This document shows positions 1 through 49,006 of a stretch of 49,006 nt of DNA, piece after piece. This DNA is from FCB group bacterium (GTDB lineage Bacteria > Fidelibacterota > Marinisomatia > Marinisomatales > J089). Where the stretch lies: positions 1 to 49,006 of the forward strand of contig JAADFQ010000129.1 in the NCBI GenBank assembly GCA_013152835.1. The letters are read 5' to 3'. The notes beneath the pieces were generated by a model that did not search any database, had not been told where the DNA came from, and worked only from the letters and a program-made list of their open reading frames with translations. A program made the translations under genes and the position numbers. How positions within the stretch are numbered: position 1 is the first letter of the stretch; the number at the start of each line of letters is the position of its first letter.

Positions 1-844
1 CCAGTTTACTGGCGCCAATCCCCTCCAGGTTTTTCCAGCGGGTAAACGAGAGACCGACTCCCAGCGTTGTAATAACGATTACCCGCCAGGTTGAGTGGGA
101 AATAATCGCACCCAGGGGTGGCAGCCATTCACCGAGGCGATAGGCAAAAAATGAACCGGCCGCCGCCACGGCCAGTAGAATCATCCAATCCGTAGTCTCA
201 GGAACGCGCGAGGTTGACCGTTGAAACGATTCTACCTTTTTTTGCAAGGATTCAATGGCAGTTGTATCAGCTCCGGTGCGTTCGTCAAACGATTTGGAAC
301 GGGCTGCCATAAACAACAATATACCGGTCCAGGTATAGGCCACGACAACATCCACCACCACGATCATACCCAACATGGCATCGGTGGCTCCCACCGATTT
401 ACCAATAGCGATAAAATTAGCTCCGCCACCGATCCATGATCCGGAAAGGGCAGCCATTCCTTTCCAAATATCGGCTGGTAAATGAGACTGAAAAAGCCAC
501 AGGGATAGCGGACCTCCGATCACAACACCAAGCGTACCGGAAAGGAACATGATTCCGGCTTTTGGTCCCAACCGCAGGATTCCTTTGATATCGACGGCCA
601 ACGTCAACAAAAGCAAACTGGCAGGTAAAATATACGTCTTGATCGCCGAATAGACAGGAGCGGATCGGGGAATAATGTTGAAATGAGATAATAGTGTGGG
701 AATAAAATAGGCGAATACCAGCGGTGGAATCACATTAAAAATACGGTGAATAAAAGGTATCCGGTTTCCGGCGAAAATAAACGCCGGCACTACCAGTAAA
801 ACGGCAATCAGCCCAAAAGAATCAGTGATCAGGCTGGGTGTCAT
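1..844 (-). CDS. DUF819-family (YjcL-like) integral membrane protein, C-terminus cut by window edge
   Basis: Not in the ORF track because it runs off the window. Reverse-strand reading from ATG at 844 is open to base 1 (MTPSLITDSFGLIAVLLVVPAFIFAGNRIPFI...GGPLSLWLFQSHLPADIWKGMAALSGSWIGGGANFIAIGKSVG...). Multi-TM with the GSWIGGGAN signature; overlaps the end of the upstream gene. Confidence 0.75.
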   Translation of the reverse strand, partial: MTPSLITDSFGLIAVLLVVPAFIFAGNRIPFIHRIFNVIPPLVFAYFIPTLLSHFNIIPRSAPVYSAIKTYILPASLLLLTLAVDIKGILRLGPKAGIMFLSGTLGVVIGGPLSLWLFQSHLPADIWKGMAALSGSWIGGGANFIAIGKSVGATDAMLGMIVVVDVVVAYTWTGILLFMAARSKSFDERTGADTTAIESLQKKVESFQRSTSRVPETTDWMILLAVAAAGSFFAYRLGEWLPPLGAIISHSTWRVIVITTLGVGLSFTRWKNLEGIGASKL

Positions 845-1898
845 CCGAAGCTGTTCTGGGTTTTATCTGTCGGGAGTGCAGTCGGGATTTATATTTTTCC
901 CGCGCCAGTTTTCGAAGATCAACAACTGAGTCATGTTCATCCACAATTTCTACACCCAGGAGGGTTTCAATCGCATCCTCCAACGTAATCAGGCCGGTGG
1001 TGGTCCCGAATTCATCAGCAACGATAAATATCTGCTGCCGTTGGCGTACAAATTCATCCAGAATATCCGCCACGGATTTTTCTTGCTGGACCGTGATTAT
1101 TGGCTCCATCAGTTCTTCAATGCGAACGTCGAAACGATCCTCGGCCTGGGCATTGACTAAATCATAACGATGGATAAACCCAACCACATTGTCCATATCC
1201 TTTTCATAAACGGGAATCCGGGAATAGGCGATTGGTGAATGGCGTTCGATCACCTCACCTACGGTCGTATCTTTTGCTACGGCAAATATCACCGATCGCG
1301 GTGTCATCACTTCTTCCGCTACCACATTCCGCAGGTTAAACAGGTTTTCGATGATTTCACTTTCTTTCTCTTCGATGGTCCCTTCGGTTTCACCAATTTC
1401 GGCCATGGCGATGACCTCTTCCCGGGAGACGGACAAGCGATGTTTATCATCCTTAAACAACCCGGAAAACCGCACCGAAAGCCAGACAAAGGGATACGTA
1501 AGAATAATGAGAAACTCAATGATGTACGCCGAAGGAAGCGCCAATCGTTTCCAATAGACAGCGCCAATGGTTTTAGGGATAATTTCTGCAATTACCAAAA
1601 TTGAAAGGGTCAAAATCGCAGAAGCAATTGCCAGATAATCGCTTCCATAGATTTCCAGAGTTTTGGCACCGACACCGGCAGCACCCACCACATTGGCAAT
1701 TGTATTTAAAGACAGAATGGCCGCCAGCGGGCGATTGATCTCCGATTTAAGCGCATCCAGTTTAGCGCCTGCTTTGGGATTTGTTTTATGTACTACCGAG
1801 ATGTAGCTGGGAGTAATCGTCAACAGGACGGATTCCAGGAGTGAGCAAAGGAATGATACTCCGAGAGCCAGGAAAAAATAGAATGCCAGGTAATTCAT
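822..1898 (-). CDS. CNNM/DUF21 transmembrane domain plus CBS-pair protein (TlyC/CorC-like hemolysin family)
   Basis: N-terminal TM DUF21-like region, then EEVMTPRSVIFAV... CBS repeats ending EFGTTTGLITLEDAIETLLG. Confidence 0.9.
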   Translation of the reverse strand: MNYLAFYFFLALGVSFLCSLLESVLLTITPSYISVVHKTNPKAGAKLDALKSEINRPLAAILSLNTIANVVGAAGVGAKTLEIYGSDYLAIASAILTLSILVIAEIIPKTIGAVYWKRLALPSAYIIEFLIILTYPFVWLSVRFSGLFKDDKHRLSVSREEVIAMAEIGETEGTIEEKESEIIENLFNLRNVVAEEVMTPRSVIFAVAKDTTVGEVIERHSPIAYSRIPVYEKDMDNVVGFIHRYDLVNAQAEDRFDVRIEELMEPIITVQQEKSVADILDEFVRQRQQIFIVADEFGTTTGLITLEDAIETLLGVEIVDEHDSVVDLRKLAREKYKSRLHSRQIKPRTASDDTQPDH

Positions 1899-1948
1899 CG
1901 GCTGAATTTACAGAGGAAATTAGGAGTGTTTTCCAGAGAAAACGGGAA

Positions 1949-2662
1949 TCATGAGGCCGGAGCAGATTGATGTTTCTTTCGCCAGCGGGAAATTCCAAAG
2001 GGAGCATAAACAATCATAAAATGCAACAGCGCGGCAAATTCAAGGACGATCAGGTGATAAGGGAATTGACCGACAATGAACGGATTATCTACGATCGGAG
2101 GTTTGCAGATGTACATATAATTTGCATCCAGGAGCCAGTTAATGCTGCCGATCACCGGTAAGACCAACTGTGTCCAGGCAAACATTTTCAACCAGGACCA
2201 TTCCGCCGGTCTCCGTTTTAAGATCAGTGTCGCCCACAACGCCGCGAGGATAATTCCTCCATGCGAGATATAATATTCATAAAAGAAAATACCCTGTGTT
2301 CCCAGTGTGAATTCCGGTGTCATCAATGAATGAAATGCACCTGGGATTCCCCAGTAGAAGACAATATAATAAATCCACATTGGTTTATAAAGCAGGGCAA
2401 AACCCGATAACCAGGCCGATATTCCGCACATCTGTAAGGGAAGGCTGGATTGAACGGTCCATTTCCCTACCCACATTTCATAGGGTTGCATGCCTACAGC
2501 CACGAAGATAAGAAAGATTCCAATGACACGGGTCATTTTCTCCACGGTTTTAGGAGGCAGTTTTTTCCCCAGATAAAGCAGGATGAATACTCCTAATCCA
2601 GTAGTCAAAATCGCTTTCCACCATAAAGGCCCGAATAACGGGATAATTTCATGTTCAATCAT
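1949..2662 (-). CDS. TIGR02206/YwaF-like integral membrane protein
   Basis: Likely start at MIEHEIIPLFGP (2662), overlapping the upstream stop at 2659 as ATGA; LQMCGISAWLSGFALL and GNINWLLDANYMYICKPP-like motifs. Confidence 0.75.
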   Translation of the reverse strand: MIEHEIIPLFGPLWWKAILTTGLGVFILLYLGKKLPPKTVEKMTRVIGIFLIFVAVGMQPYEMWVGKWTVQSSLPLQMCGISAWLSGFALLYKPMWIYYIVFYWGIPGAFHSLMTPEFTLGTQGIFFYEYYISHGGIILAALWATLILKRRPAEWSWLKMFAWTQLVLPVIGSINWLLDANYMYICKPPIVDNPFIVGQFPYHLIVLEFAALLHFMIVYAPFGISRWRKKHQSAPAS

Positions 2663-4728
2663 GTTGCACCTTTCATTATAGTTTGAATCGCAACCCGTGC
2701 CTGACGCCATTCCGGAGCGGATTCATCAACATTTCTCCAGATCTTTTCCAGATTTCGATAGGCACGCCGGGCATTTTCCAAATCCCCCATATCACTATAT
2801 ATCATCGTTTGTAAATAAAAACTCCGAGGATAGTTGAATTCGTAATTGGCCGGATCGAAACTAAGACTCTGCATTTGGTTCGTCAAGGTAAGCGCATCTC
2901 CGGGCCGGCCGTTTTTCCAATATGCAATGGCCAGTAAATATCGCCCGAATGGCCCCGGAAATATATTTTTTATCAGCGATTCACCAATGGGAATTACATC
3001 GGCATAATTCTCATGCATCATAGCATTCAGACACTCCATATATTCCGAGAAGCGAATACGGTCATCAGGTTTTTCCGTAATTGAACTGGATTTCATTTCC
3101 TTCTGTACGGATACCCAACTTTCGCGATCCCCGTTCAAATAGGCCAGAAATCCTTGGATAATCATTTTCTGATACCATAACTGGCGCGAGGTTGTATCAA
3201 TCCCACTCTGGTTAATCCATTCCTTGCTGATCGCCATTTGACCACCCAGACCGGCTAGATAGGCCGCTTCCATAGAAATAACCTGTTCCCAGACAGAATC
3301 CGGTTTTCCACGATACGTCAGGATATCCCTGGCGCCTGCCAGATAAGTCCCCCGAATAATATAGGATGATGCCATAAGTTCAAGACAACGCATTCGGTCT
3401 CCCCGTCCGATAGATTGCTCCATAAGCGTATGACAGATATCCACGGTTTGATTGTAATCTCCGGCAAAGTAATGTGTTTCGGCCAACTGTAATTTCAATC
3501 GACGACTCTCCCGATCCGAGTTCAACGCCCGATCCAACAGGTCCAATGCCTGATCAAAATCTCCGATCACGGTGAGAAATTGGGCCCGTCGTTCAACGCC
3601 CAGAGGATGGAGCGGATTTTTTTTCAGGATTTGGTCAGTGAATTCCAGACCGCGTTCATAAAACTTGCGAAGCATATAGATATCCAGGATATGTACATAG
3701 GCCAGTTCAAAGTCGGGATCCAGTTTCAACGTATGTTCCATCGCATCCAGGGCTCGTAATTCTTCACCGCCACCGTGAAAATAGGCCTCTCCCAGATTGT
3801 ACCAATATTCTTTCTCATCCGGTCGTAGATGCACCAAGTCCTGAAAAACATCCCGGGCTTCATTGAATTGCTTATGAACCAAGTGCTCCAGACCTTCCAC
3901 CATGAATTTTTCTTCGTTGGATAAGCTGACATTTCGTGATTGAATCTTTTCCAGCGTTTGGGCAGTTGCATCGGGACGAATATCGCCATGAGATTCCGCC
4001 CACCATTGGGCCATAACCTTCTTAAATAAGGCTTTTTTAAAATGGGGATCAAGGTCCAGGGCGGCGTCAAACGAATGAATCGCTTCAATATATTTTGCTG
4101 AATTCAACGCCTGAATACCAGCCAGATATTCGGAGTAGGCCGGAATGGATGTACTGGTTTTTTCCGCTACCGGAATGGATACGGGTTCTGAAACTGATTC
4201 CCGCGGTTCCAGATCCCGTCGGATGGATTCGGACAGGGCATCCACAAGCTTGAAAAGATCAGTTCCTTCCACTTTATGGGAGTTGATGACCACCCCATCA
4301 ACCGATCTGAGAAGTTTGGAGGTAATAATGGTTTTTGATCCCATCTTAATAATACGACCGGTTAACAATGCACTGGCTTCGGCTGATCGGGCGATATCCA
4401 GAACCGGATTCCGCAAAGAAGCGTTGGTTTGTGTGTTCAACAGGGATTTTTGAACATCCAGCAGTCGTTCCCAGGATAAAATTCGGTAATCACGAAGACC
4501 GGTCAGGTCGGTAATGATCAAATCCTGGAGGATTGCTCCCAGACTTGACTGGCTTGAATCGGGGACCAGGCTTTCAAAAGGAAATACCGCCAGGACGGGT
4601 AATCCCGGAAGATCCGACAGGGATTCGGGAGTTTTCAATTTGGGAATTATATAGAGTAAACCCAGCGTAACAACCACGACGATGGGAAGAATTCTATTCG
4701 TGGACGACAATGAACGAAAACCGGACAT
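2659..4728 (-). CDS. TM-anchored TolB/FlgO-like N-terminal domain plus TPR-repeat protein
   Basis: N-terminal TM helix, VLAVFPFESLVPDSSQSSLGAILQDLIITDLTGL..., then many TPR-like helices. Confidence 0.75.
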   Translation of the reverse strand: MSGFRSLSSTNRILPIVVVVTLGLLYIIPKLKTPESLSDLPGLPVLAVFPFESLVPDSSQSSLGAILQDLIITDLTGLRDYRILSWERLLDVQKSLLNTQTNASLRNPVLDIARSAEASALLTGRIIKMGSKTIITSKLLRSVDGVVINSHKVEGTDLFKLVDALSESIRRDLEPRESVSEPVSIPVAEKTSTSIPAYSEYLAGIQALNSAKYIEAIHSFDAALDLDPHFKKALFKKVMAQWWAESHGDIRPDATAQTLEKIQSRNVSLSNEEKFMVEGLEHLVHKQFNEARDVFQDLVHLRPDEKEYWYNLGEAYFHGGGEELRALDAMEHTLKLDPDFELAYVHILDIYMLRKFYERGLEFTDQILKKNPLHPLGVERRAQFLTVIGDFDQALDLLDRALNSDRESRRLKLQLAETHYFAGDYNQTVDICHTLMEQSIGRGDRMRCLELMASSYIIRGTYLAGARDILTYRGKPDSVWEQVISMEAAYLAGLGGQMAISKEWINQSGIDTTSRQLWYQKMIIQGFLAYLNGDRESWVSVQKEMKSSSITEKPDDRIRFSEYMECLNAMMHENYADVIPIGESLIKNIFPGPFGRYLLAIAYWKNGRPGDALTLTNQMQSLSFDPANYEFNYPRSFYLQTMIYSDMGDLENARRAYRNLEKIWRNVDESAPEWRQARVAIQTIMKGAT

Positions 4729-5025
4729 CGTTAATTTAATTTTCCGGGATCACTGCGAATATCATGTTTCGGAAACACCGAAAATATCCGGTGTTTCCTG
4801 TATCTGATCGCGTACGCTGTTTGGTTGAAAGACGCATTAGTAACTGTTTAGCCGTCAAGTGATTGTAGTATGGATAAAAAATTTAGGGTCAGTCTGGTTA
4901 TTTTACCATGATTACTTGAACCGATTCACGGATGGCCAAACGTGAACCGTCACCTGCCTGGCATGGGTACTCTTCGTTAACTTCAACGAAGGAATTCATT
5001 CAACAAATACAGGACTCTTCACCCT

Positions 5026-5844
5026 TTGGATCGACACCTGAAACGATTGTATTACGGTACTTTGCTGGCTATCACGGGATTGCTTTTCCTGGCGGCGATC
5101 ACAGGATATTATGTATTGAACCGCATCCATACCTTACCGGGTTGGTATGTCAATAATCCGGATGAGTTTATTCTACCCCTTGAACCGGCCTCTGCCAATA
5201 CTCCTGAGATTGCCATTCTTCACCCCAATATTTTCGACAGTACACTGAATAAGGTACGCAAAAACACTACGGACGAACCGCAAATAAAATCAGCCTCCCG
5301 TTCCCTAATTATAAATCCAAAAACAGCGACGAATAGAAAACCTCCGCTGCCGGGAAATGCATTGGAAACCGCCCGGCAATCACGATCGCATCAAAACAAT
5401 AAAAATCCTACCCAACTCCGGAAGCAATATATATCCGAAGCTGAATTGCCATTGATTCTGGTGAATACGCTGGAAGAAAACCTGAACCAGGATATCCGGC
5501 ACGGGATACGGGCCATCCGAGCCAAAATATCCGTCGACAAATTGCAAATTGAATCGATTCTGGACGTGGACTACTTCAATTCAATCCAACAATTACAGTC
5601 CGATCCAATTTGGAATTACATGAGGAAAATCGGCGGAGATGAACTTTATGTTATGGTGGAACTATACCCGAGTAAATACAAATATATCAATCAATTATCT
5701 CCAAAATCGAATCTCACAATAGGGGATGTCACGCTTTCCCTGTCACAGGTTGAAAGAATGACCGGTATTTCTGTCCGTCAAATGATAAAATCGTTGGATC
5801 TGCCTGTGATTCGGTTATCGTCCGGCGCTCTGGTTGCCGGTTAG
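5026..5844 (+). CDS. Hypothetical single-pass membrane protein
   Basis: ORF opens with TTG (MDRHLKRLYYGTLLAITGLLFLAAITGYYVL), giving one N-terminal TM helix and a polar linker; no family recognised. Confidence 0.6.
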   Translation: MDRHLKRLYYGTLLAITGLLFLAAITGYYVLNRIHTLPGWYVNNPDEFILPLEPASANTPEIAILHPNIFDSTLNKVRKNTTDEPQIKSASRSLIINPKTATNRKPPLPGNALETARQSRSHQNNKNPTQLRKQYISEAELPLILVNTLEENLNQDIRHGIRAIRAKISVDKLQIESILDVDYFNSIQQLQSDPIWNYMRKIGGDELYVMVELYPSKYKYINQLSPKSNLTIGDVTLSLSQVERMTGISVRQMIKSLDLPVIRLSSGALVAG

Positions 5845-5907
5845 GGATTTCGTTTACACCGTGATCTTCCGGAGACCTTTTTCTTCAAATTTGATTCAAC
5901 AAAGCTG

Positions 5908-7194
5908 ATGATTTTTCTGATCGTTGTTATTCTGGTCCTGGCTCTAATTCATGGATACGTGGGATTCCGGATCATTCCCTCATTCCAGCTTTCCACCACG
6001 GGAAATTTCTGGTTCTGGTGTTTGGTCGTATTGCTAACCTTTCTGCCTTTGATACCAGCCCTGCTCAGATATAAGGGATTTGAAAACTCCTGGATTGATA
6101 AGGTATCCTGGGCCGGATATTTCAGTCTCGGATTTTTCTCTCTGGCCTTTCTTCTGATTCTTGGTTTTGATCTTCTTTGGATATTTAAACTTGGCTTGGA
6201 ACGATTGGGCCTGGTAATTCCCGGCTTAACCAGACCTGATCATCTCTCGGAAACGGTTTTTAATCCCCAGCGAAGAATATTTATCAGGGATACAGTTACA
6301 TTTGGTTTATTAGGGTTATCGGCGGGGCTTTCCGTCTGGGGACTGTTTGAAGCGCGTCGGAGTGCCTCTATTTTTCGAATCTCTGTCCCAATCGAAAATC
6401 TGCCTCCCGGCTTGGAAGGGCTGCGGATTGTGCAATTATCAGACATCCATGTAGGTCCCACGATAAAACGGGACTATGTGCAGCGCATTGCTGACCAGGC
6501 CATGTCCTTGAACCCTGATATCCTGGTTATGACGGGTGACCTGGTGGATGGATCGGTAAAATATCTGCAGAATGACATTCAGCCGCTCAAACAACTCCAA
6601 GCCCCTATGGGAAAATATTTTGTAACCGGAAATCATGAGTACTACAGCGGTGTTTCCCATTGGATTCCCGAAGTGCAAGCGCTTGGATTCATACCGCTGA
6701 TTAATGAACACCGTATCGTGACTCGTGGAACAGCGTGCCTGACGATTGCCGGAATTACCGATTTTACCGCCCGGCAAATGGATCCGGAAAACAAGCCCAA
6801 TGTGAAGCAGGCCCTGGCCGGTTCTCCGAATAATTCGATAAAATTGTTATTGGCTCATCAACCGGGAAGTATTGATGAAGCGGCTCGGAATCATGTGGAT
6901 TTACAATTATCGGGACATACACACGGAGGCCAATTTATCCCTTTTAACTGGGTTGTAAAACAGGCTCATCCATACATCGCCGGTCTCTATACCCATCATG
7001 GGACGTGGATCTATGTAAATCGAGGTACCGGTTATTGGGGTCCGCCCTTACGGTTGGGGGTTCCTTCCGAAATCACCATATTGACGTTAATTAACGGAAC
7101 AAATGGAGCCCCACGCCTGCGTGCCAAAACGCACTATGGCGTGCAGGCACGGGAAAATCCCGTGGTACCTAGCAAAGCACAAGCACGCCCATAA
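5908..7194 (+). CDS. Membrane-anchored calcineurin-like metallophosphoesterase (YaeI-like)
   Basis: Motifs LSDIHVG, MTGDLVDG, GNHEYYSG, LAHQP, LSGHTHGGQ after N-terminal TM segments. Confidence 0.92.
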   Translation: MIFLIVVILVLALIHGYVGFRIIPSFQLSTTGNFWFWCLVVLLTFLPLIPALLRYKGFENSWIDKVSWAGYFSLGFFSLAFLLILGFDLLWIFKLGLERLGLVIPGLTRPDHLSETVFNPQRRIFIRDTVTFGLLGLSAGLSVWGLFEARRSASIFRISVPIENLPPGLEGLRIVQLSDIHVGPTIKRDYVQRIADQAMSLNPDILVMTGDLVDGSVKYLQNDIQPLKQLQAPMGKYFVTGNHEYYSGVSHWIPEVQALGFIPLINEHRIVTRGTACLTIAGITDFTARQMDPENKPNVKQALAGSPNNSIKLLLAHQPGSIDEAARNHVDLQLSGHTHGGQFIPFNWVVKQAHPYIAGLYTHHGTWIYVNRGTGYWGPPLRLGVPSEITILTLINGTNGAPRLRAKTHYGVQARENPVVPSKAQARP

Positions 7195-7234
7195 GGGCGA
7201 CATCCCGATCCCGGGATGATAGAAAAGGATTCAT

Positions 7235-7257
7235 CCACGGCCATAGGCCGTGGTTTT
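7235..7257 (+). terminator. Rho-independent terminator
   Basis: Perfect hairpin CCACGGCC-ATA-GGCCGTGG followed by TTTTC, downstream of the + strand operon. Confidence 0.8.
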
Positions 7258-7318
7258 CTCCATATCGGGATAAAACGGTGAATTGAATTCAGGTAATTTT
7301 AATTGAGTCGGAAACAGA

Positions 7319-7705
7319 TCAGGCCATTGCAGAACTGGCTATATAGTGATCCACTTTTTTTATTAATTCGAAGATTGGATAGGGTTTGGCGATATATTCG
7401 TTACAACCGGCGTTTAAACAATTACGCATATCCTGAATAAAAGCATGTGCGGTAACAGCAATCACCGGTAATGATTTCAGTTTCTTATCGTTACGAATAA
7501 AACGGGTGAGATCCAACCCGTCTTCTTTACCGTCCAGAGACAAGTCAAGCAATACTAAATCAAAATCATCTTTACTAAGCCAACGCTTTGCATCTGGTAC
7601 GGATACAGCAGATTCAATTCTATATTTCCTGCCAATCGTCTTTTCATAAAGTACCAGAGTATCCAAATCATCTTCCACAACAAGTATGTGGGGATGGTTA
7701 CGCAT
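7319..7705 (-). CDS. Single-domain response regulator receiver protein
   Basis: HILVVEDDLDTL, LVLLDLSLDG, PVIAVTAHA, GCNEYIAKPY. Confidence 0.92.
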   Translation of the reverse strand: MRNHPHILVVEDDLDTLVLYEKTIGRKYRIESAVSVPDAKRWLSKDDFDLVLLDLSLDGKEDGLDLTRFIRNDKKLKSLPVIAVTAHAFIQDMRNCLNAGCNEYIAKPYPIFELIKKVDHYIASSAMA

Positions 7706-7846
7706 GTATTCCCTCCACGTTATCCATGCCGGAATTTAAGCGAATTTTTCGAAAATGATTGTGCTTTTTACGGATCATAATTCGATTATCGGATTACCAT
7801 ATTATATTGGGATTTTCACAGTCGGCGATTGTAAATATCTTACCGC

Positions 7847-8953
7847 TTATTGAATAAAAACCTGCCCCGACTTAAGAAACTGTTTCCCCGAGATTTGAAC
7901 AACCGCACCTTTTAACTCCAGTTCCAGCAGCTTTGAAAGAAGCTGAATAACATCTATTCCGGTTTCTTCCGCAAGAGCATCGATTTGAATTGGATCATGA
8001 CTTAATTTTTCGAGGATGAAGCGTTCTTCCCGATTTAAATCCAGTTCCAGGTTTTGCTGCATGGGTCGGACAGGCTTGTTCAGCTGTTTTTCTATATTCT
8101 CCAGAATATCATCTACTTTAGTAACGGGAACCGCTCCATTCCTGATAAGTCGGTTGCAACCCACACTTTGTTTATCCGTTATACGTCCCGGTACTGCAAA
8201 CACTTCGCGGTTCTGATCTACGGCATTCAGGGCAGTCAGAATGGCACCGCTCTTCGTCCCTGCTTCGATGATTATGGTCCCCAGTGACAACCCGCTGATG
8301 ATGCGATTCCGCCGGGGAAAATTCGTTGCATCAGGTTTTGTTCCCAATGGGTATTCGGAGATCATGGCACCCTGTTCCATGATTCCCTGAGCCAGTTTTT
8401 TATTCTCCGCCGGATAGATTCGATCCACGCCGGTTCCCAGAACAGCCAGAGTTCGCCCCCCTGCTGCTACGCAAGTATTGTGTGCCACCGTGTCAATCCC
8501 CCGAGCGAGACCACTGACAATGGTCAGGCCCAGGGAAGTTAAATCTTTCACTAACCCGGTTGTCACTTCCTTTCCATACCGTGTCATAGATCGTGTTCCC
8601 ACAACCGCAACACAGTCGCCCCTTGGGGGTACTCGGTTTCCACGCACATAAAGTAAAACTGGAGGATTATATATCTTTCGCAATAATAGAGGATATCCAT
8701 TATCATAAAAGGAAACTATTGTAGTATCCAGTTTCCGTGCGTTATCCAACTCTCTACGGCCATAATCGAACTTAGAGTATTCCTTGATGTGTCGGGCCAG
8801 TTTCATATCAATACCCGGAACCAGACATAACTGCTGAACAGATAAATTAAAAATAGTAGTCTCTAACGAATAGGCAGAGATTAAACTGCGAATGCGATGC
8901 GGCCCCAATCCGGGTACATTCAATAAATTAAGGAGTTGCTCCAGACTGTTCAT
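7847..8953 (-). CDS. dprA: DNA-processing protein DprA/Smf
   Basis: VAVVGTRSMTRYG, VSGLARGIDTVAH, AVLGTGVDRIYPAEN, FPRRNRIISGLS, C-terminal winged-helix-like region. Confidence 0.95.
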   Translation of the reverse strand: MNSLEQLLNLLNVPGLGPHRIRSLISAYSLETTIFNLSVQQLCLVPGIDMKLARHIKEYSKFDYGRRELDNARKLDTTIVSFYDNGYPLLLRKIYNPPVLLYVRGNRVPPRGDCVAVVGTRSMTRYGKEVTTGLVKDLTSLGLTIVSGLARGIDTVAHNTCVAAGGRTLAVLGTGVDRIYPAENKKLAQGIMEQGAMISEYPLGTKPDATNFPRRNRIISGLSLGTIIIEAGTKSGAILTALNAVDQNREVFAVPGRITDKQSVGCNRLIRNGAVPVTKVDDILENIEKQLNKPVRPMQQNLELDLNREERFILEKLSHDPIQIDALAEETGIDVIQLLSKLLELELKGAVVQISGKQFLKSGQVFIQ

Positions 8954-9905
8954 TCAAATAGGGAACTATGGATTTTATTAATGTATCCAATCCTTCTCCC
9001 GAATGGGATGAAATGGATAGATAACCTTCAACATCCCGGGAGTCATCGGGACCGATTAAATCGATTTTAGATCGTACCCAGATTTGTGGCTTTTTTAACA
9101 GATGGGGATTGAAAGCCTTCAATTCGTTTTGCAATAACCTGAGTGTTTCGTCCGGTTCCGGTGTCAGGCAATCTATCAGAAAAACCAATACCGATGTACG
9201 TTCAATGTGTCGCAGAAATTGGTGTCCCAAGCCTTTTCCCCGGGAAGCACCTTCAATCAGACCCGGAATATCCGCGCAGACGAAAGAAGCATACGGACCG
9301 TATTTTACGATCCCCAGATTGGGATTTAGAGTAGTAAACGGATAATTAGCAACTTTGGGACGCGCATTCGATAACGTACTGAGCAGCGTTGATTTTCCGC
9401 TATTGGGAAGACCGACCAATCCCACATCAGCCAGTAATTTCAATTCCAGACGAAAAGTGCCGGACTCGCCCGGTAAACCCGGCTGGGCATATCGCGGCGT
9501 CTGATGCGTGGAAGATTTAAAATGAACATTCCCCCGGCCCCCTTTTCCTCCTCGGCAGACCAGGAATTCCTGATCACCGGCGACCAGATCGGCGATTACC
9601 TGTTCTTTCTCCAGCGAATAGACCTGCGTGCCCGGAGGAACTTTGATCGTGATATCGTGTCCATCGGCGCCAAATTTCCGACTCCCCTGCCCATGACCGC
9701 CATTGCGAGCGCGATAAACTCTCCGGTATGGGATGTCCTGGAGTGTTCGCAAATGAGGATCAACTTTGAGATATATATGTCCTCCCCGCCCCCCGTCACC
9801 TCCATCCGGTCCTCCTTTCGGAATAAATTTCTCCCGGCGAAAGGAAACCGCACCCGGCCCCCCATTCCCGGCAATTAATTGAATTTCAGTGACATCTATA
9901 AACAT
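8928..9905 (-). CDS. obg: GTPase Obg/CgtA
   Basis: Glycine-rich Obg fold (GNGGPGAVSFRREKFIPKGGPDGGDGGRGG) plus G1 GLPNSGKSTLLS and DIPGLIEGAS. Confidence 0.97.
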   Translation of the reverse strand: MFIDVTEIQLIAGNGGPGAVSFRREKFIPKGGPDGGDGGRGGHIYLKVDPHLRTLQDIPYRRVYRARNGGHGQGSRKFGADGHDITIKVPPGTQVYSLEKEQVIADLVAGDQEFLVCRGGKGGRGNVHFKSSTHQTPRYAQPGLPGESGTFRLELKLLADVGLVGLPNSGKSTLLSTLSNARPKVANYPFTTLNPNLGIVKYGPYASFVCADIPGLIEGASRGKGLGHQFLRHIERTSVLVFLIDCLTPEPDETLRLLQNELKAFNPHLLKKPQIWVRSKIDLIGPDDSRDVEGYLSISSHSGEGLDTLIKSIVPYLNEQSGATP

Positions 9906-9931
9906 GGTAATGATCTGACTGTATAGAATTT

Positions 9932-9962
9932 AAAAAAGGGCGCGTAATACTACGCACCCTTT
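9932..9962 (-). terminator. Rho-independent terminator downstream of icd
   Basis: On - strand: AAAGGGTGCGTA-GTAT-TACGCGCCCTTT followed by a T run (TTTTTTA); 12-bp stem with one U.G wobble. Confidence 0.8.
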
Positions 9963-9986
9963 CCTAGGATTTCATCCACGGCACAA

Positions 9987-11264
9987 TTACATATTGGCAA
10001 TGATTTCGGAACCGAATTCCGAACATTTCAATTTGGTTGCACCATCCATCAGGCGATGGAAATCATAAGTCACACGTTTCTTGATAATCGACTGTTCGAT
10101 ACCCTGTACAATCAGATTGCCTGCTGCTTTCCATCCCAGATGCTCCAGCATCATCACTCCGGACAAAATTAACGAGGATGGATTCACTTTATCCAATCCG
10201 GCATATTTCGGCGCTGTTCCGTGAGTAGCTTCAAAAATAGCATGTCCCGTGGAATAATTAATGTTAGCACCGGGAGCAATGCCGATTCCACCTACAATGG
10301 CGGCTAATGCATCGGAAATATAGTCGCCATTCAGATTAAGAGTTGCCACTACATCATATTCAGCCGGTCGTAATAAAATCTGTTGTAAAAAGGCATCAGC
10401 TATAAAATCCTTAATCAACAATTTTCCTCTTTCCAACGCATCGTTCTGAACCCGGTTTGCAGTTTCTTCATTCTCAGCAGATTTAATTCGGTCATATTCA
10501 GCCCAAGTGAATACCCGATCCCCATATTCCCGTTCTGCAAGCTCATAACACCACTTTTTAAATGCGCCCTCAGTGAATTTCATGATATTCCCCTTATGAA
10601 CAATGGTCACTGATTTCCGTCCGTGTGAGAGAGCATAATCGATCGCCGAGCGCATCAGTCGTTCGGTGCCTTCCAGAGAAACCGGTTTAATTCCGATAGA
10701 GGAGGTTCTTGGAAAACGAATTTTCGTAACACCCATCGTGTTCATTAGAAAATCCTTAACCTGGTCAACGCCAGGTTCTCCATACATCCACTCAATTCCT
10801 GCATAAATATCTTCTGTATTCTCGCGGTAGATCACCATATCCACCAATTCCGGACGCTTTACGGGGGAAGGAACGCCCTTAAACCAGCGCACCGGACGGA
10901 CGCAGGCATAAAGGTCCAATTCCTGGCGTAAAGCCACGTTCAGGGAACGAATCCCCCCACCTACCGGGGTCGTTAAAGGCCCTTTAATCGCAATAACGTA
11001 TTTCCGGATGGTTTCAAGGGTTTCCTCCGGAAGCCAGGATCCGGTTTTCGTAAAGGCTTTCTCACCGGCATAAACTTCTTTCCAGACAATTGATTTTTCC
11101 CCATTAAAGGCTTTTTTAACGGCAGCATCGATAACACGAACGGTTGCCGCCCAAATATCCGGTCCGGTTCCATCCCCTTCAATAAATGGGATGATCGGAT
11201 GATCCGGAACCTGTAAAGAACCATTTACCATCGCGATATTTTGACCGTTAGTTGTTGTATTCAT
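9987..11264 (-). CDS. icd: Isocitrate dehydrogenase (NADP-type)
   Basis: [69 protein letters not shown]. Confidence 0.96.
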
Positions 11265-11270
11265 TAATTA

Positions 11271-11528
11271 TTAATCCTGTTTTTTTGGTTTTTCTGACTT
11301 GGTTTTCTTTGATTTATCTCCGGACTGCTTTTGTTTCGACGGAGCAGATTTATAGTCCGTAAGATAATACCCGGAACCCTTAAATATCAGTCCGGTTCCG
11401 GAACTGATTAGTCTGTGCACGGCCTCATGATGACATTGAGGACAAGTCGTCAGGGCCGGTTCCTTAATGGATTGGAAGGTTTCAAACCGATGACCACAAT
11501 CCCCACACTGGTATTCATAGGTTGGCAT
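11271..11528 (-). CDS. FmdB-family zinc-ribbon protein
   Basis: [21 protein letters not shown]...[16 protein letters not shown] and a Lys/Ser-rich tail. Confidence 0.92.
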
Positions 11529-11586
11529 AGCGCAATAACTCCTGAAATATCGAAAATAATAGAAGGGAAATTTACAAAGAACAGGA

Positions 11587-12066
11587 CTAATGAAATTTAA
11601 TTTTTAAATACTCCATTACCATTGTGGGAACATAATCGCTGATATCACCATGTAATTTGGCTACATCTTTTACAACTGTTGAATTCAGGTGAATAAATTT
11701 TTCATCAGGCATCATCAGGATGGTTGTGATTTCCGGAGCCAGATGATAATTCATCATTGCCATTTGAAATTCAAATTCAAAGTCCGATACATGACGAAGG
11801 CCCCGAATTAGGGCAACGGCCGATTCATCTTGGGCAAAGGTAGCTACCAGCCCCGGCGTGGATTTCACTTGCACGTTGCGAATATGACGCGTCGATTCCC
11901 GAATGAGTTTCATTCTTTCTTCAACCGTAAACAATGGTTCCTTGGATGGGTTGTCGGCAACACCGAAGATGAGTTGATCGAACAATTTTGACGCACGGGT
12001 GGCAATATCCACGTGCCCGTTGTGGATCGGATCAAAGGTTCCGGGATAAATCACTTTTCTAAGCAT
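11587..12066 (-). CDS. coaD: Phosphopantetheine adenylyltransferase
   Basis: [36 protein letters not shown]. Confidence 0.97.
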
Positions 12067-12580
12067 GTTTTGTCCAGATCATTAACCGGGTGTCTCCATA
12101 CGTACGGATTTGATCACAATGAAAATCCGTATCCTTCCCGTGTGATTCCAGAATGAAGCGCCCTTCCGATGAGAGTTTCTCTAAAGATAATTTAATCAGA
12201 GATTCCTTTTCTCTAAAGTCTAAAAGACGGTATGGCGGGTCGGCAAAAATAATATCTGCGTAATGTGATGAGTTTAAATAATGAAAAGTATCTTCAGCAA
12301 AGAAACGGAACTGTGTTTTGGAAAATTTTTCCGCAGTTACGCGAATCTGTTCAAGACGTTTCCGATGGTTCTCGACAAAATGGACCGGGTCCGCCCCGCG
12401 GCTGGCTGCCTCAAACCCAATAATTCCCGTACCGGAGAATAAATCCACAAAATGAACCTGATCCAGTGGTCCCAATATATCAAATAAACTTTTACGAACC
12501 CGTGACTGTGTGGGACGCACACCTTTACCCAGTCCCGGACCGATTTGAATTCCTTTATACTGTCCGGAGAGTATTCGCAT
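12059..12580 (-). CDS. rsmD: 16S rRNA (guanine(966)-N(2))-methyltransferase RsmD
   Basis: MRILSGQYKG, RPTQSRVRKSLFDIL, DLFSGTGIIGFEAASRGA, IIFADPPYR. Confidence 0.95.
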   Translation of the reverse strand: MRILSGQYKGIQIGPGLGKGVRPTQSRVRKSLFDILGPLDQVHFVDLFSGTGIIGFEAASRGADPVHFVENHRKRLEQIRVTAEKFSKTQFRFFAEDTFHYLNSSHYADIIFADPPYRLLDFREKESLIKLSLEKLSSEGRFILESHGKDTDFHCDQIRTYGDTRLMIWTKHA

Positions 12581-12590
12581 GGTGATGGCT

Positions 12591-14174
12591 CTACGAATAA
12601 ATTGCTATATAGAAAAAGACCGTCGTTTGGCCGGTTAATTTTTGTACTAGGACTTTCCGTAATACTACATTATCCCCCAGTTGAAGGAGGCGGTTCCCGA
12701 TATCCTTTGTATCCTGACTCTTATTCAGCCTGATAATTACCGGCTGGTAATTTCCGGATGGATAGTTGGTCAGCGCAAATGTCCTGACCTGACCAATATT
12801 CCAGTGCTGAATCGAATCCACAGCCGCCGAGGCTTTAATGATTATTCCTGCCGGGGGACTCTCCTCAGGCTCCAATGAGAATACATTTTTTCCCTCGTCA
12901 GAATAAATCTCCACTTTCCCGTCAATCACAGCAAAACCGGATGAGGTCAGCTTCTTTAACCAGGCCGTAGTATAGTTTAACATGCTTACTGAATTTTTCC
13001 GTAAATCTGGTATTGTTGTTCCGGTTTTCACCTGCTGCGGTTTTGCCGCAATGATTCGTTCGGTTCCGTCCCGCTTTGTCGGAAACCATTTGTCCAAATA
13101 TGGATCAGCCAGCCCGGAATAATATATTCCACCAAACAGGAGAATACCGGCTAACAGCCACCAAACAACCGGTGATTTTTTCTTCGGTTGTTCCGTATGA
13201 TTGTTCTGCGTTGGTACAGATTCAGCTTCGCTCTTGGCAGCACGTTCCAAACGTTCCAGGTGGCGTAACCGGGCGTTTTCATCCGGTTCCGGCTCAGGAA
13301 CACTAACCTGATCAAAAAAGTTTAAGATTCTGTCTGTCGACTCCGATTCAATTACCACCGAAAGAACACCTAAATTTCGGTGCAAATCCCGCTTCCACCC
13401 ATGAGCTTCTCCATAGGTTTTCAGTTCAGGATCAAGTTCATGCTTCTGTACCGGGATATTTTTCCAGACATCGGAACGTCCTTCAGGAAGTTCTTCAACA
13501 AACCGGAAGGGAGTTCGGAAGGAAGGACCCTCGAGTAATCGTTCAACTGACTTTGAATCCCCGACTATTGATGCTGCCCGAATAGTGCCGGAATAAAACC
13601 TTATGGATGCCCGGAACGGTAGTGAACCGACACTCCCGGATAACTGGTATGACCGAGGTTCAATAAATGTCCAGATTGAATTCCTGGGATAATCCAGACT
13701 AATCAGGGCTGAGGAAACCGGACTACACGAAATGGACCGCCCACCGGATTGTGTCAAGGATTGCTGAATACTATTCAGAATGCTCCGATCGATACCACTG
13801 ATCCAGATAAAAGAAGAATCGGTTTCGGGATGAAAAGAACAGATTTCATAATATTCAAAAGACTCCGGCCAGGATTGATTAATCCACCATTGGATATAGG
13901 CTTCAATCCCCTCTTCATCCAGACCATCGTCAATCGTAAGGCCACCGGTCATCACCAGATTATCGTCGATCAGGACTTCGATTTCCTGTCCCAGAAATCC
14001 GATTTCAGAAGTAATACTGTTTAAGGTTTCGGAAATTATCCCGGCTGGATTCTTCGATAACAGTAGCTGTTTGTAATAGGGGTTGTCGACGACGCGGGAA
14101 ATATGATATCCCTCCGCGTCCTTCCCCCATTCTATACAGGAAATTGATTTATTGGATATGACGAGTGTAATCAA
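12591..14174 (-). CDS. PilM/GspL-like bitopic protein (cytoplasmic actin-like-type domain, TM helix, C-terminal PilN/GspL-like periplasmic region)
   Basis: N-terminal MITLVISNKSISCIEWG..., EAYIQWWINQSWPESFEYYEI, WISGIDRSILNSIQQSLTQSGG; single TM VVWWLLAGILLFGGIYYSGL; about 150 aa C-terminal domain. Family call inferred from architecture. Confidence 0.5.
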   Translation of the reverse strand: MITLVISNKSISCIEWGKDAEGYHISRVVDNPYYKQLLLSKNPAGIISETLNSITSEIGFLGQEIEVLIDDNLVMTGGLTIDDGLDEEGIEAYIQWWINQSWPESFEYYEICSFHPETDSSFIWISGIDRSILNSIQQSLTQSGGRSISCSPVSSALISLDYPRNSIWTFIEPRSYQLSGSVGSLPFRASIRFYSGTIRAASIVGDSKSVERLLEGPSFRTPFRFVEELPEGRSDVWKNIPVQKHELDPELKTYGEAHGWKRDLHRNLGVLSVVIESESTDRILNFFDQVSVPEPEPDENARLRHLERLERAAKSEAESVPTQNNHTEQPKKKSPVVWWLLAGILLFGGIYYSGLADPYLDKWFPTKRDGTERIIAAKPQQVKTGTTIPDLRKNSVSMLNYTTAWLKKLTSSGFAVIDGKVEIYSDEGKNVFSLEPEESPPAGIIIKASAAVDSIQHWNIGQVRTFALTNYPSGNYQPVIIRLNKSQDTKDIGNRLLQLGDNVVLRKVLVQKLTGQTTVFFYIAIYS

Positions 14175-14182
14175 GTTAAGGA

Positions 14183-14938
14183 CTAACGTTTATCCCAACT
14201 CTTAACTCCATCTTCAATATAACCGTGGTTCGAGGCTTTGAAAGAAAAAATACCATAACGGCGTTCTCGATATTCATCCACAATTGGGCTGGCGATCCTG
14301 AAACTTCCGTCTTCGGAAAGATTAAGATCAAAAGGTTTTCCTGTTAGTGGACAGTAAAGCATGTTGGTATCCGGCATATAGGTGTCGTAATACGTAACGG
14401 CTTCTACCCTTTCCATTGGTGTTTCCGCCACAATTTCACGGAGATTGGGATCATTTTGATATTTTTTTAATTCCCGTTTCTGAATATAGACCGTGTCGAT
14501 CCGGTTGATACTGACATCATAAAGTAAAAGGGTTACAGTTGTATCCTGAATTGTATCCCGGCGTGTTTTTCTAAATCCGAATGTTGTATCAAATTCCGCG
14601 TCAAAACCTTCCGGTACATTTACCGTAAATGATTTGGACTTGAGATACAGGGTTTGTTCATCGAGGAAAGTGGAGTCAGCCATAAGCGAATCCCGGACAG
14701 CATCTACGACCTGAACAGCCGTGGAACCATCCACGTTATAATCACCCAGTAACTCCTTATAAAATTGTTCGATCTGATAAACATTTTCCATGTAAAACCG
14801 ACTTTTGTTGGCATAATAATCTTCTTCTTTCCAGATCTCTACAGGAACATATATCGAGATCACCAGAAAAATAAACGCCAGCACCATCAGCACCTCCAGC
14901 AGGTCGCCGTATCGTTTTTGTATCTTTTCGTCCATCAT
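14183..14938 (-). CDS. Pilin/pseudopilin-like protein with N-terminal hydrophobic helix
   Basis: Short basic leader MMDEKIQKRY then GDLLEVLMVLAFIFLVISIYVPVEIWKEEDYYANKSRFYMENVYQIEQFYKEL, resembling a type IV pilin alpha1 helix; C-terminal YCPLTGKPFDL...NHGYIEDGVKSW. Confidence 0.5.
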   Translation of the reverse strand: MMDEKIQKRYGDLLEVLMVLAFIFLVISIYVPVEIWKEEDYYANKSRFYMENVYQIEQFYKELLGDYNVDGSTAVQVVDAVRDSLMADSTFLDEQTLYLKSKSFTVNVPEGFDAEFDTTFGFRKTRRDTIQDTTVTLLLYDVSINRIDTVYIQKRELKKYQNDPNLREIVAETPMERVEAVTYYDTYMPDTNMLYCPLTGKPFDLNLSEDGSFRIASPIVDEYRERRYGIFSFKASNHGYIEDGVKSWDKR

Positions 14939-14950
14939 ATCTGATTCACC

Positions 14951-15355
14951 TCATAGACTGATATAAGGGCGGATTTTTTCCAACGTCTTTTCACCGATTC
15001 CCTTAATCTTTTTTAATTCATCCGTTGATTTAAAGGGACCATTTGCTTTGCGAAACTCAATAATGCGCTTTGCTGTGACCGGTCCAATCGTCGGGAGCGA
15101 CTCTAATTCTTTACGATTTGCAAGATTAATATTAATGAATTCATCGGGTGGTTTTGTAGTCTTTTCTAAACGGTTATTTTCTGCACTTGTGACGAGTGCG
15201 GTTGTATCCTGAGGGGTTCGTAAAACAGCCATTGGAATCGCTGTTTTGCCACTTCTAACCCAATACCTGCGAACGATACCGGTTATTCCGCCGATGACGA
15301 TGGTTAAGGTAATAAATGTCAGGACCCTCCGCTCCAGTGGGGTAAAAAGAGTCAC
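14951..15355 (-). CDS. ComEA-family helix-hairpin-helix protein
   Basis: TM helix then INLANRKELESLPTIGPVTAKRIIEFRKANGPFKSTDELKKIKGIGEKTLEKIRPYI. Confidence 0.92.
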   Translation of the reverse strand: MTLFTPLERRVLTFITLTIVIGGITGIVRRYWVRSGKTAIPMAVLRTPQDTTALVTSAENNRLEKTTKPPDEFININLANRKELESLPTIGPVTAKRIIEFRKANGPFKSTDELKKIKGIGEKTLEKIRPYISL

Positions 15356-15357
15356 GG

Positions 15358-16485
15358 TTATAATTCAACTTTTGAAAATTTCGGTTTAGAATCAGGTGAA
15401 GATTTAATAAAATCTTCGAGGAGTGATTTTTGTTGGCGATTCAAGGATTTGGGAGTCGTTACTTGAACACGGACCAGTTGATCACCTACCCCCCTCCCAT
15501 GTAATCGTGGAAGTCCTTTCCCCCTCATCCGTAACACCTGTCCGGATTGAATGCCGGAAGGAATTTTCAGGGAGGCGTGCCCATCAACAGTCGGGATTTT
15601 TATTTCGGTTCCAAGAGCTGCTTCAGCAAATGAAATTTGGGCTTCAATGAAAATATCCGCATCGTTTCGGGAAAAGAAGGGATGATCTTCTTCATCAAAA
15701 ATTACTACCAGATCTCCCGGATGAATATTTTTACCGCCCTGGTTTCCCTGACCTTCCAGGGTCATGTAATTCCCGGCCTGAACTCCTTTGGGAATATTTA
15801 TTTTTATTGTTGCTGATTTCCGTTCAACCCCATTACCTCTGCATACGGTACAAACCTGTTCGATAACTTCTCCGCTCCCCTGACAAACCGGACAGTCACT
15901 GACAACAATGGATTGCCCGAAAAAGGACTGGGAAACCTGCCGAACCTGACCCGAACCGCCACAATGTTTGCAACGAACAGCAGAGGTTCCTTTACGGGCG
16001 CCGGTTCCATTACAGGTAGAACAAATTTCATTTCGTTTTATTCGAACCTGTTTTTCCACTCCATGCAATATTTCTTTATAGGTCAATTTCAGGGTGACCC
16101 GTAAATCCCGTGCCTTGCGAATAGACCGGCCGGATCGGGAGCGTCGCCCTCCAAAGATCTCTTCAAAGGGATTATTGCCACCGAAGATATCTCCGAATTG
16201 ACTAAATATATCGTCCATGGACATATGGAATCCGCCAAATCCACCTCCGCCCGCATTATCGCCCAGTCCCACGCCGGCATGTCCGAACCGGTCATAATTG
16301 GATCGTTTGGATGAATCACTTAATATGGAATAGGCTTCCGCAGCTTCTTTGAATTTCTGTTCAGCTTCTTTATCACCCGGATTTTTATCCGGATGAAACT
16401 TCATGGCAATTTTACGGTAGGCTCTCTTGATATCATTTTCAGAGGCCGATTTGGAAACCCCCAGAACATCATAGAGATCTTTCAT
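15358..16485 (-). CDS. dnaJ: Chaperone DnaJ
   Basis: J domain with HPD (MKFHPDKNPGD), Gly/Phe-rich region, four CxxCxGxG-type zinc motifs. Confidence 0.97.
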   Translation of the reverse strand: MKDLYDVLGVSKSASENDIKRAYRKIAMKFHPDKNPGDKEAEQKFKEAAEAYSILSDSSKRSNYDRFGHAGVGLGDNAGGGGFGGFHMSMDDIFSQFGDIFGGNNPFEEIFGGRRSRSGRSIRKARDLRVTLKLTYKEILHGVEKQVRIKRNEICSTCNGTGARKGTSAVRCKHCGGSGQVRQVSQSFFGQSIVVSDCPVCQGSGEVIEQVCTVCRGNGVERKSATIKINIPKGVQAGNYMTLEGQGNQGGKNIHPGDLVVIFDEEDHPFFSRNDADIFIEAQISFAEAALGTEIKIPTVDGHASLKIPSGIQSGQVLRMRGKGLPRLHGRGVGDQLVRVQVTTPKSLNRQQKSLLEDFIKSSPDSKPKFSKVEL

Positions 16486-17033
16486 TTTTTATTCACAATC
16501 ACTTTGGCATGACGCAAGACCCGATCTTTATAGCGATATCCTTTTTCGAATACCTGTAAAATCGTATTATCCTCCTTTTCGGGATCCGTTTGCACCATCA
16601 TCGCGTCGTGTAAATTGGGATCCAGCCTGTCGCCCGGTTCGGCAAATGAAACCAGGTTCCAGTCATCAAATTGTTTTGCTAATCGTTTTTGGATCAATTC
16701 AACCCCTTTGATTAACGATTCTACCTTCTGATCCGAACGGTCGCCCCTGGCCGCTTCCGCCAGTCGTTCCAAATCATCCACAACCGGTAATAATTCACGA
16801 AGAATGGTTTCGCCGTTATAGTTTAAAATACTTTGTATTTCTTTTTCCTTGCGACGACGAAAATTATCGAACTCAGCCCGTATGCGAAGATTTTTTTCTT
16901 CGGCCTGAGCAAGCGATTCCGTCAATTCTTTAATAACTTTTTTCTCTTTGGAAACCGGTGTCTTCTTCCGGGAAACCGTTTTTTGAGCTCCTGCGGTAGT
17001 TTTTTTCTCCGGTGTATTTTTCTTAGCAGACAT
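16482..17033 (-). CDS. grpE: Nucleotide exchange factor GrpE
   Basis: RAEFDNFRRRKEKE, LLPVVDDLERL, GVELIQKRL, HDAMMVQTDPEKEDNTILQVFEKGYRYKDRVLRHAKVIV. Confidence 0.96.
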   Translation of the reverse strand: MSAKKNTPEKKTTAGAQKTVSRKKTPVSKEKKVIKELTESLAQAEEKNLRIRAEFDNFRRRKEKEIQSILNYNGETILRELLPVVDDLERLAEAARGDRSDQKVESLIKGVELIQKRLAKQFDDWNLVSFAEPGDRLDPNLHDAMMVQTDPEKEDNTILQVFEKGYRYKDRVLRHAKVIVNKK

Positions 17034-18045
17034 CTGGCATTATCTCCACAAATGAATCTAACAGTTGTTTAACTTTTTTATACGATAACCGTGTTGGTCC
17101 CAAAATAGCTAATTGACCCGTGATCACACCGCTGGAAAACGGTGCCGTGATTACCGCACACCGGTGGAGTAGCTGATCTTCATTTTCTGACCCGATGGAC
17201 CAGAAAATATCCGGCGTATTCAATGACCGGTTGATCACCGGTTCCAATTTGCCCTCATCCAACGCTGTAATTGTATCGTTGAGCATAGTTTGATCCTGAA
17301 ATTCAGGATGTGATAATAACGGTTGAAGCGACGAAGAATAAATCAGCATATCCGTTGAAAAATGAAAATATTCCTCGGTATGATTCAGAATGATCTGTAC
17401 AATTTCATGATTGAAGACTTCCGTTTCTTTCAGCCGACTATCAATTGATGAAATTATTTCAGCCAAGGTTACCCCGGATAACCGTTCATTAAGCATAATA
17501 CGGATTTTTTCCAAATCCTTGGGATTCACACGAACATCCAGATTGAGAACGATCGATTTTACCATCCCGGATTCCATTGCCAGAACCATCATTATGCGTT
17601 CGTCCGTAAGAGAGATAAGCTCAATATCACGAAGAACACTCTGGTCCGGATCAGGAATCACGACCATTCCAAATAATTGACTCAATTTTCCCAATAATTG
17701 TGCCGTGGCCTGTAAAACATTATTGATATCCACGGATAAATGCGTCAATTCTTCCACTACTTCGGGGGGTAATATGTTTTTTGGATGATCTTCCAGACAA
17801 TTGTCCACATAATACCGATAACCTTCATCAGTTGGAATCCGGCCCGCAGATGTATAGGGATGAGTCAGTAATCCTTTTTGTTCCAGCCGGAACAGGATTT
17901 GGCGAATAGAAGCGGAACTCAGGGGAATGGAATACCGCTGTTTGAGATGTATAGACCCCACCGGTTGGATAGAGGAGATGAATTCCTCCACCGTTTTTTT
18001 AAGGAGTTGTTTCTCGCGATCAGTTAAAATGATTTTTTTATCCAT
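17023..18045 (-). CDS. hrcA: Heat-inducible transcription repressor HrcA
   Basis: SSASIRQILFRLEQKGLLTHPYTSAGRIPTDEGYRYYVD and C-terminal ITGQLAILGPTRLSYKKV. Confidence 0.96.
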   Translation of the reverse strand: MDKKIILTDREKQLLKKTVEEFISSIQPVGSIHLKQRYSIPLSSASIRQILFRLEQKGLLTHPYTSAGRIPTDEGYRYYVDNCLEDHPKNILPPEVVEELTHLSVDINNVLQATAQLLGKLSQLFGMVVIPDPDQSVLRDIELISLTDERIMMVLAMESGMVKSIVLNLDVRVNPKDLEKIRIMLNERLSGVTLAEIISSIDSRLKETEVFNHEIVQIILNHTEEYFHFSTDMLIYSSSLQPLLSHPEFQDQTMLNDTITALDEGKLEPVINRSLNTPDIFWSIGSENEDQLLHRCAVITAPFSSGVITGQLAILGPTRLSYKKVKQLLDSFVEIMPDVC

Positions 18046-18099
18046 AATTCAATCAGTAAAATTACAGACTTGCATTGATGTAGAACAAGATATGAGGCT

Positions 18100-18969
18100 T
18101 CAGGTTCGCAAGAATTTTGATACGGCCCGTTGGGCGCTGACGATCCCCACAAAAATCGATACCAGCAACAGGGCAGGCAAAAGCATAGGGTCGGGATTAA
18201 TGTGGAAACGATAACGACTCAATAAAACATTCCCCCACCTTAGCGCGCCCATAGTAAGCCCGTAGGTCAGCAATCCCGCGGTGATCGACAATAATATTGA
18301 TTCCACCATAAATGGTATTTTTATAAACCAACGGGAAGCTCCGATTAGTTGCAGCGACTTCATTAATTCCTGACGCGCATAAGCGGATAAACGAATGGTC
18401 CCGGACATGATAACAATTGTGATCAGCAAGATAACCGCCGCTATAAGGACTTCAATTTTCACCGCCTGTTCATAGGCTTTTTCAATCCTTGTGATTAACC
18501 GTCCCTGATAACTGATTTCATCCACGCCCTCAAGGGCACGAATCTGTCGAATAATTGCCTCGGGATATACCGGTTCTTTCGTATCCCGCACAACATTGAC
18601 AACGCAACTCGGCGGTAATGGATTATATCCCAACATTAATTCCACATCTTCACCAAACTGATCTTTAAATATTCGTTTCGCATCATCCGAAGTAATGATT
18701 GTCGTGGATCGTACTCCTTCGATAGCATCGATTTCACTCTTTAACCGGGACAGATCATCGGTACGTACATCCGGAAGAAAAAAGACTTCAATTTTATATT
18801 TCGATCGTACATACTCGATCAGTTGATGAGAATTTACACCGATAACGAACAAAACACTGAGAACGGCCAGATTCAGAACCATGCTCACTACCGTCGTAGT
18901 CGCTGTCAGTTTATGCCGAACTATATTCCGGATACCCTCCGAAATCAGGAATGCCAAGCGATCCATCAT
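18100..18969 (-). CDS. ftsX: Cell division permease FtsX
   Basis: Four-TM FtsX topology; KYKIEVFFLPDVRTDDLSRLKSEIDAIEGV; overlaps ftsE. Confidence 0.93.
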   Translation of the reverse strand: MMDRLAFLISEGIRNIVRHKLTATTTVVSMVLNLAVLSVLFVIGVNSHQLIEYVRSKYKIEVFFLPDVRTDDLSRLKSEIDAIEGVRSTTIITSDDAKRIFKDQFGEDVELMLGYNPLPPSCVVNVVRDTKEPVYPEAIIRQIRALEGVDEISYQGRLITRIEKAYEQAVKIEVLIAAVILLITIVIMSGTIRLSAYARQELMKSLQLIGASRWFIKIPFMVESILLSITAGLLTYGLTMGALRWGNVLLSRYRFHINPDPMLLPALLLVSIFVGIVSAQRAVSKFLRT

Positions 18970-19619
18970 TCGCCGAGTAACCGTCCCTTTTGCATCTGAA
19001 TCACACGCTGATCCCGTCCTTTGATCAGATTGTAGTCATGAGTGCTCATGAAAATCGTTACGCCATCTTTGTTAATCGAGTCCAACAGCGCAATCAAATC
19101 AAACGATGTTACCGGGTCCAGATTACCGGTAGGTTCATCGGCCAGGATAATATCCGGGTCTTTCACGAGGGCTCGCGCAATACACACCCGTTGTTGTTCC
19201 CCTCCGCTTAACTCCGACGGTTTATGGTTTTCTTTTCCCTTGAGACCTACCTGATCCAGCACTTCGGGTACCAGCGCGGCAATATTGTTTTTCGAATGTC
19301 CCATCACGTGCAAAGGAAGCGCCACATTCTGCGCCACCGAACGATCATCAAGTAAATGATAATCCTGAAAAATCATTCCAATATTCTGCCGAAGTTTTGG
19401 AATCTGTCTCCGTTTGATTTTATTGGAATAATACCCATCAATTTCCACAACCCCTTTATTCGGAATTAGATCCATATAGATCATCCGCATCAGCGTTGTT
19501 TTCCCGCATCCGGTTGGACCAATCAGAAATACAAAATCACCCTCACGGATTTGAAAACTAATATCATAGATTCCTCCTCCGCGGCGAAATTCATATGTGA
19601 CGTGTTGAAATTCTATCAT
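18966..19619 (-). CDS. ftsE: Cell division ATP-binding protein FtsE
   Basis: Walker A GPTGCGKTTLM, LSGGEQQRVCIARAL, Walker B DIILADEPTGNLDP. Confidence 0.94.
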   Translation of the reverse strand: MIEFQHVTYEFRRGGGIYDISFQIREGDFVFLIGPTGCGKTTLMRMIYMDLIPNKGVVEIDGYYSNKIKRRQIPKLRQNIGMIFQDYHLLDDRSVAQNVALPLHVMGHSKNNIAALVPEVLDQVGLKGKENHKPSELSGGEQQRVCIARALVKDPDIILADEPTGNLDPVTSFDLIALLDSINKDGVTIFMSTHDYNLIKGRDQRVIQMQKGRLLGE

Positions 19620-19628
19620 TCTTTACAG

Positions 19629-20555
19629 TTACCGCTGAAATAGAAAATACACAAAAACCGTATAGCTGAGCACTAATAACCCTGATGCCCAGCGAGGAAC
19701 CTTTCCTGAAAATCTACTCAGGGGTAAAAAAGTCAGTCCGAAAAGAATCATTAAGGGAATTTCGAATGTATTGATTGATGGTGAGATTTTGAGCGGTTTT
19801 AGAATACTCACGATTCCAAGGACTGACAAGAGATTAAAAATGTTCGATCCGATAATATTCCCCAGGGAAATGGCACCCTGGCGTCTGAAGGCGGCGACGA
19901 CTGAGGTAGCCAGTTCCGGCAGGCTGGTTCCAAAAGCCACTACCGTCATTCCAATCACCATTTCACTGATTCCATAAATACGCGCAATCGTGATGGCTCC
20001 ATCAATAAACCATTCGCTCCCAAAATACAATAAAATACTGCCAACGACTAATAATCCGACGGAAAATACGGATGAATGAACGCGGTCGGATACGACCTCC
20101 ACATCTACCGGAGGTTTTAGAAACTTTTTTGTGGTGTAGAATATCAAGGCCGAAAAAAACAATCCGCCCTCCCATCGCGCCAGAGTTCCGTCCATGGCAA
20201 AGATCATTAAAACCAAGGATATAACCAGATAAAAAGCCAAATCCCGGATAATCACCGGGAGATTAATGGCAATCGGGAAAATAAGTGTACTCAGTCCCAG
20301 GACCATGCCGATGTTGGTAATATTTGAACCCAGGACATTTCCTACTGCAATCGAATCCGAATTATGAATTGCCGCTTTGACGCTGACGAATAATTCCGGT
20401 AATGAAGTACCAAAAGCCACAATCGTCAGGCCGATTACCAGTGGGGACATCCGCAACATCCGGGCGATATGGACGCCTCCTTTCACTAACCACTCGGCCC
20501 CAAAATACAGGGTAATCGAGCCCAAAAGCAGTTTAAGGAGACTCAGGCCAATCAT
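19629..20555 (-). CDS. CaCA-family Na+/Ca2+ exchanger (YrbG-like)
   Basis: Two inverted repeats VAFGTSLPEL...GNVLGSNITN and VAFGTSLPEL...GNIIGSNIFN. Confidence 0.95.
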   Translation of the reverse strand: MIGLSLLKLLLGSITLYFGAEWLVKGGVHIARMLRMSPLVIGLTIVAFGTSLPELFVSVKAAIHNSDSIAVGNVLGSNITNIGMVLGLSTLIFPIAINLPVIIRDLAFYLVISLVLMIFAMDGTLARWEGGLFFSALIFYTTKKFLKPPVDVEVVSDRVHSSVFSVGLLVVGSILLYFGSEWFIDGAITIARIYGISEMVIGMTVVAFGTSLPELATSVVAAFRRQGAISLGNIIGSNIFNLLSVLGIVSILKPLKISPSINTFEIPLMILFGLTFLPLSRFSGKVPRWASGLLVLSYTVFVYFLFQR

Positions 20556-21139
20556 CAGGAATATAAATTATGTCTGTCGATAAATTCCCAAACCGGCTGT
20601 GTAACCATATAACGGATAGTTTTATTTTCTTTCCAACGTCTTCGGATTGTCGTAGATGATATTTCGATCCGGGGAATATTGGAAAATCTTACTTTTCTTA
20701 AGATCCAACTTTCGACCGTACTCGGTTTAAATCCCGGTCGTAAGGCAACAATAACCTGACATTCTTCCAGAATTTTTTCCGGTTCTTTCCAGGTTTCAAA
20801 TTCACCAAGCGTATCGGATCCGATTAAAAAATAGGTTTCGTTCCGCGTAAGTCCCCGTTCTGATTTTAATCCGCGAATCGTATCAATAGAATAGGAAACA
20901 CCTCCCCGCTTAATTTCAATATCGGAAATTTCAAAATGCGGATTACTGGCAACGGCGCTTTCCAGCATTTTCAGACGCAGGTTCACCGGTGTAAGGGGCG
21001 ACGATTGTTTGTGCGGGGGTATCAGGGCCGGGATAAAAATAATTTTATCGAAATTTTCCGCTTCACAGATCGTCTGAGCAATTAATAAATGTCCAATATG
21101 AGGCGGGTCAAACGTTCCCCCAAATATGCAAATTTTCAT
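20555..21139 (-). CDS. nadD: Nicotinate-nucleotide adenylyltransferase
   Basis: CIFGGTFDPPHIGHLLIAQ, FIPALIPPHK, FLIGSDTLGEF, ISSTTIRRRW; start at 21139 forms an ATGA overlap with the upstream stop. Confidence 0.95.
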   Translation of the reverse strand: MKICIFGGTFDPPHIGHLLIAQTICEAENFDKIIFIPALIPPHKQSSPLTPVNLRLKMLESAVASNPHFEISDIEIKRGGVSYSIDTIRGLKSERGLTRNETYFLIGSDTLGEFETWKEPEKILEECQVIVALRPGFKPSTVESWILRKVRFSNIPRIEISSTTIRRRWKENKTIRYMVTQPVWEFIDRHNLYS

Positions 21140-21906
21140 CCTTTTGCCTTTTGAAGTCGACGCTCGCATTTTTTCATGGCCGTGTCCGCTTTGTCAATCA
21201 GTTCAGCGTCCTTCAGGTTCTGCTCATATTGAACATAGATTTCCCGGGCCTTTTCGATATCCCGCAATTCGCAGTAGGCTATTATTAACCCCAGATAGGA
21301 TTTGGACAAATATTCCGTATCATAATATGATTTTAACACTTCATTAAAAGCATCAATAGCTGAATCATAAACGCCGAGTTTGATATACAGGATTCCAGTT
21401 TCATAGGCTTTGCGACCCAGCTTGTTTCGCAATTTTTTCATCATCTCATTGGCTTCATCAGTAAATTTTGAGTCCGGGTAATCGTCAAGAAATTCCTGAA
21501 TTTTTTCAATTGCCTTATTGGTGCTGGTTTGATCCAGGTAGTATTCGGGAGATTCTTCGAAATAACTTTGACAAATCCGCCAACGCGCTTTTTCAACAAA
21601 GGGACTAAACATCATTCGACGGGTTAATCGGTCATACTCTGAGATCGCCAGAATATACTCTTCATTATTAAAATACGACTCCCCCAGATAGAACATGGCA
21701 TCGTCTCCCCATTCCGTGTGGGAGCCGCTTAACACGACATAGTTAAATTCATCCTGGGCCTGGACATATTTCTTTTTATTGAAATATTCCATCCCCTTTT
21801 TGAACCGTGCCTCAAAATCCATTTCATCTTCAGGTTTTGATCCCGCACAACTAAAAACGGTTAAGAAAAACAAGCCGCCGAGTATAATCAGAATAATTCG
21901 TTTCAT
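21136..21906 (-). CDS. bamD: Outer membrane assembly lipoprotein BamD
   Basis: Lipobox FLTVFSC; AQDEFNYVVLSGSHTEWGDDAMFYLGESYFNNEEYILAISEYDRLTRRM; TPR repeats. Confidence 0.88.
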   Translation of the reverse strand: MKRIILIILGGLFFLTVFSCAGSKPEDEMDFEARFKKGMEYFNKKKYVQAQDEFNYVVLSGSHTEWGDDAMFYLGESYFNNEEYILAISEYDRLTRRMMFSPFVEKARWRICQSYFEESPEYYLDQTSTNKAIEKIQEFLDDYPDSKFTDEANEMMKKLRNKLGRKAYETGILYIKLGVYDSAIDAFNEVLKSYYDTEYLSKSYLGLIIAYCELRDIEKAREIYVQYEQNLKDAELIDKADTAMKKCERRLQKAKG

Positions 21907-21910
21907 TGGT

Positions 21911-22825
21911 CTACCAGGTTAGAGCAAAAGCAATTCCACCGATTCCATACGGTGCTTTCCGGTCGTAAATCAGCCCCATCGTAGGTTTCACTTTATTCCG
22001 TCGTTCAATAGAATTTCGATTAGAACTCCACAACGCTTCAAAGGCGCTGGCAACATGATTAAACATGATGGCGCTAACGGCAAATTTTGCCATTTTAAGA
22101 TAAGAATTATTTTTCGCCCGTTGAGAAAGGTAATTGTCACGATGACGGGTCATGATCAGGATTTCAGTACTGTCGCCGACATCTTTCTGTTTTTCCCAAT
22201 AGAGTGGATTTCCATCCTGATCATATACATCATCCCAACCACCCACGAACTGATCATATTTTCCGATATTTTCATAGAAATCCCGATCACGTAAGACGAT
22301 TAGCCCGGGATCATTCCCCAATTGTCCCAATGTATCCTGGGCAATGAGCACACCGTTGAGTTCCAAAATCAGATGATGAGTGCCGCCAAAACGTACATCG
22401 GCATAACTCACCCCCAGAACCGGCGTATTGGTGATAAAGTTTTCCAGAGTCCAATGCTGGTCAGCATATTTTTCATAATTAATGCGTATATCTTCGGCCC
22501 GGGTTGACCAATTCCAGTAGCTGTACAAACCAAATAATTCAATCCCGGCAAATAAGGACGTTCGCCACCACGCTTCGCGATTATAATACTGTCCCAACCC
22601 CGGCACAACCAGCGACATAACCAGCGGACGACCATGATAAACGATAGCCATGGAATCGGTTGAGTCCTGGACGGTCATGGTTGAATAAATCGGTGTTTCG
22701 AATCCCCGGTAATAGTTGTCCAGAATTCCTTTACCAAACCCGCTCGCACTGATGACCAGCAAGGAAAGAAAGAATTGGTTAAAAACCGAATAGGATCGTG
22801 AAATAGTTTCTGTTTTCATGGCCAT
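21911..22825 (-). CDS. DUF5683-like protein
   Basis: SLVVPGLGQYYNREAWWRTSLFAGIELFGLYSYW; ends in an aromatic residue (GIGGIAFALTW). Confidence 0.6.
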   Translation of the reverse strand: MAMKTETISRSYSVFNQFFLSLLVISASGFGKGILDNYYRGFETPIYSTMTVQDSTDSMAIVYHGRPLVMSLVVPGLGQYYNREAWWRTSLFAGIELFGLYSYWNWSTRAEDIRINYEKYADQHWTLENFITNTPVLGVSYADVRFGGTHHLILELNGVLIAQDTLGQLGNDPGLIVLRDRDFYENIGKYDQFVGGWDDVYDQDGNPLYWEKQKDVGDSTEILIMTRHRDNYLSQRAKNNSYLKMAKFAVSAIMFNHVASAFEALWSSNRNSIERRNKVKPTMGLIYDRKAPYGIGGIAFALTW

Positions 22826-25739
22826 ATTGAATTGTCTGTTCTTGGTATTGTTTTTGAAAAGAAGTCAGCCCACGGTGTATTTCCCAGCCAATCGCCACCG
22901 GGAAATTATAAAAGCTGAACCCATTTATTCGCCATTGAAATCCGATAGATTTTTTCATCGAGAAATCCGTATCCCACGCATCACCAAATTGAAACAGGAT
23001 TCCCGCTACCGAATTCTGCCAGATTAACCATCCGGTTTTGATATGCCGTTCCCTGAAAACAGGAACCCGGAAAGCTAATCGTTCGACAAAAAGGTTTTTC
23101 CCCTCCATGCTGTAGAACGGATATCCTTGTATCCCCGGAAGTCCGCCACCAAAAAAATTAAAGAATGAGTCGGCTTCCTGATTGGAAATGTAGCCAAATT
23201 CAGTCTCCGTCGTCAGGGTCCACCGGGGAGTGTGTGGAATATCTTTCGACCATTTTATGTTTCCTTCGAATCGCCATAAATCGTTGGATTTAAAAATTTC
23301 CTGCAATGTGCCGGCATTATTCAGGTCCAGTCCATCTATGAAATCGTTCAATTCGTATGTTAGTCGCAAGTCTGCCACAAATTGTTTTGACGGATTAATA
23401 TTTCCATCGAAACGAGGTTGGTGAATATCCGTTTTCCAGTGTATACCCAGGGATGAACCGCGATAATAATCATAGGCCAGTCCACCCTGGAGGGCTTCCC
23501 CGGGAATCGTTTCTTTGATAAAAGCCCGGTATCGCTGCCAATTCCCGTAGAGTTCCAAATAATCAATCCCGAAGATCGGAATCAGCATTCCTCCCTGGAA
23601 TTGAACCATGCGAAAGCGCAGGTTATTATCAATTGAATATACGCTGTATAGATTACGCTCAAAGGTATTTCGTGTTAAATAGGTGGTTTCAGCATAAAGT
23701 GTTGGAAAAAACCGGTGGAACTCAAATCTGAAGAATAAATCCACATCCTTGTTCCGATTCATTCCGGCGCCCCCAAAAATATTCAGGCGGTGTAAAATCT
23801 CATCGGAATAAAAATAAAAACCCGGTTTAAACGTGTTATAATCCATCATGAGACGGGGCAAGAGAAACATGGGCGGAAACTGATCCTCGTATGCATAGAT
23901 TTCACGTTGAACATCCTGCTCCAGAATGGGTCGTTTCAGCTGTCCGTTTCGGCGGTAATAAACCGGAGAATAGCCCACCAATTCATCATCGACCGGTACC
24001 AGGGAATCCATTAAGGCGATTTTATAGCCGCCGTCTGCATATTCTACATATAAACATTGCCCGGAGGAATTGACATTGGGCATAAAGGCACCACCCAAAA
24101 CATTCGTTACAAAGGTCTGCTTCCCGGTTTCCGGATTCAACTGATATAAATTAAAAATCCCGGTTCGGTCGTCAGCATACAGCCAATTCCCATCAGGAGA
24201 CACGGTTAAATCACGTTCATCCCATTCCCGGGTATTTAACAGGGGACGAATCGTTGAATCGGAAAAATCATAGGCATATATATTCCGAAAATGATTCGTT
24301 GTGGCATCAAATACCAAGCGGTTTTGATCGGAATCGAAATGCAATTGATGAACCAATCGATGGTCCTGGAAATCGGTCAACTGACTGATGGAGCGATCTG
24401 CCAGGGAAAGCATGAAAACATTTTCCATCCCATCCCGGGTGGATATATAAGCAATGGCCGAATCCCCGGGAATGAATACCGGTGACCGTCCCCGGGAATC
24501 TTTGGTCAATCGCGTGGATTTGTCTTTCTGAATATCATAGGCAAAAAGATCATTATAACTGGAACCGGATCCATTGGGATGATCGGGACGGCGACTGTAA
24601 TAAATCGTTTGTCCGTCCGGAGACCATGCGGCTGCACTCTGTACTCCCTTGGCTACCAGCTTCTCTTTTTTTGTAGCCATATCATGTATGTATAGATTCG
24701 TCTGGCTAAAATAATCATTCCCGCGATTGGAAATATAAATAAAGCGTTTACCGCCTTTATCCCAGATCGGATATAAATTTGTTGTCCCTTCGCCCAATAT
24801 AATCCGGCCGCCGACTTCATGGGTTCGAACAGTTTCCGTCAGGATTTCGTATCGTTTTTCCAAGGTATGTGCAAATTGGGAATAGAGGCTGTCGCCATCA
24901 ATCCCCACGGTTCTTTTTATCGCCTGATTTATGGAAAAGCGGGTTGGACGGGAAAGTTCCTGAACCAGTTTGCGAAGTTTATCCGATCCATATTTCACGG
25001 CAATAAACCGGGTCAGCGCATATCCTGAATTGTACACGGATTCATTCCCAATGCCCCGTTTTCCGAAAGAATTCATGGCCGGAAAGGACAACAGATTATC
25101 ATGCATCACGCGATCACGCAGAATCATATCGCGATGGGTGTCCCAATTATCATAGTCCGACCCGTCAAACTGGTACTGAGCCAGTCCTTCCGCCAGCCAG
25201 GGTGGGACCACCGTCCCGGGGACAGCATAGCTGATAATTTCATTGGGATAACCGAACAATACGTCTTTCCGCTTTTCCGGTTCATATCCGATCCATTGCA
25301 GATACAGAGCGGGGAAATTTTGTCCGGCTTTCATGGACTTCTGCATCGTCACGATATGGGTGAATTCATGGGTCACTACATTTTGTAGCCACCGGTGGGA
25401 ACCGCGTAATTCATAATCCAGAGGACTGGCCCAGATAACAATTTTATTATCGTAATAATAGGCTGCTCCATTGGCAATATCATCCGTATCCATGAAGATC
25501 AGGTGTGTTTTCGATTTGGGTTCATACTGATACAGCTCAGTCACTTTGGGATAAATGAGTTCCGCCACCTCGGCACCTTCCTGGGCGCTGTGTCTGGTAG
25601 CATCGTAAAAGTGAATAATGAAATGCTCCGTCTCGAATGTTTGCCAGTCCAATTCCGGATGATTATAGGCAAACTGGGCAAATCCAACACCTGATATGAA
25701 CAATATTATTGCTGTTATATATAAGGTTATCCTTGCCAT
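22779..25739 (-). CDS. Gluzincin (peptidase MA-like), TolB-like beta-propeller and C-terminal outer-membrane barrel protein
   Basis: Signal peptide; VVTHEFTHIV (HExxH at 25356-25370) and WLAEGLAQYQ; repeated propeller motifs (AAWSPDGQTIYYSRRPD, VSPDGNWLYADD); barrel-like C-terminus ending ...RNYFTILFGF. Confidence 0.8.
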   Translation of the reverse strand: MARITLYITAIILFISGVGFAQFAYNHPELDWQTFETEHFIIHFYDATRHSAQEGAEVAELIYPKVTELYQYEPKSKTHLIFMDTDDIANGAAYYYDNKIVIWASPLDYELRGSHRWLQNVVTHEFTHIVTMQKSMKAGQNFPALYLQWIGYEPEKRKDVLFGYPNEIISYAVPGTVVPPWLAEGLAQYQFDGSDYDNWDTHRDMILRDRVMHDNLLSFPAMNSFGKRGIGNESVYNSGYALTRFIAVKYGSDKLRKLVQELSRPTRFSINQAIKRTVGIDGDSLYSQFAHTLEKRYEILTETVRTHEVGGRIILGEGTTNLYPIWDKGGKRFIYISNRGNDYFSQTNLYIHDMATKKEKLVAKGVQSAAAWSPDGQTIYYSRRPDHPNGSGSSYNDLFAYDIQKDKSTRLTKDSRGRSPVFIPGDSAIAYISTRDGMENVFMLSLADRSISQLTDFQDHRLVHQLHFDSDQNRLVFDATTNHFRNIYAYDFSDSTIRPLLNTREWDERDLTVSPDGNWLYADDRTGIFNLYQLNPETGKQTFVTNVLGGAFMPNVNSSGQCLYVEYADGGYKIALMDSLVPVDDELVGYSPVYYRRNGQLKRPILEQDVQREIYAYEDQFPPMFLLPRLMMDYNTFKPGFYFYSDEILHRLNIFGGAGMNRNKDVDLFFRFEFHRFFPTLYAETTYLTRNTFERNLYSVYSIDNNLRFRMVQFQGGMLIPIFGIDYLELYGNWQRYRAFIKETIPGEALQGGLAYDYYRGSSLGIHWKTDIHQPRFDGNINPSKQFVADLRLTYELNDFIDGLDLNNAGTLQEIFKSNDLWRFEGNIKWSKDIPHTPRWTLTTETEFGYISNQEADSFFNFFGGGLPGIQGYPFYSMEGKNLFVERLAFRVPVFRERHIKTGWLIWQNSVAGILFQFGDAWDTDFSMKKSIGFQWRINGFSFYNFPVAIGWEIHRGLTSFQKQYQEQTIQYGHENRNYFTILFGF

Positions 25740-25744
25740 TTAAT

Positions 25745-28261
25745 TCAATTGATAATCCCGATTTTGAGAATTTTTTCTTCTGTTTTAATTCCTGCATAGG
25801 CAGTAACCCGAACAAAATACACGCCGGGTTCCACATCACCTACATCCCACACTAATTCTTGTGGCAAAATCGGTTCCGGATTTTCCATTGTCCAACGTTT
25901 TACAAAATATCCGGATAAGGAATAAACAGTTATCTCCACCTTATCAGCTTCACTGGTTGTATATCGCAGCGTAACCCGTCCTTCTTTGGCCGGATTGGGA
26001 TAAGCATAGGTTTGGGATCGAAGAAGAAGTTGGTTTTCGCCAGAACTCTTTGCCGGGTATTCTCCATAGACGGTACGACTATGAAATACATTGTTATCCG
26101 GCAATAGCCAACCGCTCTCATCTTCCGGAAAATCGGAAATGACCCAGGAGCTATATCGACAGACCAACACGGAATGGCCCTGATAATTCGCAATTTGCTC
26201 CAACCGATCGGCAGGATCGACACCAATCGTCAGTTGCCGACGACCGTTTCCTCCCCAAACCGTAATGACGCCGCTGGAATCCTGGGTAACGATTTCCCTC
26301 CCGGCGGTTTCTAATATATCCCCGGCGAGAACCACCTCTGCATTCCCCACAGAGATCGGGAATCCGGATAATAAGGTAAAATTGATGTCAAAAACGTACA
26401 GCTTCCCTTCCTTAGAAAGCGCAATTATATCCGGGAGTTGATCGTCATTGATATCCGCCGCCAGAATTTGTGAAAACCGGACCGAAGAGAATCCGGTCGC
26501 TTGTGGTGGTAAACTTCTATCAATCCCCCCGGTAGTATTAATTGTAAATATAGGTATCGGGTCCAATGATAGAATTGAACTTGAATCCTGTATATCAAAA
26601 ACTACCGAGTGTCCAGGATCCGGCCACCAGTAGTTCAATGCTTCATAAATACTATCTTTGTCGACGGTAATAATATCCGTCGGATAAAAAAGCCGGATCC
26701 GATTACTGTTTTGATCACCTTTAATATAATAATCGGTTCCATTTACAGAGACAGATTGTTCCCATTCCCGGGAAAATTGTTGGTTGTCGGAAAGCCAGCG
26801 ATAACTTGTTATCCTGATTGAATCTTCAGTGGCTTCAACAACTGCTAACTGATTTTGGGGATAAGACCCAGTCTGAACGAGGGTGAGTTCACCCATAATT
26901 GGACTGTGAAATACGTTCAATTGATTCAGATTATCCATTGTCCATAGCCGGTTTTCACCACCAATAATTTCGGCATTTCCATCCTGATCAAAATCATAAA
27001 TCAGACGTATCGGTTCATCCAAATCGGACAGTTCCGGTATTTTTCGTCCGTTTCGGAAGAGAAAAGACATGGTATCCGCCGGCGGGCCGATGCTGTCAAT
27101 TATCACGTAGGACTCGGCGCCGGAATTGGTCCGCGTATCGGGATAGGTCAGTGGGCCAAAGCGGGGATAGCCTCCGGCGGCGCCCGGATTCACCCGTTCA
27201 TGTTCCCGATTACCTTTAAACCATAGATCCCCGAAATAACCGGCAGAGGGATCGGCCGTTAAGAAAATGTTCGGATAACCAATATCCTGTGCACCGTCGG
27301 CTTCCTCCAGATCGACGCCACGATTTTGTTTATCGCCATTGATCGTATAATGATCCATTCCGTTCTGAATCCGGGCTTCATCCACATGCCAGATCAACAA
27401 TCCAGTCCCCGGGAGGCCCAGGTCATAATTATCAAACCCTGTGATGACTCCGGTTAGTGAATCGGTCGTATGCGGTACCGAATCCAGGATAATCTCTACC
27501 AGGGGCGGCGAAGTACCGGTCTGTTCCCACATCCGATAGCGTGTAGAATCCAAATTGACACCGGGTCGCCAGGCATTATCCCGGGCTTCAATCAGGAAAT
27601 ATTCATCCGATGTCAGGGCAATTTTCACGGCATTGCCTTCCGATCTTGCCGGAAGTTGAACATTTTCCGGCGCGTGAACAACCTGCGGAGTTTCCCATTC
27701 TGCAAACATCCGGGACCAGATATCAGGCGGGGAAGGAATTAAACCTCGTCCGTTATTGGAGCCCTGGTCCATGAGGGAAAACACGCCCACACCGGACGCC
27801 CCCGTTTCCGTGTACCAGAGAGGCGGTAAACCCAGGGCAAAGCCGGTCATTAACGCAAAAGTTCCGGTTAAAGCATATTGAAAATCGCAGGGTTCTGACG
27901 CGTCTAATAAGGGGTTTGATTCGGAATACAGTAAATGATTCTGGGTTTCCGGTAAAATCACGCCCTGGGTGACGGTAGCGTCGCCAATTACCAACGACCC
28001 GGAACCGGTGGCAGCCAGCAGCATCGCCGGATCAACAAATGTAGACGGAATATCTTCCGGAGTCGGATCTAGAAAGGGAAGCGAAAAATCCTGTCCGATT
28101 CCGGCGTGAAAGATGACAATAACATCCGGGATTGAAAAATCGATCTGATCCTCAGTATAGGCCGCATCCAGCGCATCTTTGAATAATTCAACCAGGCCGT
28201 GCATCCTGAACTTCCGGTTCATTGTAAGGATTGTAATAGGACATGGAATGTGGTAATACAT
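25745..28261 (-). CDS. M6-like secreted protein, C-terminal fragment with FG-GAP/propeller-like region and T9SS type A-like sorting domain
   Basis: GASGVGVFSLMDQGS and PPDIWSRMFAEWETP are M6-like; AADINDDQLPDIIALSKEGKLYVFD is FG-GAP/VCBS-like; C-terminus AYPNPAKEGRVTLRYTTSEADKVEITVYSLSGYFVKRW...GVYFVRVTA...KILKI. Meaningful homology begins at about GLVELFKDAL; the listed upstream residues are probably out of frame. Confidence 0.75.
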   Translation of the reverse strand: MYYHIPCPITILTMNRKFRMHGLVELFKDALDAAYTEDQIDFSIPDVIVIFHAGIGQDFSLPFLDPTPEDIPSTFVDPAMLLAATGSGSLVIGDATVTQGVILPETQNHLLYSESNPLLDASEPCDFQYALTGTFALMTGFALGLPPLWYTETGASGVGVFSLMDQGSNNGRGLIPSPPDIWSRMFAEWETPQVVHAPENVQLPARSEGNAVKIALTSDEYFLIEARDNAWRPGVNLDSTRYRMWEQTGTSPPLVEIILDSVPHTTDSLTGVITGFDNYDLGLPGTGLLIWHVDEARIQNGMDHYTINGDKQNRGVDLEEADGAQDIGYPNIFLTADPSAGYFGDLWFKGNREHERVNPGAAGGYPRFGPLTYPDTRTNSGAESYVIIDSIGPPADTMSFLFRNGRKIPELSDLDEPIRLIYDFDQDGNAEIIGGENRLWTMDNLNQLNVFHSPIMGELTLVQTGSYPQNQLAVVEATEDSIRITSYRWLSDNQQFSREWEQSVSVNGTDYYIKGDQNSNRIRLFYPTDIITVDKDSIYEALNYWWPDPGHSVVFDIQDSSSILSLDPIPIFTINTTGGIDRSLPPQATGFSSVRFSQILAADINDDQLPDIIALSKEGKLYVFDINFTLLSGFPISVGNAEVVLAGDILETAGREIVTQDSSGVITVWGGNGRRQLTIGVDPADRLEQIANYQGHSVLVCRYSSWVISDFPEDESGWLLPDNNVFHSRTVYGEYPAKSSGENQLLLRSQTYAYPNPAKEGRVTLRYTTSEADKVEITVYSLSGYFVKRWTMENPEPILPQELVWDVGDVEPGVYFVRVTAYAGIKTEEKILKIGIIN

Positions 28262-28604
28262 AAACGGTGTTGTTGGATATGGGGAACACCTCTGATTGGT
28301 CCATGTCCAATCCCAGTTTATTATAACTCACCGATCTGAAATAGTGGTCAATGGCCTGGTAATGGCTCAGGAAATAATTTCGGTCGTGAGGCGGTGGATC
28401 GAGGGTATAACGACCACACGTATCAAAATCCGTATTTATTAAAAACGTACCGTCACCGGTGGTCCCTGGTGAGTCATCCGGCTCAAATGCCACCCGGACA
28501 CCATAGACGATTTTATTGCCTGTCAGATCAGACGCCCAAATCAAAGACGAAATAATCCAGACGACGAACACGATGGCCCGGACTATGAACATGACATATT
28601 TCAA
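28188..28604 (-). CDS. M6-like secreted protein, N-terminal fragment (signal peptide plus start of M6 domain), separated by an apparent frameshift
   Basis: Signal peptide, then RYTLDPPPHDRNYFLSHYQAIDHYFRSVSYNKLGLDM...VYVLPHSMSYYNPYNEPEVQD, then immediate loss of frame. Confidence 0.7.
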   Translation of the reverse strand: MKYVMFIVRAIVFVVWIISSLIWASDLTGNKIVYGVRVAFEPDDSPGTTGDGTFLINTDFDTCGRYTLDPPPHDRNYFLSHYQAIDHYFRSVSYNKLGLDMDQSEVFPISNNTVYVLPHSMSYYNPYNEPEVQDARPG

Positions 28605-28613
28605 TGGATTATA

Positions 28614-29981
28614 TTAAAATTCCCAGCCGAGGGAAAATCGCATCGTATTGGTCAAGGGATGTCCCGGAGGGCCGGAAGTATATCCAAAATCAAATCCATA
28701 TCCGGCAAACCGAAGTCCGATCCCAAAAGTGGGATTATATATTTTTCCGGTCTTATCGTATAGATATCCTGTTCGCAGCGCGAAATAATTGGAATACCAG
28801 TATTCCAGACCGATGTGATGGACCAGTTGATCCACTTCATTCATGATCGTCCGGTCTTTTGCGGACCCCACTTCTTTTTGGCCATATTGATTATAGATAC
28901 CCCAACCCGCATCGCCATATTCTAAACCATTGGCAGGGTCGGCACCGGCGACAACAATTTCGCCTTCATCCAGATCAATTTTGCCATTATTATTATTATC
29001 CTGCCAATCATAGCCGCCAATGATTCGATCGTTAGAACCACTGGAAGTGGACCGGTCAATGTCACCACCTAAAAGCCAATCATCAACCCAGGAAGTGAAA
29101 ATCGCTAAATATATCGGATCCGTGTGAGCGATCTCTTTCTTTCCTTCTTTATTGTAATCGGCATTTTTTGTCGATTGATGTCCATATTCATCGTAACCAC
29201 CAATAGCGCCGTTTCCATCCCAATCCATATCCGGATAACTGGCCACCAGGATTTTCTGGATATCGTACGAAAAATTAAGCCGGTTGTATTTAGACTTGAG
29301 AAGCTTGAGATTCATTCCCACGGTAAGATTGGTCGGTTGCGGATCGGCCTGGGCCGGATCAATAAAAGATACCTTAGGGCCAATATTGGTGATGGTGGCA
29401 CCGAAATCTAATCGTGATCCCAATAAATCTTTTCTGAGATAACCGATATCAAAACCAAAATCGGTGGAAGTCCCTTTCCCCTTTTCGGCTCCGGCTCCCT
29501 GCTCAGCCAAATGCTGATAGGAGACCTTAACATTGAGTCCAAAAGAAGATTTTTTCGAAAGCAAGGCGCTATACGACCCGGCAAACGCCATCATATAACT
29601 GGTAAAGGTGCCTAAATTCTGACCGGTTTCATCGGTTCGAATCTGCTGTCCCAATCCAAGATAGATCAGGTGGCCGCCTACCGTCCCCAGATTGGGAATT
29701 TCGTGACGCATGGTAAAAAAGTCGTAGTATAAATCGTCTGCCAGGTTCGGTAACCAATTCACATGCATCAGGCCTAATTCCGTACCTTTCAGGAATCCAA
29801 GACCGGCCGGGTTCCAGTACGATGCGTAAGCATCATCGGCAATAGCGACTTGACTCTCGCCCATGCCTCCGGCACGCGCTCCAGGCGCAATTAATAAAAA
29901 TATCGCACCTGCTTCGCTTTGCGCGGACAGGCCGGACAGGGTTATGAGAAGAAGCGCACCTTTGGTGAACATTGATTTCAT
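28614..29981 (-). CDS. PorV/PorQ-family outer membrane protein
   Basis: FLLIAPGARAGGMGESQVAIADDAYASYWNPAGLGFLKGTELGLMHVNWL...; barrel C-terminus TMRFSLGWEF. Confidence 0.88.
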   Translation of the reverse strand: MKSMFTKGALLLITLSGLSAQSEAGAIFLLIAPGARAGGMGESQVAIADDAYASYWNPAGLGFLKGTELGLMHVNWLPNLADDLYYDFFTMRHEIPNLGTVGGHLIYLGLGQQIRTDETGQNLGTFTSYMMAFAGSYSALLSKKSSFGLNVKVSYQHLAEQGAGAEKGKGTSTDFGFDIGYLRKDLLGSRLDFGATITNIGPKVSFIDPAQADPQPTNLTVGMNLKLLKSKYNRLNFSYDIQKILVASYPDMDWDGNGAIGGYDEYGHQSTKNADYNKEGKKEIAHTDPIYLAIFTSWVDDWLLGGDIDRSTSSGSNDRIIGGYDWQDNNNNGKIDLDEGEIVVAGADPANGLEYGDAGWGIYNQYGQKEVGSAKDRTIMNEVDQLVHHIGLEYWYSNYFALRTGYLYDKTGKIYNPTFGIGLRFAGYGFDFGYTSGPPGHPLTNTMRFSLGWEF

Positions 29982-30129
29982 TGTTTCTAATCTCCGATTT
30001 TATTTGGGCTCCCTTTCGGGAATCTGTTAGCAAGGTGCGATATGCTTCTCCTATAAATTGGCGGCGAATCTATTTCCCACATTTGGTAGCAGTCAAGTAA
30101 TGAATCTTCATCCTATTTTGTTCCGTAAT

Positions 30130-31959
30130 TTACCGAAGAAAGAACAAACTCAGAATAGGGATATATGTGATGGCAAGCACAACGGCGAGACGGATCAAAA
30201 AGAAAGGGAGCGTCGCTTTATAAATAACGGGCATACTTTTATCAAACCGATATGCGGACAAAAATAAATTCATTCCAACCGGCGGTGTCAGAAAACCGAG
30301 CTCCAGGTTGGCCAGAAATATTACGGCTAGGTGAACGGGATGAATTCCAAAATGGGTGCTCAGAGGAACAATCAGCGGTACAATCACGATAATCGCTGAG
30401 AAAATATCCATCAGACAACCGACCAGGAGAAGTAATAAGTTTAAAAACAACAGGAACAGGTACGGAGAATGAATTGTCGATTTTACAAAACTCAGCAATT
30501 TCATGGGCACCTGGGCATCCACGAGGAAACTGGTTAATCCCATGGCAACACCAAGAATAATCAATACTCCGCCTATCAACGTAGCACACTCCACAATAAT
30601 TCGCGGTAATTGATTCCACGATATATCCCGGTAAACAATCATTTCTATGATCAACACATAAAAGACAGTCACGGCTGCCGTTTCCACCAGGGTCATGAAT
30701 CCACCGAATATACCAATAAGAATAAGGATTGGTAGGGCTAGTTCCCATTTCGCCGACCAGAGAACCGATACGATATGGCGCCAATTATGCGATACGGAAG
30801 AAGATTGTTGATTTTTTTCCTGAAATAAAGCCCAGCCAGCAATGGACACAACTAACAAAACACCGGGTATGGCTCCCCCGATAAAGACATCCTTTACCGA
30901 TACTCCGGCCGTAACACCAAAGATAATTGCCGGTAGACTGGGGGGGAACAGGAGTCCCAACGAACCGGCGACCGTAATCAACCCCAGTGAGAATTGGTCT
31001 GAATAGCCTTCTTTTTTCAGTAAGGGATAGAGTAATCCGCCCAGGGCCAGAATCGTCACACCTGAACCACCCGTCAAGGCGGTAAAAAACCCGCTTAATA
31101 CGACCACAACAATGGGGGTGCCCCCCGGTATCCATCCGAACAACGTACGAAAGACCTCAAAAAGACGTTGCGAAGCCTTGCTCTCGGCCAATAAGTATCC
31201 GGCAAGGGTAAACAAAGGCAACGTCGGTAACGTGGGTGAAACGACAATCCGGTAGGATTCAGCCGGGATGGAACTGGCCGGCGTTCCGTTCCACCAGAAC
31301 AGAACCAGCGCTATGCCACCGAGACCGACAAAAATGGGCGCGCCGAATACCAGAGCCGTCAATATTGAAAGGCAGGCGAATAAAACAATGATCAGCGTTG
31401 GCTGCAGAGCTTCAATAACCAGAAGAAGAATAATGGCCATAGCGATCATCAGAAAGGACGCTCGGAATACGCGCTGATTGCCGCTTTTTAGAAATATCTG
31501 AATCGCAATAAGACCATATCCCAGAGGCATAATAATTTGTGCCACCCATCGAGGCAGATTCGGTGCAATATCGATGGGATATAAGAATTCCCAGCGTATT
31601 AAATCCAGACTTCCCCACAGTAATCCAATGACCACGAGAAAGGAAACAATCTTTGCAAACCAGCGCCAGCCATTGAATGACTCTTCCGGTTGAAACAGCG
31701 GACGCGTTGTTAAGGCCAGCATCTTCCCCTGTCTCATGGCCAGAATAGCACCGATAAATCCGATCCACAAGGTAAGATGCTGAACAATCACCGGCGCTGC
31801 CGGGATACCCGGAATATGAATTATCCGGGAAACGACTTCCAGGGTGGGTATAAAAGCAATCAGGAAAAAGGCGCAGAGGGCCAAAATATCTTCCCCATAC
31901 CGGAGGCCGCTCACAAAAATCTGCGAACGGGAAGTACCAGACTGGGTAGGTTCATTCAT
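30130..31959 (-). CDS. TRAP transporter fused small (DctQ) and large (DctM) permease subunits
   Basis: About 180-aa DctQ-like N-terminus then DctM motifs (FVGLGGIALVLFWW, TLPLFTLAGYLLAESKASQRLFEVFRTLFGWIPGG, GLLFPPSLPAIIFG, ELGFLTPPVGMNLFL). Confidence 0.93.
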   Translation of the reverse strand: MNEPTQSGTSRSQIFVSGLRYGEDILALCAFFLIAFIPTLEVVSRIIHIPGIPAAPVIVQHLTLWIGFIGAILAMRQGKMLALTTRPLFQPEESFNGWRWFAKIVSFLVVIGLLWGSLDLIRWEFLYPIDIAPNLPRWVAQIIMPLGYGLIAIQIFLKSGNQRVFRASFLMIAMAIILLLVIEALQPTLIIVLFACLSILTALVFGAPIFVGLGGIALVLFWWNGTPASSIPAESYRIVVSPTLPTLPLFTLAGYLLAESKASQRLFEVFRTLFGWIPGGTPIVVVVLSGFFTALTGGSGVTILALGGLLYPLLKKEGYSDQFSLGLITVAGSLGLLFPPSLPAIIFGVTAGVSVKDVFIGGAIPGVLLVVSIAGWALFQEKNQQSSSVSHNWRHIVSVLWSAKWELALPILILIGIFGGFMTLVETAAVTVFYVLIIEMIVYRDISWNQLPRIIVECATLIGGVLIILGVAMGLTSFLVDAQVPMKLLSFVKSTIHSPYLFLLFLNLLLLLVGCLMDIFSAIIVIVPLIVPLSTHFGIHPVHLAVIFLANLELGFLTPPVGMNLFLSAYRFDKSMPVIYKATLPFFLIRLAVVLAITYIPILSLFFLR

Positions 31960-32938
31960 TCGATAAACTGAGCGTATCCAGTTTCATCAGAGTATCATAC
32001 ATTTTTTCCGAGATAAAGGAACCACGCAGTTCAGGATACCAACTGCGCACTAATTTTTTCCAGGTCGTATATTCTTCTTCAGTCGGATAAACCACGGTTA
32101 GGCCGTGTTCAACCATTGCATCAATGGCCTTCTGATCAGCAAATCGACCGGTGGCTTGGTGCTTCGCCCCTATTTCATGAGCGATATCCAATAGCGGTTG
32201 CTGATACTTTTCCGGAATTTGATTCCATTTCCGCTTATCCACCACCATGGCGGCAGTAACCAACCCCCATTTCATATATAACATGTGATTGGCCACTCCG
32301 AACCATTGGGACGACAGAGCAAATAAAGGGGTCGTTCCTACGGCATCGATTAGTCCTGTCTGGAGCCCGGACAAAGCATCTGTTGATGCCAGCGAAACGG
32401 ACTGAAAGCCGGCAGACTTCCATAACTCACTGGATTTAAAATCACCGGCCCAGGTGAATATTTTCAAGTCCCGGAGGTCATCCGGTGTCCGAATCTCCTT
32501 ATCCGTAAACCAGTACGCCCAACCAATATCAGCCCAATACAATAACTTAAATCCATTTTTATCGATTTGTTTTTCCAGGTCGGGAGAAATAATGGTACGA
32601 ATCCGGTCCACATCTTCATAATCCTGAAAATACATTGGCATGATGAAAGCATAGACATCGGGAGCCAACTCCGACAGGCCCTCGGTCGTGATACCGGCGG
32701 CATGAATTTGACCAATGCGCATCTTTCGGATCATATCCCGTTCATCACCCACAACCCCATTAGGGTAAATTCTCAGCACGACTTGTCCGTCGGTGGCTTC
32801 GGCCCATTGCTGCCCCATGGTGACAAGCTGACCGTACAATTCGGTACCTTCCGGAGCCAGTGTAGCGAGCTTGATGACAATTTTCTTGGGATAAGCCCAG
32901 GCACTAATTACCAGTAACCAAATAATCCAGCGTTTCAT
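31952..32938 (-). CDS. TRAP transporter substrate-binding protein (DctP/TatP family)
   Basis: KLATLAPEGTELY, WAEATDGQVVLRIYPNGVVGDERDMIRKMRIGQIHAAG, TGLIDAVGTTPLFALSSQWF. Confidence 0.92.
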   Translation of the reverse strand: MKRWIIWLLVISAWAYPKKIVIKLATLAPEGTELYGQLVTMGQQWAEATDGQVVLRIYPNGVVGDERDMIRKMRIGQIHAAGITTEGLSELAPDVYAFIMPMYFQDYEDVDRIRTIISPDLEKQIDKNGFKLLYWADIGWAYWFTDKEIRTPDDLRDLKIFTWAGDFKSSELWKSAGFQSVSLASTDALSGLQTGLIDAVGTTPLFALSSQWFGVANHMLYMKWGLVTAAMVVDKRKWNQIPEKYQQPLLDIAHEIGAKHQATGRFADQKAIDAMVEHGLTVVYPTEEEYTTWKKLVRSWYPELRGSFISEKMYDTLMKLDTLSLSNE

Positions 32939-32945
32939 AGTATTC

Positions 32946-33860
32946 TCAGTAAAATAGTTCTTCTTCCCTGTTTAATAACCATTGAGCCCGGCGCTGCGCG
33001 ATAACGTTGGATAAGCGGTTGGATGGATTTGTATCTACGTCAAAGGAAAGCGCTTTTTCGAGTAAAGCGTGGAACTCTTCCCGATCCTGGTTTCTTACGG
33101 ACACTTTTTCCGCCAACGTCACCAGGATCGATACATCCTGTCCACTGGATGCTGTTAAGGCCTTTTGAAAATAATCACGGGCCCATGCCTCACCGTTCTT
33201 GCCCGCATCAGGTCGGGACAGTGACAACGAAATCATGGCTGAATAAAGACTTCCGTGATTCCATCCGGCATCGAGGTCCAATGCGCTTTCCATGAGTTTC
33301 ACGACTTCCGGAATTCGAATCACCATTTTCGGATCGCCCTGACTGGAAGCTATTTGTCCACCAAGAGCAGCGCCCGTCCAGTACAAAAGGGGAACATCCT
33401 TTTCAACGAATTGAATATCAGGATTTGAATTACCGCTAAGCCATTCAGGAAAACCGGGGTGTCTAATTTCCAGGGCGTGAAGGCCATAACCGGTTGCTCG
33501 TTCAAATAAAATACCGGCCCGTTGGTATTGCTCCAAGCCTCGTTGGTAATTATCCAATATTGTCCGGTCGGCTTCTTCCATAACGAAACCATACGTGTAC
33601 ATCGTGTAGGCACTGCAACCCAGTTCCAGTAAAGCCGTATTATTCGGATGCGTTTCGATCAGTGCATCAATAATTTTTAGATTGGTTGGGAAAGAAGCCG
33701 CCACCAGTTCCGGATCTTTTTCCGACATGGTTACATAGGTTAAATTGTCCAGGAAGGGATCTATCTTTCGTTTTAGTATCGCTGTCGGACTGCAACTATA
33801 GAGAAATAAAAAAGCAAAGATCAGAGAGGCTTGGCAGGATTTTTTAGGGGCGAATTCCAT
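32946..33860 (-). CDS. TRAP transporter TatT component family lipoprotein (TPR)
   Basis: Lipobox FLYSCSPT; AASFPTNLKIIDALIETHPNNTALLELGCSAYTMYTYGF; position directly upstream of the TRAP P and QM genes. Confidence 0.88.
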   Translation of the reverse strand: MEFAPKKSCQASLIFAFLFLYSCSPTAILKRKIDPFLDNLTYVTMSEKDPELVAASFPTNLKIIDALIETHPNNTALLELGCSAYTMYTYGFVMEEADRTILDNYQRGLEQYQRAGILFERATGYGLHALEIRHPGFPEWLSGNSNPDIQFVEKDVPLLYWTGAALGGQIASSQGDPKMVIRIPEVVKLMESALDLDAGWNHGSLYSAMISLSLSRPDAGKNGEAWARDYFQKALTASSGQDVSILVTLAEKVSVRNQDREEFHALLEKALSFDVDTNPSNRLSNVIAQRRAQWLLNREEELFY

Positions 33861-33898
33861 ATCGGAATCTACGTTCCGATAGGTTTTTCAGTCTACGG

Positions 33899-35206
33899 TC
33901 ATTCGTCAAATAAATCCTGATAGAGAGGAAATCTATTACAGAGAATCTGCACTTCGTTGCGCACGTTCTGTTCTTCCTGTTCATCATCAGGATTCTTGAT
34001 AATCCGGTCGATCAGATTCACAATCGTTTTCATTTCGTCCACACCAAACCCGCGTGTTGTAACGGCCGGAGTACCGATGCGGATTCCGCTGGTAATAAAG
34101 GGTGAACGTTTATCGAAGGGAACCATATTTTTATTGACGGTAATACCCGCACGTTCCAACGCTTTTTCAGCCGCTTTTCCCGTTATCGCTTTATTGGTGA
34201 GATCGATTAAAACAAGATGGGTGTCGGTTCCGCCGGAAACCAGTTGATAATCTCTCGACAGAAATTCAGCGGCCATGGCTTGGGCATTGTCAATAATTTG
34301 CCGGCAGTAATCCCTGAAGCCAGGTGTCAGTGCCTCACCAAAAGCCACCGCTTTGGCGGCAATAATATGCATCAACGGTCCCCCCTGAATTCCCGGCATG
34401 ACCATGGAATCGAGGATTTCAGAAATATTTTTCACCCGGCCTGATTTAGGGGCGGTAAGACCGAACGGGTTCTCCCCGTCCTTCCCCACCATAATCATTC
34501 CACCGCGAGGTCCGCGCAGTGTCTTATGGGTCGTCGTGGTGACCACATCACAATAGGGCATCGGCGAGGGATGAAATCCCGTAGCAACCAGCCCGGCGGG
34601 ATGGGCAATATCGGCCATTAAGAAAGCGCCGACAGTATCCGCAACTTCATGAAATTGCTCAAATTCAATAAACCGGGGATAAGCGCTCCCTCCGCATATA
34701 ATGAGCCGGGGCTTGTGTTCCCGGGCCAACTTCATAACTTCGTCAAAATCGACGCGTCCCGTATCCGCATCTAAGTGATAGGGTATAATATTAAACAATT
34801 TGCCAGAAAAATTCACCGGGCTGCCGTGCGTGAGATGACCGCCATGGGCTAAATCCAAACCCATGATAGTCTCGCCGACCTTGACGAAAGTAAGTAAAGC
34901 GGCCATATTGGCCTGAGAACCGGAATGGGGCTGAACATTCACATATTCTGCATTAAACAAGCGGGATGCCCGTTCCCGGGCCAGATTTTCCGCTTCATCG
35001 ACGATATCACAACCACCATAATATCGTTTCCCGGGATAACCTTCGGCGTATTTGTTGGTCATCACGCCGCCAGCCATTTCCAGCACCGCACGACTTACAA
35101 AATTTTCGGAAGCGATCAATTCCAACGTATTATGCTCGCGCCCGATTTCTTTTTTCAGGATATTATAAGCCTGCGGGTCAGAAGCGGCCAGGGAAGCAAA
35201 AGACAT
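33899..35206 (-). CDS. glyA: Serine hydroxymethyltransferase
   Basis: [61 protein letters not shown]. Confidence 0.98.
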
Positions 35207-35214
35207 TATTAAAT

Positions 35215-36492
35215 CTACCAGTTAGCCTCTTTATTCAATTTTTCCGTTACCCAGCGGTAACAATCGCCGGTTGGCGTGAGATAACCCTGGCGTTTTACTT
35301 TCGGATCCAGCATGAACCAATTCGCTTTGGTGAATAGCACTTCATTATCGCTGAGCCATTGCCGGGATGATGAATACCGTTTGTAATTGTTACTTTCCGC
35401 TTCCTGAAAATATTTACTGGCCAGGGAAGCGACAATCCGATCGTCATCCGTTAAGCTGGTTCCGCGGCAATTCTGAAAGGCCTTATAAAACACCTTACCC
35501 TTTTGCCCCAGGGATTCACCGTTAGAGCCGGAAACCTGTATGGCTTTTTCCGCCCAGCGAAGCGCTTTGCCAAAATCTTTCAACTCAATATTCAAATCGG
35601 AGATTTTAATCGCCACCCGGAAATCACGGGGATCCAGTTTAAACAGTTCTTCATAGGCTTTTGAGGCATTCTCCAGCGCGTCGATGCTGCTGTATGTATC
35701 CGCAAGTTTTCGGTAGGCCAGTCGGCTGGTATTATCCACGGAAATTACCTGTTTGATCACATCAATGGCTTCCTCGGGGCGTTCCGCATTCAGTAAACGT
35801 TCCGCATAATCGATTCCATAGGATACATTTTCAGGATTTTTTATGAACCGTTCCCGAATGAATTCCAACGGATCTTTCCCGCTTTTTTCATAGGCCACGG
35901 CCAGTTCGCCCTGGGCGATTTCATTATCCGGTTCCAGAGCGACCAATTTACGCAGAACATAAATCTGATCATCATAACGCTCATCTTCACTGTAGAGATC
36001 GGCTAAGTCCGTCAGAATAGAAGCGTCATCCGGCGCCATATCCATAAGTCGTTCGTACTCTACAATCTCTTTATCTTTTTCGCCCTGTTTTTTATAGGAA
36101 TAGGCCAGTCGTTTTCGTAAATCAACGTTATCAGGTAATTTCTGAAGACCTTTCAGAAGGACAAACTCGGCACTATCGTATTTAGCCAGATATTCATAAG
36201 CAATTGCCCAATAGAGGTAAATTTCTTCTGGTGGTGAAAATTGAGGATGGGATTCATCACATCCCAGATCAATAAGATCACCATAAATACGCACGGTTGC
36301 CGGCCAGTCCTGGTTTCGGTAATATTCAGCGGCGGAACTCATTAGCCGCGGACAGCGGACATTTCTAAGGGAATCCAGAGTGCTGCTATCCGTTTCCGTT
36401 GCGGCTCCCTGATCCTCAGGTGGAACGCACATAATGACCAACGACACAACCGCAACAAGGGTTATCACCCGACGATTGAAAAGATGATTCAT
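35215..36492 (-). CDS. TPR-repeat lipoprotein
   Basis: Start [11 protein letters not shown] at 36492 gives a TGATG overlap with the upstream stop; lipobox LVIMC; consecutive TPRs. Confidence 0.8.
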
Positions 36493-37769
36493 CAAATCTC
36501 TCTCCTTTTTACGAACCAAATGTCACTTAAACTCAGGTTAATGGAAAATTTCTGAATCGTATCTACCGGGCTTAAGCCACCCGATCGTAATCCGTAACTA
36601 TAATCGAAATCGATATAATTATCGGTAACACCAAATTTAATACCAAGACGGGTTGTGACTCCAACTTCATTTATCCCGACAGAATTACCTGTAAAATTAA
36701 ATTGACTCCCATAGATGCCCGTAGAATAGCGTAAACGACTAGGTAATGTTTTTGTATACTCCCCGGTGAATTTATGCCAGGTGAGCGACCAGTTCAGATT
36801 GTTATTTAACGGCTGATGATTTAATGTTGCCTCGTCTGCGTTTTTTCCGTTTTCCTTCCAATAACTCACCTGTGTTACCAGTTGGGATGTTTTACCGGTA
36901 TGTACCCCGGTAGCCAGTTCGATAAAAAACGGAGCATGAACGTCATTAATCGTTGACGAAACCGGTTCCAGGTTCGCAACGGAAGACGGAAAATCATATA
37001 AATCATGGAAATCATCATTAATCCCGGACTCATTGACATCCTGGAATAACTGGTACTGATTTTTCGTTATTGAAACTGGAGAAAAGGCCAAACCCAAGGA
37101 AGTTTTCACCCATAGGGAATAACTATGAAACTGCATATCATTAAAGGATAAATAGAATTGTACAAGACTTCCTGAATAGTCTGACCGTGTCCATTGAACA
37201 AAATTATCATTTCCCAGATCCAAAGATGATTTCACTCTCCGCGATCCAAATAACCCGGAAAATTTGATTCCTACATCAATCCGTTCATTAAAGCGGGTAC
37301 CAAATCCGATGAATGCCTGTGACATTCCTCCGGCCGATTGCATGGATCCCGATAAGGTCAGTGTATCCTCCCAGCTCTTGAACGTTGATATTTCGCTGGT
37401 AAGATGATAACTCTGGTCCAGATAAGGTTCGAGACCGAGACCAAATGCATATTTTTGTTTAATTGGAAGAATGAACATGATTTGATTCAGATTACTGCCC
37501 GACCGAAAAAGTCCGTTATCCCCTTTAAGAGAAACACCGCCATAGTTTGCTTTTATAATCGTGAATCGAAGATATCTCCACGAGGAGGGATCAGATGTAG
37601 ATGCTTTGGAGCTGAGATCAAAACTAAATCCGGGTGTGTTTCCCAACCACCGCGGCTGAGCCGATGAGGCGAAGTCCCCTAATCCAGTTCCACCGACATT
37701 CACCTGTCCCGCCAGGATAGTTACTGACAGGATTAATCCAGATAGGGTTACTCTATTTCGATTGCACAT
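36492..37769 (-). CDS. Predicted outer-membrane beta-barrel protein
   Basis: Signal peptide and alternating aromatic/hydrophobic barrel-like strands; N-terminal GGTGLGDFASSAQPRWLGNTP. Confidence 0.6.
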   Translation of the reverse strand: MCNRNRVTLSGLILSVTILAGQVNVGGTGLGDFASSAQPRWLGNTPGFSFDLSSKASTSDPSSWRYLRFTIIKANYGGVSLKGDNGLFRSGSNLNQIMFILPIKQKYAFGLGLEPYLDQSYHLTSEISTFKSWEDTLTLSGSMQSAGGMSQAFIGFGTRFNERIDVGIKFSGLFGSRRVKSSLDLGNDNFVQWTRSDYSGSLVQFYLSFNDMQFHSYSLWVKTSLGLAFSPVSITKNQYQLFQDVNESGINDDFHDLYDFPSSVANLEPVSSTINDVHAPFFIELATGVHTGKTSQLVTQVSYWKENGKNADEATLNHQPLNNNLNWSLTWHKFTGEYTKTLPSRLRYSTGIYGSQFNFTGNSVGINEVGVTTRLGIKFGVTDNYIDFDYSYGLRSGGLSPVDTIQKFSINLSLSDIWFVKRREI

Positions 37770-38961
37770 AAAGGATTCTTAAATGAGTATTACCTGTTGT
37801 GGAAAAATGAATTACATCAAACGGATTGGTGTTTGTTTTGGCATAAAGTTTAATACCCAGATTAGGGTAAGAATTCTGCCGGATTGTCTGTAGGTACGTC
37901 TTCAAATTCACTTTCAAGTTTCCGCCGGAAATAATAGCATCAGATGTAAAAAATCCCCGGACGGAAATATCGTCATTCTCTTTTTCCATATATTCTGTAG
38001 ATGTCAGTGTGTCGGCCACCGGAACAAATTGGATTGCAAACTCTGAATTAAACGTAGTGTCGGCAACGGGTAACGATAATTCTGCCTGGTCGATGAGTAT
38101 CATCCCCTGAAGAGAATCCAAAACAGCGAGATCGAGATTTACAATTGCCTTGAAACCCCTCCCGGAAGAGATACTCAGGTATTGTTGATCTTTTAATGAT
38201 ACAGGCGGCGGAGTAGCAATTGTCACATCCTTAGTGACAGCAAAAGACCGTGCCAAAGTATCCAGAACATTTCCCTGAGAATCCACCGTTCGGAAATTAA
38301 CCGTGATTGAAGGGGGATTTGAGGATTCACGGCTCATCAATCGCAGGGAATCGTTAAGGTCGCCAACCAGGTTCAAACCAATGGTTCGGCTGCTGAGCGA
38401 ATCGGTAAACGATGTGGCAAATTGAGAAAAATCCCAGCGGAGAAATGTATCGCCGGTATCGGGAGGGATAAGGAGAAATTGCCCCGATCCAATGGAAATT
38501 CCCCGGGAATAGTCCGTTTCGGAGAAATTCATATAGTTTGATTTCGATTCATTGAATATTGAATCGGAAACATCGGAAAAGTTTACCGCCTCTACATTCG
38601 GAGGAAGAAAAGTCGAGTCCGTTTGAACGGGAAATTGCATAAAGATGCTATCGATCCGAATTGAGTCCGATTCCATCAATTTTTTCCAGGTAAGCGCCGA
38701 ATAACCGCTCGCTGCATTGGCAAACTGAACCAGTACGAAGCGACAAGAAAAAGAATCGATTGTCCCTAAATACAATTTATTTTGTGCGCCGAATTCCGGT
38801 GGAATATGATATGTAAATCCGGAGATATCTGATATCGAAAGGGTGTCCGCAAGCATTAGATGATCCGAGGTTAACCCGCTTTGAACCGGGGTTTCTTCAC
38901 AGGACCAGAATATAACTCCCAGAATCACCCACAGGGGTGTGCGTTGAAGCAGTTTTTGCAT
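37753..38961 (-). CDS. Secreted lipoprotein, possibly DUF4270/DNRLRE-like
   Basis: Lipobox VIFWSCEE; beta-rich; ends HFSTTGNTHLRILYVQSK; no confident family. Confidence 0.55.
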   Translation of the reverse strand: MQKLLQRTPLWVILGVIFWSCEETPVQSGLTSDHLMLADTLSISDISGFTYHIPPEFGAQNKLYLGTIDSFSCRFVLVQFANAASGYSALTWKKLMESDSIRIDSIFMQFPVQTDSTFLPPNVEAVNFSDVSDSIFNESKSNYMNFSETDYSRGISIGSGQFLLIPPDTGDTFLRWDFSQFATSFTDSLSSRTIGLNLVGDLNDSLRLMSRESSNPPSITVNFRTVDSQGNVLDTLARSFAVTKDVTIATPPPVSLKDQQYLSISSGRGFKAIVNLDLAVLDSLQGMILIDQAELSLPVADTTFNSEFAIQFVPVADTLTSTEYMEKENDDISVRGFFTSDAIISGGNLKVNLKTYLQTIRQNSYPNLGIKLYAKTNTNPFDVIHFSTTGNTHLRILYVQSK

Positions 38962-38979
38962 GGTGTGGACTACGCTGAC

Positions 38980-39807
38980 TTATGAGAAAAGTTTCTCAAT
39001 CGTAGCATCGATACTATCGGCGATAGCAGAGTAATCTGGATTTTCATCATCATCCCAGGGAATAACGTCCACTTTTCCGGCATTTGCCTTAAAACCCTTA
39101 CGTTTCAATAACTGGGTTGAATTCTGATTGGATGGGGTATCGAAAATAATAATCCGATCAGCGGAATAGGCGGCTACCTCATAGCAATTCAGTGTGGCTC
39201 CCTTTAAATCCTCGGGAACGGTTACACCTGCCGATTCATAAACGGAACGAGCAAAAGTGTCGTATTCATCCAAATTGTGAATAACCAGCACTGTATGAAT
39301 ATCTTTGTAAAATGAATCTTTGGCATATATTTCCCGGTACGCCAGTGGAACCAGAGACGTCTGCCATCCATTACAGAACACAATATCCGGGCTCCAAAAC
39401 AGATGCGGCAAAGATGCCAATGCTGAAATACTGTAAAAGGCAGATCGCATATCATTGTCACTTAATACGCGGCCATTTTTTGCTTTGTACAATAAATTAT
39501 TCAAAGGTGAAAACCATTCTTTATGTTCCAGGAAATAGACCTGAACCCGGGTTTTCGGAATAAAGGCGCTTTTTGCCGAAACCATCTGATCCTGACCCTC
39601 AAAAGTAAACGGTATTTCACGGAGACGGATTACCTCGCGGAGAATATATTTTCTTTCACTCACGAACCCATACTTGGGAATCATGGTTCGGATATCATGC
39701 CCCTTCGATTGAAGAGCCAAAGGAACTTTGGCGGAAAATTCCCCGAGGGGTGAGGTGGATGCAAAAGGAGTAATTTCAGTCGTTAAATAAAAGATCTTGC
39801 GAGCCAT
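38980..39807 (-). CDS. Stand-alone glycogen/starch synthase N-terminal (GT5) catalytic-domain protein
   Basis: KIFYLTTEITPFASTSPLGEFSAKVPLALQSKGHDIRTMIPKY... PDIVFCNGWQTSLVPLAYRE; ends after about 275 aa with no second GT-B Rossmann domain. Confidence 0.85.
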   Translation of the reverse strand: MARKIFYLTTEITPFASTSPLGEFSAKVPLALQSKGHDIRTMIPKYGFVSERKYILREVIRLREIPFTFEGQDQMVSAKSAFIPKTRVQVYFLEHKEWFSPLNNLLYKAKNGRVLSDNDMRSAFYSISALASLPHLFWSPDIVFCNGWQTSLVPLAYREIYAKDSFYKDIHTVLVIHNLDEYDTFARSVYESAGVTVPEDLKGATLNCYEVAAYSADRIIIFDTPSNQNSTQLLKRKGFKANAGKVDVIPWDDDENPDYSAIADSIDATIEKLFS

Positions 39808-39815
39808 AAATGATG

Positions 39816-40643
39816 CTATTCCATATTTAATTGTTTCAAAGATTCTTTGGCTTTATCGACATATTCACTTCCGGGAAAATAATCCAGGAGGCGCTTATAT
39901 TCATCGCGGGCTTTTTCCAATTCGCCCATACTTTGATAAGCCAATCCAAGTTTTAGCTGAGCGTCATCATCTTTGTCCGTCCCGGGAAAAGTGAATACCT
40001 TCCCGAACTCGATGACTGACCGTTTGTAATTTTTCTGTGAATAAAAACATTCCGCCAACCAATACTGACTGTTATCGGCCAATTCATTCCGGGGGTCGGC
40101 TACAACCAATTCAGAGAAGCCCCGTATGGCATCTTCATAACGACCATTTTGATAGTTACTCAGGCTTTCAATATAACGATTCTTATATTGCTGTGGAGTC
40201 AATTTGGCAGTCTGACTTACCTCGGGAGGTTCATTTTTTAAATTATACATTTCCGTGAAACTGTTCGTCAATGTAACCACTTTATTTTCGATCATGACTA
40301 ACTGTGCAAGGATCTCGAAATTGGTGCTATCCGTATAAGCAGCTTTATCTTCCAGAATATGGATTTTATTCTGCAGGGTGTTGATTTTATTGATAATTGA
40401 AATATCTACAGAATCGGATTGTTTTTTGGCTTCGGTAGCAGCACGGAGTGTATTTTTTAAATCCGGAAGCAAGATCCTGATCTGGTTATCCAGGCTATCA
40501 ATTCGTACTTTTTCCCGATTGATGCGTGCTTCCAACCGTTTGAACTTTCGTTCCACATCACTCTGCTGTCCAAAAACAATGCCGGAAAGGAGGATGATGA
40601 AAAAGAGTATGGGTTTGCCGGAGATGAGCTGTCGCATAGACAT
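39816..40643 (-). CDS. CpoB/YbgF-like TPR protein
   Basis: Signal peptide, coiled coil, then YIESLSNYQNGRYEDAIRGFSELVVADPRNELADNSQYWLAECFYSQKNYKRSVIEFGKVFTFPGTDKDDDAQLKLGLAYQSMG. Confidence 0.85.
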   Translation of the reverse strand: MSMRQLISGKPILFFIILLSGIVFGQQSDVERKFKRLEARINREKVRIDSLDNQIRILLPDLKNTLRAATEAKKQSDSVDISIINKINTLQNKIHILEDKAAYTDSTNFEILAQLVMIENKVVTLTNSFTEMYNLKNEPPEVSQTAKLTPQQYKNRYIESLSNYQNGRYEDAIRGFSELVVADPRNELADNSQYWLAECFYSQKNYKRSVIEFGKVFTFPGTDKDDDAQLKLGLAYQSMGELEKARDEYKRLLDYFPGSEYVDKAKESLKQLNME

Positions 40644-40739
40644 CCTTTACATAATTGCCAAATCGAATACAATGAATTTACCGAGGATATATAAGGAACA
40701 TCAATATCTTTCCCGGATTTGGAACCAATGCCCGATCAC

Positions 40740-41969
40740 CTAATCCATCGGATTCAAATCGGCACGCAAAATAAAGCCGGCCATCACAAAGGAGGACAGT
40801 AAAAATGATCCACCGTATGAAATAAATGGCAATGGCAATCCTTTAACCGGAATCATCCCCACCGTCATGGCAGCGTTAACAAAAACATGGGCCAGAAGAA
40901 TAATCGAAAACCCAAAAAGGATTAAACTGGTAAACCGTTCTTTTGACTCATAACTTTTCCGGACTGTCCTCAGAATGATCCAGGTAAAGACAATTAATAC
41001 AACCGCAATGGTTATGAAACCTAATTCTTCGCCAATGACCGATAAAATAAAATCCGATTCCTGAACCGGAAGAAATTTTAAATGGGTTTGGGTTCCCTGT
41101 CCCAGGCCCTTTCCGAACAATCCTCCGGACCCGATGGCCGTCTGGCTCTGGATAATTTGATAGGCGGCTCCCAACGGATCCTTCTCCGGATTCAAAAACG
41201 TTAATATTCGGTCTTGTTGATATGGTTTGAGTAGTGACCAGAAATATGGGGATAACAATCCCAAAAAAAGGTTACTGAAATACAACACAACACCGGTGAT
41301 AATTGTGGGTCGGGATAAATAGATTATAACCAGAAGCAAAAGACCCCAAACCGTAAAGGAAATCGAATGAAATGCGGTCAGGATACTAATAACCGGTCCA
41401 ATAAATAAAAATAAATGATATGGTCGGGCACCGCCCCAGAACAGCATGGGCAGCAATGGTGCGAAAATAATGATGGATGTTCCCAGGTCAGGTTGTTTGG
41501 CAATAATACCGGTTGGAATCAATACCAGGACCATCGCCGGGATCAATGCCGGGATATTCAGGGAATCGGGTTTCCGGTCGGATAAATACCGTGCGACCGC
41601 TACTACGGTGGCAATTTTAGCCAGTTCAGCCGGCTGAAATTGCATCCCCATCAGCGTAATCCACCGATGCGTACCGGCCACCTTGGGAAGCAGGAAGGGA
41701 ATCAAAATTCCGATGATGGCTAGACCATATAGTCCGTATGCATATTTATGAATCTTCGAAAGGGGAATAAAAACAACCAGGAAGGCTAAACTTAATGCAA
41801 GACCGAGGAATAAACCTTGTTTGGCGTAGGAATGTTGATACCAGGTACCCGGTTGGTTGGAACCAATACTGTATAAAGCCGCCAGCCCGATTCCAACGAG
41901 AAAAAGAATCGCCAGCAATACATGCACCGGAAAATTGGAAAGATATCCTTGCCGGGTAGCCTTACTCAT
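40740..41969 (-). CDS. rodA: Rod shape-determining protein RodA (SEDS)
   Basis: SEDS motifs KQPDLGTSIIIFAPLLPMLFWGG, YQIIQSQTAIGSGGLFGKGLGQGTQ, ESDFILSVIGEELGF, PFISYGGSFLLSS. Confidence 0.95.
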   Translation of the reverse strand: MSKATRQGYLSNFPVHVLLAILFLVGIGLAALYSIGSNQPGTWYQHSYAKQGLFLGLALSLAFLVVFIPLSKIHKYAYGLYGLAIIGILIPFLLPKVAGTHRWITLMGMQFQPAELAKIATVVAVARYLSDRKPDSLNIPALIPAMVLVLIPTGIIAKQPDLGTSIIIFAPLLPMLFWGGARPYHLFLFIGPVISILTAFHSISFTVWGLLLLVIIYLSRPTIITGVVLYFSNLFLGLLSPYFWSLLKPYQQDRILTFLNPEKDPLGAAYQIIQSQTAIGSGGLFGKGLGQGTQTHLKFLPVQESDFILSVIGEELGFITIAVVLIVFTWIILRTVRKSYESKERFTSLILFGFSIILLAHVFVNAAMTVGMIPVKGLPLPFISYGGSFLLSSFVMAGFILRADLNPMD

Positions 41970-41974
41970 TCGAA

Positions 41975-43816
41975 TTAAGGATGCTGGTTTGTGGGATCTT
42001 CATGAAGGATTTCATCCCGCAATTCCGGACGAATCTCCTTTCCAATCCCTTTAGCCGCTAACTGACCATCATATTTCGCAAATGCACGGGCAAACATCTT
42101 CCTGGCTATGGGAGCCGCCACTTCCCCGCCATGTCCTCCGTTCTCGATTAACACGATAATGGATCGAATCTGATCGCCTTCCTTCCCGATTCCCACAAAC
42201 CACGCATGAGGTTCACCATGGGGATTCTCGGCGGTTCCGGTCTTGCCGCTGACAGATAAACTGTCGATGTGTGGATCTGACAGATGACCGGTTCCATGCC
42301 GCGCGTGAACCACCTGGTATAAGTATTGGTCCATCATGGTCCATAGTTCTTCAGGAAGATTGGGACCGTTAACCGGCTCCGGTTGTAAATCCAGATTTAC
42401 ATGCAACCGGTTTGTTTTTCCGTGCATCGCCACCATATTGACGAATTGTGCCATTTGCATGGGTGTCACCAGTATTTCTCCCTGACCGATTGCCAAATTC
42501 AAAAGAGCACCTTTGGCCCATCCGCGTCTTCCGAATTTTGCGGTCATATACGCAGCCGTAGGAATGACTCCGGCAGATTCAAAGGGAAGATCTATCCCGG
42601 TTATACGACCAAATCCAAAATCACGTGCCATTTGAGCCAGATCGTCCATTGTCGTTCGTTGAATCGCATTAAAAAAATAAACATTACAAGATTGAACAAC
42701 CGCTTTTCTCAAATTCACTTTCCCATGACCATATTCGTTCCAACAGTGGAAAACCCGGTCGCCAAAACGATAATTCCCAACGCAGGTAAACGTTTCTGTC
42801 GTATCCAGGAGTCCTTCAGACATCAGGAGCAGGGTCGTAATAATTTTAAATGTGGACCCGGGTGGATATTGTCCATTAATCAGACGGTTTAACAATGGTT
42901 TCATTGTATCCCCGATTACTGTCGCCCATTCCTGATCTCTGATCGTTCCGGTAAATAAATCGGGTGAATAATCAGGAACACTGACTGCTGATAGTATTTC
43001 GCCTGTGACCGGATCGGATAAAATCAAAGCACCCACCCGATCCTTCATCAATAATTCGGCCTCTTTTTGAAGTTCAAGATCGATAGTCAGGGAAAGATTC
43101 TTACCGGGAATTGGTTCTGCCGAGGCCTGCCCCGGAAGTTGGCCCATTTCACGACCGTAGGCATCTACTTCATAATATTGGACCCCATCCTTCCCCCGTA
43201 ATATGGATTCGTAGGATTTCTCCAACCCCTGCCAACCGATCATATCACCGGGATGATATAACCGGGTATTGTCCTGATTATCCAGCCCCGGTTGATCCAC
43301 TTCCTTGATATATCCGAGAATATGGGCTAACCTGACTGAAGAAGGATAAAAACGATTCGGTATTTTCTGATAGTGAATTTGGGGTAAATCAAATCGGTTT
43401 TCTTCCAGAGCACTGATTTGGGAGAACGACAAATCCTTGGCCAATCGCACCGGTGTATACTTGCTACGAAAATATTTATGAAAATTATTACTTAACGCAT
43501 TGGAATCCAGGTTTGTATAGGACTCGATTTGCTGAAACATGGGTTCAACATCTTGTAACTCCTCTGGAATCACACTTAAAACATACATGGGAAAATTATC
43601 GGTAATCAGAATACCGTTCCGATCGAAAATCAAGCCCCGGGGTGCAATTACAGGTACGGCCCGTATGCGATTAACCTCGGCCTGTGTTTTATATTTTTCG
43701 TGATTATAAATCTGGATAATAAAATAACGGATGAACAAACTCCCCATGATAAGCAGGATAACCAGATTCGCTACCCATAGCCGCCCCTGATTAATTCGGT
43801 TTTCAGCTTTAAGCAT
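41975..43816 (-). CDS. mrdA: Penicillin-binding protein 2
   Basis: APRGLIFDRNGILI, transpeptidase PGSTFKI, SCN (QSCNVYF), KTG (VSGKTGTAENP). Confidence 0.96.
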   Translation of the reverse strand: MLKAENRINQGRLWVANLVILLIMGSLFIRYFIIQIYNHEKYKTQAEVNRIRAVPVIAPRGLIFDRNGILITDNFPMYVLSVIPEELQDVEPMFQQIESYTNLDSNALSNNFHKYFRSKYTPVRLAKDLSFSQISALEENRFDLPQIHYQKIPNRFYPSSVRLAHILGYIKEVDQPGLDNQDNTRLYHPGDMIGWQGLEKSYESILRGKDGVQYYEVDAYGREMGQLPGQASAEPIPGKNLSLTIDLELQKEAELLMKDRVGALILSDPVTGEILSAVSVPDYSPDLFTGTIRDQEWATVIGDTMKPLLNRLINGQYPPGSTFKIITTLLLMSEGLLDTTETFTCVGNYRFGDRVFHCWNEYGHGKVNLRKAVVQSCNVYFFNAIQRTTMDDLAQMARDFGFGRITGIDLPFESAGVIPTAAYMTAKFGRRGWAKGALLNLAIGQGEILVTPMQMAQFVNMVAMHGKTNRLHVNLDLQPEPVNGPNLPEELWTMMDQYLYQVVHARHGTGHLSDPHIDSLSVSGKTGTAENPHGEPHAWFVGIGKEGDQIRSIIVLIENGGHGGEVAAPIARKMFARAFAKYDGQLAAKGIGKEIRPELRDEILHEDPTNQHP

Positions 43817-44284
43817 TTAGCGCAGCGGACGAACAAATTGGAGAATTCCCATCAGACTTAAGGTATAGAACGATGTAAGAATCCAGATATTCAGAAATTG
43901 CAAAAAATCAGTGTCCCACAAATACTGGAACCGGAAAAAAGAATAAATGAAAAAACTGAGTAAAACGATCCCTATCCAAATGATTGTAAAGGTTGCCGGG
44001 ATGAATCGCTGGTATTTCCCCTTTAAAAATCCGGAAAGATAACCTGTCAAAACATAGATTAATGATGATAAACCAAAATAGCTCCCGACTCCGATCCCAT
44101 CGATAATTAAGCCACAGAGAAATCCAACGATAACGGCGAAAAAACTCCCGTTTGAGACTCCGATATACACGATCAGGATCAGAAAAAAGTCAGGCCGGAC
44201 ACCCCGGATGGTCAGCCAGGGACCAATCAGAAACTGGAGAGCCAGCACTCCCAGCGTTATCAGGATTAATTGATTATTCTTCAT
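43817..44284 (-). CDS. mreD: Rod shape-determining protein MreD
   Basis: Small multi-TM protein between mreC and PBP2; RPDFFLILIVYIGVSNG. Confidence 0.9.
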   Translation of the reverse strand: MKNNQLILITLGVLALQFLIGPWLTIRGVRPDFFLILIVYIGVSNGSFFAVIVGFLCGLIIDGIGVGSYFGLSSLIYVLTGYLSGFLKGKYQRFIPATFTIIWIGIVLLSFFIYSFFRFQYLWDTDFLQFLNIWILTSFYTLSLMGILQFVRPLR

Positions 44285-45071
44285 GGGCGTCCTTTATCAC
44301 AACGAATACATCCGCAATGCGGCTGAGGTCACTGGCCAACTCAACGCGGACTTTTTTCTCATATCGCCCGCGAATATTTTCAACTCCCGTCACCGTTCCA
44401 ACCGGTAAATATTTTGGGAAAATATTACTGAATCCACTCGTTACTACCCGGTCTCCGATAGAAATATCCGCATTTTTGCGAACTTCCTGAATTTCGGCTT
44501 CATTACCGCCGATCCAGCGTAAAATCCCGGTGGTTCCGTTGGGTTGGATTCGGACGCTGATTCGAAAATTCATATCGGTATAGATCTGGACTGTCGAACT
44601 GAAATCGCCGCAAAGGATCGTTTTTCCTACCACTCCATCCGATGAAACCACAGCCATATTCTTTTGTACGCCGTCTTTTTGACCAACGTCAATAATCATG
44701 GAAGTGGCATGGGGTGTAATGCCTTTCATGAGCACATTCGCCGGTACCAGAGTTAGCTGACTTTGTTTCCTGAATTCCAGTAATTCCCGCAGATGATCAT
44801 AGTCCTTTTTCAGATTAAGAAATTCCTCCAATTCTAATTTCAACTGGAGATTTTGATTCCTCAATTGATCGTTTTCATCATGTAAACCAACCAGTGAACG
44901 ATAGTATTCCAGGGGGACTAGGAAAAATGAAAACGTGTCAATAGCTTTGGAACGAATGAGTTGGACATTCGGTGCATTATTGATGAACAGGAGTCGGACA
45001 GAGATTAATAATAATAAAAAAAAGGTGACGTGTTGACGGTTGGATACGATTGCGAGGTAAATTCTTCTCAT
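44274..45071 (-). CDS. mreC: Rod shape-determining protein MreC
   Basis: TM, coiled coil, VIIDVGQKDGVQKNMAVVSSDGVVGKT, GDRVVTSGFSNIFPKYLPVGTV. Confidence 0.95.
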   Translation of the reverse strand: MRRIYLAIVSNRQHVTFFLLLLISVRLLFINNAPNVQLIRSKAIDTFSFFLVPLEYYRSLVGLHDENDQLRNQNLQLKLELEEFLNLKKDYDHLRELLEFRKQSQLTLVPANVLMKGITPHATSMIIDVGQKDGVQKNMAVVSSDGVVGKTILCGDFSSTVQIYTDMNFRISVRIQPNGTTGILRWIGGNEAEIQEVRKNADISIGDRVVTSGFSNIFPKYLPVGTVTGVENIRGRYEKKVRVELASDLSRIADVFVVIKDAHEE

Positions 45072-45077
45072 TGCAGA

Positions 45078-46106
45078 TTACATTAACACAGCCTCGTATT
45101 TAGGTATATTTTCCAATACATTTCCGGTTCCCTTAACTACGGACAGTAAAGGTTCTTCCGCGATATTTACCGGAACATTGGTCCGTTCCCTGATTATCTG
45201 ATCAATTCCCTTCAGTAAACTGCCACCACCGGTCATAATAATTCCCCGGTCCAGAATATCAGCAGCAAGTTCAGGCGGGGTCTGTTCCAAAGCTCTTTTC
45301 ACGGCTTCAACAATATTCGCCGTGGGATCTTTAAGCGATTGGCGAATTTCATCGGATGATACTTCAATCGTTTTGGGAATTCCCGATACCAGATCCCGGC
45401 CTTTTACTGAGATGGAATCCATCTTCATCCGCATGGCAGAGCCAACCGCCTTTTTAATGTTTTCACCCGTGGGAAGACCAATTTCCAATTTATGTTCATT
45501 CCGGAACCATTTAACAATCGATTCATCCATTTCGTCGCCGGCAATCCGGATTGCCTCTTTCGTAACCACACCGTTTAATGCGATCACCGCAATTTCCGTT
45601 GTTCCGCCTCCGATATCCACGATAATATTTCCAACCGGCTTATCAATATCCAGCCCAATACCAATCGCCGCTGCCACCGGTTCTTCGATAAGGTAAACTT
45701 CCCGGGCATTCGCTCGCTCTCCGGAATCTTTTACGGCCCGGCGTTCGACCTCGGTAACCCCCGAAGGTACACAAATCACCATCTTCGGTCGGGCAAGCCG
45801 GTTCAAATTTATTTTCCGGATGAATCCCTGGAGCATACCGTCCGTCATGTTAAAATCGGCGATTACACCATCCTGGAGCGGACGAATTACTTCCAACTCA
45901 CGGTGTGTTTTTCCCATCATTGCCTTGGCATCATTCCCCACGGCCATGATTTTACCATCGTGCACCGAACGGGCTACGATTGATGGTTCATTAATGATTA
46001 TTCCCTTACCCTTGAGCCAGATTAGTGTATTGGCGGTCCCCAGATCAATGGCAATATCGCCAGAAATCCAGTTTAGCGAATCTTTGAGTGATGAAATGAA
46101 TCCCAT
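45078..46106 (-). CDS. mreB: Rod shape-determining protein MreB
   Basis: IAIDLGTANTLIW, VCVPSGVTEVERRAVKDS, YLIEEPVAAAIG, DIGGGTTEIAVI, IMTGGGSLLKG. Confidence 0.98.
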   Translation of the reverse strand: MGFISSLKDSLNWISGDIAIDLGTANTLIWLKGKGIIINEPSIVARSVHDGKIMAVGNDAKAMMGKTHRELEVIRPLQDGVIADFNMTDGMLQGFIRKINLNRLARPKMVICVPSGVTEVERRAVKDSGERANAREVYLIEEPVAAAIGIGLDIDKPVGNIIVDIGGGTTEIAVIALNGVVTKEAIRIAGDEMDESIVKWFRNEHKLEIGLPTGENIKKAVGSAMRMKMDSISVKGRDLVSGIPKTIEVSSDEIRQSLKDPTANIVEAVKRALEQTPPELAADILDRGIIMTGGGSLLKGIDQIIRERTNVPVNIAEEPLLSVVKGTGNVLENIPKYEAVLM

Positions 46107-46214
46107 GATGGTACTACTTGTTCCGTTTTTGCCCTAAAATCGTCGATAAATCTACTTCAGTCCGTCTTCAAATCATCTCAATTTATCCAACCGTGATAAA
46201 AAGTTCGATAATGT

Positions 46215-47279
46215 CTAAATCAACTCAATATGACTCTGATCACCCAGCATAAAACGTAAATTATTGGGTTTCCCCTGACGCCTTTTTACCAGCACATTTT
46301 GTCCGAATAACGAACCGCTTACCCGTTGATTCAGATCCCGGATACATCCGCCCTCCATTAACACCGAGTATTCGATTTCACTATTTTGAATCTCGCATTG
46401 ATTTCCGATAGATGTATAGGGTCCGATATAGGCATTCTTTATTGTAACTGATTCGCCGATGATTGCCGGACCGCGGATGATTGAATTTTCAATAGCACAT
46501 TGTTTACCAATCGAAACTCGTCCGGAAACGGTCGTCGTTGGGAAATCGGCTGGTTGAACGGAATTTTTCAGACTATCCAGAACCAATCGATTGGCTTCCA
46601 GTAAATCCTCCGGTTTTCCCGTATCCTTCCACCAGCCCGTAATTTCGGAAAACGAAACAGAGAATCCTTTTTCAAGTAAATATTGATGAGCATCGGAAAT
46701 TTCCAGTTCGCCACGGGTCGAAGGCTGAATGGAGTTTACCGCTTTAAAAATACTGGAATCGTATAAATAAATCCCCGTTACTGCAAAATCACTCTTGGGC
46801 TTGGAGGGCTTTTCTTCAATGGAGATAATTCGATTACCATCCAATTCCGCCACTCCGAATCGGTTCGGGTCCGGTACTTTACTCAGAACCAGATGGCAAT
46901 TTGTCTTTTGGGATTGGAATTCATCGACAAACCGTTGAACACCGCCCACAAGAATATTATCGCCCAAGTAAAAAATAAATGGCTCATCCCCGATGAAGGA
47001 TTCAGCGATTTTCACTACATGGGCCAGTCCTTTAGGTGCGGACTGAGGGATATACGTGATCCTGAGACCTAACGATTCCCCCGATCCAAAGGCCCGTTCA
47101 ATTGATGTGTCGCCCGCATTTATAATTACGCCGACATCCTGAATTCCGGCCTCCGCCGAATATTCCAGCGCATATTGAAGCATCAATTTATTGGCAATCG
47201 GGATTAAATGTTTGTTCTGCGTATGCGTAATTGGTCGCAGCCGGGTTCCGTGTCCACCGGCAGTGATCAGTGCTTTCAT
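46215..47279 (-). CDS. Glucose-1-phosphate thymidylyltransferase-like nucleotidyltransferase, long form with left-handed beta-helix
   Basis: ALITAGGHGTRLRPITHTQNKHLIPIANKLMLQYALE, FIFYLGDNIL, hexapeptide-like C-terminus. Confidence 0.9.
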   Translation of the reverse strand: MKALITAGGHGTRLRPITHTQNKHLIPIANKLMLQYALEYSAEAGIQDVGVIINAGDTSIERAFGSGESLGLRITYIPQSAPKGLAHVVKIAESFIGDEPFIFYLGDNILVGGVQRFVDEFQSQKTNCHLVLSKVPDPNRFGVAELDGNRIISIEEKPSKPKSDFAVTGIYLYDSSIFKAVNSIQPSTRGELEISDAHQYLLEKGFSVSFSEITGWWKDTGKPEDLLEANRLVLDSLKNSVQPADFPTTTVSGRVSIGKQCAIENSIIRGPAIIGESVTIKNAYIGPYTSIGNQCEIQNSEIEYSVLMEGGCIRDLNQRVSGSLFGQNVLVKRRQGKPNNLRFMLGDQSHIELI

Positions 47280-47806
47280 GTACGGATTCCTTTTTTAAGT
47301 CCTTCTTTGCTGAGTTCATCTGCGCGGCTGTTTTTTTCCCGCGGAATATGTTGAATCGACCACTCTGAAAAATGATTGACTATTTTTTTCACCTGGTGAT
47401 ACAGGGGAATCATGTTAGGATGTTTCACCTTATACTTCCCGTTGATTTGACGGACAATCAGTTCACTGTCAGCAAAAATCTTCAGGGAAGTAATGTTCAA
47501 ATCCTGCGCCATTTTGATTCCGCGTATGAGGGCTAAATACTCGGCTTCATTATTCGTTTTATGGCCGACAAATTCGGCAAAAGAATAGATTTCTTCACTG
47601 CCTTTATTGATATGACCACCGATACCGGCAGCTTTCAGGTGTAGATTGGCAGCCCCATCTACAAATAATCGGAAGTGATTCCCTTCTCCTTCCTCCGAAA
47701 TGAGAGTGCGTATTTCCTGTTGTTCCGTCTCCGGTAGTTTGTTCAGTACTTCCGGAACCAATATTCGTCTGAGAATAGCCAGTTGTCGGTGGGTAATAGT
47801 TTTCAT
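47276..47806 (-). CDS. Ribonuclease HI-family protein
   Basis: FRLFVDGAANLHLKAAGIGG, NNEAEYLALIRGIKMAQDL, IFADSELIVRQINGKYKVKHPNMIPLY, HIPREKNSRADELSKEGL; start at 47806 makes an ATGA overlap. Confidence 0.93.
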   Translation of the reverse strand: MKTITHRQLAILRRILVPEVLNKLPETEQQEIRTLISEEGEGNHFRLFVDGAANLHLKAAGIGGHINKGSEEIYSFAEFVGHKTNNEAEYLALIRGIKMAQDLNITSLKIFADSELIVRQINGKYKVKHPNMIPLYHQVKKIVNHFSEWSIQHIPREKNSRADELSKEGLKKGIRT

Positions 47807-48603
47807 ACGTGTTTCATCACCGGATTGGATCCTTGTTTGGCAGGACATTCTTCCCAATAATAACACCAGTAGCATAATTTCGTCTCATGGGGCATAAACG
47901 GTTTTTTCCCTTCAACATGGTCTCTGATTTGATCAATATTACATATTATTTTCTTTTTCAGGCGGGTTAATTCGTCCGAAGTTCGCGTCGAATGTACTAC
48001 GAAACCCGGCTGTAAAAAATGCCAGACAAGCTGGAATGATTCAGCCGGCTCTCGAGTTAATTCCCAACCCAGTTGATACAGCGCTAACTGTTCGTCTTTA
48101 TCCGCAGCCTGCTGGGTTAAAGCCCGTTTACCGGTCTTGTAATCATGAATTACAATTCCCTTCCCATTGAGTCTATCCACCCGGTCCAGGATTCCCACCA
48201 TCAAATAATTCCCGGAATCGTCCAATGAAAATTCCAGACGCTCTTCGGTAGCGATAACCGGTTGATCAAAGGGGAAATGAATCCGATAAAACCTGGCTAA
48301 CATGGATTCGCCAAGGCGAAAATAATCCCGGACGCCCATAAAACGATTGACGATAGCGATTCGTGAATGCCAATTGGACTTCCATAGATCAGAGAAAGAA
48401 GCCAGTACCGTATCCAGAGAAGGGGGAAATTCTGTTGCGAGTTGTCGGGAATACAGGTGTTCCAATGTCTCGTGAATTCTTTTCCCCAAAAACGCTTCGA
48501 TACCTTCATCGGGTTTCCGGACACCCTCTATGTAACGGATATAAAACTGTGCCGGACACTTTTTATATGATTGCAGCCGGCTGTGAGAAAAGTAATCCAG
48601 CAT
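47803..48603 (-). CDS. PD-(D/E)XK nuclease family protein (RecB-like, probable Fe-S cluster)
   Basis: FSHSRLQSYKKCPAQFYIRYIEG, GKRIHETLEHLY, VGILDRVDRLNGKGIVIHDYKTGKR, LCYWCYYWEECPA. Confidence 0.92.
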   Translation of the reverse strand: MLDYFSHSRLQSYKKCPAQFYIRYIEGVRKPDEGIEAFLGKRIHETLEHLYSRQLATEFPPSLDTVLASFSDLWKSNWHSRIAIVNRFMGVRDYFRLGESMLARFYRIHFPFDQPVIATEERLEFSLDDSGNYLMVGILDRVDRLNGKGIVIHDYKTGKRALTQQAADKDEQLALYQLGWELTREPAESFQLVWHFLQPGFVVHSTRTSDELTRLKKKIICNIDQIRDHVEGKKPFMPHETKLCYWCYYWEECPAKQGSNPVMKHV

Positions 48604-49006
48604 TAAAGACCGCGGAAGGGATCGCCCACTAAAGGAACATCGAGACGGTAATCCCCAAACCCATTATAATCGATAAATAAAAATTGGCGATTTATCCGGT
48701 GGTAATACCATAGTTCATAATTTCGCTGGGATTGGGTGCTGGCGCTGCGTTCCACTTCATCCGGTGGTCCGAAAAGAACATAGATCATGCCCATATCCGT
48801 CATCCATCCGGCAGAAAACCCGGAAAAATGATCGTTGGAATATTTAATACGACGATAATATTCATCCATGAGCTCATTCTGTTCCGTATCAGGATTCGGA
48901 TCTCTTGCTTTCCAAAATTCCTTAAACAGGGCTTCCCGTTTCTGACCATCCGCACCTTTCAACTTACGCCGTTCTTTATCATCCAAAATATAAACCATCT
49001 GCTGTA
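48603..49006 (-). CDS. GWxTD domain-containing protein (C-terminal part; open to window edge)
   Basis: AGWMTDMGMIYVLFGPPDEVERSASTQSQRNYELWYYHRINRQFLFIDYNGFGDYRL; frame open upstream of the listed Met to the edge. Confidence 0.9.
   Translation of the reverse strand, partial: QQMVYILDDKERRKLKGADGQKREALFKEFWKARDPNPDTEQNELMDEYYRRIKYSNDHFSGFSAGWMTDMGMIYVLFGPPDEVERSASTQSQRNYELWYYHRINRQFLFIDYNGFGDYRLDVPLVGDPFRGL

Follow-up and report, generated by a model that had tools for sequence, protein, structure and literature searches.

During our analysis of a 49,006-nucleotide stretch of DNA (the window) from a bacterium of the phylum Candidatus Neomarinimicrobiota (Marinisomatota) we considered three adjacent minus-strand genes, which a first-pass annotation had recognized as comEA followed directly by genes for a 251-residue protein (here X) and a 527-residue protein (here Y). 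Open reading frames and matches to the HHH_3 and comE domain models bore out this arrangement, with comEA at 14951..15355, X at 14183..14938, and Y, which has a TTG start, at 12591..14174. The genes belong to a tight, operon-like run, hrcA-grpE-dnaJ-comEA-X-Y-rsmD-coaD, in which neighbors overlap or are separated by 2–12 nt. The flanking operon context, supported by synteny, is dnaJ upstream (15358..16485, minus strand; named from its translation) and rsmD downstream (12059..12580, minus strand; Cons_hypoth95, 1.1e-30). ComEA has a normal architecture of a transmembrane (TM) segment and a helix-hairpin-helix, with good matches to HHH_3 (8.5e-22) and comE (3e-22; 78.9 bits, under that model's full-length cut-off of 152.35 bits), and from its synteny we regard it as an operon neighbor that is not obligatory. 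Two genes at 18100-19619 of the window, which we take from their translations to be FtsX- and FtsE-like, are members of the same conserved cluster.

The AF2 model of X (pLDDT 88.6) begins with a 61-residue helix (residues 4-64; 14747..14929, minus strand), the start of which contains the TM segment (about residues 13-31), and strands follow it. In the window protein Glu15, Pro32, and Tyr60 correspond to pilin positions +5, +22, and +50. The proline is invariant in X and aligns with P22 of pilins, therefore Glu15 is +5 and Gly11 of the window protein is +1, not -1. The first-pass annotation had described X as having an uncleaved pilin-like alpha1 in which the glycine was incorrectly spaced for cleavage, and both points were upheld by the register across 68 homologs and by profile matches to pilins. 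Gly11 is replaced by S, N, R, H, or T in homologs, and since the alignment showed no glycine at -1 in any of the 68 members, X has no class III cleavage site. Position +5 was polar in all 68 (E in 41, D in 13, and N, S, K, or T in the rest); Glu at +5 and P22 are strict within the order to which the window belongs, and outside it +5 may also be D, N, S, K, or T. Positions +50, +55, and +57 were mostly an aromatic residue, Gly or Asp, and an aromatic residue in these homologs, which is the spacing of pilins and GspG.

Searches with X alone found nothing in Pfam, and nothing in NCBIfam or among PDB sequences with an E-value better than 0.1. Structure searches, proposed in the first-pass annotation for both proteins, were informative for Y (see below) and failed for X, as Foldseek found no fold relative of the X model in the PDB below E 0.1, the best match being at E 0.1. 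Profiles gave a clearer signal. The A2 profile of X had four matches among PDB sequences, including a geopilin and two PilA, and a phylum-wide profile of the X alpha1 (A4) searched against 177,635 PDB sequences placed PilA first (0.0046) and GspG third (0.34), with the matches falling in mature-pilin numbering, 3-59 on 3-59. Among the comparisons of the alpha1 profile that included the phylum's own pilins, the best was to a class III pilin of the same genus (27.6 bits; E 1.4e-5 in a PDB-size search space), which was ungapped over 61 residues. The second best was to E. coli GspG, for which the score of 18.1 bits compared with 0.9 +/- 2.4 for column shuffles, and none of 150 shuffles equaled it. 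Scrambling the hydrophobic core changed the X-GspG score little, whereas scrambling +23..+66 removed most of it, so the signal shared by X and pilins is not only hydrophobicity. By hhalign the X alpha1 and pilins gave a P of 0.0018 and a probability of 6%. Judging from these comparisons, X is very probably derived from a pilin.

The remainder of X (residues 65-251; 14186..14746, minus strand), defined by alignments A1/A2 and by beta strands in the model, is predicted to be extracytoplasmic from the basic N-terminus and acidic flank of the protein. Its C-terminal end carries a conserved HGYIxDGxxSW in both alignments. We considered homology of this end to the C-terminus of GspG, a guess that we do not claim; X had no match to the GspG model (PF08334), which itself was scarce in the phylum (3 of 101 genomes). 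In one family (f19) X contains NRFPxSPEEA, the counterpart of which in GspG is GRYPTTEEGL. Within the order, X proteins were 34–74% identical to that of the window. Enlarged X proteins of 709–745 residues occur in families f20, f21, and f26 (L221:6356-8590, L222:6140-8374, L226:5906-8119, L227:5628-7835, and L230:3441-5570), and in several of the f21 proteins the middle of the X model (about 57-204) matched a second internal site, as if the head were repeated in tandem. Separately, f19 proteins have a receiver-like stretch (L223:6083-7039, L224:6058-7257, and L225:5774-6784; that of L225 matched Pfam Response_reg with an E-value of 7.4e-4, below the cut-off), which, oddly, would sit outside the membrane in the orientation predicted for X.

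Y was modeled by AF2 (pLDDT 81.5) as an N-terminal actin-like domain, one TM helix, and a C-terminal alpha/beta domain. The best Foldseek match was to PilM (5eou, 3.7e-12), with PilM 2ych also among the best PDB matches; GspL cytoplasmic domains followed (1yf5, 2.9e-10; 4pht; 5tkw), and FtsA came next after these (3wt0, 2.4e-7). The first-pass view of Y as a PilM/GspL-like protein with one TM segment and a C-terminal domain was thus confirmed. In single-protein searches of Pfam, NCBIfam, and PDB sequences the sole lead was a sub-threshold match to PilM_2 (E 0.0085; 15.5 bits against a gathering score of 27); a split homolog of Y at the orthologous locus in f19 passed this model (42.1 vs 27 bits). 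Residues 1-265 (13380..14174, minus strand) are assigned as the PilM-like actin-fold domain from the model, Foldseek, and a profile match. This domain is without the nucleotide motif DxG, which occurred within the first 25 residues in 0 of 42 Y proteins, whereas D8 and G10 are invariant in the phylum's canonical PilMs. The TM helix (residues 336-354; 13113..13169, minus strand) was placed from the hydrophobic maximum and the helix in the model, and residues 388-527 (12594..13013, minus strand) from the model and a profile match as a PilN-like extracytoplasmic alpha/beta domain.

The relationship to PilN emerged from relatives in which Y is not one gene. In the outer lineages f3, f4, f5, and f7, as in the majority of the other families read, two adjacent genes stand in place of Y. 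One encodes a PilM-like protein of ~300 residues, often with a PilM/FtsA-type tail (QFxEVxGLxxR), and the other a bitopic protein of about 100–455 residues with a PilN-type N-terminal peptide followed by one TM segment. An xNLL-type opening is typical of PilN, in which this peptide docks on PilM; the split PilN-like proteins open with MIRINLL, MISVNLL, MKINLL, MVKVNLL, MFDINLL, or MPDINLF, with N5 nearly invariant, and the phylum's canonical PilNs with a similar motif in which I7, N8, and L9 are invariant. In most fused Y proteins an xNLF/NFF motif lies ~50 residues ahead of the TM segment, although our pattern found none in f15 members; in the window this is LNFF (residues 284-287; 13314..13325, minus strand), an internal counterpart of the PilN N-terminal xNL(L/F) peptide.

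Profile comparisons linked the two states. The split PilM-like family matched canonical PilM profiles over the full length (probability 92.5%, E 4.8e-7), and PilM_2 matched 3 of 21 split homologs at E ≤ 1 (best 7.3e-11), with a loose DxG pattern anywhere in the protein matching 4 of 21. The N-terminus of Y matched the split PilM-like family (E 1.1e-28) and its last ~52 residues the split PilN-like family (E 4.6e-6). Direct sequence matches were poor: the fused-Y profile had no significant match to canonical PilM (E 0.22), and that of the split PilN-like family to the canonical PilN profile was not convincing (E 0.008, probability 5%), while one split PilN-like member matched PilO (0.0009). Y is a PilM-PilN fusion with a GspL-like layout, a conclusion that comes from the structure match, the split intermediates, and the PilN-type peptide, not from direct sequence matches. 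The fused platform protein of the first-pass annotation is therefore refined to PilM plus PilN and applies to fused members, the two being separate in outer lineages. X is much better conserved than Y, which showed 13–19% identity in the A3 alignment and 39% within the same genus. Elsewhere in the window's own genome, a canonical PilM match (G000:C237:58107-59168) lies in a 1014-residue open frame, possibly another PilM fusion.

X was found in 96 of 101 genomes of the order (own genome included), and by profile in 189 of 199 genomes of the phylum, with none of its 76 genera lacking it. The order dnaJ-comEA-X-Y-rsmD was conserved at 20 loci of the order and at 27 loci of other families, and in a separate genome collection a Y-family ORF lay right after X at 53 of 58 loci, so that the pair is not a chance association, and its linkage in relatives, a check proposed in the first-pass annotation, is conserved. 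The X-Y pair is a phylum-wide core locus. The exceptions were informative: at f12 loci L075, L087, and L111 comEA and X are present and rsmD directly follows X, with Y missing at the locus; at L228 and L229 (f16/g52) X is present and both comEA and Y are missing; and at the f15 loci L045, L046, and L050 X and Y are kept and comEA is missing. At L089 the contig ends after X, and at L078 no long ORF follows X. Since X stays while comEA or Y is lost, X is the core and ComEA a neighbor rather than a necessary partner, and X may not need Y, given its presence without Y at the f12 and f16/g52 loci. As to homologs beyond the phylum, the loci found in one GTDB scan with a single peptide pattern, which is blind to divergent relatives, were all labeled Neomarinimicrobiota/Marinimicrobia or uncultured bacterium.

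The absence of an ATPase, PilC/GspF, and secretin seen in the first-pass annotation is true of the locus, in which we found no core of a type IV filament (T4F) machine (ATPase, platform protein, peptidase, pilin), but not of the genome, which has full T4P/T2SS-type sets on contigs C84 and C237: two PilB/GspE-type ATPases, PilT homologs, GspF, prepilin peptidase, secretins, and class III pilins. The T4P locus on C84 encodes a canonical PilM and PilN of its own. The telling fact is instead that X occurs in genomes without detectable T4F sets. In ten X-bearing draft genomes of f15 (0.8–1.0 Mb, 85–98% complete), T2SSF, A24 peptidase, N_methyl pilin, and secretin all had no match, and T2SSE gave only sub-cut-off matches in 8 of the 10, the search having left out G062 and G065. 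For G015, G025, and G050 of this set, corresponding to L045, L046, and L050, Y was seen at the locus, as it was in further f15-type loci of the separate collection. Likewise, X-bearing genomes G041, G057, G027, G040, and G005 had no T2SSE match above the cut-off and none to T2SSF, A24, or N_methyl. Y, fused or split, is present at the X locus in L035, L045, L046, L048, and L050. Although draft genomes can never prove an absence, ten genomes and five families agree here, which makes a strong case that the T4F core is missing. Secretin domains occur without a T2SSE, T2SSF, or peptidase match in three genomes (G041:C38:4905-5405, G057:C29:35232-35732, and G027:C7:526-1014).

We consider it fairly probable that X and Y are T4F-derived parts that split from their machine and became established throughout the phylum as a core module of the inner membrane, and they probably now serve some job other than a pilus. 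The best reading is a motorless inner-membrane complex that makes no filament and has no obligatory role in DNA uptake, the latter because comEA was lost in f15. In such a complex X would be a GspG/PilA-type pilin that lost its prepilin cleavage site and so would remain an anchored bitopic protein, neither extracted nor polymerized. Y joins a PilM-like cytoplasmic domain to a PilN-like bitopic protein, with the PilN-type peptide inside the chain probably docking on the PilM domain of that same chain. The two proteins, for which a contact is predicted purely from gene linkage, may come together as a static inner-membrane complex, in which the actin-fold domain of Y would act as a cytoplasmic adaptor and the head of X, extending into the periplasm, would be the active end, organizing the envelope or positioning a partner; a scaffold or adaptor linking cytoplasm and periplasm in this way is a weak suggestion. 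A broader proposition seems to us about as likely as not: that this is a phylum-defining envelope complex which kept a non-cleavable pilin and PilM-PilN and dropped the motor, platform protein, peptidase, and secretin, a T4F-derived structure functioning without polymerization and belonging to the core genome even in streamlined SAR406 bacteria.

Other readings of the locus fit parts of these data. X might be a bitopic protein unrelated to pilins, its alpha1 likeness (a TM helix and a proline) having arisen by chance beside a PilM-PilN remnant, and the lack of a fold match, Pfam match, and cleavage site, the variability of +5 beyond the order, and the 6% hhalign probability would all agree with this. 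However, pilins topped two PDB profile searches in the same register, the match to the phylum's own pilin and the effect of scrambling +23..+66 speak for a real relationship, and f19 has its NRFPxSPEEA where GspG has GRYPTTEEGL, so we think chance unlikely. It is quite unlikely that X and Y are an accessory or spare platform for a T4P or T2SS encoded elsewhere, acting only with it; the full sets on C84 and C237 favor such a role, but the C84 locus already has its own PilM and PilN, X is retained in f15 (which by itself had already weakened the idea) and in the five other genomes where no T4F core was found, and Y persists at the five loci given above.

An involvement in competence, in which ComEA would bind incoming DNA and X and Y would be the inner-membrane platform, draws support from the position of comEA directly upstream of X in nearly all lineages and from the fact that competence pseudopili belong to T4F. 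Yet comEA, X, and Y come apart, being lost separately: f15 keeps X and Y without comEA, g52 has neither comEA nor Y, and f12 keeps comEA and X without Y. We therefore judge this account very unlikely, and the DNA-handling function raised in the first-pass annotation is unsupported as a general role given the small-genome f15. Finally, Y might be an FtsA-like division or shape actin with X as its membrane partner, as FtsA is the next structural match and ftsE-ftsX (so named from their translations) lie in the same cluster. This is highly improbable: PilM and GspL were better matches, DxG was missing from all 42 Y proteins, the f12 and g52 loci lack Y, and FtsA-family matches were found in 22 of 22 genomes tested, on which ground we also rejected Y as a replacement for FtsA.

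Every T4F system has four core proteins, a pilin, a prepilin peptidase, an extension ATPase, and a platform protein, and PilM-PilN is treated as a later addition (PMC10191384); with the four core proteins missing from the locus, X and Y are not a T4F machine by this definition, though built from T4F parts. Y resembles T2SS GspL in its actin-fold cytoplasmic domain without DxG, linker, single TM helix, and extracytoplasmic alpha/beta domain, and its split state resembles the T4aP PilM-PilN pair in the PilN-type N-terminal peptide, although the sequence is too distant for GspL or PilN models. Unlike GspL, whose cytoplasmic domain contacts the N1 domain of GspE, Y occurs in a setting where several X-keeping genomes have no detected GspE and so no ATPase to anchor, and unlike either system its partner gene encodes an uncleaved pilin-like protein. 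The X alpha1 shares with GspG/PilA the polar +5, P22, Y50, (G/D)55, and Y57 in ungapped spacing; X differs in having no class III signal, in keeping a short basic N-terminus, and in a head that has no recognized match and is larger in some lineages (up to ~745 residues). FtsA likewise has an actin-like fold and a membrane link, but the structural match of Y to it was weaker and real FtsA matches coexist. Among reduced machines the closest parallel is the mitochondrial T2SS (miT2SS), a T4F machine cut to a partial set that has GspD, E, F, and G and no prepilin peptidase or L/M/C (PMC10128026). The selection of parts in X-Y is the opposite, a pilin-like and an L-like part with no D, E, or F.

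Our search of the open-access literature turned up no description of a module of this kind, an absence that is weak evidence. If our reading is true, a motor-free module that retains a pilin-like protein together with PilM and PilN parts would stand as a clear example of the reuse of a T4F machine. The presence of X in every genus tested, and in genomes of 0.8–1.0 Mb, suggests an important, unstudied envelope function in a widespread phylum of mostly marine bacteria, and the natural split and fused variants of Y offer a direct route to testing PilM-PilN docking.
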